Shown: in pieces, positions 1-64,000 of the stretch
Position numbering within the stretch: position 1 is the stretch's first letter
Layout of the letters: each line of letters opens with the position of its first letter
Assembly: GCF_022808595.1 (NCBI RefSeq)
Contig: NZ_JAKUCN010000001.1
Span: forward strand, 744,001 to 808,000
DNA from: Microvirga solisilvae
GTDB lineage: Bacteria > Pseudomonadota > Alphaproteobacteria > Rhizobiales > Beijerinckiaceae
Direction: 5' to 3'
Length of the DNA: 64,000 nt
Notes under the pieces: model-generated
Databases searched by the model: none
What the model was told of the DNA's origin: nothing
Seen by the model: only the letters and a program-made list of their open reading frames with translations
Translations under genes and position numbers: made by a program

Positions 1-2389
1 AGAGAGACAGAGCTTGCTCGCCCAAACCGCAGACCTTTGGATCATGCCCACCGTAAAGAACGGCGTCATGCCGATTCCTCGCCGCATTGTAGAAAGCCAG
101 TCCATGCCGCACATGCTCGCAGCAGCGCCTCTGCTCGCCCAGCATGAAAAGGGTTGCCCACTGGCAGTGATGAGCCTGGAGAGCTAGGTGGGGCGTTGCG
201 AGATCATCGACGATGGATGACAAACGATCGGCGCGGTTGCGCATGTCCTTGAAGCTCGGCGACGTACGCCACCATCCCCAATAGGCGGTGAAGCGGCGCT
301 GGTCGGCAGGAATGGAATCCGACAACGTAATGGCACGTTTGTAGATATCCTGGACCTCGTCGGCACCAGGCCCGACCGTGGAGATCAGAAGCGGACCGAG
401 CGCCAAGCATATATCGAGTTCCAGCTCCTCGCGCCCCGCCTCCTGCTCAAGTTCGTCGGAGAGAGCCAGGGCGCGTTGCAGCAGACTGACGGCCTCCTGA
501 TTGGCGGAGCGCAGGATTGCATGCTGCCCCGCAAGCCGGAGCTGCGCAATCGCCTCAGGATACATACCCGCCTCAATGAAGTGCCGAGCGAGAATTTCAG
601 GCTCGGCGGAAGCTTCTTTAAGAACCGCAGCGAGACGCCGATGCAGCGTCTGGCGCGTTGCCTTCACCATGCTGTCGTAAGCACTTTGCTGCAGCAGAGC
701 GTGCCTGAAACTATAGGAGCGTTGAGCCACATCATGTTCAGGAGCGATCACACCAAGCTCATACAACCGCGCCAGCCCCTCATCGAGGGCATCTGTGGGA
801 AGCTCGGCGGCTTGCTGGAGAACGGCATAGGAAAACCGGCGTCCGATGGCGCTCGCGACCTGTGCGATGGGCTTGCCTGTTCCACACTGGTCGAGACGGG
901 CAGCCAGCACATCCATGAGCGAAATCGGTAGGTCTCCCGCAGGTGCGCCGCTCTCCGGTGTAGGCCGATCCAGAAAGGTCCGCGTCAATTCCTCGAGGAA
1001 AAACGGGTTTCCTTCGGAGCGCGTGACGATGTGCTGCAACTCCGCCTCCGACACGCGAACCGAGCCGGCCATATGGTGCACCAGGGAAATGGCCGTCTGC
1101 TCCGGCAGGGGCGCGAGATCGATGGTTGTGACGTTTGGGAAAACCGATGATTGAAGCTCATGAAAGGTAGGACGCGCCGTTGCAAGCAACAGAGCCGGAA
1201 GATCGACGATCCGTGCAATGATGCGATCCAGAAGCTCTAGTGTGCTCGGGTCGATCCATTGGACATCCTCGATAATGATGACCAATGGTCCGCGCGCACT
1301 CAACCGCGCGATGAATTCGATTAGGGTCGATAACGTTTCCTCCTTGATCTGCTCTGCAGTCTCGGACGAGCGTGACTTATCGCGAAGAGGAAAAAGAAGA
1401 TCCATAAACACAGGCGCCGCATCCGGCATCGGCGGCACGGCCATATCCAGAAGTCGGCCCAATCGGCCTTGAGATAGGTGATGTGGCTTGTCCGAGCGCA
1501 TCAGAAGCGTGCGTTCAAGGTTCGATCTGATCGGATGAAATGGCGTGGCACCATGCAGCGGAGAGCACTGGAAGTTCAAAACCATTGACGCATCATGGCT
1601 CAATCGCCTGCGAATCTCGGCCGCGACCCGGGACTTTCCGATCCCGGGATCGCCTGTCAGGAGAACCGCCTGCCCCTTTCCGCTTTGCACGATTTCCCAC
1701 AGATCGGCGATGATTGTGAGTTCCGTCTCCCGCCCGAGGAGCGGGGCATCGCCCGGCGAGTGCAGACCCTCGAACCGCGTCTGCGGCCTTCGCGAGCGCA
1801 GAACAGTCCAGGCCTGTTGCGGAAGGGAGAACCCGGACAATTCCAGCTCCTGCTGTCGACCGAACCGGAACATGGTGCCGACAAGCCGACGCGTTGCATC
1901 GCTGACAAGAATGGAATTGGGAGCAGCAGCGGTCTGAAGACGCGCCGCGAGGTGGGGAGCGATGCCGACAACTTCGTCTGAGCCGAAGCCCTTGTCTCCC
2001 GCCATATCGCCCGCAACCACCCTGCTCGTGGCGATGCCGACACGAACGCTCAGCGATATCTTTCCACTGGCGCGCGGCACGACGAGATGGGCGCACCTAT
2101 CCGTGATGGCGAGGCCTGCTTGAATGGCCCGCTCGGCCGCATTCTCGTAGGTAACAGGGTAACCGAAATAGGCCATGCCGCCGTCACCGACATAGCGGTT
2201 TACCTTGCCCCCGAACTCTTCGACGGCTGCCGTGCACATGCGATGAAAACCGCGAAGGAGTTCGTGCATGTCCTCCGGATCGAGCCGCTCCGCGAGGCGG
2301 GTGGAGCCGACGAGATCGTAGGCAAGCGCGGTCACCTGCCGCCTCTCGGCCATACCCGTCAATTGCGCCGTTGGGACGTGCTGTGGCAT
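1..2389 (-). CDS. Class III adenylate/guanylate cyclase with AAA ATPase and TPR-like region (partial)
   Basis: The frame is open from an ATG at 2389 to the left edge, about 796 codons without a stop, so the C-terminus lies outside the window. Residues 10-180 are a class III nucleotide cyclase domain. The two metal-binding aspartates are visible: D25 in YDLVGST and D69 in VGDGGMAYFGYP. After a linker comes an AAA-type ATPase with Walker A GDPGIGKS (about residues 246-253) and a Walker B strand ending IIIEDVQWIDPST. The last 250 residues are helical and TPR-like (LLQRALALSDELEQ). Proteins of this family are large cytoplasmic signalling ATPases of about 1,000-1,100 residues; their inputs are mostly unknown. 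The start has only weak ribosome-binding support, and M13 (ATGGCCGAG) is an alternative. It is divergent from fadN. Confidence 0.85.
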   Translation of the reverse strand, partial: MPQHVPTAQLTGMAERRQVTALAYDLVGSTRLAERLDPEDMHELLRGFHRMCTAAVEEFGGKVNRYVGDGGMAYFGYPVTYENAAERAIQAGLAITDRCAHLVVPRASGKISLSVRVGIATSRVVAGDMAGDKGFGSDEVVGIAPHLAARLQTAAAPNSILVSDATRRLVGTMFRFGRQQELELSGFSLPQQAWTVLRSRRPQTRFEGLHSPGDAPLLGRETELTIIADLWEIVQSGKGQAVLLTGDPGIGKSRVAAEIRRRLSHDASMVLNFQCSPLHGATPFHPIRSNLERTLLMRSDKPHHLSQGRLGRLLDMAVPPMPDAAPVFMDLLFPLRDKSRSSETAEQIKEETLSTLIEFIARLSARGPLVIIIEDVQWIDPSTLELLDRIIARIVDLPALLLATARPTFHELQSSVFPNVTTIDLAPLPEQTAISLVHHMAGSVRVSEAELQHIVTRSEGNPFFLEELTRTFLDRPTPESGAPAGDLPISLMDVLAARLDQCGTGKPIAQVASAIGRRFSYAVLQQAAELPTDALDEGLARLYELGVIAPEHDVAQRSYSFRHALLQQSAYDSMVKATRQTLHRRLAAVLKEASAEPEILARHFIEAGMYPEAIAQLRLAGQHAILRSANQEAVSLLQRALALSDELEQEAGREELELDICLALGPLLISTVGPGADEVQDIYKRAITLSDSIPADQRRFTAYWGWWRTSPSFKDMRNRADRLSSIVDDLATPHLALQAHHCQWATLFMLGEQRRCCEHVRHGLAFYNAARNRHDAVLYGGHDPKVCGLGEQALSL

Positions 2390-2657
2390 CCGCTGCAACC
2401 CCGCCAGACCAGAAAAATAACATAGTTTATGCGGGATGTGTCAGGCCGATGGCGGTACTGGAAACGCGGTAGAGGCACAGACAGCAAGAAATGCCCCTCA
2501 CCCACATGGAATCCTTAGTTCCGTCATCGCAAGAGTTCCGCGCCACACCCATCCGATCGGTTGACAGCACTCTACCAGTCAGTAGGAATAATACTGGGCC
2601 AGCAAAAAAGACAAAGCAGCCCAACCTCATAGACGTCATCCTGGCTCCGGAGTCACA
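2390..2657. other. Divergent intergenic region between cyclase gene and fadN
   Basis: No gene is seen here. It must hold the promoters for both neighbours. A TTGACA hexamer lies near 2560, but no convincing -10 box follows at 16-18 bp. The segment just after it contains arms CCAGT and ACTGG about 13 bp apart, which could be a weak operator. No assignment is made. Confidence 0.4.
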
Positions 2658-4997
2658 ATGAACGCGCTCCCTCCCTTTCCTTCCACGCTCGGCACTCAAG
2701 ACATCGGCATCGCACGTGCAGCTGTGATCGGGGCAGGGTCCATGGGATCCGGTATTGCAGCGCAATTCGCCAATGCCGGCATTCCTGTCGACCTGCTCGA
2801 CATAAAGGGAACAGGCGCTTCGCCAAATGGCCCGGCCGAAGCCGGTATCGAGCGACAATCGAAGGCAAACGGATTCATGCATCCTGCAGCCGCCCAGCTC
2901 GTGCGGCCCGGCAATATCGAGGACGACCTTCAGCGCCTCTCGGAAGCCGATTGGATCATCGAGGCGGTCGTCGAACGGCTCGACGTCAAGCGCGACCTCT
3001 ACGGGAAGATCGACAGGGTCAGGAAAAAGGGATCCGTCGTTTCGTCCAACACATCCACGATCCCCCGCGCCGACCTGATCGCAGAGCAAGGCCCGGCCTT
3101 TGCGGCGGATTTCCTCATCACGCATTTCTTCAACCCTCCGCGCGTCATGCGGCTCGTGGAGATCGTGAGCGCTTCCGAAAATTCGCCTGAGCTTGTTCAA
3201 CGCGCCAAGGCAGCCTCCCATTCCATTCTCGGCAAGACCGTCGTGGATTGCCACGACACGCCGGGCTTCATCGCCAACCGCATCGGCTGCTACTGGCTGG
3301 CCGTTGCGGCGCTCGAAGCGAAGAGCATGGGCCTCACCGTCGAAGAAGCCGACGCCGTAATGGCCGCTTTCGGCTCACCACGCACGGGAGCCTTTGGCCT
3401 GCTCGATTTGATCGGCATCGACCTCATCCCGCATGTGTGGGGCAGCCTGATGAGCGCCCTTCCCGCCTCGGACGGCATCCATGCTTACGACCTGCCGTCC
3501 GACCTTACGGTGCAAGGCATGATCGCGGCGGGGCACTTGGGGCGGAAAGCCAAAAGTGGTTTCTACCGCGTCAATGCCGACAAAACGCGCGAGGCGCTCG
3601 ATCTCTCAACCGGCCTCTACCGCCCTGAAGCGCCGCTCGATGCGGCCTCGCTTCCCGGCAAGGGCCGCGATCTCGCAGCCCTCCTGCAATCCGACGATCG
3701 GCTCGGTCGCTATGCTTGGCGAGTTCTGTCGCGCCTCATTGCCTACACCGCCGAAGTCGGTCCGGAAATCGCAAAGGACGTGGCCGCCATCGATACCGCC
3801 ATGGAGCTCGGCTATGCCTGGCGTGAAGGCCCCTTCAAGCTGGCGGAGCGCTGCGGGATCGAACAGCTCGCAGAACGCCTGAAGCAGGACGGCGGCGACG
3901 TGCCTGCCCTTCTGGCATCCGCGCTCAAGAACGGCGGCTTCTATGCCAAGGATACGAGCTTGCCGCTTCGCACCGATGGCGCGCGCGCGCAGGCCACGGA
4001 TCATAGCAGCGATCTCGCCCTGCCTGCGATCAAGTTTCGTCGACCGAAGATCCTCGGCAATGAGGGGGCTTCGCTGTGGGATGCGGGTAACGGCGTGACC
4101 TGCTTCGAGATCCACACGAAGATGAACAGTCTCACCCCGGCCGTCTTCGATGCGCTGGACCAAAGCCTGCAGAAGACCGCTTCGGACTTTCGCGGCCTCG
4201 TCATCGGCAACGACAATCCGCGTGTTTTCTCCGCAGGTGCTGACCTATCTTATTTTGTCGATCTCGTGCGCAAGGAAGATTGGGCCGCCCTGTCCGCGTT
4301 CCTCTCGCGGGGACAGGACCTCTTCATGCGCGTGAAGCACGCGCCCTTCCCCGTGGTTGCCGCTGTCGCCGGTCTTGCGCTCGGTGGCGGCTGCGAGCTG
4401 ATGCTTCACTGCGATGCTATCGTCGCTCATGCGGAATTGGCGGTAGGACTTCCCGAAACCAAGGTTGGTATCGTGCCCGGTTGGGGCGGCTGCACGCAGC
4501 TGATGCTGCGGACGCAGGAGCGGGGCAGCGATCCTGTTATGAATGTGCAGAGGGCATTCAACACTATTCTCACGGGCGCTCCCTCCTCCTCGGCCCTTGA
4601 TGCCTGGGAGAAAGGGCTGCTCCGGTCGAGTGACGCCATCGTCATGAATCCAGACGATCTTCTTGGCAGAGCGGTCGCACGCGCAGCCTCGTTAGCGGAT
4701 GCGAGATATCGCGCGCCTGAGCCTGCGACGATTTCACTTTCCGGATCGGCGGGGAAAGATGCGCTTATGGAGCGCATTCATAAGCAGCGGGAAACGCTTC
4801 GCCTTACCGAGACGGACATCATCGTTGCCGAGACCCTCGCCTCCGTTCTCACGGGCGCAGCCCTCTCCAGGGACACGGCCTCCGAGAACGACATGCTGGC
4901 CTTGGAGCGGGAAGCCGTGCTTGCCCTTGCCAAGACGCCGGCGACGCGGGAGCGCATTGAGCACATGCTCGCGACAGGAAAGCCGCTACGCAATTGA
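2658..4997 (+). CDS. fadN: 3-hydroxyacyl-CoA dehydrogenase / enoyl-CoA hydratase, FadN type
   Basis: This two-domain beta-oxidation enzyme of 779 residues hydrates 2-enoyl-CoA and oxidises the 3-hydroxyacyl-CoA with NAD+. The dehydrogenase comes first: the Rossmann motif GAGSMG spans residues 25-30, and HFFNPP lies near 155. The hydratase domain occupies the C-terminal third, with the oxyanion region FSAGADL and both expected glutamates (GGGCEL and GLPETKVGIVPG). This order is the reverse of FadB/FadJ and matches Bacillus FadN, also about 790 residues. The ATG at 2658 is taken as the start. It stands alone on the plus strand and converges with the transglutaminase gene, yet belongs functionally with the thiolase, ligase and acyl-CoA dehydrogenase nearby. 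Confidence 0.9.
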   Translation: MNALPPFPSTLGTQDIGIARAAVIGAGSMGSGIAAQFANAGIPVDLLDIKGTGASPNGPAEAGIERQSKANGFMHPAAAQLVRPGNIEDDLQRLSEADWIIEAVVERLDVKRDLYGKIDRVRKKGSVVSSNTSTIPRADLIAEQGPAFAADFLITHFFNPPRVMRLVEIVSASENSPELVQRAKAASHSILGKTVVDCHDTPGFIANRIGCYWLAVAALEAKSMGLTVEEADAVMAAFGSPRTGAFGLLDLIGIDLIPHVWGSLMSALPASDGIHAYDLPSDLTVQGMIAAGHLGRKAKSGFYRVNADKTREALDLSTGLYRPEAPLDAASLPGKGRDLAALLQSDDRLGRYAWRVLSRLIAYTAEVGPEIAKDVAAIDTAMELGYAWREGPFKLAERCGIEQLAERLKQDGGDVPALLASALKNGGFYAKDTSLPLRTDGARAQATDHSSDLALPAIKFRRPKILGNEGASLWDAGNGVTCFEIHTKMNSLTPAVFDALDQSLQKTASDFRGLVIGNDNPRVFSAGADLSYFVDLVRKEDWAALSAFLSRGQDLFMRVKHAPFPVVAAVAGLALGGGCELMLHCDAIVAHAELAVGLPETKVGIVPGWGGCTQLMLRTQERGSDPVMNVQRAFNTILTGAPSSSALDAWEKGLLRSSDAIVMNPDDLLGRAVARAASLADARYRAPEPATISLSGSAGKDALMERIHKQRETLRLTETDIIVAETLASVLTGAALSRDTASENDMLALEREAVLALAKTPATRERIEHMLATGKPLRN

Positions 4998-5010
4998 TGT
5001 GCGGTCAGGG

Positions 5011-5685
5011 TTAAGAAGCCGAAGCTTCGGCTTCTTCCTCCATTCGTCCCCGGTATCCTCCGGGTCTGCACAATACCGGATAAAGGCGTGTCATCTCGCG
5101 CATGAGGAATTTCGTCGGCACGTCGAAGAATGTGCCGTGATTGAACACGTAATCCATGAAGGCCCGCCCATCACCATCAAAGGGCTGGAACAAAGCATCG
5201 CCAGTGCCGTCGAAGTCGAGCGGCGTAACACCGAGCTTGGCGCAGAGGCTTGCATTGAAGGTCGGTGTCGCCTTCAACCAACGGCCGCCGAGATAAACCT
5301 CCACATAGCCGTGATAGGAAAACACGTCCGTACCGACCGCCTCCAGAAGACGCGGGGTCGCGAGGTGATTTCGCACATCCGACAAGCCGACCCGCACAGG
5401 AATACCAACCGCACGGCACAAAGCCGCATAAAGGGCGGCCTTGCCGACGCAATAGCCATGACCAGAACTGAGAACGCTGCTGCCACGGAAGCTCTCGCGG
5501 TCAGTGTAGTCCACATAAGGATCGTAGCGAATTCCATCCCGCACAGCGTCGTAGAGTGCCCTTGCCCGTTCTGCATCAGAGTCGATTCCGCGTGTCACCA
5601 TCTCGGCATGCTGCCGGATGGCGGGATGATCGCTGTCCACATATTCGGCAGGGCTAAGATAAAGGCGCTGCTCGGTTACATTCAT
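5011..5685 (-). CDS. Transglutaminase-like cysteine protein
   Basis: The protein has 224 residues and carries a transglutaminase-like core. The nucleophile region is SSGHGYCVGKAALYAAL with Cys79, followed by His125 in YHGYVEVYLGGRW. The position usually held by the catalytic Asp reads KATPTFN, with Thr140 where Asp is common; this variant recurs in small bacterial members of the family. No signal peptide is seen, so it is probably cytoplasmic. Substrate and reaction are unknown; family members can be cross-linkers, peptidases or amidases. It is the last gene of the leftward acyl-CoA group, 32 bp after the tetR-type gene. The acidic C-terminus (EEEAEASAS) is encoded by the palindrome at the operon end. 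Confidence 0.75.
   Translation of the reverse strand: MNVTEQRLYLSPAEYVDSDHPAIRQHAEMVTRGIDSDAERARALYDAVRDGIRYDPYVDYTDRESFRGSSVLSSGHGYCVGKAALYAALCRAVGIPVRVGLSDVRNHLATPRLLEAVGTDVFSYHGYVEVYLGGRWLKATPTFNASLCAKLGVTPLDFDGTGDALFQPFDGDGRAFMDYVFNHGTFFDVPTKFLMREMTRLYPVLCRPGGYRGRMEEEAEASAS
5013..5036. terminator. 24-bp perfect palindrome between convergent genes
   Basis: AAGAAGCCGAAG is followed directly by CTTCGGCTTCTT. It lies 15 bp after the fadN stop and overlaps the last codons and the stop of the convergent gene. As RNA it would fold with a short AAGCTT loop on either strand. The plus-strand transcript continues into a pyrimidine-rich TTCCTCC. It is probably a bidirectional terminator, but the T-tract is weak. 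Confidence 0.45.
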
Positions 5686-5717
5686 GACGCAGTCCCTTCC
5701 CTTGTCCCTCGAAACCG

Positions 5718-6437
5718 TCAGGAGGCCCGACTAGCGGGTTTTCGGAGAGCTTTTGATGGAGATGCAGGAACATTAGCTGCGGCGAGCTTCATCCCGGTCT
5801 TTCCGTTCGCCTTGCGTGTGGCCTGTCCCACACCTCCAACACCATTGACCAGCAGATCGATCATCTGGTCCGCAAGCTGTTCGGGATCGAGCGGCCCGCG
5901 TGGATCGTACCAGCGGGCGATCCAGCTCAATGCGCCTGCTGCGGCAAAGGCTGCCATCTTGGGATCGCAGGGACGGATCGAGCCATCCTCAATTCCTTCC
6001 GTGATGACGGACCGGAAACGTTTGTCGATCCGCCCTTTGAGCGCGCGGAGCTCCTTGCGCGTAGACGGCGGCAGCGGATCCTCGCCCACGAGAATGAGGC
6101 AGCGGCCGAAATCCTCCGTTACGATCCGCACATAAACGCGCCAGAGCGCGATCAGCTTCGCAAGACCAGTCGCATCAGTGCCTTCGATCTGAGCCGACGC
6201 ATCCTCCAGCATCTCCAAGCCGATGCGGACGCATTCGAAGAGGATCTGATCCTTGTTCTTCACATAGTAATAGATTGTCGGCTTCGTGACGTTCAGCCGC
6301 TCGGCCACATCATCGAGGGATGTCTTGTGAAAGCCGTTCTCGTTGAAGGCCTGAGCGGCAGCCCGCAGCACGGCATCGCGCTTGACTTCGCGCTCCTTCT
6401 GCCGGTCGGCGGGCTTTTTCCACGGGGATGCCGTCAT
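5718..6437 (-). CDS. TetR/AcrR-family transcriptional regulator
   Basis: The protein has 239 residues. An N-terminal helix-turn-helix is evident: residues reading FNENGFHKTSLDDVAERLNV, then TKPTIYYYVKNKDQIL, the hallmark TetR recognition region. The C-terminal all-helical domain should bind the ligand. The start at 6437 is preferred over upstream frames because AGGA sits 5 nt before that ATG. It lies 96 bp behind the thiolase on the same strand, so it may be co-transcribed with the acyl-CoA genes or use its own promoter. By position it is the likely repressor of the pathway, sensing an acyl-CoA, as FadR-like TetR proteins do; this is inference. Confidence 0.85.
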   Translation of the reverse strand: MTASPWKKPADRQKEREVKRDAVLRAAAQAFNENGFHKTSLDDVAERLNVTKPTIYYYVKNKDQILFECVRIGLEMLEDASAQIEGTDATGLAKLIALWRVYVRIVTEDFGRCLILVGEDPLPPSTRKELRALKGRIDKRFRSVITEGIEDGSIRPCDPKMAAFAAAGALSWIARWYDPRGPLDPEQLADQMIDLLVNGVGGVGQATRKANGKTGMKLAAANVPASPSKALRKPASRAS

Positions 6438-6533
6438 GGGTTTCCTGACACAATATTGGTTCGTGATCGGCCGCCCATGTAACGGTCGCTCGTCCACCCG
6501 TCTAGGGTAGGCACCCCCCTCATGGCGATGTCT

Positions 6534-7715
6534 CTATGCTCTCTCGATGGCGAGCGCGATGCCCTGACCGCCACCGATGCACATGGTGATGAGGCCATAG
6601 CGTCCTCCTGTGCGGGACAGCTCATAGGCCGCCTTGACGGTGAGGATGGTGCCGGTGGCGCCGACCGGGTGGCCCAGTGCGATCGCTCCGCCGTTCGGAT
6701 TGACGCGTTCGGGATCGAAGCCCAACTCGTTGGCGACGGCGCAGGCCTGCGCGGCAAATGCCTCGTTCGACTCGATCACATCGAAGTCGCCGATTTTCAT
6801 TCCCGTCTTCTTCAGCAGGTTGCGCACGGCGGGAACCGGCCCGATGCCCATCTCGCCAGGCTCCACGCCCGCATGGGCATAGCCGACGATCCGCGCCAGA
6901 GCCTTCCGCCCTTCCCGCTCTGCCCGTCCTTCCTCCATCAGCACCACGGCGGCTGCGCCGTCGTTGATGCCGGAGGCATTGCCCGCCGTCACCGAGCCGT
7001 CCTTGCGGAACACCGGGCGCAGGGACGCCAGGTTCTCGCGGGTCGTGTCCGCTTTAAGATGCTCGTCGGTGTCGAACGAGATCGTCTCCCGACCCTTCTT
7101 CGCCTCAACGGGAAGGATCTGCTCCTTGAAGCGCCCTTCCTTGATCGCCAATGCTGCACGGCGCTGGCTCTCGGCTGCGAACGTATCCTGCGCGTCGCGG
7201 GAAATCTGCCATTTAGAGGCGACGTTTTCTGCCGTGATGCCCATGATGCCATTGCCGAACGGATCGGTGAGAATGCCGGTCAAATGATCCACCACCAGCG
7301 CATCGCCCATCTTCTGGCCGAAGCGTGCCGTGTGCAGAAGATGCGGCGAACGGCTCATAGCCTCAGCGCCACCTGCCACGGCCACATCCGCATCGCCGAG
7401 CATGATCGACTGCGCAGCGGAGACGATAGCCTGCACGCCGCTACCGCAAAGGCGGTTCACGGTCATGGCCGGCACCTCGATAGGAACGCCGCCATCGATG
7501 GCCGCGACGCGACCGAGATAGGCATCCTTCGGTTCGGTGACAATCACGTTGCCGAAGACCACATGATCCACATCCCCGCCCTCGAGCTTTGCTCGCTTGA
7601 GGGCTTCGGCCACGCAGAGCGCACCGAGCTGGGTGGGTGAATGGTTGGACAACGTGCCGCCGAAGGTGCCGATGGCGGTCCTAACTCCCGATGCAATGAC
7701 GACGCTGCGCGACAT
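6534..7715 (-). CDS. Acetyl-CoA acyltransferase (thiolase)
   Basis: This 393-residue thiolase has the complete catalytic set: Cys90 in NRLCGSG, His349 in ALGHPVGATG and Cys379 in MCIGGGQG. It cleaves 3-ketoacyl-CoA with CoA to give acetyl-CoA, or condenses two acetyl-CoA in the biosynthetic direction. Length and motifs fit both the PhaA/AtoB and the degradative FadA types. Location downstream of the acyl-CoA synthetase and near fadN supports a degradative role: it would supply the last step of beta-oxidation, as FadN lacks thiolase activity. Confidence 0.9.
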   Translation of the reverse strand: MSRSVVIASGVRTAIGTFGGTLSNHSPTQLGALCVAEALKRAKLEGGDVDHVVFGNVIVTEPKDAYLGRVAAIDGGVPIEVPAMTVNRLCGSGVQAIVSAAQSIMLGDADVAVAGGAEAMSRSPHLLHTARFGQKMGDALVVDHLTGILTDPFGNGIMGITAENVASKWQISRDAQDTFAAESQRRAALAIKEGRFKEQILPVEAKKGRETISFDTDEHLKADTTRENLASLRPVFRKDGSVTAGNASGINDGAAAVVLMEEGRAEREGRKALARIVGYAHAGVEPGEMGIGPVPAVRNLLKKTGMKIGDFDVIESNEAFAAQACAVANELGFDPERVNPNGGAIALGHPVGATGTILTVKAAYELSRTGGRYGLITMCIGGGQGIALAIERA

Positions 7716-7739
7716 CTTTGAAAACTCCTTGAATGCTCG

Positions 7740-9577
7740 TTACGCCGCAACCGCAGGCGCTGACTTGTAGAGACCTTCGATCTCCGCGGCATATTTCTTG
7801 TAGATGTTCGCACGGCGCACCTTCATGGTGGCGGTGACCTCATCGTCGTCGTGGTCCAGCTCCTTCGTGAGGAGATGGAACTTCTTGATCTGAGCCACAG
7901 GCGCGAGCTGCCGATTGGCCCGCTCGACTTCCCCATCGATCAGCTCGCGCACGCGGCTGTTCTCGGCAAGGCTCTTGTAGTTGGTGAAAGGAACGCGGTT
8001 TTCCTCGGCCCATTTGCCGACCGTTTCCGCATCGATCTGGATCAGGGCAGCCGGATAACGGCGGGACTCGGCAATGACGATGCATTCCTTGATGAAGGCG
8101 CTGCCCTTGACCGTGTTCTCAATCTCGGAAGGACTGAGGTTCTTGCCGCCCGCGGTGATCATGATGTCCTTGAGACGATCCACGATCTTGACTTGGCCGC
8201 CCTCCATCTTGGCTACGTCGCCGGTATGGAGCCACCCATTACGGATCGAAGCGCGGGTCGCCTCCTCGTTGCGGTAATAGCCCTCGAAGACCATCTCGCC
8301 TCGTACAAGCAACTCGCCATCGGGCCCGATCTGCACCTCAGCTCCCTGCACTGCCGGACCGACTGCTCCAGGCAGGAGCGCATCGAGGCGCTGGCCCGTG
8401 ACCATGCCGGACGTCTCGGTGAGACCGTAAACCTCCACGAGTGGCACTCCGATGGTGCGGAAGAAGCGAACGATCAATGGTGAAATTGGCGCGGCGCCCG
8501 TGAGCGCCACCTTGGCCTGCCGCAATCCGATGAAGTTCTGCAGGGCGCGGAAGACGAAAAGATAGCAAAGTCCGAAGAGAATCTTTTCGCGCAAAGTCCG
8601 AGCCGCAGGCGCCTTCTCGGCGAGTGGCTCACACAGGGAAACGGCCTTCTCATAGAGCCGGCGGCGGAAACCTTTCGCCTCGATCATCTTGATATGGATG
8701 GCCGAGTGCAGCTTCTCCCAGATACGCGGTACGCCGAGGAACAAGGTCGGTGCGATCTCGCGTAAGTCTTCCTGAACCGTGCGGATGGATTCACCGAAGC
8801 TCACGCAGGATCCCGCCTGCAGCGGCGCCATCACCGTCAGCATCTGCTCCGCCACGTGGCACAGGGGTAGATACGAGAGATTGGTGGTCTCCTGCGTATA
8901 GCCGAGCCGATCAATCACGGCGGCTCCTTCAGCTCGCATGTTGCGATAGCTGAGCATCGCGCCCTTAGGCTTTCCCGTCGATCCGGACGTATAAACCATC
9001 AGGCCGATATCGCTGAGGCCCTGCTCCGCAAGGCAGGCATCGATCAGGCCGGGATGCTCTTTCTCATAGGCAGCACCCTTCTCGATGACGTCCTTGAAGG
9101 TCGAGAGTTTGTCGCTTTCATAGTGTCGCAAGCCCTTCGGGTCGATCACCACGATCCGCTTGATCTTGGGGAGTTCGTGCAAGCACTCGAGAACCTTGTC
9201 GGTCTGCTCCTGGTCTTCGCAGACCACCACCTCCGCATCGGAGTGACCCAGAACATAGGCGACTTCGTTCGCCGGGCTGGTCGCATAGACGCCGATGCTG
9301 ACAGCGCCCACAAGCCCAGCACCCAATTGCGCGATGACCCATTCCGCCCTGTTCTCGGACAGGATGGCCACATGCCCGCGCGACTCGAGGCCCAAGGCCA
9401 GCATTCCCAGACCGAAATGCCGGGCCTGCGCGTAATACTCCGCCCAGGTGATCGGCTGCCAGATTCCGAAATCCTTCTGCCTCAACGCGATGCGCTCGGG
9501 CATGCGCTGAGCGTTGTCCCGCAGGAGCTGCGGAAGGGTCATGGTGTCGCGTTGGAGAGCCTGCGGCATCGTGGTCC

Positions 9578-9581
<4 letters not shown>
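7740..9581 (-). CDS. Long-chain acyl-CoA synthetase (AMP-forming)
   Basis: This 613-residue adenylate-forming ligase activates a fatty or aryl carboxylate with ATP and CoA. The AMP-binding P-loop reads YTSGSTGKPKGAML near residue 200, the adenine motif VYGLTETSG is in the middle, and GWLHTGDVAKME and DRLKDIMITAGGKNLSP mark the C-terminal hinge and lid. It resembles the long-chain subfamily (FadD15-like) more than short-chain ligases. The ATG at 9581 overlaps the livF stop as ATGA. An in-frame ATG at 9569 has GAGG 6 nt upstream and could be the true start. Its place in one operon with an ABC importer suggests it traps the imported acid as a CoA ester. Confidence 0.9.
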
Positions 9582-10387
<806 letters not shown>

Positions 10388-10392
10388 GGGCA

Positions 10393-11571
10393 TTACTTTC
10401 CGAGCTGGATCCAATCGGAAGCCGGGAGCATCTGCTTCTGCTTGGCGTCGAAGCGATAGATGCGGCCGACCGGCAGCGAGTTGCCTGGGATGGAGATCGG
10501 AACGCCGATGATGCCGCCCGTATCGAAGTCCTTGATGGTGTTGAGCGAGGCCTTCATGTTCGCACCTGTCAGCTCCTTGCCGGCATCGAGAGTGCGCTTG
10601 ACGGATTCCGTCATCAGCATCGCGGTCAGGAAGCCCTGCATATAGGCGGTGGACTGATATTCGGGACGCATCTGCCGGATCCTGTCCAGCATCGGCGACG
10701 TGCCTTCCTTGTCATAGTAGTAGCGGTAAGGCATCACGCCCATGAAGCCGTCGGCTGCCTCGCCCATCTGCTGCACCATGGAATTATCCATGGACCAGAA
10801 GGTGCCCATGAAGCGGCTCTGCATGCCCATTTGCTTCGCCTGCTGGATGAATTCCGGGATCGGCGCGAGCACATAGCCGTGGAAGATCGTGTAGTCGGGA
10901 CGCGCGCGGCGCAGCTTCAACACTTCCGTGGACACGTCCACGCTGCCAGGCGGCGTCACGATCTTCTCGACCACCTTCAGGCCGAGTTCGGTGGCGAGCT
11001 TCTCACCGGGCGCGATGGGATCACGTCCGAATTCCGTATCGGAATAGACGAGAGCGATGCTCGCACCCGGCTTTTCCTTGGCGATGTGGCGCATGAGGAT
11101 GCCGAACATCTCCGTATAGTCCGGGCCGGGCAGGAATTGCAGCGGGAACTTCTTCGGATCGTTCAGCTCCGACGCGAAGGATGCGCCGGCCATGATCATC
11201 GTGCCCTTGCGCTCGAGCTCGGGATTGATCGTCTTGGCAAAGCCGGTGGAGTCGCCGTAATAGAGCGTGACCTTATTCTGGCTGGTGATCTTGTTGAAGG
11301 CTGCAACCGACGCATCGACCTTGTAACCGGTATCCTCGGCCACATACTTGATCTTACGGCCTTTGATGCCACCGGCATCGTTGACGATCTTCAGGTAATC
11401 CTGGATGCCCGCATGGATGCCGACGCCTGCAAAGGCGAAGACGCCCGTGAGCGGGATCGATCCGCCGAGGACGATGTCCTCCTGAGCCTGCGCCCTGGCC
11501 TCGACAGCGCCGAGCGCAAGCCCGGCCATCGCCGCTCCTATCAGACTTCTCCGCGATAGTGTGAGCTTCAT
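10393..11571 (-). CDS. Periplasmic substrate-binding protein of Liv-type ABC transporter
   Basis: The protein has 392 residues. The start at 11571 is supported by GGGAGG just upstream and by the signal peptide that begins there: SRRSLIGAAMAG followed by an Ala-rich h-region ending near EARAQAQ. The mature part is a type I periplasmic binding fold of the LivK/Peripla_BP_6 family (LGGSIPLTGVFAFAGVG at the N-terminus). Similar proteins bind branched-chain amino acids, short amides, urea or aromatic/aliphatic carboxylates. Given the ligase and beta-oxidation genes in the same operon, a carboxylate ligand is more likely than leucine. Ligand identity cannot be read from the sequence. Confidence 0.88.
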   Translation of the reverse strand: MKLTLSRRSLIGAAMAGLALGAVEARAQAQEDIVLGGSIPLTGVFAFAGVGIHAGIQDYLKIVNDAGGIKGRKIKYVAEDTGYKVDASVAAFNKITSQNKVTLYYGDSTGFAKTINPELERKGTMIMAGASFASELNDPKKFPLQFLPGPDYTEMFGILMRHIAKEKPGASIALVYSDTEFGRDPIAPGEKLATELGLKVVEKIVTPPGSVDVSTEVLKLRRARPDYTIFHGYVLAPIPEFIQQAKQMGMQSRFMGTFWSMDNSMVQQMGEAADGFMGVMPYRYYYDKEGTSPMLDRIRQMRPEYQSTAYMQGFLTAMLMTESVKRTLDAGKELTGANMKASLNTIKDFDTGGIIGVPISIPGNSLPVGRIYRFDAKQKQMLPASDWIQLGK

Positions 11572-11590
11572 GATTTCCTCCCGATGGTCT

Positions 11591-12631
11591 TTATGTTTTG
11601 AAGGGCCAGAGATGGAAGAAGCGTCGGATTCGTTGCCAGATTTCGGCAAGGCCCTGTGGTTCGAAGATGAGGAACCCGACGATCAGAGCACCGAACACGA
11701 TGGTTCGGATAGGTGCGAGCAGGCTGAGCGCATCCGGAATCCAAGGAGTGAGCCAGCCGACGACGAGCTTGAGAACCTCCGGCACCAGGGTCATGAAGGT
11801 GGCGCCGAGAATGCCGCCCAAGATGGTGCCCATGCCGCCGACGATGATGGCGGCCAGATAGAAGATCGAGTTGATGAGCGGGAAACTCTCCGGCGTCACC
11901 ACGCGGAAGAAATAGGCCCACATCCCGCCCGCGACACCCGCATAGAAAGATGAGAGCGCAAAGCTCATGAGCTTGGTTTGAAGCAGCGGGATGCCGAGAA
12001 CTTCCGCCGAGATGTCCCGGTCGCGGATGGCGATGAAGGCGCGGCCCACACGGGTGCGGAAGAGGTTCGCCGCGCCCAGTACCATCAGAGCCGTGACTGG
12101 AATGACGAGCCAGTAGAGTTTGTGCGGCTGATCGAGCGCGATACCGAAGAGGCTTGCAGGCGGCATGGACAGACCGCGCGTTCCTCCCGTGAGATCCCAA
12201 TGGGCAAAGAGGAAGTGCAGGATCATCGACGCTGCGATGGTCGCGATCGCGAGATAAAGCCCCTTCACGCGAAGGCTCGGAATGCCGAACACGACGCCGA
12301 CAGCGGCCGTCATTCCGCCTGCCACTAGCAGGTTGATGAAGAATGGCGTGCCGACGCGGGTTTCCAGCACGGCGACCGTGTAGGCGCCGACACCCATGAA
12401 GGCCGCCTGCCCCAGGCTCACGAGGCCCGTATAGCCCGTGAGAATGTTGAGCCCCGTAGCGCTCGCCACGTTGATGGCGACAAGGCAGGCCATGTAGATC
12501 CAGTACGGTCCTGCCACGAAGGGGAAGAGCACGAGACTCGCGGCAAGAAGCGCAAGCCAGACCCACTGCACCCTCGTGTCGAACAGGGCCTCATCGGCTG
12601 CATAAGAGAGCTTAAAGGTTCCAATGCGCAT
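11591..12631 (-). CDS. livM: ABC transporter permease LivM
   Basis: This 346-residue integral membrane protein has about nine hydrophobic segments and the conserved permease stretch near residue 65 (GLNILTGYTGLVSLGQAAF) typical of LivM. The cytoplasmic EAA-like loop contains RVGRAFIAIRDRDISAEVLGI. It forms the transmembrane channel with LivH. The start codon overlaps the livH stop by one base (TGATG), indicating coupled translation. Confidence 0.9.
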   Translation of the reverse strand: MRIGTFKLSYAADEALFDTRVQWVWLALLAASLVLFPFVAGPYWIYMACLVAINVASATGLNILTGYTGLVSLGQAAFMGVGAYTVAVLETRVGTPFFINLLVAGGMTAAVGVVFGIPSLRVKGLYLAIATIAASMILHFLFAHWDLTGGTRGLSMPPASLFGIALDQPHKLYWLVIPVTALMVLGAANLFRTRVGRAFIAIRDRDISAEVLGIPLLQTKLMSFALSSFYAGVAGGMWAYFFRVVTPESFPLINSIFYLAAIIVGGMGTILGGILGATFMTLVPEVLKLVVGWLTPWIPDALSLLAPIRTIVFGALIVGFLIFEPQGLAEIWQRIRRFFHLWPFKT

Positions 12632-13509
12632 CAGAGCCTCTCGATCTCATGGGTGCCGAAGATTCCGTAGGGCCTGACCATCAGGATCAGGATAAGCAGG
12701 CTGAATGTCGCGAGAAGCTTGTACTCGCCGCCGAGGAAGCTGCCTGCGAGCGCTTCCACGAGGCCGATGAGCAGACCGCCCACCAGCGCGCCCGCGACGG
12801 AGTCGAGACCGCCGACGATGACGACCACGAGAACGGACAAACCGAAGATACCCATGGTCGGTGAGATGCCGCCGATGGCACCGACGATCACACCAGCTCC
12901 TGCAGCCGTCGCGCAAGCCGCCATCCAGGAGAGCGAAAACACGCGCCCCACGTCGATGCCCATGGAATAGGCCGCGCCCTGATCGCGTGCGGTCGCACGA
13001 AGCGCGACACCGCCACGAGAGAAGCGTAAGGCAATCACCGCTCCGGCGATCAGGAGAGCAGCCACAAGAGCGCCGTAGGCTACTTTCGGCGCGAGATAGG
13101 CTTCTCCTAAGAAGATCGGCGTGTTGGGGATGAACTCAGGCAGGCGCAGAGGATCGGCGCCCCAGCCGAGTTCGACCACACCCGCCAAAATGGAGCCGAG
13201 GCCGATGGTCACCATGAAGACTGAGATGGGACTCTCGCCGAGCATGGGGCGGATGAGCGCGCGCTCCACCACCGCCCCCAGGGCGGCACCAGCGAGGATC
13301 GTCAGCGGAATGGCGGCCCAGATCGACAGGCCTGCTCCAGCGACGAGCCCGAAGAACACATAGCCGCCGAGCATGAGGATTTCGCCGATGGCGAGATTGA
13401 CCACGCGAGTTGCCTTGTAGATCAGCACGAAAGCGACGCCGGTAAGCGCATAAAGAGCGCCTGCCCCCAATCCAGCCAAAGCCACTTCGGTGACATAGAG
13501 CCAATCCAT
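12631..13509 (-). CDS. livH: ABC transporter permease LivH
   Basis: This 292-residue permease starts at the ATG at 13509, which overlaps the livG stop as TGATG. About eight transmembrane segments are visible. The N-terminal motif GLGAGALYALTGVAFVLIYKATRVVNLAIGE is nearly diagnostic; the coupling loop contains GVALRATARDQGAAYSMGI. It pairs with LivM in the importer. Confidence 0.9.
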   Translation of the reverse strand: MDWLYVTEVALAGLGAGALYALTGVAFVLIYKATRVVNLAIGEILMLGGYVFFGLVAGAGLSIWAAIPLTILAGAALGAVVERALIRPMLGESPISVFMVTIGLGSILAGVVELGWGADPLRLPEFIPNTPIFLGEAYLAPKVAYGALVAALLIAGAVIALRFSRGGVALRATARDQGAAYSMGIDVGRVFSLSWMAACATAAGAGVIVGAIGGISPTMGIFGLSVLVVVIVGGLDSVAGALVGGLLIGLVEALAGSFLGGEYKLLATFSLLILILMVRPYGIFGTHEIERL

Positions 13510-14348
13510 CACGCGGCCTCCGTCTTGCGAATGCGTTCCGCGAGATCGCCGGAGCCGAGATAGGCACTGATGACGGCTGGATCGCTCTGCACATCGGACG
13601 GGCGCCCTTGTGCGATCACCTGACCGAAATTGAGGACGACCACGTGGTCGGAAATGTCCATCACCATACCCATGTCATGCTCCACCATGAGGATGGTGAT
13701 GCCCCATTCCTCCTTCACGTCGAGGATGAAGCGGGCCATGTCCTCCGTCTCCTCCCGGTTCATGCCGGCCACCGGCTCGTCGAGCATGAGAATGCGGGGC
13801 CGCATGGCAAGCGCGCGCGCCAACTCGACGCGTTTCTGTAGGCCGTAGGGCAATGCGCCTACAGGGGCGTGACGGATGTGCTGAATTTCGAGGAAGTCGA
13901 TAATGCGCTCCTCGACTTCTTGGCGAAGCTCCATCTCCTCCCGATGCGCCCTGCCCCTGTAGAACAAGGCATCGAAGATATTTGTCTTGAGATGGGCGTG
14001 ACGGCCGAGCTTGATGTTGTCGAGAACGGTCATCCCCCGGAACAGGGCGATGTTCTGGAATGTGCGTGCCAATCCGCGCTTGGCGCGCGCGGGCGGCCGC
14101 TCGCGACTGATGTCCTCACCGTCGAAGAGGATACGGCCTGCGCTTGGCCTGTAGAAACCTGAGATAGCATTGAACATGGACGTCTTGCCCGCGCCGTTCG
14201 GCCCGATGAGCGCGGTAATCGAGCCATCCTGCACTTCGAACGAGACGCCGGAGAGCGCACGCAGCCCGCCGAAGGATAGCGACAATGCATCGACTTTCAG
14301 GATCGGAGCGGCGGTCTCGCGCGGGGATCGTGTGAGGCCGTCTGACAT
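13509..14348 (-). CDS. livG: Branched-chain-type ABC transporter ATP-binding protein LivG
   Basis: This 279-residue ABC ATPase has Walker A GPNGAGKTS, Walker B ILMLDEPVAGMNREE (the LivG form) and the C-terminal ISDHVVVLNFGQVIAQG. In place of a canonical LSGG signature it reads LPYGLQKRVELARAL, which is common in LivG homologues. It lies 3 bp downstream of the enoyl-CoA hydratase stop, so transport and catabolic genes share an mRNA. Confidence 0.9.
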   Translation of the reverse strand: MSDGLTRSPRETAAPILKVDALSLSFGGLRALSGVSFEVQDGSITALIGPNGAGKTSMFNAISGFYRPSAGRILFDGEDISRERPPARAKRGLARTFQNIALFRGMTVLDNIKLGRHAHLKTNIFDALFYRGRAHREEMELRQEVEERIIDFLEIQHIRHAPVGALPYGLQKRVELARALAMRPRILMLDEPVAGMNREETEDMARFILDVKEEWGITILMVEHDMGMVMDISDHVVVLNFGQVIAQGRPSDVQSDPAVISAYLGSGDLAERIRKTEAA

Positions 14349-14351
14349 GCT

Positions 14352-15146
14352 CTACTGTCCCTTGAATTGAGCTGGCGTTTTGTTGAGAAAGGCCGAGACC
14401 CCTTCCCTGAAATCCTGCGTTCGCGCCAAACCCTTGAAGGTTTGGCGCTCCGCCTCGAGCTGTGCTTCCAGATCCCTCTCGAAAGATGTGGTCATCAGCT
14501 CCCGGATTCGGTGGTAGGCAGCAGACGGCCCTGCCGCGAGACGGGCCGCAAGGCGCGCGCATTCTGTGCTCATCTCCACATCCGCAACCACCCGGTTGAC
14601 GATGCCGAGACGCAAAGCCTCCGCGGCGTCGATGGTATCGGCAAGAAGCGCGAGCTCTTTCGCTTTTCTCAACCCGACAATGCGCGGCAATTGATAAGTG
14701 GCCGATCCATCAGGACTGGCGCCGATACGGGCATAAGCGAGCGTGAACTTTGCCGTTTCGGTCGCGATGGCGAAATCGCAGGCAAGAGCGAGGCTGAAGC
14801 CCGCGCCTGCTGCGGCACCATGGACTGCGGCGATGGACGGTTGCGGCAGACTATCGAGAAGCCGCAAGGCCTCGTGAAACGGGGTGATAATATCGTCGAT
14901 GGCGGCTTCGGGATCGCCCTGTCCAAAGCGGGCGACATCCCCACCGGCGCAGAAGGCGCGGCCTTCGCCGCGTAGCACGATGGCGCGCACATCCGTGCGC
15001 TCGGCAATGCTTTTAAGGCAATTCAGGAAGGCTCTTGCCGTCTCGGCGTCGATGGCATTGAGCACCGACGGACGGTTGAGCGTAATCGTCGCGACGCCTT
15101 CGGCAACGGACAAGGTGATCGAGTCGGAACTCTCCACCACCGGCAT
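14352..15146 (-). CDS. Enoyl-CoA hydratase/isomerase family protein
   Basis: This 264-residue crotonase-fold protein is the first gene of the leftward unit. The start is set at 15146 (GGGAGG just upstream) because residues encoded further upstream do not resemble the family. The oxyanion-hole motifs are GRAFCAGGDVARF and VHGAAAGAGFSLALACD. At the two catalytic positions of classical hydratase the residues read GAAAGAGFSL and YARIGASPDGSATY, so the usual glutamates are not conserved and a PaaG-like isomerase or another crotonase activity is possible. It would act on enoyl-CoA esters made from the imported acid. Confidence 0.85.
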   Translation of the reverse strand: MPVVESSDSITLSVAEGVATITLNRPSVLNAIDAETARAFLNCLKSIAERTDVRAIVLRGEGRAFCAGGDVARFGQGDPEAAIDDIITPFHEALRLLDSLPQPSIAAVHGAAAGAGFSLALACDFAIATETAKFTLAYARIGASPDGSATYQLPRIVGLRKAKELALLADTIDAAEALRLGIVNRVVADVEMSTECARLAARLAAGPSAAYHRIRELMTTSFERDLEAQLEAERQTFKGLARTQDFREGVSAFLNKTPAQFKGQ

Positions 15147-15586
15147 CTCCTCCCATAGGACAGATCGGCTTTTCGCCGATTTTGATCCATGGCCGGATAT
15201 GCTTCTTGGCGGCATTCTCGGCTTTCTTTGTTGGGCCGTCTTTCAGCGACCCTACTCTCAAATCGTATTCTTACCCGTGAGTAGAAGTCAACATGAGCTC
15301 CTCTCGTCCGAAAGGCGAAAGACGTAACAGAATACCTTTGATTTGGACCTGCTATGCTGCGCTGCACAGGCGCTTGACGGAAAAGAACGGCGAGGCTTAC
15401 CTTTTGGTCGCAAAGCTACCTATGGGTAGAAAAAGAGTGTCCTGGGAGGACAAGCACGATCAGCCCTTGAAGGGCAGCCGCATCTAAGACGCACGCCGGG
15501 AAACGTCATCCGTGAATCCGGCCTCGCAAACATGCCATGAGATGCGGCCCATCATGACGCCTCCCCATCGCCGCTAAGGAGTGCCC
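15147..15586. other. 440-bp divergent control region
   Basis: No convincing gene lies here. It separates the leftward hydratase-liv-ligase unit from the rightward acyl-CoA dehydrogenase. It contains a leftward promoter candidate (15262-15291), a 6-bp inverted repeat CTACTC (15252-15257) / GAGTAG (15279-15284) that brackets the promoter core, a second repeat CTACC-TATG-GGTAG (15416-15429), and a weak rightward TTGACG near 15373. The repeats are candidate operators for the TetR protein encoded at 5718-6437. Confidence 0.5.
15262..15291 (-). promoter_or_regulatory. Candidate sigma-70 promoter for the hydratase-liv-ligase unit
   Basis: On the minus strand TTGACT (15286-15291) is followed after 18 bp by TACGAT (15262-15267). 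A CTACTC/GAGTAG inverted repeat overlaps it, which would suit repression. Transcript start would fall about 110 bp before the first start codon. Confidence 0.4.
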
Positions 15587-16735
15587 ATGTCCTATCGCTC
15601 GTCCTGGATGAATGACGACCTCGACATCTTCCGCGAGACGTTCCGGCGCTATCTCTCCACCACTCTGTCTCCATGGGCTCAGAAATGGCGCGCCGACAAA
15701 ATGATCGATAAGGAAGCGTGGCTCGCGCTCGGCGAAATGGGCGCGCTCTGTCCAGACATGCCTGAGGAATATGGCGGCCTCGGCGGCACCTTCGCTCATG
15801 TGGCAGCCGTGATCGAAGATCTCGAATACGAACTGCCCGAGATGGCCCTGCCCGTTGCGGTACATAACGCCATCGTGGCGCAATATGTTCTTCATTTCGG
15901 TTCGCACGAGCAGAAGCAGCGCTGGATTCCGGGGCTGGCATCAGGGCAACTGATCGGAGCGATTGCGATGACGGAGCCGGGTGGCGGTTCCGATCTTCGG
16001 GCCTTGCGCACTCGTGCCACCCGCGAAGGCAACGCCTATGCTCTGAACGGTTCAAAAACCTTCATCACCAACGGGCAAATCGCGGATCTCGTTATCGTTG
16101 CAGCCAAGACAGATCTTGAACAAGGAACGAAGGGCATTTCGCTCCTGATGGTCGAAGCGGACGGCAGTGACGGCTTTCGCCGGGGCAAGAACCTCGACAA
16201 GATCGGCATGCACGCCTCGGATACGTCCGAGCTCTTCTTCGACAATGCCTTCGTGCCCGCGGAGAACTTGCTCGGCGGCCAGGAGGGCCAGGGCTTCTAT
16301 CAGATGATGGAGCTCCTCCCGAAAGAACGGCTCGCTATCGCGGTCTCCGCCGTGGCGTCGATGGAGCGCATGGTCCAGATTACGACGGATTATGCGAAGG
16401 AGCGCAACGCCTTCGGTAAGCCCATTCTGGAATTCCAGAACACGGCCTTCGTTCTGGCGGAACGCAAGAGCGAGACCCTGATCGCGCGCGTGTTCCTGGA
16501 TTGGTGCATCGAGCGCGCCATCCGGGGAGAGCTCGATCAGGTAGCCGCCTCCATCGCCAAGTACTGGACTACCGACAAGCAGTGCGAAACAGCCGACGAA
16601 TGCCTGCAGCTTCATGGCGGCTATGGCTATATGGATGAGTACGAGATCGGCCGGCGTTACGTGGATGCGCGCATCCAGCGCATCTATGGGGGCACCAACG
16701 AGATCATGAAGCTGTTGATCGCACGTTCTCTGTAA
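15587..16735 (+). CDS. Acyl-CoA dehydrogenase
   Basis: This 382-residue flavoprotein catalyses alpha,beta-dehydrogenation of acyl-CoA. The start at 15587 has AAGGAG 5 nt upstream. The family signatures are present: AIAMTEPGGGSDL, a middle beta-domain and the C-terminal IQRIYGGTNEIMK. In this last motif Gly replaces the Glu used by medium-chain enzymes (YEGT), as in the long-chain and isovaleryl groups where the catalytic Glu sits on helix G. It supplies the first oxidation step, with FadN and the thiolase completing the cycle. It is divergent from the liv operon, across a region with candidate operators. Confidence 0.9.
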   Translation: MSYRSSWMNDDLDIFRETFRRYLSTTLSPWAQKWRADKMIDKEAWLALGEMGALCPDMPEEYGGLGGTFAHVAAVIEDLEYELPEMALPVAVHNAIVAQYVLHFGSHEQKQRWIPGLASGQLIGAIAMTEPGGGSDLRALRTRATREGNAYALNGSKTFITNGQIADLVIVAAKTDLEQGTKGISLLMVEADGSDGFRRGKNLDKIGMHASDTSELFFDNAFVPAENLLGGQEGQGFYQMMELLPKERLAIAVSAVASMERMVQITTDYAKERNAFGKPILEFQNTAFVLAERKSETLIARVFLDWCIERAIRGELDQVAASIAKYWTTDKQCETADECLQLHGGYGYMDEYEIGRRYVDARIQRIYGGTNEIMKLLIARSL

Positions 16736-16739
16736 CGAT

Positions 16740-16877
16740 CTAGTCCGGAGCAAAAGCTGGGCGGGAGGAGCCAAAGCCTGCGGAATTTCTGCGACGGAGC
16801 AATGCGATGTTCAGGACCGGCGGCACAAGAAGCCCTGCCATCGAGGCAATCACAGCGCCTACCAACATTACCGTCAT
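16740..16877 (-). CDS. Possible 45-residue single-span membrane protein
   Basis: A short frame downstream of tamB on the same strand starts at an ATG with GAGGG 6 nt upstream. It encodes a hydrophobic N-terminal half (MTVMLVGAVIASMAGLL, then VPPVLNIALL), followed by RRR and a polar tail. The run of small hydrophobic residues and the positive-inside arginines are what a small membrane protein would show. No homologue is recognised. It fills most of the gap between tamB and the convergent acyl-CoA dehydrogenase. Confidence 0.35.
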   Translation of the reverse strand: MTVMLVGAVIASMAGLLVPPVLNIALLRRRNSAGFGSSRPAFAPD

Positions 16878-16954
16878 GCCCCGCCCTCGACTTCCTGACG
16901 AATCCGCTTGTCCGGAAGCGAAAATGCAGTCTCACGCTTGCACGAGGCTGGTGC

Positions 16955-19900
16955 CTAGTACTCCATCTCGAAGCCAAGACCGACGGATGTGCCGCCTTCC
17001 GCATCGACGGCACCCTGGGCCTTGAGACGCCGCGTGAGGTCCACATCGACCGTGACGCCGCTTTCTTCAGGCCGCGCTCCAGCCCTTACACCTACGCGCA
17101 CATTGTCACTGATGTAGCGTGACACGCCGACGGCAGGATCGCCGGAGGAATCGACGGTAATGTCGAGACTGTCGACGCCGAGCGAGCGGCGCAGGCTCTC
17201 GAAGGCGTCCGATCCGGTACCACCGGAGAGCTGCGCCACGGTCTGCGCAAGCTGCAGCGCCTGCCCCGCCGAAAGCGCACCGGACGGGCGCTGGAACAGC
17301 ACGCGGGAGAGTACTTCATCCTGGGGCAGATCGGGGCTTGAGCTGAAAGCGAATTCAGGTTGTGAGGCAGGTCCTGTCACGGCGATACGGGCCGTCACAT
17401 CGCCGACCTGTGTCTCCGCCAGGAAATCGAGTGACGGTGTGAGATCGCCGGTGAAATCAAGCCGGCCCCGCACGAAGTCGATGCGACGTCCGATGATATC
17501 GAGGCGCCCGCGCCGCAACTCGAAGGCACCGATGGCAATCGGATCCTGCGACGTATCCTGAAGCCGCAGATCACCGCCGAGTTCGGCATTGATGCCGCGT
17601 CCGCGCACGAAGATGCGGTTCTGCGCAGTGATGGTGAGATCGAGATCGGCACTGAACGGGCGTCCCCCCGTGCGCGCGGCCTGCTGCCTGCGTGCCAGCG
17701 CAAGCCGCGCCGCTGCAGCCGGCGTCGGCTGAACATGCCTTGTTCCCGGCAGCGGCCTCAAGGTGGCCGGAAGACGGTCGGGTACCGAAACGTTCATGGT
17801 GATGATATTGACCCGCCCTGCGACACGCGGCCTGCTCATGAGTGGGCCGGATACGGCAAGATCCATATCGGCGCTCGCATCGACGGTCTGATTGGAGACG
17901 AGCTGAGCGCGATTTGCCGTGATGCGGATGTCGGCAGGAAGACCCGCTGCGGGATCGATGCCGATCCGGCCCTGAGCGGCAATCGCCCCGCCGTTGGGCG
18001 TGCGGGCGGTCAGGTTCTCGATGGTGAGATTTTGCCCACGCGCCGCAAAGCGCCCGGCGATGTCGTTGAGCTGAACACCCTGCAAGGAATCGACGAAGCT
18101 GCCGCCCGACAATGCGACATTGCCTTGAACCTGCGGCTCAGTGAGAGCGCCGGTCACTGAGAGATCGAGCGTGGCGCTGCCTGTCACGCGGCGGCCCGCC
18201 GCCGACAAGAAGGAATTTGCCACAGCAAGATCAGTGCGGCCTTTGATCGTCACGGCAAGAGCATCTGCCGTATCGAGGGGGATTGTTCCTGCGATCTGCA
18301 GCGTTCCGAAACGTCCCGCCGCGACATCAGCGTCGATTGTCGCCCGCTGGTCGGCGATCTGGCCCTTGGCGGCAACTGTGAGCGGCGGAAGCCCGGCCTG
18401 GCGGGTTTCAGGGGTCGCGAGGCCCGCCACCCTTACATCATAGGTTCCAGTTGGATTGCCTGCCTCGCCTCTGATGGCGGCATTGCCGTTGACGATGCCC
18501 ACGATGCCGAGATTGGGCACGGCGATTTCGGCGATCTGAAGCGGCAGGCTGCGAATATCAACGGCAAGATCCAGCCGGTTACCGACAGTTCCCGAGACGC
18601 TGACACGTCCCTGATCGGCGGCTATGACGAGGCCGCGAATGATTGCGGCACCGCCTTGGAGGGAAATAGTCGCAGGCTGGGCCAGGGCGAGACGCCTCCC
18701 GCCGCGTCGCGCGGTAAAGTTCGCGAGTTCAATGCGCGTCGTGTCACCGGGCACCACACGGGCCTGTGCGTCGAGATCGAACCCCTGTCCTATCGCTGAA
18801 GCCGTGACGAGCGACGATTGCGGCGATCCTTCCGCCGCGAGACGAACATTTCGGAATGTTTGCCCGCCTGCCCTCACCTCGGCGGCCTGAACAGCGCCAT
18901 CGATGACAGGGCGGTTATAAAGATCGGAGATGCTCATGCGGGCATCGAAATCCCGCACTGCCACATCGGCAACGCTCACGCGTGTGCCATTGGCTGTCAC
19001 GGACACGTCCTGACGCCCGCCCTGAGCGTTGAGCTGAATATCCGCATCAAGCGATCCATCGAGCTTGGTCAACAGGAGCGGACTGAGATCATCGAGATTG
19101 CTGCCTGACAGGGAAATTCGGCCCTGGGCCAGCTCATTGGCAGCGATACGCAGGCTCCCGCTCAGCGATACGGAGCCGACATTCACATCGAGCCGATCCA
19201 GATTCCAGCCGCCCTCCGCAGGCCGCGCCAAGTGCATGGTACCGGTCGCAGGCTTGGATCCCACCTGCCCTTCGAGATTGAGTGCAGCATCGAGCGCGCC
19301 GGTCACGTCCTTTGCATCCATCGTGAGCACGAGACGGGGGATTGGACGATCAAGTGCACGCACATCCGTCAATGTCGCAGTCGCGGTCACATCCGGCTTT
19401 TCAAGCGACCCAGTGAGGCGAGCCGTCACATTGGCCCGGCCCGCACTCAGCCGTGTATCCAGATGCCTGATCTCATCGATGGTGAGATCGAAGCCGAGAT
19501 TGGCCGTACTCTGCGTGGCGCGCCCATCGATACGCGCGTCGAGATGCGCCCCATCGATCCGGAAGTTCTCGAAACCGAATCCGCCCGGCACACGGCGCAT
19601 GACGCCGTTGGCCGTCACCGAGCGCCCGAGCAGACCATCGAGAGGCGGCGTGCCTGTCGAGAGGTCGCGCAGATTGGCATCGACCGTCGCCACGATATCC
19701 GCCTTCCCGGGATTGCCCGACAATTTCGCCCGGAATGAAGCCGATCCGCGCAAAGTGCGCCCTGTGATGCCGGAGAAGGCCGCAAGCGCCGGAATATCGG
19801 CATCGAGATTGCCGTCCAGAATGCTCGATGCGACACGGCCGCTAAAGCCCGCTTTTGCGGTCGTTGTCTCAACGCGCGCCGTGTCGACATTCGCGATGCC

Positions 19901-21259
19901 GTCCCGGTCGAAAGTGCCGTTCGCAGTCACCGAAAGGGTTGGACCGAGCGCACGCGCCAGCGCCCTGTCGGCGGGTTGAAGACCATTCGCCCTGGCATCG
20001 ACCGAGAAGGTGAAACGGTCGGCGATGGCAGCATCGCTGACCGGGTTCATGGCGATGCGGGCGCTCAAGTTTTCGAGTGCCCCCTCCGGCAGGCGCACAC
20101 CCGCCACATCGAGCGAGCCGTTGATCCGAGGAGCCGTCATCGTGCCCTGCACACGCCCATCGAAGACGAGGCGCTGGATCTGGGCCTCACCCGCGCGAGT
20201 TGCGCTGCCATCATTCGGCAGAGCGCGGGCCTGCAGGGTCAGATCCAACGCTTGGTTTGCGCTGATGCCTCCCGTCATGTCGAAGCTCGCGACATTCGAG
20301 GTGATGCGAACAGGCTGGAAGCGAAGGCTGCGATCATCACCGATGGCGATGTTGCCCACGAGCTGGGTCGTTCCAGAAAACACCGGTGCGGCAGGCGCAG
20401 GCAACAGTCCTTCGATCCGCGCAGCGAGATCGGCATCGACAGTATAGCCCGCACCCGCTCGCCTGACCGTCGTTGTGCCCGCGGCTCCAATGGTCGCCCC
20501 GGCGGAAAAATCGAGCCGCGCCGCAAAATTGCTCAATGGCCCTTGACCGGTGAGTTTGAGGTCGACCGGCGGCAATCCGGGCAAGGCGAGAAGACGTGCC
20601 GCAATGCCTCCGGCAGGTTCCTGATGCGTCAGGTCGAGTGCCAGCCGGTTCGTCTGCGGCACGTAGCTGAGATTGATCGAAAGACGCCCGGGCGCGTCGA
20701 GGCGTCGGGCTGCGAAGTCGAGTCGGAGCCCCTCGTTGGGATCACCGAGATTGGCCGCACCTTGGGCGGAAAGACGCGCTGCGGTGCCGAGGATCGGCTC
20801 ACCAAGAGCAAGCTCCTGCAGGGAGAACTTCTCGATGATGACTTTGACCGGCAATTCCGGCAGAACCGGCTCGTCGGAAACGGCGACACGCTCTTCTTCC
20901 GTGGTCGCCGGCTTACGGGCGATTTGCAGACGGTCGATCTGGAGTTCATCGACCTCGAGCCGTCCACGCAGCAGCGCCGTCCGTGTCCAGACGAGACGCG
21001 CACGGTCGAGCGTCAGCCAAACACCGTTACGATCCGAAATGCGTACATCCCGGATGACGGCGTTGGAGGAGAGAGCCCCTTCGATGCTGCCGATGCTGAC
21101 CTGCGTGGCGGGAGTCGACAGAAGGCGCGAGATCAAGCTCGCCAGCGCGCTCTGATCGGTCTGGGCCCGGCTCGGTGATCCCGCGACAAGCCAGAGAAGT
21201 CCGAGCACCAAAGCGGCGGCAACAGCGAAGACAGTGAAATATCGGCGCAGCTTCATCAT
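16955..21259 (-). CDS. tamB: Translocation and assembly module inner-membrane protein TamB
   Basis: This 1,434-residue protein is anchored by an N-terminal transmembrane helix (residues 8-28). A very long repetitive beta-rich region follows, with recurring strands of the AsmA/TamB/YicH type (VEGxxxxPxVxGxaxL). The C-terminal DUF490 domain ends in GVTVDVDLTRRLKAQG and GLGFEMEY, which resembles an outer-membrane beta-strand signal. TamB bridges the periplasm and works with TamA in assembling outer-membrane proteins; the related beta-taco proteins also move phospholipids. The ATG overlaps the tamA stop (TGATG), so the pair is translationally coupled. Confidence 0.92.
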   Translation of the reverse strand: MMKLRRYFTVFAVAAALVLGLLWLVAGSPSRAQTDQSALASLISRLLSTPATQVSIGSIEGALSSNAVIRDVRISDRNGVWLTLDRARLVWTRTALLRGRLEVDELQIDRLQIARKPATTEEERVAVSDEPVLPELPVKVIIEKFSLQELALGEPILGTAARLSAQGAANLGDPNEGLRLDFAARRLDAPGRLSINLSYVPQTNRLALDLTHQEPAGGIAARLLALPGLPPVDLKLTGQGPLSNFAARLDFSAGATIGAAGTTTVRRAGAGYTVDADLAARIEGLLPAPAAPVFSGTTQLVGNIAIGDDRSLRFQPVRITSNVASFDMTGGISANQALDLTLQARALPNDGSATRAGEAQIQRLVFDGRVQGTMTAPRINGSLDVAGVRLPEGALENLSARIAMNPVSDAAIADRFTFSVDARANGLQPADRALARALGPTLSVTANGTFDRDGIANVDTARVETTTAKAGFSGRVASSILDGNLDADIPALAAFSGITGRTLRGSASFRAKLSGNPGKADIVATVDANLRDLSTGTPPLDGLLGRSVTANGVMRRVPGGFGFENFRIDGAHLDARIDGRATQSTANLGFDLTIDEIRHLDTRLSAGRANVTARLTGSLEKPDVTATATLTDVRALDRPIPRLVLTMDAKDVTGALDAALNLEGQVGSKPATGTMHLARPAEGGWNLDRLDVNVGSVSLSGSLRIAANELAQGRISLSGSNLDDLSPLLLTKLDGSLDADIQLNAQGGRQDVSVTANGTRVSVADVAVRDFDARMSISDLYNRPVIDGAVQAAEVRAGGQTFRNVRLAAEGSPQSSLVTASAIGQGFDLDAQARVVPGDTTRIELANFTARRGGRRLALAQPATISLQGGAAIIRGLVIAADQGRVSVSGTVGNRLDLAVDIRSLPLQIAEIAVPNLGIVGIVNGNAAIRGEAGNPTGTYDVRVAGLATPETRQAGLPPLTVAAKGQIADQRATIDADVAAGRFGTLQIAGTIPLDTADALAVTIKGRTDLAVANSFLSAAGRRVTGSATLDLSVTGALTEPQVQGNVALSGGSFVDSLQGVQLNDIAGRFAARGQNLTIENLTARTPNGGAIAAQGRIGIDPAAGLPADIRITANRAQLVSNQTVDASADMDLAVSGPLMSRPRVAGRVNIITMNVSVPDRLPATLRPLPGTRHVQPTPAAAARLALARRQQAARTGGRPFSADLDLTITAQNRIFVRGRGINAELGGDLRLQDTSQDPIAIGAFELRRGRLDIIGRRIDFVRGRLDFTGDLTPSLDFLAETQVGDVTARIAVTGPASQPEFAFSSSPDLPQDEVLSRVLFQRPSGALSAGQALQLAQTVAQLSGGTGSDAFESLRRSLGVDSLDITVDSSGDPAVGVSRYISDNVRVGVRAGARPEESGVTVDVDLTRRLKAQGAVDAEGGTSVGLGFEMEY

Positions 21260-23244
21260 CAGAATGCCTGTCCGATGCCGACATAAACGGCAATGCCGCG
21301 ATCATCGCCCTGCTCGCGGCGTACAGGCATGGCAACGTCCAATCGAATGGGACCGATGGCCGTGTAGTAGCGCAGACCAAGGCCGGCGGAGACGCGAATG
21401 GATTCATCGAAATCCGGATAGCTCGATTCAAACGCCGTTCCGGCATCCACGAAAGGCACGATGCCGATCGTGTCGGTGATCTTGATCCGCGCCTCGACCG
21501 AGGCCTCGAGCAGGCTGCGCCCGCCGATGGGCTCGCCGAGGAATGTTGGGCTCAAAGTGCGATAGCCAAAGCCGCGAACGGAGCCGCCGCCACCTGCAAA
21601 GAAGCGCCGATTAGCGGGGATCTCGTCGAGCTCTGCTCCCACGATAGACCCGAGACCGAGACGACCGGCCAGCACGTAGCGCGCCTCCTCATCGAGGGGC
21701 CAATAGGTCGAAGCCGTTCCCTTCGCGACGGTGATGGGTACGGTGGAGCCGAGGAAATCGGGATAAGGCGTCACGGACGCTAGCAGCTTCATGCCACGAG
21801 TGGGATTGAGCGTGTCGTCCGTGGAGTCGTAGGTGACGGAGAGCGGCAGGCCCACGAGAGTGTAGTCGATCTGCCCGAGAATGTCGGAGGCTTGACCCTT
21901 CTCGTATTCGATTCCACCCTGGATCGAGAACGTATTGCTGAAGCGATGGCGGATACCTGCCGTTCCATTGAAGAGACGGCTCGTATAGCCCTCCGTGCGA
22001 TCGCGCTCCACCAGGGCCTCCGCCAGGAAGTCGTTGCGGCTTCCCCAGAGAGCAGGTTTCAGGAAGCTCGCGCGGAAGCGTCCGCCGAGGTCGTCCCACG
22101 AAAAATCCTCAGCGTCATCGTCGTTCAACCGACCGCCATTCTCGGTCAGATAGAAGATGTTGCCCTCGAACCTCAATCGTTCGGCGCCTCCGAACAGATT
22201 GCGGTGCGCCCAATAGGCCCTCAGCGCAGGACCATCGGTCGTCGAATATTGCACGGAAGCACCAATGACACGCGGCGGGCGTTCGGTGATGTCGACGAAG
22301 AGAGGCAGGTTGCCATAAGCATCGAGCGTCTCCCCCTCGCGAATACGCACCGAGGACAGGGCTTCGACGTTCAGGATCGATTTGCGCATCGATGTGAGTG
22401 TCGCGGGCGAATAAGGATCGCCCGGATCGGTATAGATGAAGGAGCGCACCACCGCCGGATCGACGTTCTCTGCGCCTCTCACCGTAATCTCGCCAATGCC
22501 CGCACGGGGGCCTGGATCGACGGTCAGCCCGACATCCATGACGTGCTGAGGATGGATGACGACGGGATCCTGCCGGGTCACTTTTGCGAAAGGCCGTGAC
22601 TGCGCCCGAAAATGATCGACGATCTGCGCCTGCGCGGCCAGAACATCGGCCGCGCGAGCCGGCTCGCCGGGCTTGACCCTGATGAGACGGGGCGGCAGTT
22701 CCTCAGGCGAGAAGGGACGCCCAGTCCTCGCATCGAGCACGTCGACATTTCGCAGTGTGAATTGCGAACCGGGATCGACCATCACCTGAACGGGCACCTG
22801 GGCCCGTGAGCGATAGGAACCTGCCGTGCGCATGGCAGCGTCGGGACGGAATGTCTGGAGGGATAACGGTATGCCTGCGACCGCAACAACGACGCGCGCA
22901 TTGTAATAACCTGCGCCCCATAGAGCATCCGTCAAGCGAGGCAGATCGGCCTCAGCCCTGCGGACGAGAGATTCCGCATCTGGAGGCGCGTCCCCTTTCA
23001 GGCTCTCAAGCGTCGAGGCGTCTTTGAGGATCTGAATAATGTTCTTGTCGTTGCCGACAACCGTGAATTCGAGGGCATAAGGCAGTGCATCGGCAGAGGG
23101 AGGCGGCGCTTCATCCCCTTTTCCGAACAGACCGAAGAAGTCGAAGGCAACGGCAGGCGCAATTGACACTCCGCTGGACAAAAGCCCCGCGAGGATCATG
23201 AGGAAGGAATATTTCCTGGTTGCCGACCATACCAACGGAGCCAC
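21259..23244 (-). CDS. tamA: Outer-membrane assembly protein TamA (BamA/Omp85 family)
   Basis: This 661-residue protein has an N-terminal signal peptide (ending near APAVAFD), POTRA-type repeats up to about residue 320 and a C-terminal Omp85 beta-barrel. The barrel shows the RGF-type loop in GGGGSVRGFGYRTL, the VPFVDAG strand and the terminal VYVGIGQAF. It would insert outer-membrane proteins together with TamB, encoded immediately downstream. The arrangement tamA-tamB is common in Alphaproteobacteria. Confidence 0.92.
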   Translation of the reverse strand: MAPLVWSATRKYSFLMILAGLLSSGVSIAPAVAFDFFGLFGKGDEAPPPSADALPYALEFTVVGNDKNIIQILKDASTLESLKGDAPPDAESLVRRAEADLPRLTDALWGAGYYNARVVVAVAGIPLSLQTFRPDAAMRTAGSYRSRAQVPVQVMVDPGSQFTLRNVDVLDARTGRPFSPEELPPRLIRVKPGEPARAADVLAAQAQIVDHFRAQSRPFAKVTRQDPVVIHPQHVMDVGLTVDPGPRAGIGEITVRGAENVDPAVVRSFIYTDPGDPYSPATLTSMRKSILNVEALSSVRIREGETLDAYGNLPLFVDITERPPRVIGASVQYSTTDGPALRAYWAHRNLFGGAERLRFEGNIFYLTENGGRLNDDDAEDFSWDDLGGRFRASFLKPALWGSRNDFLAEALVERDRTEGYTSRLFNGTAGIRHRFSNTFSIQGGIEYEKGQASDILGQIDYTLVGLPLSVTYDSTDDTLNPTRGMKLLASVTPYPDFLGSTVPITVAKGTASTYWPLDEEARYVLAGRLGLGSIVGAELDEIPANRRFFAGGGGSVRGFGYRTLSPTFLGEPIGGRSLLEASVEARIKITDTIGIVPFVDAGTAFESSYPDFDESIRVSAGLGLRYYTAIGPIRLDVAMPVRREQGDDRGIAVYVGIGQAF

Positions 23245-23364
23245 GATTGCCCTAACTACAAAACCAACTATGCACCTTCACCGTTTCCCAAGACTTCGCC
23301 GCCAAATAGGGCGAAATCTGGGACGCTGTAGCCGCAACCCGCCATAATCCGGCCCATCCACATC

Positions 23365-24126
23365 ATGAAGCTCTTCGACATCACCGACCGCCTTGCCCTC
23401 GTAACCGGATCGTCCAGAGGCATTGGATACGCAATTGCCCGTGGTCTCTCCGATGCCGGCGCCACAATCGTGTTGAATGGCCGTGACACCGAGGCTTTGG
23501 AGAAGGCGCGAGCCACGCTGGCAGCGGAAGGGCGCAATGTTCATGCCCGCTGTTTCGATGTTACGGATGCCCGAGCGGTAGAGACAGTCATCGCCGAAAT
23601 CGAATCCGGGATCGGCCCTATCGAAATCCTGTTCAACAATGCAGGCATCCAGCACCGCGCCCCGCTGGAGGAATTCCCGCTCGACGCCTGGGAGAGATTG
23701 AAGGCTGCCAATATCGACAGCGTCTTCTTCGTCGGCCAAGCCGTCGCCAAGCGTATGATCCCTCGCAAGCGCGGCAAGATCATCAACATCGCCTCCGTTC
23801 AGGCGGAACTCGCGCGTCCCAGTATCGCGCCTTACACAGCCACGAAGGGTGCAGTGAAAATGCTGACCAAGGGCATGGCGACCGATTGGGCGCGCCATGG
23901 CCTGCAAGTCAACGCGATTGGTCCCGGCTATTTCAGAACCGAGCTCAACGCCGCCCTCGTCGCCGATCGGGACTTTTCCGCATGGCTGGAAAAGCGCACG
24001 CCTGCGGGCCGCTGGGGAAACGTGGACGAGTTGATTGGTGCCGCCGTTTTCCTGGCCTCGGACGCATCGAGCTTCGTCAACGGCCACGTCCTCTACGTGG
24101 ATGGCGGGATTACATCCAGCTTGTGA
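23365..24126 (+). CDS. Short-chain dehydrogenase/reductase (gluconate 5-dehydrogenase-like)
   Basis: This 253-residue SDR has the cofactor motif TGSSRGIG (14-21), NNAG (91-94) and the catalytic residues Ser144, Tyr157 and Lys161 in YTATK. Sequence style (FDITDRLALVTGSSRGIG, NGRDTEALEKA) is that of the gluconate/2-keto-gluconate 5-reductase group, so a sugar-acid ketone is the likeliest substrate. The motif NGRD after beta-2 carries Arg40, compatible with NADP(H). It stands alone between convergent and divergent neighbours, so context does not narrow the substrate. Confidence 0.8.
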   Translation: MKLFDITDRLALVTGSSRGIGYAIARGLSDAGATIVLNGRDTEALEKARATLAAEGRNVHARCFDVTDARAVETVIAEIESGIGPIEILFNNAGIQHRAPLEEFPLDAWERLKAANIDSVFFVGQAVAKRMIPRKRGKIINIASVQAELARPSIAPYTATKGAVKMLTKGMATDWARHGLQVNAIGPGYFRTELNAALVADRDFSAWLEKRTPAGRWGNVDELIGAAVFLASDASSFVNGHVLYVDGGITSSL

Positions 24127-24133
24127 TTCCTGT

Positions 24134-24682
24134 TCAGGGCTTTACGGCCTCGTGCATTTTCTGCGCGCCTTCCAACTGGCGCTGTAGCTCGGGAATGATC
24201 TGATCGGCGAAACCCTTGAGCTCCGGATTGGGACCTTCGCTCGCCACCCGATAGATTCTAAGTTCCTGTTCCAGCGCCTGAACCTGGATTTCCGAGTAAC
24301 GGCGGCTCAGCGCAAGATAGTCCAAGGGCTCCAGGTTCTCGAGAATGACGCGGTGCTCAAACTCCTTCATGGACGGCAGTTGCAGACTGCGCTCCTTGGC
24401 GAATGCCTCAAGCCGCTGCAGAAAGCCCGCACGGAAATCGGCGGCGCTCGTCGCGTAAGTCCTCACATCCGGCTTGGTTTCACGGCTTGAGGCCAATTTG
24501 GCAGCCTCTGCCTGAAAGATGGCAGAGCTGTAGGCCAAGCGGAGAAACTCCTGCGGTTCGATGCGGCGGGTCTGCGCAGGCGCGCCGCCCGCCCCCTGTC
24601 CTTGTGCCGATGCCGTGGCGGTCATTCCCGCGAATACAGCCAGAGCGAACAATGCGATGATCAGATGGTTCAGGCTTTTCAT
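24134..24682 (-). CDS. Periplasmic DUF4142 protein, downstream of napC
   Basis: This 182-residue protein has a signal peptide (LIIALFALAVFAGMTATASAQ) and a helical DUF4142 domain with a ferritin-like four-helix appearance (FLRLAYSSAIFQAEAAKLAS, SEIQVQALEQEL). The function of the domain is unknown; members are periplasmic or outer-membrane associated. It begins only 4 bp after the napC stop on the same strand, so it is probably the seventh gene of the nitrate reductase operon. Nothing in the sequence indicates a cofactor, and no CXXCH is present. Confidence 0.8.
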   Translation of the reverse strand: MKSLNHLIIALFALAVFAGMTATASAQGQGAGGAPAQTRRIEPQEFLRLAYSSAIFQAEAAKLASSRETKPDVRTYATSAADFRAGFLQRLEAFAKERSLQLPSMKEFEHRVILENLEPLDYLALSRRYSEIQVQALEQELRIYRVASEGPNPELKGFADQIIPELQRQLEGAQKMHEAVKP

Positions 24683-24686
24683 GACG

Positions 24687-25304
24687 TTACTGCCACCCCG
24701 GAACGCCTGACATGTCGGGCAGTCGATGCGCGATGCCTTTGTGACAGTCGATGCAGGTTCTCTCGCCGGAGAAGAGGAGACGCTCGTGAGCGGATGCCGC
24801 GCGTGGATTCTGCTTGCTCAGATCCATCGATTCAGAACTATGGCAGTTACGGCACTCCAATGAATCGTTGGCCTTCATCCGCGCCCACTCACGCTCCGCC
24901 AGATGTTTCCTGAGCGCCAGAAACTTTTCCCGTGTGTCGATGGAGCCGAAGATATGGCCCCAGACCTCCTTTGAGGCCTGCATCTTGCGGGCGATCTTGT
25001 TGGTCCATTCATGGGGCACGTGACAATCCGGGCATGTGGCGCGCACGCCGGAGCGGTTCGTGAAATGGATCGTTCCCTTCAACTCCTCGAAAACATTCAC
25101 TTCCATTTCATGGCAGCTCGTACAAAACTTTTCTGTATTCGTCGCTTCAAGCGCGGTGTTGAAAGCTCCCCAGAAGAAGACGCCCGCTACGAAGCCGCCG
25201 AGCGTCAGAAAAGCCAAACTGAGATAGGTCGGCGGGCTCAACGCCGTCGCAACCCAGCGATTTCCGCGAAACCACCCCCAGGCCCGAGCAATCCCTGCCG
25301 CCAT
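24687..25304 (-). CDS. napC: Tetraheme c-type cytochrome NapC
   Basis: This 205-residue NapC/NirT quinol dehydrogenase has an N-terminal membrane anchor ([21 protein letters not shown]) and four heme-binding motifs: CTSCH, CPDCH, CRNCH and CIDCH. It passes electrons from membrane ubiquinol to the NapAB complex in the periplasm. The start codon overlaps the napB stop (TGATG). Confidence 0.93.
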
Positions 25305-25777
25305 CAGCGTCTCCTTCGTTCCGGCTGCCTCTCAGGCTCTGTGATCGCGTCCATGTCGGTGAACACGTTCTCCACGAGAGGCTTCGCAGTCGTCTGCGGC
25401 ACGTGACAGGACACGCAGACGTAACGTCGTGGCGCGAGCCCTCCGAGGGTATTGCCGGCACGGTCCTGATAATGCGTGACACTGATCATCGGAGCCTGGC
25501 TCTGCTCCGTGAACTTGCGTGCATGGCACGACATGCATTTGTTGCCATTCAGGTCGACGGCATAGCCTTCGATGGAATGCGGAATAACGGGAGGCTGATC
25601 GGGATAGTTGCGGCCGACGCGGACATCATCGGTCACCTGCCGCTGCATCGGCGGCGCGGGCGTTTCCTTCGTGAATGGCTGGGGCCCGCGCAAGCGCGGC
25701 GCGTCCTGCGCCAGAATAGCGCCTGCAGCCAGACATGGAACTATGCTGATCACGCACAAGAAAAGTCCTCGCCTCAT
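25304..25777 (-). CDS. napB: Diheme cytochrome c NapB, small subunit of periplasmic nitrate reductase
   Basis: This 157-residue protein starts at 25777, where the ATG overlaps the napA stop (ATGA); the longer frame upstream is napA in another register. A signal peptide ([20 protein letters not shown]) leads into the mature protein. Two CXXCH motifs, CMSCH and CVSCH, bind the hemes. It relays electrons from NapC to NapA. Confidence 0.93.
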
Positions 25778-28293
25778 TGCTGATCTCCTGCATCGGCCAT
25801 GGCAGCAGCAACGATCTTGACCGCGCATTTCTTGAAGTCGGTCTGTTTCGAGATCGGATCCGTCGCGTCGAGGGTCACCTTGTTGATGAGCTGACTGGCA
25901 TCGAAGAACGGAACGAAGATAAGCCCGGGCGGCACACGATTGCGCCCGCGCGTCTCGACCCTGCTCCGGATCTCTCCACGCCGCGAAATGACCCTCACCT
26001 CCTGCCCGCGCCGGAGATTGCGCTTGGCGGCATCGTCCGGGTGCATGAACACGACCGCGCCGGGGAAGGCCTTGTAGAGTTCGGGAACGCGCAGGGTCAT
26101 CGAGCCCGAATGCCAATGCTCGAGAACGCGGCCTGTGACGAGCCAGAGATCGTACTCGGCATCAGGAGATTCCGCCGGAGGCTCATAAGGCGCTCCGACG
26201 ATGTTGGCCTTCTTGTCGGGATTTCCGTAGAACTGTATCCCGCTGCCTTTCTCGACATAAGGATCGTAACCCTCCCGGTAGCGCCAAAGCGTCTCTCGAC
26301 CGTCCACCACCGGCCAGCGAAGTCCCCTCACCTCATGATAGAAATCGAAAGGCGCCAGATCGTGCCCGTGGCCGCGACCGAAACTGGCATATTCCTCGAA
26401 CAATCCCTTCTGAACATAGAAACCGAAGGCCTTTGACTCAGGGTTCTCATAGGCCGCGTTGATCTCCGACAAGGGGAACTTGTCGACCTCGCCATTGGCG
26501 AAGAGAACATCGAAAAGGCTCTTGCCCTTGTATTGCGGGTTCGCATCCAGAATCTGGGCGGGCCAAACCTCGTCGGTCGTGAACCGCTTGGAGAATTCCA
26601 TCAACTGCCAGAGATCGGAGCGCGCCTCTCCCGGTGCGTTGACGAGCTGGTGCCAGAAATGCGTGCGCCGCTCCGCATTGCCGTAGGCGCCCTCCTTTTC
26701 CACCCACATGGCGGCAGGAAGGATCAGATCTGCGGCCATCGCAGTGACGGTCGGATACGCGTCCGAGACCACGATGAAGTTCGCCGGGTTCCGGTAACCG
26801 GGATAAGTCTCGTTATTGGTGTTCGGCGCCGTCTGGAGGTTGTTGTTGACCATGATCCAGTAGGCGTTGAGCTTGCCGTCCTTGAGCATGCGGTCCTGCT
26901 GTACGGCATGGTAGCCGACCTTATCGGGCAGAAGACCGTGCGGCAGCTTCCAGATTTCCTCCGCATGCTTGCGATGCTCGGGATTGTTGACCTGCATGTC
27001 GGCGGGCAGGCGATGACTGAAGGTGCCGACCTCGCGGGCGGTGCCGCAGGCCGAAGGCTGGCCGGTGAGCGAGAAGGGAGAGTTCCCCGGCTCTGAAATC
27101 TTTCCAGTGAGCAGGTGAAGGTTATAGACCATGTGGTTCGCCCAGACGCCACGGACGTGCTGGTTGAAGCCCATGGTCCAGAGCGACATGACCTTGGTCT
27201 TCGGATCCGCGTAGATCTTCGCGAGTGCCTCCAACCGCTCCTTGGGAACGCCCGACAGTTCGGACGCCTTTTCGACGGTGTACTGACTGACGAGTTTTGC
27301 GTATTCGTCGAAACTCGCCGGCTGCGAAACCTGCGCATCATTGGCATGCTGCGCCCGCTGCTCCAGCACGTTGTCCGGCCGCAGGCCGTATCCGATATCC
27401 GTATTCGCCAGCCGGAAGTTGCAGTGCTTTTCGACGAACTCCCTGTTCACCGCGCCATTCTGAATGATGTAATTCGCGATGTAGTTCATGATCGCGAGGT
27501 CCGAATTCGGCTTGAAGATCACGGCCATATCGGACAGGTCCGTCGTCCTGTGCTCGTAGGTCGAGAGCGTCGCGATCCGCACATGCGGATGGCTGAGACG
27601 GCGGTCGGTCACCCGGGTCCACAGGATCGGATGCATCTCCGCCATGTTCGAGCCCCAGAGCACGAAGGCATCGGCATTCTCGAAATCGTCGTAGCACCCC
27701 ATCGGCTCGTCCATGCCGAAGGTGCGAATGAAGGTGACGGCGGCTGAGGCCATACAATGGCGGGCATTCGGATCGAGGTTGTTGGTGCGAAAGCCTGCAC
27801 GCATGAGTTTGGAAGCGGCATAGCCCTCCCAGATGGTCCACTGGCCTGAGCCGAACATGCCGACAGCCTCAGGCCCCTTCTCCTTCAACACGCGCTTCCA
27901 TTGCCGCGCCATTTCATCGAAAGCCTGATCCCAGGAGACGGGCTGGAACTCTCCATCCTTCGCGTATTGCCCGTTCTTCATGCGCATCAGGGGCTGCGTG
28001 AGGCGGTCGCTGCCATACATGATCTTGGACAGGAAATAGCCCTTCACGCAGTTGAGGCCGCGATTGACCTCCGCCTGCATGTCCCCGTGCGTGGCAACGA
28101 CACGGCCGTCTTTCACCCCAACCATCACGCCGCAACCCGTTCCGCAAAAACGGCAAGGCGCTTTCGACCACTGGATCTGAATGTCCTCGCCTGTCGCGAT
28201 ATTCTGCGCGCTCGCCGGCAGAACGACATTCGCAGCCGAGGCTGCAGCGGCTGCGGCCTGGGCCTTCAAGACGGTTCGGCGCGTGAGATCCAT
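25774..28293 (-). CDS. napA: Periplasmic nitrate reductase catalytic subunit NapA
   Basis: This 839-residue molybdoenzyme reduces nitrate to nitrite in the periplasm. It carries a twin-arginine signal (LTRRTVLK, residues 3-10). The [4Fe-4S] ligands are Cys47, Cys50, Cys54 and Cys82. The molybdenum ligand is Cys180 in [10 protein letters not shown], as expected for Nap-type bis-MGD enzymes. The C-terminal domain includes [13 protein letters not shown], the usual cofactor-contact region. Length matches NapA of other Proteobacteria. Confidence 0.96.
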
Positions 28294-28299
28294 GATTAT

Positions 28300-28557
28300 C
28301 TACTCCCGCTCTTGCACAGGTTCGAAGTGATGAAAGACCAACGTGGCGGCCAGGACGCCATCGAGCACCTGAATGGCGTTGATACGCTCCACAACCTGGC
28401 TCTCGGTGCTTGTCTCCAGGGTGACGATCAACTTCCCGGTGTCTTCGCCGCCATGAATCTCCGTACCCTCAATTGCCTCGAGGCTTTCGATGATCGAGCG
28501 AACGCGATCAGGACGGCTGTGAACGATGAGACTGGAGATGTGACATTCGGGATTCAT
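28300..28557 (-). CDS. napD: NapA maturation chaperone NapD
   Basis: This 85-residue cytoplasmic protein starts at 28557, overlapping the napF stop as ATGA. It opens with HISSLIVHSRPDRV, the conserved NapD N-terminus, and has the ferredoxin-like fold of the family (GEDTGKLIVTLET). NapD binds the twin-arginine signal of NapA and holds it until the cofactor is inserted. It lies 6 bp before napA. Confidence 0.93.
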   Translation of the reverse strand: MNPECHISSLIVHSRPDRVRSIIESLEAIEGTEIHGGEDTGKLIVTLETSTESQVVERINAIQVLDGVLAATLVFHHFEPVQERE

Positions 28558-28847
28558 GCGCGCGCCTCGATGGTGGAGAGACCGATGGCATCGGCAGGAC
28601 AGGCCTGGAGGCAATCGCCGCACCCCGTGCAGGTATCGTTCATGATCCTGGGGCGGGCTCCGCCGATGGCGAGTTCGAAGCGCACGGCGCCTGTCGGGCA
28701 CGCATCCCGGCAGCTCATGCAGGCAATTCCATGAAAGGCGAAGCAAGCTTGGCCGATGACCGCTATCGGAGGCCCGGATGGTTCGGGCGTTTCGGCGAAG
28801 CGTCCGAGAAGGAAGCTGCGGCGCCCGGGGTCGGGAGCGTCATCCAT
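28554..28847 (-). CDS. napF: Shortened ferredoxin-type protein NapF
   Basis: This 97-residue protein has the N-terminal DPGRRSFLLGRF that matches NapF starts, then two four-cysteine clusters: C35, C43, C46, C50 and C73, C76, C79, C83. Typical NapF is about 160 residues with four [4Fe-4S] motifs. The N-terminal stretch here joins directly to the C-terminal half, so the first two clusters are missing. NapF assists loading of the iron-sulfur centre into NapA in the cytoplasm. The start has GGGAGG upstream and follows napE by 12 bp. Confidence 0.88.
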   Translation of the reverse strand: MDDAPDPGRRSFLLGRFAETPEPSGPPIAVIGQACFAFHGIACMSCRDACPTGAVRFELAIGGARPRIMNDTCTGCGDCLQACPADAIGLSTIEARA

Positions 28848-28859
28848 GACCGCCTCCCG

Positions 28860-29024
28860 TCAGACTGGACCGGGGGGGCCGGTGAACAGGTAGTACATCC
28901 AGACGAGAAAGCCCCAGCCGGCAACCACGCCAACGGCAATGAACGGCCAGATCAGGACAGCTAGAATGAGGAAGGTAAGCGTCTCCCGCCGCCTGCTGCC
29001 GGTTTCCGAGAGGTTCTGTCGCAT
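28860..29024 (-). CDS. napE: NapE, small membrane subunit of the nap operon
   Basis: This 54-residue protein begins MRQNLSETGSRRRETLTF, followed by one long transmembrane helix (FLILAVLIWPFIAVGVVAGW) and a short tail. Size, position at the head of the operon and the RRRE-T-F motif before the helix identify NapE. Its exact role in nitrate reduction is not established. It is the first gene of napEFDABC; the 105 bp upstream, shared with the end of quiC, must hold the promoter. Confidence 0.9.
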   Translation of the reverse strand: MRQNLSETGSRRRETLTFLILAVLIWPFIAVGVVAGWGFLVWMYYLFTGPPGPV

Positions 29025-29129
29025 TCTTGAGCGCTCGGATGGACTTCAGCTTAACGGTAACGCTTCAGCCTCGTCGTCAGTTCCACTCGAAAGACAACTT
29101 CTCCTGCTCTTCCTATTCTCGTCCGAATA

Positions 29130-31016
29130 TCAAAGGCCTGGCGGCACGGGTTCTGCTGTCAGGCGTGTCTGGGACGCGAGGCGTATGGGAGCATTCACGG
29201 CTCCATAACCCTGGTAGCGGCGCCTCTCCACGATCTCGAAGAAAAAGCCGCCTTCGAGTGTTTTCGTGTAGGCCTGAAAGTACTCGGCTCCACCCTCACG
29301 ATCGTACAGGATGTTCTGGGACCGCAGTCGCTCCACATCCTCGGCGGAAAGGTCCGTTCTGACTTCCAGATCGTCGTAATAATTCTCCGGAATGGGCAGG
29401 AGATCAATACCGTTCGCTCTCAGGCGCTGAACCGTCGCCACAATGTCGTCCGTCGCAAGCGCGATGTGCTGCACTCCCGAGCCGAAGAGCTCGACAAGGA
29501 AGCGTGAGGACAGAGTGCGCTGGCTTTGCGAAGAGTTGAGAATGAGGCGGAGCGAACCGTCGGAAGTCTCCATGGCTTGGCTCTGCACCACGCCTCCCGG
29601 ATCGATGACGGTCTGAACCGGCGTCTTCCGCACATCGAGGAGCGAGGTGTAGAAGAGCAGCCAGGTCAGCATTTCCTCGTAATGCATCGACTGGGACACA
29701 TGATCGATGGAGACCAGTCCCGCACCGGTGAAGTCGCTCACCTCGGTCGATTCGAAGTCGACATCCCAGAGCCGGTCCAGCCCCGTCTTATGATCCACGA
29801 AATACAAAAGGCTGCCGCCCAGGCCACGAACAGCCGGGATATTCATTTCGCCGGGCCCGACAGGCTGCTGGAACGGCTGGTCCAGAAGCGTGGTGGCGCG
29901 GTTCACCGTTCCAGGCGCATCGTCGACTCGTAGGGCCAGAGCGCAGACCGATGTGCCGTGCGTGATGTTGAAGGAATGAGCGAACCCCTCCTTGTCCGCG
30001 TTCACGACGATGTTGATGTCTCCCTGGCGCCAATGCGTGACGGCTTTCGAGCGATGACGACCGGCCTTCTGAAATCCAAGACCGGAAAGAATGCGCTCAA
30101 ATCCGCCTGCTCCGCGTTCATCGACGGCAAACTCGACGAACTCAACACCTGTGCATGTGGCCTTAGGAGGAAGAGCGAGCTGGTTGGGCAGAGCCCCTCC
30201 CGTCCGCCGCCGCAACTCGTCGAGCATCACAAGCAGCGATCGCTGCCCGTCGACGGCGACACTGCGCGCGGAGCCCGCCCGAAAGCGGTCGTTGAAGATT
30301 TCGAGGGAAAGGAGCCCATCGAACCCTGTTGCGCCAAGCGCATCCATGAAGGCGTCGATAGGCAGATCGCCCTGCCCTGGGAAGCAGCGGTAATGGCGGC
30401 TCCAGGACAGGTAATCCATATCGAGCTTCGGCGCATCGGCCATCTGCACGAGGAAGATCTTGTCCGCTGGAATGGAGCGGATGGCGGACAGGTCCGTTCC
30501 GCGCGCGAGAATATGGAAAGAGTCGAGCACGAGACCGACGGCCGGGTGGTTCGCGCGTCGTACGACCTCCCAGGAATCGCGGTAATCGTGGATATGACGC
30601 CCCCAGGAGAGCGCCTCGAAAGCCACGCGCATGCCGCGTTTGGCGGCACGCTCTCCGAGTTCGTGAAAATCCGCAGCCGCCCGCTCGATCCCGCCAAGAG
30701 AGTCGGGAGAGACATTGCTGCAGATCATCAGCAGATCGCAGCCTAGCTCCTGCATCACATCGAATTTTCGCTCGGCCCGGGCAAAGACCTTCGAGCGCTG
30801 CGGCTCCGGCATTCCTTCGAAGTCTCGGAACGGCTGGAACGTGATCGTCTTAAGACCAAGTCCTTCGATCATGCGCCGCGCATCGGCCGGCGTCCCGTTG
30901 AAGGAGAGAAGATCGTTCTCGAAGATCTCAACACCCTTGAACTGCGCGGCCGCGATGGCCTCGATCTTCTCGGTCAGAGTACCGCTCAGGCAGACGGTGG
31001 CAATGGCTGTACGCAT
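29130..31016 (-). CDS. quiC: 3-dehydroshikimate dehydratase, QuiC1-type fusion with HPPD-like domain
   Basis: This 628-residue protein converts 3-dehydroshikimate to protocatechuate. Residues 1-275 form a sugar-isomerase-like TIM barrel with the metal-binding set of this enzyme group: E134 (AFEALSW), D165 (LVLDSFH), Q191 and E239 (SLEIFND). Residues from about 285 to 600 resemble 4-hydroxyphenylpyruvate dioxygenase, with SIDHVSQSM, VQHIALATDD and FFFEIVERR supplying His, His and Glu. In characterised QuiC1 the dioxygenase-like half is not the dehydratase. The neighbours (TRAP transporter, dehydroquinate dehydratase, quinate/shikimate dehydrogenase) complete the route from quinate or shikimate. 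It is on the opposite strand from them, beyond the two regulators. Confidence 0.9.
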   Translation of the reverse strand: MRTAIATVCLSGTLTEKIEAIAAAQFKGVEIFENDLLSFNGTPADARRMIEGLGLKTITFQPFRDFEGMPEPQRSKVFARAERKFDVMQELGCDLLMICSNVSPDSLGGIERAAADFHELGERAAKRGMRVAFEALSWGRHIHDYRDSWEVVRRANHPAVGLVLDSFHILARGTDLSAIRSIPADKIFLVQMADAPKLDMDYLSWSRHYRCFPGQGDLPIDAFMDALGATGFDGLLSLEIFNDRFRAGSARSVAVDGQRSLLVMLDELRRRTGGALPNQLALPPKATCTGVEFVEFAVDERGAGGFERILSGLGFQKAGRHRSKAVTHWRQGDINIVVNADKEGFAHSFNITHGTSVCALALRVDDAPGTVNRATTLLDQPFQQPVGPGEMNIPAVRGLGGSLLYFVDHKTGLDRLWDVDFESTEVSDFTGAGLVSIDHVSQSMHYEEMLTWLLFYTSLLDVRKTPVQTVIDPGGVVQSQAMETSDGSLRLILNSSQSQRTLSSRFLVELFGSGVQHIALATDDIVATVQRLRANGIDLLPIPENYYDDLEVRTDLSAEDVERLRSQNILYDREGGAEYFQAYTKTLEGGFFFEIVERRRYQGYGAVNAPIRLASQTRLTAEPVPPGL

Positions 31017-31075
31017 CCTCGTGGGTCCGTTTCCTCTTTATTGAGTCTGGGAGCCTTTTGCCGCTCCTTCTTGTT

Positions 31076-31756
31076 TTAGCTGATCGTTCCGGTCGCGAGA
31101 GCATGCTCGACGCCGCCAGCGACGTGGCGTGTCAGCACCTCGCAGGCGCGCGCCGCGTCCCGCTTCAGGGCGCATTCCATCAACTCGACATGCTCGCTGG
31201 CGGCAATGTCGCCACGATAGCTCAAGGCGATCATCTGGTAGCGCAGGTACTTATCAAAAACCGCCGCATGGTTGTCGATGAGCATCTTCGAGCCGCAGGC
31301 GGAGATGAGGGCTTGGTGAAACTGCCAGTCGTAGCGCTTCCATTCCTCGGTCTGGGACCTGTCACCTTCAGCCATCCGCTCTTCCATGCGAGCAAGCCGA
31401 TGATGGGCAGCGACGACGCGGCCTTCCCACTCCATGTCGCCAGCCTTGAATGATTGCTCCAGCGCCCGACACTCAAGGAGTTGCCGCAGCGCCGCGATCT
31501 CCCGCAAATTTGCGATGGAGACGGGAGCCACCTCGAAACCCTTCTGTCCCTCGGCCACTACCAGCCGCTCGGAGTGAAGTCGGTTCAGGATTTCGCGCAG
31601 GGTGCTGACGCTTGCGCCGTAACCGGCTTTCAGGCCTTCGAGCTTCAACTTTCTGCCGGGAGGCAGACGGCCGAAGATAATGTCGGATCTGATCTTCTGA
31701 TAAGCGCTTTCGCCAATCGTGGAAGGCTGGGCTGCTACGGAAACATCATCGATCAT
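31076..31756 (-). CDS. GntR-family regulator with FCD domain (second of tandem pair)
   Basis: This 226-residue regulator has an N-terminal winged helix (AYQKIRSDIIFGRLPPGRKL, then VSTLREILNRLHSERLV) and a C-terminal FCD ligand-binding domain with helices of the FadR C-terminal type (ALRQLLECRALEQSF). FCD regulators bind small carboxylates. Its ATG overlaps the stop of the preceding paralogue (ATGA). It is likely to control the quinate/shikimate genes on both sides. Confidence 0.88.
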   Translation of the reverse strand: MIDDVSVAAQPSTIGESAYQKIRSDIIFGRLPPGRKLKLEGLKAGYGASVSTLREILNRLHSERLVVAEGQKGFEVAPVSIANLREIAALRQLLECRALEQSFKAGDMEWEGRVVAAHHRLARMEERMAEGDRSQTEEWKRYDWQFHQALISACGSKMLIDNHAAVFDKYLRYQMIALSYRGDIAASEHVELMECALKRDAARACEVLTRHVAGGVEHALATGTIS

Positions 31757-32421
31757 GCCAATGCTCCGCTCTCAAGCGTGTAGGCGACACATCCGTTCAC
31801 ATGCTGGTTCAGCACTGCGCAGGCGCCATCGGCATCGCGAGCGAGCGCACAATCGAGCAGCGACCGATGCTCCTTGGCGGCGATTTCGCCACGAAACACG
31901 ACCGCGACCATCTGATAACGGAGGTACTGGTCGAAGACGCCGCCATAGAGATCGAGCAGGGTCTGGGATCCGCAGGCCTCGATGAGGGCCTGATGAAATT
32001 CGCGGTCATAGCGCTTCCACAGCTCCGTCGCCGTTTGGTCTCCGGTCAACATCCGCCGCTCCATGAAGGCCAGCTTGTGATGGGCGGCAACCACGCGGCT
32101 CTCCCATTCCAGGTCGCCAGCGGCAAAGGACATCGGCAGTGCATAAGTCTCCAGGAGAAGCCGCATCGCCGCGACGTCCTCGAAACCTGCAGGCGACACG
32201 GGAGCGACGCGAAACCCACGCTGACCTTCAGCCACCACGAGTCCTTCCGACGAGAGCCGGCTTAAGATCTCCCGCAGGGTGCTGACGCTCGTGCCGTAAT
32301 CGGTCGCCATCCCATCCAGCCGGAGCCGGAGGCCTGGATTCAAGCGACCGAACACGATGTCGGCACGAATCCGGTCATAGGCGCGATCCGCAATGGATGC
32401 CGCCACCAGTTCGATGCTCAT
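31753..32421 (-). CDS. GntR-family regulator with FCD domain (first of tandem pair)
   Basis: This 222-residue protein starts at 32421 (MSIELVAASIADRAYDR). It has the same architecture as its neighbour and a clearly similar sequence throughout (DIVFGRLNPGLRLRLDGM, VSTLREILSRLSSEGLVVAEGQRGFRVAPVS), so the two arose by duplication. It is divergent from the TRAP operon across a 197-bp AT-rich spacer, the classical position for a local regulator. Confidence 0.88.
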   Translation of the reverse strand: MSIELVAASIADRAYDRIRADIVFGRLNPGLRLRLDGMATDYGTSVSTLREILSRLSSEGLVVAEGQRGFRVAPVSPAGFEDVAAMRLLLETYALPMSFAAGDLEWESRVVAAHHKLAFMERRMLTGDQTATELWKRYDREFHQALIEACGSQTLLDLYGGVFDQYLRYQMVAVVFRGEIAAKEHRSLLDCALARDADGACAVLNQHVNGCVAYTLESGALA

Positions 32422-32538
32422 GGGGCCAACGCCCTGCTTTGAGCCGGCATGAACCAACCTCCAAGGTCACTCCACCTTCTGGCAGAGCTCAAATCATATG
32501 CTGAAACATAAAATATCAGATGTTTTTAAAAATGCCTA

Positions 32539-32567
32539 TTGATTTTGAAATCGTCGGGACAGATAGT
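32539..32567 (+). promoter_or_regulatory. Candidate promoter for the TRAP/shikimate operon
   Basis: TTGATT (32539-32544) and GATAGT (32562-32567) are separated by 17 bp, 52 bp before the dctP start codon. The 45 bp upstream are unusually AT-rich and include TATG-CTGAAA-CATA (32497-32510), a possible GntR half-site pair. Confidence 0.4.
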
Positions 32568-32618
32568 TTCCGCAACGACGCCCAAAACAGAGCGCGACAA
32601 TCTGAAGGAGAGGAAACC

Positions 32619-33611
32619 ATGGGACTTAAGATCAATCGGCGTATTCTGATGGCCGCAGGCGCGGCCGTTTTGGCCTACGGCATGGCTGAGCCTGCTGCCG
32701 CTCAAGCTCCTGCAAACCTGAGATTCTCTGCCGTCTTCTCGGAGCAGGATATCCGAGCCGGGATGATGAAGCAGTTCGGCGAAGAGCTGAAAGCCCAGGG
32801 CTTTAACCTCCAGCCTTATTACGGCGGCACCCTCTTCAAGCAGGGAACCGAACTCGTCGCCATGCAGCGCGGCAATCTCGAGATGGGCAACATCGCCCCG
32901 CAGGACATCTCGAACCAGGTTCCCGAATGGTCGATCGTCACCTCGGCCTATCTCTTCCGCGATGCCGACCACCTGAAGAGGGTCTTCGCCAGCGATGTCG
33001 GCAAACAGCTGAAGCAGATGGCCTCCGACAAGCTCGGCATCCACATTCTCGGCCCCACCTATTTCGGTGCACGCCATGTGGGCCTGAAGCCTAATAAGAA
33101 GATCAACAAGCCTGAGGATCTCGCGGGCATCAAGCTGCGCATGCCCGGCGGCGATGCCTGGCAGTTCCTCGGTCAGTCGCTCGGCGCAAATCCGACGCCG
33201 ATGGCCTATGCGGAGGTCTATACGGGCCTGCAGACAGGCGCTATCGACGGGCAGGACAATCCGCTGCCGAACGTGCAGAACATGAAGTTCTACGAAGTCA
33301 TGTCGCAGATCGCGCTGACCTCGCATCTCGTCGGCTTCGACGTTCTGGCCGTGTCCAACAAGGTCTGGAATGCCATGTCGCCCGAGAAGCAGGCCGCGTT
33401 CCAGGCCGCGGCCGACAAGGCCATCGAGTGGAGCACGCAGGAACACCTGAAGCAGGAGGCGCAACTCGCGACCTTCTTCAAGGAGAAAGGTCTCGACGTT
33501 TACACGCCTGACCTGAAAGCCTTCCGCGAATTCGCGCAGAAGAAATATCTTGCCTCTGATCTCGCGAAGAGCTGGCCTGCCGGCATGGTCGACAAGATCA
33601 ACGCGATGTAA
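32619..33611 (+). CDS. dctP: TRAP transporter substrate-binding protein DctP
   Basis: This 330-residue periplasmic protein starts at 32619 with AAGGAGAGG upstream and a signal peptide ending near AEPAAAQ. The DctP signature is present: GIKLRMPGGDAWQFLGQSLGA with the carboxylate-binding Arg, then PMAYAEVYTGLQTGAIDGQDNPL. It captures an organic acid for the DctQM permease. Context points to quinate, shikimate or dehydroshikimate as ligand. Confidence 0.92.
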   Translation: MGLKINRRILMAAGAAVLAYGMAEPAAAQAPANLRFSAVFSEQDIRAGMMKQFGEELKAQGFNLQPYYGGTLFKQGTELVAMQRGNLEMGNIAPQDISNQVPEWSIVTSAYLFRDADHLKRVFASDVGKQLKQMASDKLGIHILGPTYFGARHVGLKPNKKINKPEDLAGIKLRMPGGDAWQFLGQSLGANPTPMAYAEVYTGLQTGAIDGQDNPLPNVQNMKFYEVMSQIALTSHLVGFDVLAVSNKVWNAMSPEKQAAFQAAADKAIEWSTQEHLKQEAQLATFFKEKGLDVYTPDLKAFREFAQKKYLASDLAKSWPAGMVDKINAM

Positions 33612-33698
33612 TGCGCATCACCGCTGCCGGACGCATACGTCCGGCAGCCGCCGTCTTCATTGTTCTCTCTCGCCTTCTTCAGGAAGGGAGCCGCTCTC

Positions 33699-34217
33699 AT
33701 GAATTCATCATTGCGGGCAATCGGCTTGTGGCTTGCGCGCCGCGCGGAAAACCTCGCAGCCGCCATGCTGGCCGCGATGTTCGCGGCCTTCCTCCTGCAG
33801 ATCGCCTTCCGCTATCTCTTAGGCCTTCCCATTGGATGGACGCATGAAATCAGCGTTGTCCTGTGGCTCTGGCTTGTCCTGTTCGGCGCGGCCTTCGTCG
33901 TCACGGAGAAAGAGGAAATCCGCTTCGATATTATTTACGGCGCCGTCGGCCCCAAGCCCCGCCGCGTGATGGCGCTCATCAGCGCCTTCGCGCTGATCGC
34001 CCTCTATTCCATCTCGCTGCCCGCCGTCGTCGATTATGTGACCTTCATGAAGGTGGAGCGGACAAGCTATCTCAAGATCAGGTTCGATTGGCTGTTCTCG
34101 ATTTACATCGTCTTTGCCGTCGCCACCATCATCCGCTACATCTGGATTGCCTGGCAGGCTATGCGAGGCGTGGCGCCGGATGAATTCGATCCCACCAAAG
34201 CGAGTTCCGGCGTATGA
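33699..34217 (+). CDS. dctQ: TRAP transporter small permease DctQ
   Basis: This 172-residue protein has four predicted transmembrane helices and the small-subunit motif LPIGWTHEISVVLWLWLVLFGAAF with charged residues after the second helix (VVTEKEEIRFD). The start at 33699 has AGGAAGGGAG 8 nt upstream. It forms the membrane complex with DctM; the coding regions overlap by ATGA. Confidence 0.9.
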   Translation: MNSSLRAIGLWLARRAENLAAAMLAAMFAAFLLQIAFRYLLGLPIGWTHEISVVLWLWLVLFGAAFVVTEKEEIRFDIIYGAVGPKPRRVMALISAFALIALYSISLPAVVDYVTFMKVERTSYLKIRFDWLFSIYIVFAVATIIRYIWIAWQAMRGVAPDEFDPTKASSGV

Positions 34218-35515
34218 ACCTGACAAGCCCCTTCTCGATCTCGCTCGTCGCGATCACCGCCCTCGCCTTTCTCGGCCTGCCCATCGGCCATTCGATGATC
34301 GCAGGCTCGATCCTGTACCTGTTCCTGGCAGGCCTCGATATGGGAACCGCCGCCGAGCAGCTGCTCAACGGCATGTATTCCAACTACGTCATTCTCTCGG
34401 TGCCGCTGTTCATTCTTGCCGCCGAGTTCATGAATATCGGCTCCATGACCGACCGCCTCATGATGTTCTGCAACGCGCTGGTCGGCCGCTTCCGCGGTGG
34501 CCTCGCCCAGGTCAATATCCTGCAGAGCATCATCTTCGCAGGCATGTCGGGCTCTGCCATTGCGGACGCCGCCGGCACTGGCCGAATGATGCAGGCCATG
34601 ATGACCCGTGATGGACGCTACACGGGAAGCTATGCGGCGGCGCTCACGGCGGCTTCATCCGTCATTGGCCCAATCATTCCTCCTTCGATCCCGATGGTGC
34701 TCTATGCCCTCGTGTCGGACGCATCAATTGGCTATCTCTTTTTGGCTGGTGTTGTTCCGGGCCTGCTGATGGCCCTGAGCCAGATGATCATCGTGGCCAT
34801 TACTGCTCGTCGCAGAAACCTCCCGGTTGAAAAGCCGGTGCCTCTGCGCAAGCTGCCGCGCATCACGTGGGATGCCTTCCCCTCCCTCATGATGCCCGTC
34901 GTTCTCCTCGGTGGCATCTATAGCGGCGCGATGACACCCACAGAGGCCGCCGCCGTTGCGGCGGGTTATGCATTGCTCATATCGGCGGGCCTTTATCGCA
35001 GCGTGAGCTGGCGCAGCTTCTACCAGTCGCTTGCTATCAGCGCCCGAACCACCGCATCCATCGGCATGCTGATCGCGGGTGCCCTCGTGTTCAACTATGT
35101 CATCACCGTCGAGAACATTCCCGAAGGCGTGAAAGCGCTGCTCGAAAGTTGGAACCTCTCGCCGGTCGGCTTCCTGATTTTTGTGAACGTCCTGCTGCTG
35201 TTGCTGGGCTGCGTGCTGGAGGGAACAGCCATTCTGCTCATCGTAGTGCCGGTCTTCATTCCGACCGCGCAGGCGCTCGGCATCGACCTCGTGCATTTCG
35301 GCGTGGTGGTCGTTGTCAATATCATGCTCGGCCTGATTACACCGCCTTATGGGTTACTGCTGTTCATCATGGCGAACATCTCGGGCGAGCCTCTGCGCGA
35401 CATCGTGCGTGACACGATGCCTTTCCTTTTCGCCATGATCGTAGCCCTCGCAATCATGACCTTCGTGCCCGAAACCGTTCTCTGGCTGCCGCGCCTTTTC
35501 GGCTACCAGGGGTGA
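34214..35515 (+). CDS. dctM: TRAP transporter large permease DctM
   Basis: This 433-residue protein has about 12 transmembrane segments and the family motifs GMSGSAIADAAGTG (residues about 113-126) and PIIPPSIPMVLYAL. It is the sodium-driven channel subunit. It overlaps dctQ by ATGA and precedes aroQ by 28 bp, so uptake and catabolism are in one operon. Confidence 0.92.
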   Translation: MNLTSPFSISLVAITALAFLGLPIGHSMIAGSILYLFLAGLDMGTAAEQLLNGMYSNYVILSVPLFILAAEFMNIGSMTDRLMMFCNALVGRFRGGLAQVNILQSIIFAGMSGSAIADAAGTGRMMQAMMTRDGRYTGSYAAALTAASSVIGPIIPPSIPMVLYALVSDASIGYLFLAGVVPGLLMALSQMIIVAITARRRNLPVEKPVPLRKLPRITWDAFPSLMMPVVLLGGIYSGAMTPTEAAAVAAGYALLISAGLYRSVSWRSFYQSLAISARTTASIGMLIAGALVFNYVITVENIPEGVKALLESWNLSPVGFLIFVNVLLLLLGCVLEGTAILLIVVPVFIPTAQALGIDLVHFGVVVVVNIMLGLITPPYGLLLFIMANISGEPLRDIVRDTMPFLFAMIVALAIMTFVPETVLWLPRLFGYQG

Positions 35516-35543
35516 GCCTGCTCCCTTTCAGAGACAGATACCG

Positions 35544-35987
35544 ATGAGCAAGCCGATCTACATTCTCAACGGACCCAACCTCAATCGCCTCGGAACCCGG
35601 GAGCCCGAAATCTACGGCCACACGACGCTGGCCGAGGTCGAGAAAATGTGCCGGGACTCCGCATCAGGTCACCCGATCGTCTTCCGGCAATCGAACCGCG
35701 AATACGAGATCATCGACTGGGTCCATGAAGCCATCGACGAAGGCAGCGGGATCATCATCAATCCTGCTGCGTTCACCTTCACCTCCATGGCGATCATGGA
35801 TGCCTTGAAGATGTTTCCCGGCCCCATCATCGAGCTGCACATCTCGAACATCCACAAGCGTGAGCCGATTTACCACAAGTCCTATGTCTCCCCCGTGGCG
35901 ACGGCCGTCATCGCGGGCCTTGGCACCAATGGCTACACGGTCGCCGTGCAATCGATCCTTCAGATGAACGGCCAATCCGGATCCTGA
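35544..35987 (+). CDS. aroQ: Type II 3-dehydroquinate dehydratase with atypical active site (catabolic)
   Basis: This 147-residue enzyme interconverts 3-dehydroquinate and 3-dehydroshikimate. Family residues present include N12 in NGPNLNRLG, R19, Y24 in EIYG, H99 and S101 in ELHISN, and R106 in HKREP. The normally invariant NPGAYTHTS segment reads NPAAFTFTS here, with Phe79 at the usual His, and the later FRxHS reads IYHKS. The change may alter catalysis or substrate preference. Position between the TRAP genes and the dehydrogenase marks it as the catabolic (QuiB-like) copy; a biosynthetic copy should exist elsewhere. Confidence 0.88.
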   Translation: MSKPIYILNGPNLNRLGTREPEIYGHTTLAEVEKMCRDSASGHPIVFRQSNREYEIIDWVHEAIDEGSGIIINPAAFTFTSMAIMDALKMFPGPIIELHISNIHKREPIYHKSYVSPVATAVIAGLGTNGYTVAVQSILQMNGQSGS

Positions 35988-35992
35988 CCCTT

Positions 35993-36859
35993 ATGGCGAA
36001 TGATCTCTCATCAGGGCTTCCTTCCTCAATCCTCGTGGGCCTCGTCGGCACCGGGATTCAGGCGTCGCGCACGCCCGCGCTTCATGAGCGCGAGGGAGCC
36101 GAACAGGGTCTTCGCTACGTCTACAAACTGATCGATCTGGATGCGCTGAGTCTCGATGCAGGCGCGCTTCCCGAAATCCTCACGGCGGCGCAGCGTTTCG
36201 GTTTTTCAGGCCTCAACATCACCCATCCGTGCAAGCAGTCGGTGATCCCGCTGCTCGATGAGTTGTCTCCCGATGCGCAAGCGCTTGGGGCCGTGAACAC
36301 GGTCGTGTTCAAGGATGGTCGACGCATCGGGCACAACACCGATTGGTGGGGTTTTGCCGAGAGCTTCCGGCGCGAACTGGCCGATGTTCCGATGACGCAC
36401 GTCGTCCAGTTCGGCGCCGGTGGCGCAGGCGCGGCTGTGGCTCACGCGCTGCTGACTTTGGGCGCAGGTGAAATCATTATCATCGACACGGATGAGTCTC
36501 GCGCTCAGAGCCTCACAGCTGCGCTGTCCGAGCGGTTCGGAAAGGGGCGCGCCTCAAAGGGCATTGGCGTGGCGGAGGCCATGGCAGTGGCTAATGGCAT
36601 GGTGAACACGACGCCTCTCGGTATGGCGAAATATCCCGGCATGGCCGTTCCGGCCGAAATGCTCCAGCCTCCCTTGTGGATCGCCGACATCGTCTATTTC
36701 CCGCTGGAGACGGAATTGCTGCGCCAAGCGCGTGCCAGGGGATGCCGCACCATGTCCGGCGGCGGCATGGCGGTCTTTCAAGCCGTTGGCGCTTTCCGGC
36801 TCTTTACGGGATTGGAACCGGATGCAGACCGCATGCTCCGGCATTTCAGCGAGATGTAG
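35993..36859 (+). CDS. Quinate/shikimate dehydrogenase (NAD-type AroE homologue)
   Basis: This 288-residue protein oxidises shikimate and probably quinate. The catalytic pair is K81 in NITHPCKQ and D117 in GHNTDWWGF; the substrate-binding serine lies in QASRTPA. The cofactor fold GAGGAGAAVA (141-150) is followed by an aspartate (IIIIDTDESR, D165) rather than the Arg/Thr of NADP-dependent AroE, indicating NAD+. The N-terminal GLVGTGIQASRTPALHE is characteristic of the QSDH group known from Corynebacterium. It is the last gene of the operon, 5 bp after aroQ. Confidence 0.88.
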   Translation: MANDLSSGLPSSILVGLVGTGIQASRTPALHEREGAEQGLRYVYKLIDLDALSLDAGALPEILTAAQRFGFSGLNITHPCKQSVIPLLDELSPDAQALGAVNTVVFKDGRRIGHNTDWWGFAESFRRELADVPMTHVVQFGAGGAGAAVAHALLTLGAGEIIIIDTDESRAQSLTAALSERFGKGRASKGIGVAEAMAVANGMVNTTPLGMAKYPGMAVPAEMLQPPLWIADIVYFPLETELLRQARARGCRTMSGGGMAVFQAVGAFRLFTGLEPDADRMLRHFSEM

Positions 36860-36985
36860 CCCAGGCGCCTCGGAATCGGTCATCGCAAAGCCGGATGAGC
36901 AGCCTAGGAACCCATTTGGCAGGCAGATGTCATACTGAAGCTTGAGAGCAAGGGGGTAAAACTGCCGAAAAGTTCAAGGAAAGAA

Positions 36986-37031
36986 TGGTCGGAGCGAGAG
37001 GATTTGAACCTCCGACCCCTAGTCCCCCAGA
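36986..37031 (-). other. attachment site: 3' half of tRNA-Pro(GGG)
   Basis: On the minus strand these 46 bases read from the anticodon loop (CTGGGGG, anticodon GGG) through anticodon-stem 3' arm ACTAG, a variable loop, a T-arm GGAGG-TTCAAAT-CCTCT, the acceptor strand CGCTCCG, A and CCA. Upstream of the loop the sequence does not form the matching stem, D-arm or acceptor 5' strand, so this is not a functional tRNA. An isolated 3' tRNA half next to phage genes is the typical distal att scar; the intact gene is expected at the other end of the element. Confidence 0.85.
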
Positions 37032-37141
37032 CCGATAGCCCTGACAGATAAGCTCATGTTCCAATTGATCTATTTTATCCACACTTGAAAACGTGAGTGC
37101 TTTCGTGGGTGGTTGCTTGCGGGAACATCCGACGAGCCATT

Positions 37142-37408
37142 TTAGCTCGCCAGAGACGACATCGGCGGCAGGCTGAAAGTCGCCCCATTCACCACCTCTG
37201 TCCGGCCAGCGGGCGAGGTCGAGGCGATGATTCCGGTCGGGCCGTGCAATGACACCTTGATCCAAGGATAGACCCGGGCGGCGCGTTCATAAGCAGCCCG
37301 CGCCAATGTCAGGTCCGACGCCGAGCAGACCGGGGCGACGGCACAAATGTCACCTTCGGCGCCAATATGAACAGTGTAGCGAATAGACGTCATGTCTGCC
37401 TGCCCCAT
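37142..37408 (-). CDS. Small hypothetical protein at the prophage edge
   Basis: A protein of 88 residues if started at the ATG at 37408; an alternative ATG at 37393 gives MTSIRYTVHIGAEG. It is not recognised. The sequence is soluble, with an alternating beta pattern (YTVHIGAEGDICAVAPVC) followed by a helix (DLTLARAAYERAARVY) and a C-terminal strand region (IKVSLHGPTGIIAS). It lies alone between the late-operon terminator and the att site, behind its own AT-rich upstream region. That layout is typical of a lysogeny-expressed accessory (moron) gene. Confidence 0.6.
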   Translation of the reverse strand: MGQADMTSIRYTVHIGAEGDICAVAPVCSASDLTLARAAYERAARVYPWIKVSLHGPTGIIASTSPAGRTEVVNGATFSLPPMSSLAS

Positions 37409-37627
37409 GATTGATCCCAATTAATATTTGGTTATGAGAACAAAAGTAGACCATATAAACAGGGGGGATCGTCAATAGAACGATATTCTAGCCCGCTGCA
37501 TAGCAATCTTGCGATTTTGCGGGGCGGTCAAAAACCCTTGGAAATTCAGGGTTACAGCCTAAGTATCGGTCAGAATGTCGCAGCAAAAGGGGGGTGTGGG
37601 TTGTTGTGGATCAAGGCGCACGAACAC
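37409..37627. promoter_or_regulatory. AT-rich upstream region of the edge gene
   Basis: This stretch is markedly richer in A and T than the surrounding phage DNA around 37425-37490. On the minus strand TTGACG (37470-37475) and TATGGT (37450-37455) could form a promoter, but the spacing of 14 bp is short. No gene is seen between this and the terminator. Confidence 0.35.
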
Positions 37628-37663
37628 AAAAAAGCCCACCTTGGCGGTGTCGCCAAGGTGGGC
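37628..37663 (-). terminator. Strong rho-independent terminator of the phage late operon
   Basis: A perfect 13-bp stem (GCCCACCTTGGCG and its complement, 37634-37663) with a 4-nt loop is followed on the minus strand by six T residues (37628-37633). It begins 5 bp after the stop of the nucleotide kinase gene, the last gene of the long minus-strand unit. Confidence 0.9.
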
Positions 37664-37668
37664 AAAAG

Positions 37669-38241
37669 TCAAGAGAGATCAACACTGGACATAAGGCGGT
37701 CGACCTGGACTTGGAGCGCCGCGATGGAAGCCTCGTTCTCGATCACCAGATCGGGCACACCCGGCAGGATCTCCGAGGCGTGATCCGATTGCGGGCCGAC
37801 ACCCGGTCGGCGGATCTCGATAAGGACGCCACCCCGAGCCCGGATGGCTTCGGCCTCCTCCTTGAACCGCACACTCTCCTGGACGATCCTTGCGCCTGAT
37901 AGTAGAGCAGCCTCGATCTTACGCAACCATAAAGAGAGCCACAGATCAGGGCGGATGCAGTTCCGCCCCCACTCGGTGCCCAGCGTCTGCTGCGCAAAGG
38001 TGGACGTGACACCGAGTTCCGGGATCACCGCGCGCTTGAGATCGCCGTCGACATAGCGGGCGATCGTCTCTGCGTCATAGCCGATCTCCTGGAGCAACCC
38101 CTCCATCATTGCCTTCACAGGGCGGATGATATGCGGCGAGAGAAAACCGTGCCGGTCCCGCAGGCGCTTGGCCACCTCGCTCTTTCCCGCACCGGCATAG
38201 CCCATCAGGCCGATGAGGCGCGGCGGACTCACGCCCGCCAT
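37669..38241 (-). CDS. P-loop kinase, probable phage deoxynucleoside monophosphate kinase
   Basis: This 190-residue protein starts at 38241, overlapping the upstream gene by 13 bp; the longer upstream extension is that gene in another frame. It opens with a Walker A motif, GYAGAGKS (14-21), preceded by a short strand (RLIGLM). It then has helical lid-like segments rich in Arg, and SGARIVQESVRFKEEAEAI followed by GGVLIEIRRPGVG. This matches phage (d)NMP kinases, which phosphorylate nucleotides for DNA synthesis, but the exact substrate is not readable. It is the last gene before the terminator. Confidence 0.7.
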   Translation of the reverse strand: MAGVSPPRLIGLMGYAGAGKSEVAKRLRDRHGFLSPHIIRPVKAMMEGLLQEIGYDAETIARYVDGDLKRAVIPELGVTSTFAQQTLGTEWGRNCIRPDLWLSLWLRKIEAALLSGARIVQESVRFKEEAEAIRARGGVLIEIRRPGVGPQSDHASEILPGVPDLVIENEASIAALQVQVDRLMSSVDLS

Positions 38242-39899
38242 TTGCCGTCCTGGAACGTTACCAGGGTCCGCTTGCCGTTCGGATAGGTGAGAGTATGCGC
38301 CTGCATCCATGACGAGGGTCCGGTGTTGTAGCCGTGATTGAGCCGCGCCGACACGCCCGCGATATAGATCCCCTCGAGGATCGTCGGCGTGTGGGTGTGA
38401 GCCGTGTTCATCTTGCGGGCGACACGGCTGAGCGAAACCGCCGAGCCACGCGAGCCGTTCGGCCCCTGGTGTCCGTGCTGGCCGCATTCGATGGCGCCCA
38501 CGCCCTGACAGATTTCGAAGGAACCACCCTCGGGTACGAAAGCGATGCCGGCGAGCCCTTTTGTATCCCGGGTCGCCAGGGCATGACGGAACAGGGAAAA
38601 GCGCTCCGCCTCGTCGTCAAGGGGATCGCGGGTCGCCTCGACGCGCCGGGCGGCAAAGCGCGCCCGCTCCATATCGAGAAAGAACTCCGCGTTGACGGGG
38701 TCCTGGCGATACCCGCCGCCGCCGAGGGAATCGAGCCAACGGTCCAGGAAACGGTCGTGATTGGATTCCACCACCACCGACTTGCACCAGTCCCGCTCCG
38801 CGGCGCGCAGGAACCCCACGGCCTCGCGGACCTCGTCCTCGACGCTGTCGCGGCCCGCCACATGGGTCTCGAAGACGTGCAGCGGGTCCTTCTTCAGTTC
38901 GTGCGGGTTGCGGGCCTCGAAATCGAGCAGGTCGTGGAAGAACTGGAAGCGCGGGCGCAGCGCGTCGACAATGGAATCGGAGGATTCCATCCGTCGCGTC
39001 AGCGGATCATAGCCCCAGGTCGCGCGCGCGATCAGCGGATCGAGCTTGCGCACATGGATGTCACCCCAGGTGGCCGCCTCGATGCGATGGCCGCGCGACA
39101 CGATGCCATTCGACACCATCGTATCGAGATCCTGAAACGACCCATCAGGCGCGGCATTGATCTGGCGGCAGAACACCCTGTCGCGCTCGTCAATCTCGAC
39201 GATGGTCGCCCCGATCACATGGTGAAAGGCGGCCTTCACGCCCGCCTTGCGCTCCGTATAGTTCGGCACCGTGGCGCAGCCGGTGGTCATCACCTGCGAG
39301 GCGTGCCCGTTCCGCACGCCCGCCACGGAAAGCAGCTGCAGCTTGGCGTGAGGCACGAGGCCCCAATGCCCGCGGGCATGGGTGACGAGGTCCGAGATCG
39401 GACGAGACGCGGTCGGCAGAGTGTTCATATCGGCCATGAACACCAGCGGCCCCAGCTCGATGCGCTTGCGCGACAGATAAGGCACCAGCTCGGGGCTGAA
39501 CATTTCCGGGCGCGGGCCATGCTCGTCGAACAGGCCGAGCTGGTAGGTAAAGGGCCCCACCAGGAGCTCGGCGCCGAGCGCCGACGCATAGGCGTGCAGG
39601 TTGGACCAGAAGCCGCGATGAATCTCGGTGGCATTCTGCGCTGCCGTGACCAGATAGCGGCGCACGCGCGCCGGCACGATGATGGTGGAACGCGGTGCCA
39701 CGCCCGTGACAGACGCCCCACCCCGCCCGTCCGCGATCTTCTTCTTGATGCGCCAGGCTGATCGCCGCCCGACCCCCAGCGCATCGGCGTGATGCGCTGG
39801 GGGGATCTCGGGCTGCTCTCGAATGCGACGCTCCAGCTCCGCCTCGACGGCGGGCGCGATGTGTTGCCCCTGAACAGGCTTTCTGCCGTGTTGTTTCAT
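38229..39899 (-). CDS. Helix-turn-helix protein with calcineurin-like metallophosphoesterase domain
   Basis: This 556-residue protein has a basic N-terminal helix-turn-helix (residues about 28-56, PPAHHADALGVGRRSAWRI), a middle region, and a metallophosphoesterase core recognisable by its ordered metal-ligand motifs: D280-I-H282 (WGDIHVRKLD), N380-H381-D382 (ESNHDRF), H475-G-H477 (CGQHGHQG) and H501-T-H503 (TAHTHTP). This order (DxH, NHD, H, HxH) is that of calcineurin-like phosphoesterases such as Mre11/SbcD nucleases and phosphodiesterases. The presence of a DNA-binding module suggests a nuclease, by analogy with phage T5 A1; this is inference. It sits between the membrane proteins and the nucleotide kinase. 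Confidence 0.7.
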   Translation of the reverse strand: MKQHGRKPVQGQHIAPAVEAELERRIREQPEIPPAHHADALGVGRRSAWRIKKKIADGRGGASVTGVAPRSTIIVPARVRRYLVTAAQNATEIHRGFWSNLHAYASALGAELLVGPFTYQLGLFDEHGPRPEMFSPELVPYLSRKRIELGPLVFMADMNTLPTASRPISDLVTHARGHWGLVPHAKLQLLSVAGVRNGHASQVMTTGCATVPNYTERKAGVKAAFHHVIGATIVEIDERDRVFCRQINAAPDGSFQDLDTMVSNGIVSRGHRIEAATWGDIHVRKLDPLIARATWGYDPLTRRMESSDSIVDALRPRFQFFHDLLDFEARNPHELKKDPLHVFETHVAGRDSVEDEVREAVGFLRAAERDWCKSVVVESNHDRFLDRWLDSLGGGGYRQDPVNAEFFLDMERARFAARRVEATRDPLDDEAERFSLFRHALATRDTKGLAGIAFVPEGGSFEICQGVGAIECGQHGHQGPNGSRGSAVSLSRVARKMNTAHTHTPTILEGIYIAGVSARLNHGYNTGPSSWMQAHTLTYPNGKRTLVTFQDGKWRA

Positions 39900-39919
39900 G
39901 GTTTACCGTCGTTGAGGAA

Positions 39920-40288
39920 TCAGGCCCCAGGCTGCGATGGCGGTTTGATCTGCGGCAGCGCACGCTTGCCCCCGATCAGGTTCACCAGTAATTGAGGCAG
40001 CTCGAGACCGGTCGTGCCGATGAAGAAGCCCAGCGCCGCCATCACGCTGGCCTCGTCGAGCACGATGGCGGCGTTCAGGAAATGCGCCGTGGCCCATTCC
40101 ATCACCCGGATCGCGACGGGCGTCAGCGGCGGGGTGAGATAGTAGGACACGGCGGCCCCTGAGAACCCGCTGGCAAGCCGTAGCCACCAGGGGCCGCGGG
40201 TGCGGATGACCGCCACGGCGCCGCCGGTGGCCGAACTGACGAGGGAGGCGGCTTTCACGCCCATGATGGTGGTTGCAGGCTCGGCCAT
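39920..40288 (-). CDS. Phage membrane protein, possible holin
   Basis: This 122-residue protein has a hydrophobic segment near residues 10-25, an Arg-rich interruption (RTRGPWWLRL), and two further hydrophobic stretches (LASGFSGAAVSYYLTPPL and VMAALGFFIGTTGLELPQLLVNLI). The C-terminus is polar. Small size, multiple spans and location next to the endolysin suggest a holin or lysis-accessory role. No specific family is recognised. Confidence 0.6.
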   Translation of the reverse strand: MAEPATTIMGVKAASLVSSATGGAVAVIRTRGPWWLRLASGFSGAAVSYYLTPPLTPVAIRVMEWATAHFLNAAIVLDEASVMAALGFFIGTTGLELPQLLVNLIGGKRALPQIKPPSQPGA

Positions 40289-40318
40289 CGCCGCCCCTTT
40301 CTTGTTATCTGAAGGGTT

Positions 40319-40711
40319 TTAGGAGAAGAGCGGCTTCGTCGCCGTGCGGGCACGGCGCGACAGATACGCGGCCACGAGATTGCCGCCATACCAACACAAG
40401 GCACCGGCTGCGATCTGATACTCGGCCGGGATGTTGTAGCCGATAGCCAGCGCGACGGCGGGCGCGACCAGTGACACGAGCGTCGACCAGTTCGCCCGCG
40501 AGCGGAAGAAATCCTCCGTGCTCTGCAGATGCTGGATCTCTGGAGTCTGCTGCACCCTCTCGACGATCTCCCGCGCCGTCGCGGCGGACACTTGGGCCGG
40601 GAGCTTCGATTCCAGCGGGATGGCCGGGTTTTTGATGCTGTCCTGGATCGTATCCAAGACAGCGCCGAAGATCAGCTTCGGCAGAATGGTGGCAAGAGCA
40701 GGTGCTGCCAT
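40319..40711 (-). CDS. Phage membrane protein resembling GTA-type 3TM holin
   Basis: This 130-residue protein begins MAAPALATILPKLIFGAVLDTI and has a central amphipathic region (IVERVQQTPEIQHLQSTEDFFRS), then RANWSTLVSLVAPAVALAIGY and IAAGALCWYGGNLVAAYL as two spans, ending in a basic tail. The layout is that of the 3TM holin-like proteins found with alphaproteobacterial phages and gene transfer agents. It directly follows the endolysin gene. Confidence 0.6.
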   Translation of the reverse strand: MAAPALATILPKLIFGAVLDTIQDSIKNPAIPLESKLPAQVSAATAREIVERVQQTPEIQHLQSTEDFFRSRANWSTLVSLVAPAVALAIGYNIPAEYQIAAGALCWYGGNLVAAYLSRRARTATKPLFS

Positions 40712-40720
40712 GGAGGCCTC

Positions 40721-41512
40721 CTAGGGGATCATTTGTTTGAGGGTTGTGGGGTCGATGCCGAAAACGGCGGCGAGCGCGAGGATCGCGCCGACAAGCGCAG
40801 ATGTGCTGATGGTGACCGCTGCCGGAATCTGGGGAACCTGAACGGGCGGCGGAGCCTCCGGCGACCACGGCGTGTCCCTGATCTTCCGCCATTTCTCGAA
40901 GGCGATCGGCAGCTTCAGGTGATAGCCGTTCTTCGCATAGCCGGGGCCGTTATAGCCGCGCGCGAGCGCCTCCCATCGATGCTCGCGCAGATCGTCATCG
41001 AGACGATTGGCGATGAGGAAGGAGACCATCGCATCAAGGTGCGTTTCCTCGTCCGCCATGAAGGCCAGCACCATGCTCTGCGGGGTGTCATAGCCCGCGT
41101 CGAGATGGTTCTCGCCGAGGATCTGCGCCAGACCCCACGAGCACGCCTTGAGGGCCGCGGTCTCGTCGATGCGCAGCGCCTTCTCGAGCTTGCCGTATTG
41201 CGCGGATTCCTTGCCGTAGGGAATCTGCCCCCAGGACTTGCAGGCAAGCCCCTGACGGATCGCCGTATCGAGCTTCGTACCCGACAGGTTGCGATAGAAC
41301 ACATGCGGCTCGAACAGGATCTTGGGGCGCCCCTGCTCATCAAAGCCGCTGCCTCGGGTTTCGACATCCATGAAGGCATGGATCTCGTCCTCGCCGACGC
41401 CGATGCGATGGCCGATGCGCGGCAGATCGATATCGTCGAGCCGCTTGGCCGCCCCTCTGAAGCCGCTCGCAACAGCGCGCGCGAAGGCATCCCCGGTGTT
41501 TTCCGTGGTCAT
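40721..41512 (-). CDS. Endolysin, N-acetylmuramidase family, with C-terminal hydrophobic tail
   Basis: This 263-residue protein starts at 41512, with AGGACGAG 7 nt upstream; the longer frame would need a TTG start. The N-terminal 190 residues match the N-acetylmuramidase family (PF11860): E51 in MDVETRGSGFD is the likely catalytic acid, followed by KILFEPHVFYR and the C-terminal ARGYNGPGYAKNGYH. After a Pro-rich linker (PEAPPPVQVPQIP) comes a hydrophobic segment (TSALVGAILALAAVFGI), so the enzyme may be membrane-tethered. It cleaves peptidoglycan glycan strands for lysis. Confidence 0.85.
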   Translation of the reverse strand: MTTENTGDAFARAVASGFRGAAKRLDDIDLPRIGHRIGVGEDEIHAFMDVETRGSGFDEQGRPKILFEPHVFYRNLSGTKLDTAIRQGLACKSWGQIPYGKESAQYGKLEKALRIDETAALKACSWGLAQILGENHLDAGYDTPQSMVLAFMADEETHLDAMVSFLIANRLDDDLREHRWEALARGYNGPGYAKNGYHLKLPIAFEKWRKIRDTPWSPEAPPPVQVPQIPAAVTISTSALVGAILALAAVFGIDPTTLKQMIP

Positions 41513-41538
41513 ATTGATCTCGTCCTGTGGTGACAAGG

Positions 41539-41558
41539 AAAAGCCGCCCGTGGGCGGC
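41539..41558 (-). terminator. GC-rich hairpin with T-tract downstream of the adhesin gene
   Basis: On the minus strand GCCGCCC-AC-GGGCGGC is followed by TTTT. It lies 5 bp after the stop of the adhesin gene and before the endolysin. It is nearly the same as the hairpin at 43633-43654. It is probably a partial terminator between tail and lysis genes. Confidence 0.65.
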
Positions 41559-41563
41559 CTCTG

Positions 41564-43201
41564 TTAATCGGGTCCCGCGAGTCTCAGGCTCTCGTCCACC
41601 TCTTCTGGCGTGAAGCCATAGATCTCCGCCAAGGACAGCAGTTCCGAACGATAGACGTGGTTCGCTCGGTTGAACCGCTCCCAAGCGATAGCGCCTTCAA
41701 TCGAGCCGCTTGCGCGCGCCCCCTCGACCTGCGCTTCGACATCGAAGAACCGGCCCATGAGATGCAGCGCGATACGCCAGTCGGATAGTGACGCGCGTTC
41801 AGGAGGTGGAATCCAGATCGGAGACCCGTCATCCGGCTCAACCGTGTAGCCGTCATAAAGCGGCCCGAGAACGCTCTCACCGTCCCAATGAATGACGTTC
41901 ACCTTGCGACCGGTTTCATTCTCAAGAACCTGATAGCGCCGTGCCTCGATCAACGGGGCAGCGACAGCCGCCTGGGAGATTGCCAGCAACAACGCCGCAG
42001 GCGAGACAGTAACAACAGGGCTGTCGAACGGTGCGTAGCCGTAGACACGGACGCGAATGCCGCCGCGAGCTCCATTGCCACCGTCCCCTGATTTCTTGCC
42101 GGGGCGAGCCGCGCCGCCGCCGCCGCCGCCGCCGCCTGGCGCAGAACCGTTGCCACCCTTGCCGCCATCGGTGTTGGGATTGGCGCCGCCGCCGCCGCCG
42201 CCATTACCATAGTGCCCAGGATCCGGATCTATGGCGTCTCCACCGTTGGAGCCCAAATTGTTGCCCGGCGCCCCCACCGCAGTAACGCCTTGCGAGCCGA
42301 CAACAGCGCCCCAATTTCCGCGTTGTCCCTTGAATGCCGCGCCCCCATTGCTGCCGAGCGAGCCTGTCATTGTTGTGCCGAGACCAGCACCAGCAGCACC
42401 ACCACCAGGCGCGTAAGAGCCTACCTGATTTGCGCCGCCAGAATTGCCAGCTGCGGGCGAAGCGCCACCGCCCGAGTTCTGGTATTGCGACTGATGACCG
42501 ATAGAGCGGGTACCGCCTCCACTTGCGCCGTTTGTCGTACCCCCAGCCCCAGGTAGCCCACCCGGCGCCCGAAGAACCCAGTTCGGGGCCAAGACAATGA
42601 ATGTATCGCCGCCAGACGTTCCAGCATTGCCGTTACCGGATAGAACACCTACACCGCCAAGCCCTGGGGCTCCGATGGTGACGGACCAGGAGTCGGCGAG
42701 CATGCTTGTATGAACAAGCTGCTCTCGCGCTGGAGTTCCCCCCGCCCCTCCACCGCCGCCTGATCGCGGGGCGGAGCTGTCTCCATTGGCTCCAGACCCT
42801 CCGCCAGCGGCGGCGCCGACGCCATCGAAGTCGAAGAAAACACCGCGCGGGTCCTTAGGATAGGTTCCCGAGACGGTGATGTCATATTCATCGATCAGAC
42901 GCAGGCCAGGCAGGCGGTCCGGCCGCCAATAGGGAACAAGCCCAAATGGCGTCTCATCAATCGACAAAACCACTCCGCCGGCAGAGAGGGCCGGAAGCCC
43001 CATGACAGGATCCGGAATGCTGCCCCGAACCGCCTCGATCTCTTCATTTGTCCGCTGCGACGACCAAGCGGTCTCGGGACTGATAACGCGGTCGTCAATG
43101 GCAGCGCCGCCACCAACCGTGACCTCCACGGTTCGCCCGGCTTCGAGCGCCTCCACTTCAGCCGTCTCGTAAGGCACAGCCTCAAGCTCGATATCTTCCA
43201 T
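41564..43201 (-). CDS. Polyglycine-rich tail adhesin
   Basis: This 545-residue protein has an N-terminal acidic/baseplate-type region (1-127), a Gly-rich block (about 129-381) with repeated GGGGG, GGAN and GNGG motifs separated by hydrophobic turns, and a folded C-terminus (WERFNRANHVYRSELLSLAEIYGF). The Gly-rich block resembles the polyglycine-type sandwich of T4-like gp38 adhesins and other phage receptor-binding tips, so host recognition is likely. The longest Gly runs are encoded by pure GCC repeats. It is the last structural gene of the tail region and is bracketed by two similar hairpins. Confidence 0.7.
   Translation of the reverse strand: MEDIELEAVPYETAEVEALEAGRTVEVTVGGGAAIDDRVISPETAWSSQRTNEEIEAVRGSIPDPVMGLPALSAGGVVLSIDETPFGLVPYWRPDRLPGLRLIDEYDITVSGTYPKDPRGVFFDFDGVGAAAGGGSGANGDSSAPRSGGGGGAGGTPAREQLVHTSMLADSWSVTIGAPGLGGVGVLSGNGNAGTSGGDTFIVLAPNWVLRAPGGLPGAGGTTNGASGGGTRSIGHQSQYQNSGGGASPAAGNSGGANQVGSYAPGGGAAGAGLGTTMTGSLGSNGGAAFKGQRGNWGAVVGSQGVTAVGAPGNNLGSNGGDAIDPDPGHYGNGGGGGGANPNTDGGKGGNGSAPGGGGGGGGAARPGKKSGDGGNGARGGIRVRVYGYAPFDSPVVTVSPAALLLAISQAAVAAPLIEARRYQVLENETGRKVNVIHWDGESVLGPLYDGYTVEPDDGSPIWIPPPERASLSDWRIALHLMGRFFDVEAQVEGARASGSIEGAIAWERFNRANHVYRSELLSLAEIYGFTPEEVDESLRLAGPD
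42113..42136. repeat. Trinucleotide repeat (GCC)8 inside adhesin gene
   Basis: Eight perfect GCC units encode eight consecutive glycines on the minus strand. Slippage would add or remove glycines without breaking the frame. Confidence 0.9.
42185..42202. repeat. Trinucleotide repeat (GCC)6 inside adhesin gene
   Basis: Six perfect GCC units encode six glycines on the minus strand, about 50 bp from the longer tract. Confidence 0.9.
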
Positions 43202-43204
43202 GGG

Positions 43205-43612
43205 CTATGTCCCTGGAGAAAGAGTCGCGACGAGGCGCGGGCGGCACCATTCGCGGAGGCCGCTGTCTTTCGTGGCGAAGACATCCGCCACGATCGTCGC
43301 ATCCGACACGAGATCGGCCATGGCCGAAGCCACGCGCCGCTCCGGCGTAATATCGACGATGACGTAACCGTCCTTCGGATCGCCATCGACCGTGATGGAG
43401 CTGTCGGCAGTCGAGGCTTGCGCCACGATCTCGCCGAGGGCGGCATTGGCGCGCCCGAGCGTTGCGGGGTCCAGCAGACGCCACGTCAGTTCGATCAGAT
43501 CGCCGGTGAGGTCGCGCGGACCGATGCGCACGCGGGTGACCGGATTCACATCGTAGATGCGCATCCGAATGCGCCACGAGGACTTGGAGTTGAAATACAG
43601 CGGCGCGGCCAT
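43205..43612 (-). CDS. Phage tail-region protein of unknown function
   Basis: This 135-residue protein starts at 43612 with GGAG 5 nt upstream; a GTG at 43618 is less likely. It contains strand-rich sequence (WRIRMRIYDVNPVTRVRIG, GYVIVDITPERR) and ends in ATLSPGT. No family is recognised. It lies 3 bp before the polyglycine adhesin gene and inside the same pair of hairpins, so it probably partners the adhesin. Confidence 0.65.
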   Translation of the reverse strand: MAAPLYFNSKSSWRIRMRIYDVNPVTRVRIGPRDLTGDLIELTWRLLDPATLGRANAALGEIVAQASTADSSITVDGDPKDGYVIVDITPERRVASAMADLVSDATIVADVFATKDSGLREWCRPRLVATLSPGT

Positions 43613-43632
43613 GGGCACTCCGGCTTGAAAAG

Positions 43633-43654
43633 AAAAAGCCGCCCGGAGGGCGGC
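43633..43654 (-). terminator. GC-rich hairpin with T-tract upstream of the adhesin cassette
   Basis: On the minus strand GCCGCCC-TCC-GGGCGGC is followed by TTTTT. It lies in the 65-bp gap between the DUF4376 gene and the gene at 43205-43612. It differs from the hairpin at 41539-41558 mainly in the loop. Confidence 0.7.
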
Positions 43655-43677
43655 TCGAATACAGCGGCGAAGTCGCG

Positions 43678-44145
43678 TCAGTATGAAATCGGGATCGTCG
43701 CGAATTCGGCGTCGATCTGAGCATCTGTGGCGATCGATCCGCCCTCGATATTCGTCAGCAAATCGCCCTCCATGTTGAAGCAGGCTTGAACATGGGTGAG
43801 CGCGGCAAGAATGACGGTGAGCATGTCGGCATTCGACATCCGCCGCGGCTTGCCATCTGCGAACTTGAAGGTGGCACCGTCCTGCCGGAGACCATCCTTG
43901 ATCGCCGTGTAAGTGCTTTGCAGGGCATCGCGATCATCGCCCCGCATGGTCGAGACCGGAATAGGCTCGCCCGCAACACTTACCGTGATGCCGCTGGTCT
44001 CGATCTCCCACCGTCGCTGCGCCGCATAGGCAGGAAGATCGAGCGGAATATCGACTGCATCGACCCATTCCTCGGCCCGGCCCGGTTGCGGATTAGCGAA
44101 GGTGCCGACGATGTTTCCGCCGGCGTCTCTTTCAACATAGGGCAT
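43678..44145 (-). CDS. Tail-fibre assembly-type protein with DUF4376 domain
   Basis: This 155-residue protein has an N-terminal segment (MPYVERDAGGNIVGTFAN) of the kind seen in fibre-assembly proteins and a C-terminal DUF4376 domain: RRWEIETSGITV, then LQSTYTAIKDG, FKFADGKPRRM and ALTHVQACF. Such proteins follow fibre genes and are thought to be chaperones or decoration subunits. Its start abuts the stop of the preceding fibre gene. Confidence 0.75.
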   Translation of the reverse strand: MPYVERDAGGNIVGTFANPQPGRAEEWVDAVDIPLDLPAYAAQRRWEIETSGITVSVAGEPIPVSTMRGDDRDALQSTYTAIKDGLRQDGATFKFADGKPRRMSNADMLTVILAALTHVQACFNMEGDLLTNIEGGSIATDAQIDAEFATIPISY

Positions 44146-45156
44146 TTACTTGTCCCTCCCGCGCCGGTCGATCCAGCCGCGCGTCCACAATCCGAGCGAA
44201 GCGGTCGCGCCGAGCGCCTTGATATACACCTGCCCCGCGAGGTTGGTGTCGACATCGGCGCCGACCACGACCGCCGCCGTCGTTGTTCCGTTGGTGGCAA
44301 TCGCGCCGGCGACGGAAGACGTGCCTGGGGTCGGGTTGCCGCCGGGATTGGCAACCGTCCTGTCGCTCGCGACGAGAGGACACCACACATCCACGGCCGG
44401 TGAACCGCCGCTGCGATAGTTCTGGACACTGAGGAGCGCGGTCGCCGCCACATCGAGCGGCACCGTCAGGCTGATCAGCGTTGCCGAGGTCGGGGCGGTG
44501 TTGACATAGTTCGCATCAAGGACAGGCGCCGCAAGGATGAAGCGGTCGCCACTCTGGACGAACTGGAGGATGTTTCCGCTCGCATCGGTCCGGATCGACC
44601 CGATCCGGCGGTAGGCCTGCCAGCCAGCCGGCAACGCGTTGGTCGTTGAAAACACGGCCGCCGGATTGCCGCTGCCATTGTAGCCGAACAGAACATGGCG
44701 GTGAGCCGATGCGGGGCCGCCCGCCAGAGCAATATTGAACGGCGCCGGATTGACGAGCGTCACGGCGTCGAGCTCGTCCCGGCACGTTCCCGCGGCGATG
44801 GTAATGGTCGTCGCGTTGACATAGGCAAGCGCAGGCGGGGCCTTCATCATTCCGAAAGTGCCGGCGGGCCCGGTCAGCCCCGTCGCGCCCTGAGGGATCC
44901 CAAAGTGCAGCATGAAGTCCGGCGCATCACCTGTCACCGTCACGGTCGCAGGAGAACCGGGCGCCAGCGTCGAGACAGTGCCGGGCAGAATGGTCGGCTT
45001 CGGGCCAGAAGGCCCCGCAGGAGCGGTCAGCCACTCGCCCCAACTTCCATCCGACTGCCGCCAGCGAATTCGCTTATTCTCGACGTCCACCTCGTGATCG
45101 GGAGCCGGGCCCACGAGCGAGCCGCCCGAAAATTCAATCGTGATCGGATCTGTCAT
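44146..45156 (-). CDS. Tail fibre/decoration protein with short collagen-like segment
   Basis: This 336-residue protein opens with FSGGSLVGPAPDHEVDVENKRI and WRQSDGSWGEWL, resembling fibre shaft starts, then a short GPxG collagen-like stretch (GIPQGATGLTGPAG). The rest is beta-rich, with a hydrophobic-alternating pattern and HRHVLFGYNGSGNPAAVF in the middle. It is probably a trimeric fibre or head/tail decoration. Its start overlaps the previous stop as ATGA. Confidence 0.65.
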   Translation of the reverse strand: MTDPITIEFSGGSLVGPAPDHEVDVENKRIRWRQSDGSWGEWLTAPAGPSGPKPTILPGTVSTLAPGSPATVTVTGDAPDFMLHFGIPQGATGLTGPAGTFGMMKAPPALAYVNATTITIAAGTCRDELDAVTLVNPAPFNIALAGGPASAHRHVLFGYNGSGNPAAVFSTTNALPAGWQAYRRIGSIRTDASGNILQFVQSGDRFILAAPVLDANYVNTAPTSATLISLTVPLDVAATALLSVQNYRSGGSPAVDVWCPLVASDRTVANPGGNPTPGTSSVAGAIATNGTTTAAVVVGADVDTNLAGQVYIKALGATASLGLWTRGWIDRRGRDK

Positions 45157-45512
45157 GGCCGGGTGATCGCCTGCTTGAGAATGATTTCACGACGGAAGAG
45201 CCGCTGCCGAGGCAGGGGCGTCTCCCGGAACACGTCGAAGACATATCGGCCAGGCGCAAGCCGCTTGGTGTGCTCTGGCAGGAACAGGACCTGCGCCTTG
45301 CCCGCAGCACCGTCCACGATCGAGATCGTGCCCGGAGAGGTCAGCTTCGCCGCGATGACCGCGCTCGATTCCGTCGCCCGCATATGCCCCTGAAAGGTCC
45401 AATCCGTGATCGGAATCGGAGCACTGGACAGCGCATTCTTGCAGGTGAAAGGAAAGCCCCCCGCCGAGTCCGTCGTCAGCACGACAGGCGGCAGATCGTC
45501 TTCGGTCGCCAT
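45153..45512 (-). CDS. Phage tail-region protein of unknown function
   Basis: This 119-residue protein starts at 45512 with AAGGAT 6 nt upstream. A beta-rich pattern is visible (VVLTTDSAGGFPFTCKN, WTFQGHMRAT), ending in YVFDVFRETPLPRQRLFRREIILKQ, similar in style to the N-domain of baseplate upper proteins that hold fibres. No firm family is claimed. It is translationally coupled to the fibre gene that follows. Confidence 0.6.
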   Translation of the reverse strand: MATEDDLPPVVLTTDSAGGFPFTCKNALSSAPIPITDWTFQGHMRATESSAVIAAKLTSPGTISIVDGAAGKAQVLFLPEHTKRLAPGRYVFDVFRETPLPRQRLFRREIILKQAITRP

Positions 45513-45522
45513 GAGCGGATCC

Positions 45523-45990
45523 TTAAGGTTCTGGCCACGCGAGGGCGGCGGGGCTCTCATAGGTTTGCGGAATGTCGCGCAAGGCCTGCCGATACGCGGC
45601 CCAGCGCTCGCGCGTCGCCTTCGGGACGTCGGCGAGCTGCGTCCAGTCGCAGGCCCTCAGAAGCTGATCGCGCCGCTGCCGCACTGCGTCCCATGCCGCC
45701 CGTTCCCGATCCTCGGGCTTTGCCACGCGCCATGTTGCGCCGTCCATGGCGAGAACATCATCCCAGGCGCAGGCCAGGTCCTGCCATTCGGGCGAGGATT
45801 GCACGGCATGCTTGCGGCCATGTTCATCGATGAAGAAGCGCGGACGATCGGCGACGTCGATCACGACGCCGTCGACAATGCGCAACCGTGAGGCCGGGAC
45901 GCCGGCAAGTTCCGGCGGCAAGGATGGACCGGCGGCATCGCCGTATTGGAAGCCCAACACGAGATCGCCGTCATGATTGACTGTCGTCAT
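45523..45990 (-). CDS. Tail fibre assembly chaperone-like protein
   Basis: This 155-residue protein has a C-terminal region typical of phage tail-fibre assembly proteins: RRDQLLRACDWTQLADVPKATRERWAAYRQALRDI, ending in ESPAALAWPEP. The N-terminal half is variable and fibre-specific. It overlaps the upstream fibre gene by ATGA, as such chaperones usually do. Confidence 0.8.
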   Translation of the reverse strand: MTTVNHDGDLVLGFQYGDAAGPSLPPELAGVPASRLRIVDGVVIDVADRPRFFIDEHGRKHAVQSSPEWQDLACAWDDVLAMDGATWRVAKPEDRERAAWDAVRQRRDQLLRACDWTQLADVPKATRERWAAYRQALRDIPQTYESPAALAWPEP

Positions 45991-46976
45991 GCGTAGAATG
46001 CCCCTCTGTATTCGCTGACAAGTCCTGCGCCGAAGCCGCCCGGCGTGCTGTCCCAGTCCGTGAAGACCGAGGTGGCGAAACCGTAGCGGGTCAAGGTCTC
46101 GCTGGTGACGCGGTTGGCGCCACCGCTGACCACCGCCGTGAGCGGCGACGTGGTGTAGACGTAGCCGTAGCCGCTTTTCATCTGCGGCTTGCGGGGCCAG
46201 TTCAGCGTCACCGAATAGCTTGCCTGATAGGCGTTGTTGCCGATCGAAACCGGAACGGTCGCAAGATCGACGGAAGCATACAGAACCGCGCGATTGGGCA
46301 GATAGGTGATGGACGGCACATTCGCGCCATTCGTCACGATGCGCGCGATCAGCATGGCATCGCGCGTGCCGTCGAAGGCCTCATTCTCCTCCGGCAGGGC
46401 CGTCGGATTGTAGACCACGTTCTGCACATCCTTACAGGCATACCGCCCATACGGATAATTCGCCGACGGGGTGGCGTCGCCGAAGCCTGGGGGATAAGCC
46501 CAGAGATGATAGGTCTTGTTCGGCAGCAGCGGGAAGGTACGGTCGGACAACGCGACCTGGCTGGTGTTGAACAGCTTAACACCGCGCCAGGCCCAGCTTT
46601 GATTATCGGCAATGATGATCTGCCCGACGGAAGCTGTGATGGTGAAGACGTTGCCGGGCGTCAGCATGTGTGGGAAGGCCTGTTGCGCCAGGAGCGCATC
46701 CGCCTCTGATACGCGCCCGGTGGACGCCCGCTGAATGGCCTTCAGCAGCATGTCGTCATCGGCGTTGTCCTGCGCGACGCCCATGCCACGGATCGCGCGG
46801 CGGATCTGCGCCAGCACGCCGTTGAAGAATGGGGCGATCAGCGGCGTGCCGTCCTTGGCGACCGGATCGGTGCAATCCTTGATCCAGGTATCGTCGGCGC
46901 CGAAGATCCGGTAATCGGTCGGGCGCTCGGTCGTCACGTTCGGAGTCGATCCGGCGGGTCCAAGCAGGTCGGTCAT
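45987..46976 (-). CDS. Tail fibre protein
   Basis: This 329-residue protein has an N-terminal baseplate-attachment region with TDYRIFGADDTWIKDC and LAQIRRAIRGMGVAQDNADDDMLLKAI, a module common in fibres of Mu- and P2-like phages. The C-terminal 200 residues are beta-rich (KTYHLWAYPPGFGDATPSANYPYG). It is the first fibre gene after the baseplate and overlaps gp48 homologue by ATGA. Confidence 0.75.
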   Translation of the reverse strand: MTDLLGPAGSTPNVTTERPTDYRIFGADDTWIKDCTDPVAKDGTPLIAPFFNGVLAQIRRAIRGMGVAQDNADDDMLLKAIQRASTGRVSEADALLAQQAFPHMLTPGNVFTITASVGQIIIADNQSWAWRGVKLFNTSQVALSDRTFPLLPNKTYHLWAYPPGFGDATPSANYPYGRYACKDVQNVVYNPTALPEENEAFDGTRDAMLIARIVTNGANVPSITYLPNRAVLYASVDLATVPVSIGNNAYQASYSVTLNWPRKPQMKSGYGYVYTTSPLTAVVSGGANRVTSETLTRYGFATSVFTDWDSTPGGFGAGLVSEYRGAFYA

Positions 46977-47596
46977 GCGACAATCTCGTATTGAATGATC
47001 AGGTGGGCGTGGACGATCCGCTCGAGCAAGCAGACCAGCGAAGAGATATCGGGTTCACAGGCCAGCGGCAGGCCGGCCTGCAGAAGCCCCGCAAGTGGCG
47101 GCGTCTGGACACCGCCCGTGAAGGCCGGGGAACGATCCACAAAGACACGGATCTGCAGCACGCCGCCGACGGATGCACCGCCGGCAACGGCCTCACCCGC
47201 ATAGGCAGCACCCGCATAGGAGCCGCATGGAGGATCGCTTGCGCATTCGATCACCCAGCCGTTGCGGGCGGCAGCCGCGACGTAATCCTCACAGCGCGCC
47301 CCCTCATAGGCCGCGACCCGCGCGCAAAGATCCGCATACGGGTCGCAAGGGTCCGGCAGCCCGTACTCGGCCATCCAGAGGTCGAGCGTTTCGCTGGCGG
47401 TCCGGCAGAAGAACTCGGCGTAGATGTCGCAGATGCGGCGGTTCACGAACTCGAAGTGTTCCGCCACCGCAAGCCAGAAGCGGTAGAGCACCGAACCCGG
47501 TTGCGGCCCGCCTTCATGCGTCTGCCAGGCACGGCCGCGCGGCAGCAACGGCAGTGCCTGCTGCACGATCTCGTCGCGCGTCGGGCAATGCATCAT
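46973..47596 (-). CDS. Baseplate protein, Mu gp48 / YmfQ family (DUF2313)
   Basis: This 207-residue protein has the family N-terminus (LPLLPRGRAWQTHEGG) and helical core (FWLAVAEHFEFVNRRICDIYAEFFCRTASETLDLWMAEYGLPD). The C-terminus carries LQIRVFVDRSP and CEPDISSLVCLLERIVHAHL. In Mu-type tails gp48 is a baseplate wedge component next to gp47. It begins 4 bp after the gp47-like stop. Confidence 0.85.
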   Translation of the reverse strand: MMHCPTRDEIVQQALPLLPRGRAWQTHEGGPQPGSVLYRFWLAVAEHFEFVNRRICDIYAEFFCRTASETLDLWMAEYGLPDPCDPYADLCARVAAYEGARCEDYVAAAARNGWVIECASDPPCGSYAGAAYAGEAVAGGASVGGVLQIRVFVDRSPAFTGGVQTPPLAGLLQAGLPLACEPDISSLVCLLERIVHAHLIIQYEIVA

Positions 47597-47600
47597 AGTG

Positions 47601-48713
47601 TCAGGCCCCGTGCGTGAAGGAGATGTTGTTCAAGACCGGCAGGTGGCCGCGCGGAACCGTGAGATCCGCACTCGGCAGGACCAGCGTGTGCCGCTCCTCG
47701 TCGAGCGCGTTCGCCGCAGCCTGCGACACCCACGACCGCGAAAATGAGAACGGCGTCGCGAGATAGGGCATGGAGGGATGAGGCTCGTTTGCGCCCGCCA
47801 CCCGTGCCCTGCGCCGGAACATCTCCCGGATCTCGGCCACGATGGCATTCTCCACCGCCGGGCTCAGCGGCTCGACATCGCCGATCTCCACGTCCACCGG
47901 CAGCAATTGCGCCGCTGCCACCGTGGAGATAGCCCCGGACGGCTCGAGCGTCCGAATATGAGCCGCGATGCGCTCGAGTTCATCCGCCGGCGGGATGCCG
48001 TTCGGATAAGTGTCTTCCATCAGGGGGAAGATCCTGACCGTGCCCCCGCCGGACCACCCCTTCTCGACGAAGACACGGGTCACGCCGGGAATGGCACTGG
48101 CCCAGATGACATAATCCGAAGCCTTGCCGCCATTCGGCGGGTTGCGCTTGCGGAAGAGGATTCGTGCGCGGTAGCTCTCCACATCCTCCGCATCGCGTCC
48201 GCCGACAAGGCCTCCGGTTGCGGCCTCGGCGGAAACATCGCCATCCACCCCGGAGACTGCGGCGAACGAAGTTCCGCTCTCGGTCGATGTGCTTTTACCG
48301 CCCCGCTGCGCGATCACCGGAATTTCAACGGTGCCGCCACCGAGGACCGCGCCGCCTTCCAGGGCGTTGAACAGGACACCATCGCCACGGCGAAACACCG
48401 CCCCGGCAGCGACGGTAAAGCCGGCCTCTCCGGTAACCAGGAGCGTGCCGCGCGCCGCATCGGCAGGATGCGGCGGCAATCCAAACTCCTCGCCGTGCTC
48501 GAGCAGCCCCTCCCAATCCGCCGTGATCGCGAATTTCTGGCGCTGCACATAGTCGATATAGCCGAAGACCTCGTGCGTCATCCCGGCGATTACTTTTGCC
48601 GTCGGGCCGATGTTGTTCGGCCAGAGAAACGCATCCGTTCCCTTGAGATTGCTCTTGAAGGCACGGCGGGCGCGGTTGAGCAGATCCGGCAAGGGGGGAA
48701 TGGCAAACGTCAT
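47601..48713 (-). CDS. Baseplate J-like protein (Mu gp47)
   Basis: This 370-residue protein starts at 48713, overlapping the gp46 stop (ATGA). The N-terminal RAFKSNLKGTDAFLWPNN and YIDYVQRQKFAITADWEGLLEHGEEFGLPPHPA are hallmarks of the family, followed by the VTGEAGFTVAAGAVFRRGDG domain and RARILFRKRNPPNGGKASDYVIWA. It forms the inner baseplate wedge. Confidence 0.9.
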   Translation of the reverse strand: MTFAIPPLPDLLNRARRAFKSNLKGTDAFLWPNNIGPTAKVIAGMTHEVFGYIDYVQRQKFAITADWEGLLEHGEEFGLPPHPADAARGTLLVTGEAGFTVAAGAVFRRGDGVLFNALEGGAVLGGGTVEIPVIAQRGGKSTSTESGTSFAAVSGVDGDVSAEAATGGLVGGRDAEDVESYRARILFRKRNPPNGGKASDYVIWASAIPGVTRVFVEKGWSGGGTVRIFPLMEDTYPNGIPPADELERIAAHIRTLEPSGAISTVAAAQLLPVDVEIGDVEPLSPAVENAIVAEIREMFRRRARVAGANEPHPSMPYLATPFSFSRSWVSQAAANALDEERHTLVLPSADLTVPRGHLPVLNNISFTHGA

Positions 48714-49264
48714 TGTCTCTGTTTCCACACAGCTTCAAAGCGGCGCTCGTAAATCTGCTGCTGATCACGGCCGAAAAGTTTAATGTCGAGATCGAGCCGG
48801 GCGGCTTCAGGGCGCGGTGTCGCCACCGCCTCCACGCGCACCACCGCCCCTTGGTTGACCAGCGGCTGCAGGGCCTCAACGGCGAAAGTTTCCGCCCAGA
48901 GCGGAATGTTGACTGGCCCGTTGTCCATGCGCAGCGGGGCGGTCTCCAGAAGCCACAGGAGAGAGCCCATCTCGGTTTCGCCGAGGTCTGTGCGCACGTC
49001 GATGCCGTCGCCCCACCAGCCGCGCAGATCATCGCCTGCAAGCCACCGCAGGGGGTGGCTCTCAGGGCAGCGCTTGTCGGTGAAGAGGCAGAGAATGACC
49101 GACGTTTCCAGCGCCGTCAGCGCGCGAAGTCCGCCGGCGTTGTGTTTTTCCGAAGGATCGGCCAGCGCCCAATCGGCGCGACCCTCCACGGGATCCCACA
49201 CGGTGTCCCACAGCAATAGCGGCTGCTCGTCCTGCCCTTCGGCAATCCGCACACGCATATCCAT
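48710..49264 (-). CDS. Baseplate wedge protein, GP46 family
   Basis: This 184-residue protein matches phage GP46 (gpW/gp25-related) proteins: TALETSVILCLFTDKR, LRGWWGD and LGETEMGSLLWLLE are conserved landmarks. It connects the spike complex with the wedge in Mu-like tails. It lies between the gp45 and gp47 homologues as in Mu. Confidence 0.9.
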   Translation of the reverse strand: MDMRVRIAEGQDEQPLLLWDTVWDPVEGRADWALADPSEKHNAGGLRALTALETSVILCLFTDKRCPESHPLRWLAGDDLRGWWGDGIDVRTDLGETEMGSLLWLLETAPLRMDNGPVNIPLWAETFAVEALQPLVNQGAVVRVEAVATPRPEAARLDLDIKLFGRDQQQIYERRFEAVWKQRQ

Positions 49265-49275
49265 GAATGCCTCGC

Positions 49276-49788
49276 TCAGTTGGCCGGAACGCTGCTCGTG
49301 CCGCCGCCCGGAACGACGCCGCCGTGGATGTGGCTCGCGTCGATATGCTTGCCGTCGTGGGTCACCTCGCCGCCAGTGAAGGCGATGCCATCAGCGGTCA
49401 TCGTCATCGAAACCCCGCCGACCTTCATCTCGATCCGGCTCGCATGCACGATCCGCATCTGCGCCTGCACCAGGGAGATGATGTTGCCGTGGCCGTCGTA
49501 AATTACCTTGTCGCCCGGCGCGTATCCGGTCGGGCGGTGGTCCTTGTGCTCGAAGCCGATCACCACGGCCCGGTCGGTGCGACCGCCGAGAGAAAGCATG
49601 ATTGCCTCGGAGCCCGGCAGCGGCACGCTCGACTCGCCGAAATGCTGGATCCGGACCACGTCCTCCATCTCTTCGCCGCTCAAGCCCTTCAGCTTCATTT
49701 TCTGCTGGCTGCCGCCGTCGTCCGTCGAGACGAGAGTCGCACGCCGGATCATGGTGCGGATCGCGGCATCCATCTCGTCCTGGGTCAT
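49276..49788 (-). CDS. Baseplate spike protein, Mu gp45 family
   Basis: This 170-residue protein starts at 49788, overlapping the preceding stop by ATGA. The N-terminal OB-like region contains MKLKGLSGEEMEDVVRIQHFG and SLGGRTDRAVVIGFEHKDHRP. The C-terminus is a short beta-helical needle with H153-I-H155 near the tip (DASHIHGGV), the metal-binding apex of membrane-piercing spikes. It is the central spike of the contractile tail. Confidence 0.92.
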   Translation of the reverse strand: MTQDEMDAAIRTMIRRATLVSTDDGGSQQKMKLKGLSGEEMEDVVRIQHFGESSVPLPGSEAIMLSLGGRTDRAVVIGFEHKDHRPTGYAPGDKVIYDGHGNIISLVQAQMRIVHASRIEMKVGGVSMTMTADGIAFTGGEVTHDGKHIDASHIHGGVVPGGGTSSVPAN

Positions 49789-50888
49789 CCCTCGGCCTCG
49801 CTGTCGTCCATGTCCCAATCATCGCCGGACTTGTTGCCCTTGCTCTTCTTGCCGTCATAGGCGCGCGGATCGACGAGCTTGAGCTGCGTGAGCGAGCCCT
49901 GCTCATCTTGGCCGTAGGTGACATCCTCGATGAGCATGTCCTGGGCAACATCGAGATAAGGGCTCTCGGTCCAGACCAGCCATCCCGGCGTCCAGGGCAC
50001 CCCCGCTTCATCGCGGAAACCCGGCAGGGTGACGTTGACGCAAAGCGCCGCTCCGGCGGAACGATCACGCCGTCCCTTGGCGCGTTTCTTAGCGCGCCGA
50101 TGATCCGAGTCGTCGTCCTGCACGACAACCAGCACGCGATTGCCACGAACCTTGGCGTCGCGGGCCAGAGCCTCGATTTCGAGGCTGTCGGCCCCGTGGC
50201 CCGTGGTTCGCTGCGCGCGCACGATGTATTTTCCGAAGCGGTTCGACCAATTGTGGTCCGCCTCTCCGATCTTGAGATTCTTGCCCTCGAAGATCCCGCC
50301 GGCATGGCGCTTCGTGCCCGCCTTGGTCACGACCACGTTGCCGTCGGCGTCGCCCATCAGGGTCAGGCCTTCCGAGCGCGCCTTCTTCTCGATCTCCCGG
50401 AACACGGTCGTGCCGGGCGTGATCTGGTGGTCGAACGGCGCGAGCGTCTGATCCGTGATGATCTTGACGCCGTGCGGCTGGGCGAGTTCGTTGCCGAACT
50501 CGACAAGGGTCTTCTGCTTGAAGCGCCCCGTCTTGTGAACGGCGGAGCTGTCGATGAGATCGGCCGCCTTTGAGCGACCGGTGATGGTGATGCCCGCCGA
50601 CCCGGCCTCGATTCTCGGCTGGTACCGGTCGACATAGCCGATCAGCAGGCGATCGTTGTTGGCGGAAATGTCCACCTCGGCGCCGGCCTTGAATTGGCGG
50701 GCAGTCGCCGGGGCACCGGTCTCCGCCGCAACCTCGAGGTGGAAGGAACGCGCCGCCTCCCGGATCGAGGCGCTGATCAGCACCCGCTTCCAGGAGGTGT
50801 AGCGGTCCGATCCCACCATGACGGTGACGATCTCGGGCGCGCCGCGCACATCGGTCGCCGCGCCGTACATCCAGCCGTAATCGAGCAT
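49785..50888 (-). CDS. Baseplate hub protein, Mu gpP (P2 gpD-like)
   Basis: This 367-residue protein is the hub that joins tube and spike. Motifs include ISASIREAARSFHLEVAAE at the N-terminus, SNRFGKYIVRAQRTTGHGADSLEIEALARD in the middle and SLTQLKLVDPRAYDG at the end. The C-terminal tail is Lys/Asp-rich (KKSKGNKSGDDWDMDDSEAEG). The start shares one base with the previous stop. Confidence 0.88.
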   Translation of the reverse strand: MLDYGWMYGAATDVRGAPEIVTVMVGSDRYTSWKRVLISASIREAARSFHLEVAAETGAPATARQFKAGAEVDISANNDRLLIGYVDRYQPRIEAGSAGITITGRSKAADLIDSSAVHKTGRFKQKTLVEFGNELAQPHGVKIITDQTLAPFDHQITPGTTVFREIEKKARSEGLTLMGDADGNVVVTKAGTKRHAGGIFEGKNLKIGEADHNWSNRFGKYIVRAQRTTGHGADSLEIEALARDAKVRGNRVLVVVQDDDSDHRRAKKRAKGRRDRSAGAALCVNVTLPGFRDEAGVPWTPGWLVWTESPYLDVAQDMLIEDVTYGQDEQGSLTQLKLVDPRAYDGKKSKGNKSGDDWDMDDSEAEG

Positions 50889-52096
50889 CAGCGTGACACC
50901 GCTTCGAATGTATTGGGCATGAAGGACGGGTGGCGCACCTTGTTACGCGTGGCGAGAGTCGTCGCCCGCAAAGGATCGCCATAGAGCCGCCACGCCCAAT
51001 ACAGCGAAGGCATGGAGCGGGCCGCCTGAACCGTCACGATAGGAGCAAGATCGACGATCATGCGTGTGAGGTATTCCACCGTGCGCCCCTGCAGATCCTG
51101 CAGGGCGAGATAGAGCTCGGCGTTCTCCGCCCCGTTGGCCTGGGAGAATTCCCGCTCGAACCGCTCGGCCAGGTCAGCGCGCGCGCTGATCCCCTCGCGG
51201 CGGCTCGGGTAGGTTGCCCGGGTCACGGCTTCCGCATAGGCCGCCAGGAAGGCAAGCCGGCCGATCTGGAGCATGGATGCCCGGTTGACCTGAGCCTGCC
51301 GGGCATTGGCCGTTGCGCCAGACGGTACCGCCTCGGGCAAGGTATCGTCGGCGAGCGCGCCGAAGGTGGCGGCGAGCAGGTTCGGATCGCCCGCATCGCC
51401 GATCCGGCGAACCACCGAAAACACCCGCTCGCCGAGATCGGCGGCGGCGCCGTTGGATGCTGAAATCAGAACCGGCGCCTCGCGATAGAGCGCATCGATT
51501 TCATCGCGCACGCTCGCACTGGTGGCCTGATCGATGGATGCGGAGAGCCGCACGGACTCGACCAGCGAGACCACGTTGCGGAACTCCTCCACGGCCGCCG
51601 CCGCGACATGATCGGGCTGGCGCTGCACCTTGAGGGCGCGCACCGCTCGGGTGGAAGCCGCCGAGGCCAAGGCGTCGACGGCCAGAAACACGAGGTTCGC
51701 CAGGGACAGGACCGAGGCGAGCGCCGAAGCGGCCCCCTCGCGGACGAAGCGCAGATTGAAGGCAATGAAATTGAGCCGGTCTTTCGACCAATCTCGTTTG
51801 AAGGTAAGGCATCGGGCCATGAGCGGCCCATAGGTGGGCAGCACCAGAAGGCCGGGCCCGCGGGCGGCGAGTTGCGCCACGAGCCCAGCAGCCTCAGGCG
51901 ACGCGGAGTCGCCGATCACATAGGCGGTCACGTCGTATTGCCGCGCCGCCTCGCCGAGATCCTCGATGAAAGGATCGTCCCGCATCGGAAACTCGTGGAT
52001 GGCGAGGCGGCGACCGCCCTCCTCTCCATCCTGCTCGACCCAGAACGGAATACCTTTGAAGCTCGCCCGGAAGAGCGAGCGCGTCGGGTCACTCAT
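50888..52096 (-). CDS. DNA-circularisation N-terminal family protein (Mu gpN)
   Basis: This 402-residue protein has the DNA_circ_N domain at residues 5-95 (FRASFKGIPFWVEQDGEEGGRRLAIHEFP, then YDVTAYVIGD and GPLMARCLTFKRDWSKDRLNF). Despite the family name, Mu gpN is a tail/baseplate protein. The C-terminal 300 residues are helical. It follows the tape measure gene by 41 bp. Confidence 0.88.
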   Translation of the reverse strand: MSDPTRSLFRASFKGIPFWVEQDGEEGGRRLAIHEFPMRDDPFIEDLGEAARQYDVTAYVIGDSASPEAAGLVAQLAARGPGLLVLPTYGPLMARCLTFKRDWSKDRLNFIAFNLRFVREGAASALASVLSLANLVFLAVDALASAASTRAVRALKVQRQPDHVAAAAVEEFRNVVSLVESVRLSASIDQATSASVRDEIDALYREAPVLISASNGAAADLGERVFSVVRRIGDAGDPNLLAATFGALADDTLPEAVPSGATANARQAQVNRASMLQIGRLAFLAAYAEAVTRATYPSRREGISARADLAERFEREFSQANGAENAELYLALQDLQGRTVEYLTRMIVDLAPIVTVQAARSMPSLYWAWRLYGDPLRATTLATRNKVRHPSFMPNTFEAVSR

Positions 52097-52137
52097 GAGG
52101 AGCCTCTTGAAGACAAAAGAACGAGACGCGAGCGGCC

Positions 52138-54108
52138 CTAGAAGCCGCCCGCCTCAGGCATGGACCTGCCGGTGTTGAGCCCGCCCACGCCGCCGCTCGA
52201 CTGCGCGCGAATGGGCCCGACCTCTTCCTTGACGATGGAGCGCACCTCGGCCCGGAGCAGGTTGTTGTCGAGCTTGACCTCGACCGTGTTGTGGATCTTC
52301 GCTTCGCCTTCCAGTTTGGCAATCACGTCGCCGCCCTGACCGGGAGATGCTGTTGGACCGGCTCCATTCGGGCCGAAGCCGAAGTTCAGCAGGCCAGGCC
52401 CCACCTGATGATCAGCCTCAGGCGCTTGGCGTCCAAATGACATAAGACGGTCACGCGAAATCACCTGCCTTTGGAGATCGTCAACCTGACCAGGCAACGC
52501 CGCACGTTTCGTGCGGACTTCATCCGCAGCACGGTTGGCAACTCGGAATTCATCCTGAGCACGCGACAGCTCTAGCTCGAACCTCCGGCTTTCCGATGGC
52601 GTGAGCGGAACGGCTGTCAAACGGTTCTGCGCCTCATCAACGGCGGTGCGAGCGCGGTCAGCCCTCGCCAGAATATCGTTCTCGCTGGCGGCCTCAGCAG
52701 CAATGGCGGCCTGCTGCCCCTTTTGTCGGGCCTCATCTCCGGTTTTCCCGAAATACTCATCGAAGAGCGCGCGAGGCGAATAAGCCCCGAAATTCTCTTC
52801 CACCCAGTTTTCGAGATCCTGCGAGGGGGTATCGATCTCGCCGCCCTTCGGCAGTCCTGCCAGTTCTCCGTAGTAAGTCAGCAGCCGCTGGATGCTGGTG
52901 TCACCCTTCTCGGTCGCATCAACGAATTTGTTGATTTCCTCCGCAGCATTGCCCGCGATCAGCTTGAAGGCGTTGCCGGTACGTGTCGCCAGCACATCAA
53001 GAGCCTGCGTGGCACGATCGATCCGGTTAAAGTCCTTCTCGGTGATGAGCTCGAAGCCCTTATTCACGGAACCGAGATAGTTGGCTTTATCGGCGACAAG
53101 ACCAAGAACGCGGCGCAACCCGTCGAGGTTACCGGTCATGCGGGCGATGTCGTCGCCATACTCCTTCCCGAAGATGTCCGTGACGATTTCCGCTTTCTTG
53201 AGAGGATCCTTGACGTTGCCAATCTTCTCCAGAAGACTGAGGGTCGTTTCCAGAGGTTTTGCGACGAAGGCCTTCTGCATGGCCTTGGAATTGACCCCAA
53301 GCTTCTTAAATCCTTTAGCTGCGTTGTCGCTGACGCCGTCGCCTAGCGCCATTGTGTTCATCAGGGCATTGAACCCGGTCGCGGCCACCTCGGTGGGCGT
53401 GCCGATTTCTTTCGCCGCAGCGCCGAATGCCATGGTTTGCTCGGCCGTGAGGCCCATCTGCTTGCCGACCGCGCCGGAGCGGCGCAGAAAGTCGAGCAGG
53501 TCGGTCTCCTTCGCCGCCGCATTGTCGGCGACGTAGTTCACCGCATCGCCGATCTCCTCGATCCGCTGCTGGTTCGCCTGGTAAATATTGCCGATTTCAG
53601 CGAGGGACTGGCTCGTCTCCTCAGAGGAGGTGTTCCAGGCCGTCGTTGCCTTCGTGGCGTACTCTGTAAATCGCGCTAGTTCGTTTACCGGACGGCCCGC
53701 ATAGCCGGCACTGGCCAGCATGCCGCCGATTTCCTCCTTGGTCTTGCCCGTAGCACGAGCCAAGTCGAGGACGGTTTTCTCGTAACCCTTCAGACCGTCA
53801 TCGGTGGCATTGGTCGCCTTTTGCACATCGTACATCGTCCGCTCGAAGGACAATGATGTGCGCGTGGCCATCATGACACCAGCCGCAGCCGCTGCAGGTC
53901 CCGCGAAGCGGGCCGCAGTCCCGAGCATGGCGCCGGCACCAATCGACATATCCATGCCACGGGTCATCGAGCCCGCGCGCGAGCCGATCCGGTTGGCCCG
54001 CTCGGTCTGCTGCTGGAAACGGCGGAGACGGTTCGCTGCCGAGCGAAGCCCCGGACCCATCGCGTCCTTAGCCGAAATAACCGCTTCGACACGATAGGTG
54101 CGAGCCAT
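52138..54108 (-). CDS. Tail tape measure protein (TP901 family)
   Basis: This 656-residue protein has an N-terminal helical segment (LRRFQQQTERANRIG), an Ala/Gly-rich hydrophobic stretch (AAAAAGVMMATRTS), and the TP901 core from about residue 85 (MYDVQKATNATDDGLKGY, YAGRPVNELARFTEYATKATTAWNTS, DNAAAKETDLLDFLRRSGAVGKQMGL). At the usual 0.15 nm per residue the length predicts a tail near 100 nm. It sits 3 bp after the stop of the frameshifted chaperone product. Confidence 0.92.
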   Translation of the reverse strand: MARTYRVEAVISAKDAMGPGLRSAANRLRRFQQQTERANRIGSRAGSMTRGMDMSIGAGAMLGTAARFAGPAAAAAGVMMATRTSLSFERTMYDVQKATNATDDGLKGYEKTVLDLARATGKTKEEIGGMLASAGYAGRPVNELARFTEYATKATTAWNTSSEETSQSLAEIGNIYQANQQRIEEIGDAVNYVADNAAAKETDLLDFLRRSGAVGKQMGLTAEQTMAFGAAAKEIGTPTEVAATGFNALMNTMALGDGVSDNAAKGFKKLGVNSKAMQKAFVAKPLETTLSLLEKIGNVKDPLKKAEIVTDIFGKEYGDDIARMTGNLDGLRRVLGLVADKANYLGSVNKGFELITEKDFNRIDRATQALDVLATRTGNAFKLIAGNAAEEINKFVDATEKGDTSIQRLLTYYGELAGLPKGGEIDTPSQDLENWVEENFGAYSPRALFDEYFGKTGDEARQKGQQAAIAAEAASENDILARADRARTAVDEAQNRLTAVPLTPSESRRFELELSRAQDEFRVANRAADEVRTKRAALPGQVDDLQRQVISRDRLMSFGRQAPEADHQVGPGLLNFGFGPNGAGPTASPGQGGDVIAKLEGEAKIHNTVEVKLDNNLLRAEVRSIVKEEVGPIRAQSSGGVGGLNTGRSMPEAGGF

Positions 54109-54111
54109 GGC

Positions 54112-54563
54112 TTACCTCTGGGATGAATGCAGGGCGGCCTGCCTCATCCAGCGATGGAGAGTTGTCAGGCAGGCTCTGTCGATGGTGAGCGGGTCTGATC
54201 CCCGGTTGAAGACGAGGGCGCGGGCGAAGGCTGCAACTTCTTCCGCGCTGACGCGAAAAAACGCTTCACCGCCTCCTTGAGGGCGAGTGCATCCGAGGGC
54301 GCCCCGCGCTTGGCGATGATCTCGAAATCGTGGTCTGTGATGATGACACCGAGATAGGCCTTGATGGCTTCTGGATCGTCGACCTCCATGCCCATGTTCT
54401 TGCCGGTAAGCACGAAGGCGGACACGTCGCCGAAATCCAGCACCTCGCCGCAGGTCGGCGGACGCAGGGTTGCGGTGACTTTGAGATCGCCACCGGCATC
54501 CATGATCGGCTTTTCGAAGGTGACGCGGATATGACCGTTCGGGAGTTCCTCGATGCGATCCAT
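54112..54563 (-). CDS. Tail assembly chaperone, long form by -1 frameshift (Mu gp41-type, G-T analogue)
   Basis: Two products share one start. The zero-frame product is 132 residues, ending at 54165 (FEKPIMDAGGDLKVTATLRPP, then DALALKEAVKRFF). At codon 102-103 the mRNA reads T TTT TTC (54255-54261), a canonical slippery heptamer in the correct phase. After a -1 slip the frame stays open for 47 codons (beginning RVSAEEVAAFARAL and containing DRACLTTLHRWMRQ) to TAA at 54112-54114, 3 bp before the tape measure ATG. The long form is 150 residues. A frameshifted chaperone pair before the tape measure is conserved in tailed phages; the short and long forms load the tape measure during tail assembly. 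Confidence 0.85.
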
Positions 54564-54934
54564 CAGCGGACCTCGCGATAGGTGCGCGACACGCCGGTGA
54601 TGCCGGTCACCTCGCCGGTCATGGCATCGATCTCAGGGCGGCCCAGCAGCGAGCAATCGCCGAAGATGCGGATTACACCCTCGGTATCGTGGATGAAGGA
54701 GATGTTGACGCCCTTCAGTTCCATGATGGCGTCATAATCGACCCCCGCCTTGTGCTCCAGGGACATCTCGAATTCGTAGCCCTCGAGGGTGACCGTTCGA
54801 GAATGCGAGCCGTCCGAATTGACAACCTTCTCATACGAGCGGTTGCTGGGCTTGTGCTTGACGTTGCCGCGCAGCGAGAAGGGCGACGAGCCGTCCGACA
54901 GCCGGAACTTAATAAGACCACCGAAATCTGCCAT
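54563..54934 (-). CDS. Tail tube protein (Mu gpM)
   Basis: This 123-residue protein fits the phage tail tube family (PF10618): FGGLIKFRLSDGSSPFSLRGNVKHKPSN, VTLEGYEFEMSLEHKAGVDYDAIMELKGVNISFIHD and the C-terminal GEVTGITGVSRTYREVR. It polymerises as hexamer rings inside the sheath. It shares one base with the chaperone start region. Confidence 0.9.
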   Translation of the reverse strand: MADFGGLIKFRLSDGSSPFSLRGNVKHKPSNRSYEKVVNSDGSHSRTVTLEGYEFEMSLEHKAGVDYDAIMELKGVNISFIHDTEGVIRIFGDCSLLGRPEIDAMTGEVTGITGVSRTYREVR

Positions 54935-54961
54935 CAGAGGCGCTCCTGTCGGTTTGAATGG

Positions 54962-54990
54962 AAAAGGTCAGGCGGCTTTAAGCCGCCTGA
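54962..54990 (-). terminator. Hairpin with T-tract overlapping the sheath stop codon
   Basis: TCAGGCGGCTT and AAGCCGCCTGA form an 11-bp stem around one base (54968-54990), including the sheath TAA stop. On the minus strand it is followed by CC and TTTT. It lies between sheath and tube genes, so it probably acts as a partial terminator or an mRNA 3'-stabilising element. Confidence 0.5.
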
Positions 54991-56486
54991 TACTGGGCAT
55001 AGATCGTGGCGTTGCCGGCCAGGATATCGAGCGGGTTCACGCGATCGAGCTTCATGCCAAGATTCACGCGGTTGGCGTTGGTCTGGTCGATTTCGACCAC
55101 GAGCCGCTGCGCGAAGCCCTCGTTGTCCTCGAAAATGCCGCGCGCCACCGTGTCCGCATGGGCAGCGATGGTGTCCGCCTTGATATCGTCGGGCGTGGAA
55201 ATTGCCGCGATGTTGTTCGGATTCTTGCGCGCCAGCGCCTTCTGGCTGTGCCGCGTCTGGAGATAGGCGCGGATGTAGCGCAAGCCCGCCATCACCTGGA
55301 ACGGCGCCTGGATATCGCGGAACGTCACGTCGGGCTGGCCCTGCGCGCCAAGGCGACGCGTGGTCACCAGCTTGTCGATCGCGAGCTTGCCGTCCTGCGT
55401 CACGGTCCAGGTCGAGATACCCGACTTGGTGAGCGTGTTGCGGGCCGCATAGCCGAACCAGGTGGTGCGGTCTCGCGGCGGACGCACGCCCTCGACCACA
55501 AGGCCCGTATGGTTGCGGGCGATGTTGCCGTTGGTGTCGTCGAGCAGCCACGGCAGCACGCGGGCATAAATGCCCGCCGCCCATTCCCACGAGGGGGTCG
55601 GCGAGGCCACGCGACCGATGAAGCTCTCGTGCGCGTTGTTGCGCGTGAGGCCGAGGGTGGTGAGCGCGGACAGGTTGCCCGTGGTCACGGTGCAGTGATG
55701 GCCGTAGATCTGCCGATCCCAGGCCCAGCGACCCGCGGTCTCGGACAGGAAGGTTTCGACCGCCGCCACGTTCGCTGCTTCGGAGAAGGGCGAGATGATC
55801 GCGTCGAACGGCTCGTCGCCCAGCGCCGCGAGCAACGCCGAGACGGAGGGAGTGCCGGAGCCGGGCGTCGTTGTCGCGAAGACGAGACGGCCTGCCGGGG
55901 CGAAGATGTTGCCTGGGATGGTGTCAGGAGCGACGACCTCGATTTCCGAGAACAGCGCGCCCTTATGGCGGCAGGTCAGCGTCACCACGTTCGTGGCCGC
56001 CGTTGCTGTATAGGGCAGATAGGCGCCCGTGAGCGGATCGGCGAAGGCATTGATCGCCGCTGCGAGATTCGTGGCCGTGGTATTGGCGGCCTCACCGGCC
56101 GCCACCTGCAGCACGACCTGACGACCCGCGATCTCGACCACGCCCTGCCCGCCCGCCGCCGGCATGGTGCCGATGGTGATGGTGCGGATCTCTGCAGTAC
56201 CGGTTTCGGGAACCACGCCGATCCAGAATTCCTGCGCGGGCGCATTCATGCGCGCCACGCGGAAGGTCTCATAGAGTTGGCCGGGGCCGACGAGGGCGAG
56301 CGCATCGTTCGCGTTGCCGCAGACCGCGAAGGTGTTGTCCGCCAGCGAGCCGGCAGCAGTCTTGTGGCCGAGGATGATCACGCGAGCGTTGCTCTCGTAA
56401 GCACCGCCGGAATTGATCTCGAAGGTGGTGATCGGCGCCACAAGGCCCGACCCGGGAATGGAATTGAAAAGAACGCCACCGCTCAT
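54978..56486 (-). CDS. Contractile tail sheath protein (Mu gpL)
   Basis: This 502-residue protein begins SGGVLFNSIPGSGLVAPITTFEINSGGAY, matching sheath starts, and has the family core RPPRDRTTWFGYAARNTLTKSGISTWTV and the C-terminal VEIDQTNANRVNLGMKLDRVNPLDIL. The middle insertion (residues about 120-240) is a variable outer domain. Its presence shows that the phage is a myovirus. Confidence 0.93.
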   Translation of the reverse strand: MSGGVLFNSIPGSGLVAPITTFEINSGGAYESNARVIILGHKTAAGSLADNTFAVCGNANDALALVGPGQLYETFRVARMNAPAQEFWIGVVPETGTAEIRTITIGTMPAAGGQGVVEIAGRQVVLQVAAGEAANTTATNLAAAINAFADPLTGAYLPYTATAATNVVTLTCRHKGALFSEIEVVAPDTIPGNIFAPAGRLVFATTTPGSGTPSVSALLAALGDEPFDAIISPFSEAANVAAVETFLSETAGRWAWDRQIYGHHCTVTTGNLSALTTLGLTRNNAHESFIGRVASPTPSWEWAAGIYARVLPWLLDDTNGNIARNHTGLVVEGVRPPRDRTTWFGYAARNTLTKSGISTWTVTQDGKLAIDKLVTTRRLGAQGQPDVTFRDIQAPFQVMAGLRYIRAYLQTRHSQKALARKNPNNIAAISTPDDIKADTIAAHADTVARGIFEDNEGFAQRLVVEIDQTNANRVNLGMKLDRVNPLDILAGNATIYAQYQAA

Positions 56487-56516
56487 GGTCGGGGATCTCC
56501 TGTTGCTCGAAGCGGG

Positions 56517-56750
56517 TTAGGTGCGCGCGGCGGCGCGGGTGGGTTTCTCGGAGGGGGCCTCTGCCGGGGCTGTCGCGGCTTTGATCTCGTCATCGGTCGC
56601 GCGAACCAGCGAGCCGTCGGCGAGGCAGCCGAACCAGAAGGGGTCGGCGTCGTCGACCTTGTGCAGGCCTGCCGGGAAGAACGCGCCCGGCACGCCGGGC
56701 AAAGGAAGCTTGTGCTCGGGATCGCCGAGCTTGACGAAGGTGTCTGCCAT
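56517..56750 (-). CDS. DUF2635 protein (Mu gp38-like)
   Basis: This 77-residue protein has the short beta pattern FVKLGDPEHKLPLPG, then FFPAGLHKVDDADPFWFGCLADGSL of the DUF2635 family, with an Ala/Pro-rich tail. In Mu-type phages this small gene always precedes the sheath; its function is unknown. Confidence 0.75.
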   Translation of the reverse strand: MADTFVKLGDPEHKLPLPGVPGAFFPAGLHKVDDADPFWFGCLADGSLVRATDDEIKAATAPAEAPSEKPTRAAART

Positions 56751-56759
56751 GGAAGGGCC

Positions 56760-57527
56760 TCAGGTGGTGGGAATGGTGCCGGTGACGTCGGGCTCAGCCG
56801 GATCGGGCTCGGCCTTGCCGACCCAGCCCTTGAAGTCGATGCCTGCGAGAGACGGGAGATCGGGAGGACCCGCGAGACCTGCAGCCGCCAGGGCCTCGCA
56901 GATCTTGCGCCCGTAGGATCCAGGCGGCAATTCTTTCGCGACGCTGCGCAGCGGTTCCGGCAAACGGTCGAGGCCTGTCGCCGTGGGATCGCCCAAGTCG
57001 AACGAAGGCTTGACGCCCACGGTAAGGCTCAACCGCCGCGCATTGAGGCGCGAGTCGGTGTCAGCGTCGCGGAAAGTGTGCGTTTCCCGTTTGGTGAAGG
57101 ATTTCACCACATGCCGAAGCGGGCCATCGGTGAGACCGTGGCGAAGAGCATGCATGATCTGCCCGCACAACAGATCAAGGCGCGCCTCGATCTGCGGATT
57201 GGTCACGGCATAAAATGCCAATTCACCGGCCGTCGCGCCGGCTGGCGCAAGCCTCATCGGGACCACCGACTCGAATGACAGGGTCACCGTGGCATCGGCG
57301 CCGTTCATAATATCGACGCCGGACCCGTAAGGCTGTGCCTCATCGTCATCGGTAAAGACGCCGGTGAGCGGCTGCTTGTCCGCAATCATGCGCTGATCGG
57401 TCGGCTCGATTTGGCTGTCGAGAATGAATGGACCAGAAAGGGTCGGCCACGGCGCATCCGCCGCCTTGGCGGAAGGCGCCAGCGTCTCGATGGCAGCGAG
57501 GCGCAACGCCAATCGTGCGAAATCCAT
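56760..57527 (-). CDS. Head-tail/neck region protein, probable Mu gp37-like
   Basis: This 255-residue protein lies at the position of the Mu neck/tail-terminator genes. Visible features are MDFARLALRLAAIETLAPS, SVVPMRLAPAGATAGELAFYAVTNPQIEARLDLL and GLTDGPLRHVVKSFTKRETHTFRDADTD. The order suggests a tail terminator or neck protein, but no motif proves it. It is coupled to the preceding gene by a one-base overlap. Confidence 0.65.
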   Translation of the reverse strand: MDFARLALRLAAIETLAPSAKAADAPWPTLSGPFILDSQIEPTDQRMIADKQPLTGVFTDDDEAQPYGSGVDIMNGADATVTLSFESVVPMRLAPAGATAGELAFYAVTNPQIEARLDLLCGQIMHALRHGLTDGPLRHVVKSFTKRETHTFRDADTDSRLNARRLSLTVGVKPSFDLGDPTATGLDRLPEPLRSVAKELPPGSYGRKICEALAAAGLAGPPDLPSLAGIDFKGWVGKAEPDPAEPDVTGTIPTT

Positions 57528-57928
57528 CAGGCCACCTCGTTCAAGCGCACCCGGTCGCGGGCACCGCCGTCCGGCATGATCTCGGCGATGATCCAGATCT
57601 TGCCGGGCCGGTCGGCACGGAGCAGGCGATCACCCTTCATCAGGTCGTACGGCAGTTGCCCGCGCCTGATCGAGGCGAAGACCTCCTGCGCCGCGTGCCC
57701 GAGTCTGAACCCACTTGGCCGGCTACCACCGACACCATTATCGCCTGCATTTACGCGAGCGTCCTGTATGTCCCAGACCGCAACCAGACCAGCCGCAAGG
57801 GGCCTGTCCGGATCAGACATCGGCTCGCCGTTCACGGGCGTGGTCATCGGCTGCAAAGTGCAAACCGTTCCGAAGACCCGGTCATGAGCCAGCGCCATTC
57901 GGATTTCGTGTTTTTCAAAAACGTTCAT
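57527..57928 (-). CDS. Head-tail connector-type protein
   Basis: This 133-residue protein starts at 57928, overlapping the upstream stop by ATGA. It is mostly beta (VFGTVCTLQPMTTPVNG, LVAVWDIQDARVNAG, IWIIAEIMPDGGARDRVRLNEVA). The size and place between GPZ and neck genes suggest a head closure or connector subunit. No family is recognised with confidence. Confidence 0.6.
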   Translation of the reverse strand: MNVFEKHEIRMALAHDRVFGTVCTLQPMTTPVNGEPMSDPDRPLAAGLVAVWDIQDARVNAGDNGVGGSRPSGFRLGHAAQEVFASIRRGQLPYDLMKGDRLLRADRPGKIWIIAEIMPDGGARDRVRLNEVA

Positions 57929-58509
57929 CCGCGCGGCGCCCATCCGTTCATGATCGCATCGATTTCATGCAGGATGTTCGGGATCAGCCGGGCCTCCGCA
58001 GTAGAGCGAAACACGCCGATTGCTGGATCCTCCAGCATCCGTTCGGGAACCGCTGGACCCTCTTGCTTTTCCAAAGGAGTTCGCTTGGCGCTCGTGCGCA
58101 ACCAGACCTGGGGCCCGATCTTGAGCGCACGACGGGTGGGGAAACGACCGCCCTTGATGAAGCTACCCTTGAGAACCTTGCGCTGCCCATCCGCTGTGTG
58201 GGAGACGCCGGATCGGGTTTCCCGGGCATTGAAATGAATCAGCGGGATCGGACCACCGAAGCCGATAACCCGATACTCCATGCGGTCGTAATTTGCGCGG
58301 CGCACTCGAATGCGCTTGCGGACGACGCCGACCTTGAGCCCCATCTGCTTCGCGATGGCGCGCACGTAAGGCGTGCGGCCCTTGTCGCCGGTCTTGTTGA
58401 TACCGCGCCGGATCGCGTGTGGGGCTTGGTTGCCGACCTTCAAAAGGTCCCGTTCAATCGGACGCAGGGTGTCCAGATCGATATCGACGACAACCACGCC
58501 GTTGCTCAT
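57925..58509 (-). CDS. Minor tail protein Z homologue (lambda gpZ)
   Basis: This 194-residue protein matches Minor_tail_Z (PF06763): DLLKVGNQAPHAIRRGINKTGDKGRTPYVRAIAKQMG, then VRKRIRVRRANYDRMEYRVIGFGG and ALKIGPQVWLRTSAKRTPLEKQEGPAVPERML. In lambda gpZ completes the tail; here it lies between head and tail modules. The strongly basic N-half is family-typical. Confidence 0.85.
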   Translation of the reverse strand: MSNGVVVVDIDLDTLRPIERDLLKVGNQAPHAIRRGINKTGDKGRTPYVRAIAKQMGLKVGVVRKRIRVRRANYDRMEYRVIGFGGPIPLIHFNARETRSGVSHTADGQRKVLKGSFIKGGRFPTRRALKIGPQVWLRTSAKRTPLEKQEGPAVPERMLEDPAIGVFRSTAEARLIPNILHEIDAIMNGWAPRG

Positions 58510-58709
58510 CGCACCCGCCTCAACAAGGACGCCGCACCGGATTGGATGCGCTGCGCGATGGCACCGCGGTCCTGAATCATCGAGGAGACGATGAACGCCG
58601 CGCTTTTCGCGGCGTTCGCCATCTCTCCGGTTTTTACCTCCCGCACAAAGCGGGTAGCCGCCGCGCCGCGTTCGGCGCAGCGGCAGGGTTTACGAGGCGC
58701 TGTCGTCAT
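58506..58709 (-). CDS. Possible small ORF between capsid module and minor tail protein
   Basis: A 67-residue frame joins the two flanking genes. Its stop overlaps the GPZ start as ATGA, the coupling style used throughout this operon, and its first ATG lies inside the end of the preceding gene. An internal ATG at 58622 (MANAAKSAAFIVSSMIQ) has GGAG close by. The encoded protein is helical and basic. The segment also holds a perfect 10-bp inverted repeat (58593-58617), so the conserved feature may be RNA structure instead. Confidence 0.35.
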   Translation of the reverse strand: MTTAPRKPCRCAERGAAATRFVREVKTGEMANAAKSAAFIVSSMIQDRGAIAQRIQSGAASLLRRVR

Positions 58710-58890
58710 GGCTGGCGTCGGGCTCCGGCTTGGCGGCGGCCGGTTGCGACCGCGCCTTTTTCGGTCCGGCACCCTCGGCACCCTTGTCGGACGCCTCCGG
58801 GGCGGGCTCACTGTCGTCCTCGTATGAGGAGCCGACGGCAAGGAACTTGCCGCCGTAATAGCCTGCCTCGGTCACGGTTTTACGCGCCAT
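58690..58890 (-). CDS. Small phage protein downstream of major capsid gene
   Basis: This 66-residue protein starts at 58890 (AAGGGAG upstream), 2 bp after the capsid stop. It begins MARKTVTEAGYYGGKFLAVG and then becomes an acidic, Pro/Ala-rich low-complexity tail (EDDSEPAPEASDKGAEG). The conserved N-terminus with disordered tail is typical of small proteins encoded behind lambda-like capsid genes. Function unknown. Confidence 0.65.
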   Translation of the reverse strand: MARKTVTEAGYYGGKFLAVGSSYEDDSEPAPEASDKGAEGAGPKKARSQPAAAKPEPDASHDDSAS

Positions 58891-58892
58891 CT

Positions 58893-59918
58893 TCAGGACT
58901 CCCTTGCCGAAAGCAGCATCTCGGGCCGCGTGCAGATGAACAGCGGATAGCTGTAGAGCTCCACCCGGCGGAAGGCATCGCGACCGGACGGATCGGGCAG
59001 CACTAGGCCATAGAGCGGCTCGCCGCGCTGGTTCACATAGGGGAAGAATTCCGCCGGAGCCCAGCCGACCTGGAAAGCACCGCGCGCGCCGATCGGGAAG
59101 AACTTGCACTTCGTCGATTCGATCGCCAACGTGGTGCCGTCGTCAGTGCCCTGGTAGTTGATGAAGACAATACCTTCGATCTCCACCGAAGAATAACCGT
59201 CGATATTCTCCAGGGACGCCGCGCGTTCGGTGCCGAGCTTCGTTTCCTTGATCTGCTTATGGTTGACCAAGGCGTCGAAGAAGCTGTCGCCGCAGAGCGC
59301 ACCCACCTTCGTGCCCGGCGTCCAAACACCCTTGGCGGCCTTCTTCATGGCGCGCTTGATGTCGCGGCACTTCTTGCGGACGTCGGTGGCTTCGGTTCCG
59401 AGCGCGAAGTTGACTTCGGCGGGCGGAGAGATGCCCCACTCGGAGAACCAATTGTTGATCACCGACGTGCCGTCGGCATCGTAAACCGTGCCGAGGACCG
59501 CGCCCAGGCGCATGTGCTCCCAGGTCAGTTCCATGTCGTCCGTGATGGCTCCGACGCGGTCGGCCACCTCGGTCTGGACTTCCTTTAACTGCTCTTCACC
59601 CGGAAGAGCCGCAACACCCTGCAGTTCGTAGGCATAGATGGACGACCCCTTCGCGAGCCGCTTGACGCGGAAGTCGCGCAGGTCGGCCCCTTCGGGGATC
59701 AACTCTTCAGGAGCCGCGCCCAACTCCGAGGTCGGAATCAGGGACAGCGTTCCCTCCTTCTTCGCGATCCCGATGGTCCGCGAGCGGGAATAGATCGGCT
59801 GGAACAGGTTCAGCGAGCCAAGAAGCTGCGGCTTGTGATCGACCTTGCGGACGACCTCCTCGTTCAGTTCGACGACGCTGAAGGCGTCATTGTCAAACAG
59901 GTTCAACACGGTGCTCAT
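58893..59918 (-). CDS. Major capsid protein (lambda gpE family)
   Basis: This 341-residue protein starts at the ATG at 59918 with GGAG 10 nt upstream. It matches Phage_cap_E: VLNLFDNDAFSVVELNE, then SRSRTIGIAKKEGTLSLIPTSE near the N-terminus and YVNQRGEPLYGLVLPDPSGRDAF at the end. It builds the icosahedral shell with the HK97 fold. It lies between decoration and connector genes. Confidence 0.93.
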   Translation of the reverse strand: MSTVLNLFDNDAFSVVELNEEVVRKVDHKPQLLGSLNLFQPIYSRSRTIGIAKKEGTLSLIPTSELGAAPEELIPEGADLRDFRVKRLAKGSSIYAYELQGVAALPGEEQLKEVQTEVADRVGAITDDMELTWEHMRLGAVLGTVYDADGTSVINNWFSEWGISPPAEVNFALGTEATDVRKKCRDIKRAMKKAAKGVWTPGTKVGALCGDSFFDALVNHKQIKETKLGTERAASLENIDGYSSVEIEGIVFINYQGTDDGTTLAIESTKCKFFPIGARGAFQVGWAPAEFFPYVNQRGEPLYGLVLPDPSGRDAFRRVELYSYPLFICTRPEMLLSARES

Positions 59919-59931
59919 AGGCAAGGCTCCT

Positions 59932-60300
59932 TCAGCGGGCGATGATGCCGCGCGACGCGAGGTTCGCGATCTGGGTGTTCTTGGCGGCGTCCAGCGTGCC
60001 GTCCGGCCACACGAGGGCGGCGGCGCTGACTTCGGCGTGGCGTGCCGTAATCACGACACGGGCGTCGGCAGAGGCTGCCTTTGCATCGGCGAAGAGAACG
60101 GCAACGGCCGTTTGCGATCCGTCAGAGGCCGAGCCATTCCAGCGGACGTACTTACCGGATGCAGTGATCTTCCCGAGCACGGCACCGGCCGCCAGATCGG
60201 CACCGGCGGCGATGATCACCTGCTCACGGGAGAGATGACCGTTGGCCTCGGAGACGAGGTAGTGGGCCGGACGCTTGAGGTTTTCTGTCAAAACAGTCAT
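59932..60300 (-). CDS. Head decoration protein (lambda gpD family)
   Basis: This 122-residue protein contains REQVIIAAGADLAAGAVLGKIT and a beta-rich core with VRWNGSASDGSQTAVAVLFADAK, the family pattern, plus the C-terminal AKNTQIANLASRGIIAR. Trimers stabilise the expanded capsid. Gene order protease/scaffold - D - E is that of lambda. Confidence 0.92.
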   Translation of the reverse strand: MTVLTENLKRPAHYLVSEANGHLSREQVIIAAGADLAAGAVLGKITASGKYVRWNGSASDGSQTAVAVLFADAKAASADARVVITARHAEVSAAALVWPDGTLDAAKNTQIANLASRGIIAR

Positions 60301-60318
60301 GTCTTCTCGCTCCTCGTC

Positions 60319-60678
60319 TTAAGCGCCGCGACGCTTGTTGGTCTTGGCCACGACATCGCCCCAAGAAGACTTGGCCTTTTCGCGGCCAAGGCCTGGAGCA
60401 GCGAGGCCCGCAGCAGCCGTGCGGCGGGCTGCATGTGCTTCTGGGGTTTGTTCCTGGCCCTCGCCTGGGTCGGCGGCCTTGGCAGCCTTCGCGAGAGCGG
60501 CGATGGCGGCTTCGGCGGCCATATCGGTGTCATAGGCAAAATGCTCAGCCAGTTCCTGACGGCCCTTAGCCTCCTCAGCCGTCATGATCGCCTTAATCCG
60601 AGCCTGCGCCGCCTTAGCGGCATCGGCTTTGGCACCCTCGATTTCAGCGGTGGGTGCGCCCGCATTCTGAACCGTCAT
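60319..60678 (-). CDS. Nested head scaffold protein (lambda Nu3 analogue)
   Basis: Inside the protease gene, in the same frame, an ATG at 60678 is preceded by CAGGAG with a 6-nt spacer, an excellent ribosome-binding site that the full-length protein does not need. Translation from here gives 119 residues (MTVQNAGAPTAEIEGAKADA...), highly helical and Ala-rich as scaffolds are. Lambda makes Nu3 the same way within gene C. That this occurs here is inferred from the initiation site and composition. Confidence 0.7.
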   Translation of the reverse strand: MTVQNAGAPTAEIEGAKADAAKAAQARIKAIMTAEEAKGRQELAEHFAYDTDMAAEAAIAALAKAAKAADPGEGQEQTPEAHAARRTAAAGLAAPGLGREKAKSSWGDVVAKTNKRRGA

Positions 60679-61350
60679 GGATTGCTCCTGGGTTTGACGG
60701 GGTTGGTGAGCGGACGCGGCCGCTCGGGCACTGGCCTCGGCAAGAGACCAATTCTTTCGTTTGGCCATTGCCGTCAGTCGTGACGGCGCGTTGGCGAAAA
60801 CGCGATAATCGAAGGCTGCAAAGGCTTTGGCCTTTGTACTGTCGCTTTCATCGGCATAACCGTGTTCGACGGCCTCATCGGCATCGAGCCAGAGCTCTTC
60901 CTTCATAGCCTCGCGAACGGCTTGAACATCGTTGCCGGAACGCTCGGCATAGATGGAAGCCATCTGTGCCGCCATCTTCTCAAGTGTGGAGGCGTGCTTT
61001 TCATGATCGGAGGCTGTGCCGTACGTGATCCCCGACGGATCATGGATCATCATCAGGGTGCCGGCCCGCATACGGATGGTGTCGCCAGCCATTGCGATCA
61101 GCGAGGCCGATGATGCCGCGATTCCATCGACCTGGACGGTCACGTGTCCCTTGTGGGCCACGAGCGCGTTGTAAATCGCGGTGCCGGCGTCGACGTAACC
61201 GCCTCCGGAATTGATACGCACAGTGATATCCGCATCGCGGCCGACCTCGGTGAGCGCCTCCACGACCTCCTTGTCAGTGAAGCCCTGCTCCCAAAAATTG
61301 TCGCCAACGAACCCGTAGAGCACGAGCTCGCCGTTCTGAAGAACGGACAT
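60319..61350 (-). CDS. ClpP-type prohead protease with C-terminal scaffold region
   Basis: This 343-residue protein starts at 61350 (AAGGA 8 nt upstream). The N-terminal 190 residues form a ClpP-like serine protease: S80 in GIAASSAS, H103 in MMIHDPSG and D167 in HGYADE. It cleaves the scaffold and itself during head maturation. Residues 225-343 are Ala/Lys/Glu-rich and helical (AEIEGAKADAAKAAQARIKAIM), the character of a scaffold. This part has its own ribosome-binding site (see the nested gene). It corresponds to lambda gpC. Confidence 0.92.
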   Translation of the reverse strand: MSVLQNGELVLYGFVGDNFWEQGFTDKEVVEALTEVGRDADITVRINSGGGYVDAGTAIYNALVAHKGHVTVQVDGIAASSASLIAMAGDTIRMRAGTLMMIHDPSGITYGTASDHEKHASTLEKMAAQMASIYAERSGNDVQAVREAMKEELWLDADEAVEHGYADESDSTKAKAFAAFDYRVFANAPSRLTAMAKRKNWSLAEASARAAASAHQPRQTQEQSMTVQNAGAPTAEIEGAKADAAKAAQARIKAIMTAEEAKGRQELAEHFAYDTDMAAEAAIAALAKAAKAADPGEGQEQTPEAHAARRTAAAGLAAPGLGREKAKSSWGDVVAKTNKRRGA

Positions 61351-61361
61351 GGTGTATTTCC

Positions 61362-61607
61362 TTAGTAACTGCGGAAGCGCATGGACTTCGCAAAGCGGGC
61401 ACGCTTTGGAGCCTCGCCCTTGGAGATCGCGCACTCCCGATCGTAGTATTCGATCAGGCGGTCCAAGCGGGCGGGATCCGCCTTGTGGTAGCGGATCTCC
61501 TTTTCACCGAAGCGGGTCGAGGCGACCGCCTCTCCCGTTGCGATGGCCACCTGGATTTCACGCAAGCGCGCGGCCTCTGCGCATGGATTGACAGGGCCGC
61601 TGCTCAT
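61362..61607 (-). CDS. gpW-like head-tail connector protein
   Basis: This 81-residue protein starts at 61607, overlapping the portal stop by ATGA. It has two helices around a short hairpin: ARLREIQVAIATGEAVASTRFGEKEIRYHKADPARLDRLIEYYDREC, the pattern of lambda gpW (helix, basic beta-hairpin, helix). gpW closes the portal after packaging. The basic C-terminus (PKRARFAKSMRFRSY) is longer than in lambda. Confidence 0.85.
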   Translation of the reverse strand: MSSGPVNPCAEAARLREIQVAIATGEAVASTRFGEKEIRYHKADPARLDRLIEYYDRECAISKGEAPKRARFAKSMRFRSY

Positions 61608-63271
61608 GATTGTCTCCTGGCTTGCGGCTTCGGATCGGGCTCGCCGGATCCTCCACCACCTCGGATTCGCTCGAAGACATTCGGAAGACCGGCCTCTCTC
61701 AGCATCTCGGCTTCGCGCTTGCGCTGAGCGATGACATCGACCACATCCTGCCCGTTCTCCGCGCACTCGATCTCGAGTGTCGACGTTCCATTCTGCAGGC
61801 GCTCGGTCTGAGCCTCTGCACTCTTCTTGTCGTCAGCGGTTGGTTTTGCTGGGCCCTGCCATTCCGCCCAAGTGATGGCGTCGCTATACGCCAGGAAGGC
61901 ACGGTATCCGCCTTTCAAGGGAATGCGACCCGAGCCGATCTCCTCATCCAGCCAACTTTCGTAGACCGCCTGGTATATCGGGGCCGCTATCCGCTTGCGG
62001 CGGCGCAGCACGATCGGCCAGATCGAGGCTGTTTCCATGCGGGTGCTGGAATAGGTCGCATCCGAATGGTCCATCGCATAGGATGGATAGGTGACACCAA
62101 TCGCTCGCGCCGTCTCTCGCTTGAGATCGTTCGAGAACGGCAGATAATCGCTTCCCGGCGTGCTGGGCGTCAGCAGTTCAAGTTTTTCACCAGGTGCCAG
62201 GTGCGAAACCCGCGCCGCGCCGTCCAAAGACAAGTTGCTTTCTTTCGCCTTGTCGAGACGTGCCCCGAAATACCCCAGAAGATCCTCAACGAGGTCGTCG
62301 TCGTCTAGCGTGGAGAGGGCCTCAAAGGCATCCTTGCTGGGTTCCGGAGAAGTCAGCGTCGCGGCAAACACGGTCTGCAGGATCGCTGTCGCCAGCGTGG
62401 CCTCGTGAAGTTGATGCGCGTTCGCCTGCGTGCGCAGAGCCGACGCAATCACCGACACGCCGCGCACATCCTCCGCATCCCAAGGATCGAAGGCATGCAC
62501 CACAAGCGTCCGGCCTTCGGCATCTCGCGCGCGATAGTCGCGTTTGACCTCGATGCCGCTCTCGCGTTCCTTGAAGCGATAGGCAATCGGACGGCCGTTG
62601 GCGTCGTGGATGACACCGGAATGCAGCCCTTCCGCCTCATTGGTATCGCGCACCAGGCGGTGCGGTGAGGTCAGGCAGAGCTTGGTGCCTGTCTGGATGC
62701 CATAGGGGCGCCGTTCTTCCGGAGAGAAAAACGAAATCACGCCGATGGCCTCGCCAAAGGCGATCGAGTGCCGCAGGGCCACGTCGACCAATTGGTCCAG
62801 CGTGAACTTGCCCCGCGCATCGACCTCCGCCGGGCTTTCCGCGTACCGGCGCCAGCGGTTCTTAACGAGTTTGATCCATGCGGCGGCCTCCTCATCGGAG
62901 TACCCGAGTGCGGCGAGATCCGGCGCTGGCCTAAGCTTCAGGCCTTCCCCGACAGTGTCGGCCAGAACCTGATCGACGGCGCCTTTGAGATGCCCCGAGT
63001 TCTGGATGAAATCGAGCGCGAGGCCAGAGATGCGATCCCAGACACGGCGGATTTCGTCGCGGCTTTCGAAAAGGCTCGCTCGACGCATGGACAGAACGCC
63101 GGTCGAGCTGTCACGCAGCCATCGCGCCGTGGAACGGCGGACGGTGCCAGCCAGAGTCTTGCTGGGGCCCTTTGCCGGGGTCTTCTTTTTCGCGGGCCGC
63201 GGCGAAGCGGCCGCAGAACGAGCGGCAGATTTGGATCCGCCCTTCGTCCTGGGTTTGGTCGCTACGCTCAT
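61604..63271 (-). CDS. Portal protein (lambda gpB family)
   Basis: This 555-residue protein starts at 63271, overlapping the terminase stop by ATGA. After a Lys/Arg/Ala-rich N-terminus it shows the lambda portal features: IQNSGHLKGAVDQVLADTVGEGLKLRP, HALRHSIAFGEAIGVISF-type core, LVVHAFDPWDAEDVRGVSVIASAL and MDHSDATYSSTRMETASIWPIVLRRRKRIAAPIYQAVYESWL. It forms the dodecameric DNA channel. Confidence 0.93.
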   Translation of the reverse strand: MSVATKPRTKGGSKSAARSAAASPRPAKKKTPAKGPSKTLAGTVRRSTARWLRDSSTGVLSMRRASLFESRDEIRRVWDRISGLALDFIQNSGHLKGAVDQVLADTVGEGLKLRPAPDLAALGYSDEEAAAWIKLVKNRWRRYAESPAEVDARGKFTLDQLVDVALRHSIAFGEAIGVISFFSPEERRPYGIQTGTKLCLTSPHRLVRDTNEAEGLHSGVIHDANGRPIAYRFKERESGIEVKRDYRARDAEGRTLVVHAFDPWDAEDVRGVSVIASALRTQANAHQLHEATLATAILQTVFAATLTSPEPSKDAFEALSTLDDDDLVEDLLGYFGARLDKAKESNLSLDGAARVSHLAPGEKLELLTPSTPGSDYLPFSNDLKRETARAIGVTYPSYAMDHSDATYSSTRMETASIWPIVLRRRKRIAAPIYQAVYESWLDEEIGSGRIPLKGGYRAFLAYSDAITWAEWQGPAKPTADDKKSAEAQTERLQNGTSTLEIECAENGQDVVDVIAQRKREAEMLREAGLPNVFERIRGGGGSGEPDPKPQARRQS

Positions 63272-64000
63272 CGGTTCTTCCATGCCTGTCGCCGCGATTC
63301 CTTGTGGTCACGCGGCCTTGTGGGTTTGGTTGGCTTCCTGAAGGGATCGTTGCCCTCAGCCGCATCGAACAGATCCGGATCCGCCGGGCGCCCATGCACC
63401 TGAATGATCAGATCGGCCCAGCGGTCGGCGTTGAGACGACGCTTGTGCTCAAGGTGCCACGCCAGAGAATCGGCGTAGACCGTGCCGTCGAACCAGTCAT
63501 TCTTGCGTCCGACGATCTTCTTCCACTCGCGACCCGCCTTGGCTTTGATCAGCCGGCGACGCTGGTTGGTGGAGGATTTCAGATCCTCCTCCGGATCGAC
63601 CAGGCGTTCGGCCGTGAGCTCCTTGGCGAATTCCTCGTCGCAGAGGTCGGGCGTCAGGTGGATCGTGTTACGCGGCCATGCGCCGGTGGCATCAGGGCCA
63701 TCGACGAAGTTCGCCAAGCCCGCCGTCACTTCCGTTTTGACGTCGTAGAGACCCACCGGATATAGCATCACCTTGGCGACGATGCGGTTGCGGGAATCCT
63801 TGATGTCTTTTTTCGTCGGAGTGCCCAGCCGCGGCAGACCCTGTGAATGGCGCCCATCAAGCGCATACACGTTCGGGCGGCCGGCACAGAAGCGGTAGAC
63901 CCGATCTGTGGCAAAGCCCGAGTCGACGCCGCCCAGGTCGAAGCCTTTCTCCATCGTTCCCGCCGTTGGATAGGTGCGGCCCAGCGCATCGGCGAGTTTA
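63268..64000 (-). CDS. Terminase large subunit, GpA family (C-terminal part only)
   Basis: The frame is open to the right edge; only about 244 C-terminal residues are visible. They correspond to the nuclease domain of lambda gpA-type terminases: LGGVDSGFATDRVYRFC (first acidic residue of the active site), RIVAKVMLYPVGLYDVKTEV, TIHLTPDLCDEEFAKELTAERLV, KKIVGRKNDWFDGTVYADSLAWHL. The ATPase domain lies beyond 64000. It packages and cuts the phage DNA. Confidence 0.92.
   Translation of the reverse strand, partial: KLADALGRTYPTAGTMEKGFDLGGVDSGFATDRVYRFCAGRPNVYALDGRHSQGLPRLGTPTKKDIKDSRNRIVAKVMLYPVGLYDVKTEVTAGLANFVDGPDATGAWPRNTIHLTPDLCDEEFAKELTAERLVDPEEDLKSSTNQRRRLIKAKAGREWKKIVGRKNDWFDGTVYADSLAWHLEHKRRLNADRWADLIIQVHGRPADPDLFDAAEGNDPFRKPTKPTRPRDHKESRRQAWKNR

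Follow-up and report, generated by a model that had tools for sequence, protein, structure and literature searches.

Phage T5 depends on its A1 protein both to degrade host DNA and to carry out second-step DNA transfer (PMC13250531; PMC3556154), and A1 mutants are described as defective in DNA transfer, gene shut-off and the breakdown of host DNA (PMC3556154). The role of A1 has been argued for decades, with the requirement in host DNA breakdown set against a role in transcription. The protein is too toxic for expression in E. coli and has been found in RNA polymerase preparations (PMC7472727); it has been called a putative DNase (PMC7232257), whereas a 2021 genome paper noted that nuclease activity of T5 A1 had not been reported and preferred an RNA polymerase role (PMC8541194). 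The phiCbK authors also preferred such a role, citing a TyrR-like N-terminus, and as early as 2012 noted a helix-turn-helix (HTH) in front of the A1 homologue of that phage (PMC3556154). Here, we describe a known family in unusual deployment: a T5 A1-type protein encoded late in a temperate phage.

The window, a stretch of 64,000 nucleotides from Microvirga solisilvae (contig NZ_JAKUCN010000001.1, positions 744,001 to 808,000), contains the A1 end of a 48.2 kb prophage (contig positions 780976 to 829212) that sits in tRNA-Pro(GGG) and carries contractile-tailed phage genes (Table 1). An integrase of the PF00589 family lies at the prophage end far from attL. A host gene was considered and ruled out, as A1 lies inside the pair of 57-bp att repeats together with this integrase, and the closest relative (L002, 86% identity) has the same gene pair. 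Genes for terminase, portal, head, sheath, tape measure, baseplate, fibres, endolysin and a holin-like protein precede A1 on the same strand. A1 starts 20 nt behind the end of the holin-like ORF, its 3' end is overlapped by 13 nt by the ATG region of a deoxynucleoside monophosphate (dNMP) kinase gene, and a strong terminator-like stem follows one gene later, in line with the first-pass annotation, which had placed the gene late, at the end of a morphogenetic operon. A search limited to the sigma-70 consensus found no separate promoter-like site for A1 in its vicinity on the same strand. Between the terminator-like stem and attL there is a 92-aa ORF (37142-37420, minus strand), possibly an accessory gene, and the part of the prophage beyond the window (contig 821688-825102) encodes a DNA polymerase III beta clamp, SSB and a PF01555 DNA methyltransferase.

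Table 1 Features of the A1 locus (positions in the window unless marked otherwise).
Feature	Position	Strand	Remarks
Endolysin, N-acetylmuramidase	40721..41536	-	PF11860 E 1.5e-49
130-aa ORF, lysis region	40319..40711	-	phrog_29088, no assigned function
Holin-like 122-aa ORF	39920..40288	-	phrog_13918 E 2.5e-9; phrog_2359 holin E 6.3e-6
A1-family protein, phage T5 A1 homologue	38229..39899	-	556 aa, ATG to TGA
N-terminal HTH, residues 16-56	39732..39854	-	predicted helices 16-28, 34-41, 45-56, mostly pLDDT >90
A1-specific middle domain, residues 77-268	39096..39671	-	predicted second metallophosphoesterase fold; modelled alone
Catalytic metallophosphoesterase domain, residues 272-553	38241..39086	-	structural matches
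Motif I, D280-I-H282	39054..39062	-	D280 47/47, H282 46/47
Motif II, H322-D323	38931..38936	-	D323 47/47, H322 42/47
Motif III, N380-H381-D382	38754..38762	-	47/47, 47/47, 46/47
Motif IV, H475-G-H477	38469..38477	-	H475 (likely ligand) 47/47, H477 44/47
Motif V, H501-T-H503	38391..38399	-	H501 40/47, H503 47/47
dNMP kinase, 190 aa	37669..38241	-	phrog_139 E 9.6e-32 (longer ORF); PF21448 E 9.4e-8
Intrinsic-terminator-like stem, after kinase gene	37634..37663	-	13 pairs, T6; consensus match, putative
attL, 57-bp direct repeat of 3' part of tRNA-Pro(GGG)	36976..37032	.	other copy contig 829156-829212
Beta clamp, SSB, PF01555 methyltransferase region	L009:2688-3803, 4184-4675, 4966-6102		

The A1 gene is real and intact; a 475-aa ORF on the plus strand was taken as a GC-rich antisense artefact. 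Judged by profile and sequence similarity, its product is a member of the phage T5 A1 or 'DNA transfer protein' family: residues 77-555 match phrog_1745 (E=4e-164, model positions 84-541 of 542), residues 80-556 share 36% identity with T5 A1 (tblastn), and the protein matches 1,125 phage records (tblastn). The family is rare in the host's order (5/397 genomes, with the genome of the window counted), and further A1 genes in bacterial genomes and MAGs (L101, L106, L113, L114, L112 and L107; Rhizobiales, Sphingomonas, Rhodospira and the host's order) may mark further prophages. No Pfam model matched the protein at E<=1, those for metallophosphoesterases included, and no solved structure related by sequence to the family was found by phmmer or profile search. 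We therefore assign it to the metallophosphoesterase superfamily on fold and motifs.

Two-metal phosphoesterases carry their motifs in the order D-x-H, D, N-H, H, H-x-H, and the prophage A1 has the same order. Conservation was counted in an alignment of 47 sequences (the prophage A1 and 46 relatives from viral contigs), and the motifs were aligned a second time in ten named phages (T5 A1 and nine others). The set of five metallophosphoesterase motifs is complete and, across the 47 sequences, nearly invariant, a level of conservation that argues against chance matches. The first-pass annotation had located the ORF and the residues of four of these motifs exactly, and all four proved nearly invariant; it missed the fifth, H322-D323.

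Fold matches obtained by VIA-align re-ranking support the same assignment. The full-length AlphaFold2 model (pLDDT 88, pTM 0.82) predicts an HTH that a disordered linker separates from two more domains; Foldseek returned no match for it in the PDB at E<=0.001. The catalytic domain matched the 3'-5' proofreading subunit DP1 of PolD (Z 12.5), LpxH (Z 9.9) and Mre11/SbcD (Z 9.3). Model residue 274 aligned to residue 2 of LpxH and residue 273 to residue 1 of SbcD, which, assuming no gap, puts D280 and H282 at positions 8 and 10 of these alignments; position 10 of LpxH is the site changed in a deposited H10N mutant. The structural alignments, which put the first motif in register with the metal site of LpxH and SbcD, are consistent with convergence of the metal ligands in space, and the outcome that would have spoken against the first-pass annotation, a predicted fold lacking the two-metal centre, did not occur. 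Two further proposals made there, an HTH joined to a metallophosphoesterase and a resemblance to T5 A1 and Mre11/SbcD, were borne out. Contrary to the first-pass annotation, the combination is not unusual: a recognisable N-terminal HTH is present in most A1 relatives outside the T5 group, where it is the rule, and was noted for phiCbK in 2012. Pfam HTH models matched many of these relatives and did not match the prophage A1 itself.

The A1-specific domain ahead of the catalytic domain, which has 13 invariant columns, is predicted to fold as a second, apparently degenerate metallophosphoesterase. Modelled alone (pLDDT 90, pTM 0.87), it matched Vps29 best (Z 10.2, rmsd 3.2, 145 residues aligned), and among the matches listed nearly all were metallophosphoesterase-fold proteins. 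It is without canonical metal motifs and has instead the invariant residues Q88, Y119, P183-H184, T206-G207, Y214, H227 and R245. Since hhalign detected no sequence kinship between the two phosphoesterase domains (probability 0.1%) that would speak for a duplication, the proposed tandem layout is a matter of predicted fold. We found no report of T5 A1 as a metallophosphoesterase in the literature searched (preprints and most subscription papers lay outside the search), and the succession of HTH, inactive and active phosphoesterase cannot be claimed firmly as new.

Comparison with L002 gave a dN/dS of ~0.10 over the whole A1 gene, with dN 0.044 and dS 0.82 in the catalytic domain and dN 0.083 and dS 1.08 in the middle domain. 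Both phosphoesterase domains are under strong purifying selection, which argues that the middle domain is not decaying.

On the A1 tree, the prophage protein falls in a clade of 13 related proteins. The integrase matches in 8/10 viral records of this clade, together with the gene order, suggest that it represents a late-placed form of A1 from temperate phages. In two members (L021 and L026) an endolysin lies ahead of A1, and in most of the close relatives checked a nucleotide enzyme lies downstream. A phrog_139-like kinase follows A1 in seven close relatives (L002, L021, L024, L025, L026, L075 and L104), and L002 has the same A1-kinase overlap, with GTG as the kinase start. In L022, the protein after A1 has phrog_2252 (labelled endolysin) as its first PHROG match and a dATP/dGTP pyrophosphohydrolase as its second. 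A dNMP kinase beside A1 is not universal: phrog_139 matched in 21/40 records or genomes, in ~8 of these within 1 kb downstream (coordinates read by eye). That A1 is coupled to nucleotide enzymes time and again suggests that temperate phages of alphaproteobacteria carry a unit for recycling host DNA.

Our preferred reading, to which we give a probability of roughly 55%, is that A1 acts late, as an Mre11-like nuclease that breaks down host DNA and supplies nucleotides for phage replication. Upon induction of the temperate myophage, A1 would be expressed together with the lysis proteins, from the distal part of the late operon; the HTH, and possibly also the degenerate first metallophosphoesterase domain, would grip DNA; the second, two-metal domain would cleave it as Mre11/SbcD or the proofreading subunit of PolD does, and would in this way break down the host chromosome; and the overlapping dNMP kinase would phosphorylate the freed dNMPs for late phage DNA synthesis. 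The analysis itself establishes that A1 belongs to its family, that its metal motifs are complete, what fold is predicted, in what order the genes stand, that A1 and the kinase gene overlap, that a terminator-like element closes the operon, and where the prophage begins and ends. The nuclease activity of A1, DNA as its substrate, the late timing, the nucleotide recycling and the sparing of phage DNA are steps that we infer. Given the complete metal site and the fold, nuclease action is the likeliest mechanism, and the coupled dNMP kinase would have a use for its product. Among the three functions put forward in the first-pass annotation, DNA degradation is thus the one we favour, and nothing was found for phage-end processing or for counter-defence by cleavage of a cyclic nucleotide.

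Several points weigh against a nuclease of the lytic cycle. The fold does not fix the substrate, since the lipid enzyme LpxH reaches a score as good as that of Mre11. A nuclease made together with lysis genes must spare phage DNA, and nucleotide recycling so late may bring little gain. An A2-like partner was not found among the prophage ORFs, and neither was dmp (no phmmer match at E<=10 in a single-sequence search of low sensitivity). Both the 2021 genome paper and the phiCbK authors, as noted above, favoured RNA polymerase as the target. Furthermore, an att-proximal position is also typical of accessory cargo genes.

That A1 is mainly a transcription regulator, with its HTH on DNA, binding RNA polymerase and switching phage or host genes while the phosphoesterase is secondary, appears unlikely to us, though it must be reckoned with: it would account for T5 A1 in RNA polymerase preparations (PMC7472727), it was proposed by the phiCbK authors on the strength of the TyrR-like N-terminus (PMC3556154), and it accords with the three-helix HTH predicted in the prophage A1. 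However, the metal ligands are nearly invariant across a very diverse family, which would be unexpected were catalysis dispensable, and the HTH region is the part least conserved between the prophage A1 and L002, its nearest relative (57% identity, against 93% for the catalytic domain). The position at the very end of the lysis operon also points to late action.

A further proposal extends destruction of host DNA to the family as a whole. In 26/109 A1 loci (among them L005, L013, L014, L029, L040, L052 and L066), A1 is preceded on its strand by a phrog_799-type NPPY DNA methyltransferase gene, and nearly all such pairs overlap or lie within ~10 nt. Viewed from the other side, 18/80 related methyltransferase loci have A1 in the flank, nearly always directly downstream. 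At least four changes in this pairing are seen along the A1 tree, and in Cellulophaga phi4:1 (L015) a methyltransferase of another PHROG family occupies the same upstream place. As a general rule the pairing fails: it is found at only part of the loci and is absent from the M. solisilvae window, and the methyltransferase of this prophage is a different, unlinked one (PF01555), with no phrog_799-type gene next to A1. We consider it distinctly unlikely that A1 proteins in general are HTH-guided tandem metallophosphoesterases that destroy host DNA while a phage methyltransferase spares phage DNA, in effect a restriction system turned round.

It is quite improbable that A1 is a nuclease against incoming DNA, serving superinfection exclusion or an attack on competing phages or plasmids. 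An HTH joined to a nuclease-like fold would suit this role, as would the place adjoining attL, where accessory genes are common; the gene should nevertheless be silent in the lysogen, given its position 20 nt behind the holin-like gene and the result of the promoter search, and the link to a dNMP kinase would be left unexplained. We regard as equally improbable a role of A1 in phage DNA processing or repair (ends, concatemers, recombination) like that of Mre11/SbcD. The fold likeness is consistent with such a role, and elsewhere some A1 genes sit amid replication genes (DnaB helicase, polymerase, primase), but no SbcC/Rad50-like gene was seen among the annotated neighbours of A1, and the defects described for T5 A1 mutants concern DNA transfer, the shut-off of genes and the breakdown of host DNA (PMC3556154). 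A small-molecule phosphodiesterase cleaving a defence signal, for which the LpxH-like structural scores and the presence of nucleotide phosphodiesterases in the metallophosphoesterase superfamily might speak, is highly improbable in view of the HTH, T5 A1 genetics, the late place behind lysis genes and the fact that no such activity is reported for the A1 family in the literature found.

Through its predicted architecture of two phosphoesterase domains, which names the residues to change, A1 opens the nuclease reading to direct tests. A temperate-phage A1, possibly inducible from the lysogen, also provides a new place to test A1 function.

Compared with known systems, the middle domain resembles Vps29, a small member of the same fold; Vps29 is a eukaryotic retromer subunit, and the likeness in fold implies no shared role. 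The best structural match of the catalytic domain, PolD DP1 (211 residues aligned), is alike in fold only, at ~10% identity. Mre11/SbcD shares the metallophosphoesterase fold over ~180 residues with the first motif in register, at ~11% identity; the prophage A1 differs in having a second such fold and an HTH ahead, and in the SbcC/Rad50 partner not seen beside it. Against T5 A1, the contrast is one of setting: the T5 gene is pre-early and has A2 and dmp close by in the terminal repeat of a virulent phage, a location that belongs to the T5-type two-step takeover, whereas the prophage gene stands at the end of a temperate phage's late operon, after the lysis genes and joined to a dNMP kinase gene, with A2 not found. 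The N-terminal ~75 residues are without clear sequence similarity between the two, whereas the A1-specific and catalytic domains are homologous, the metal motifs are the same and each protein totals 556 aa.
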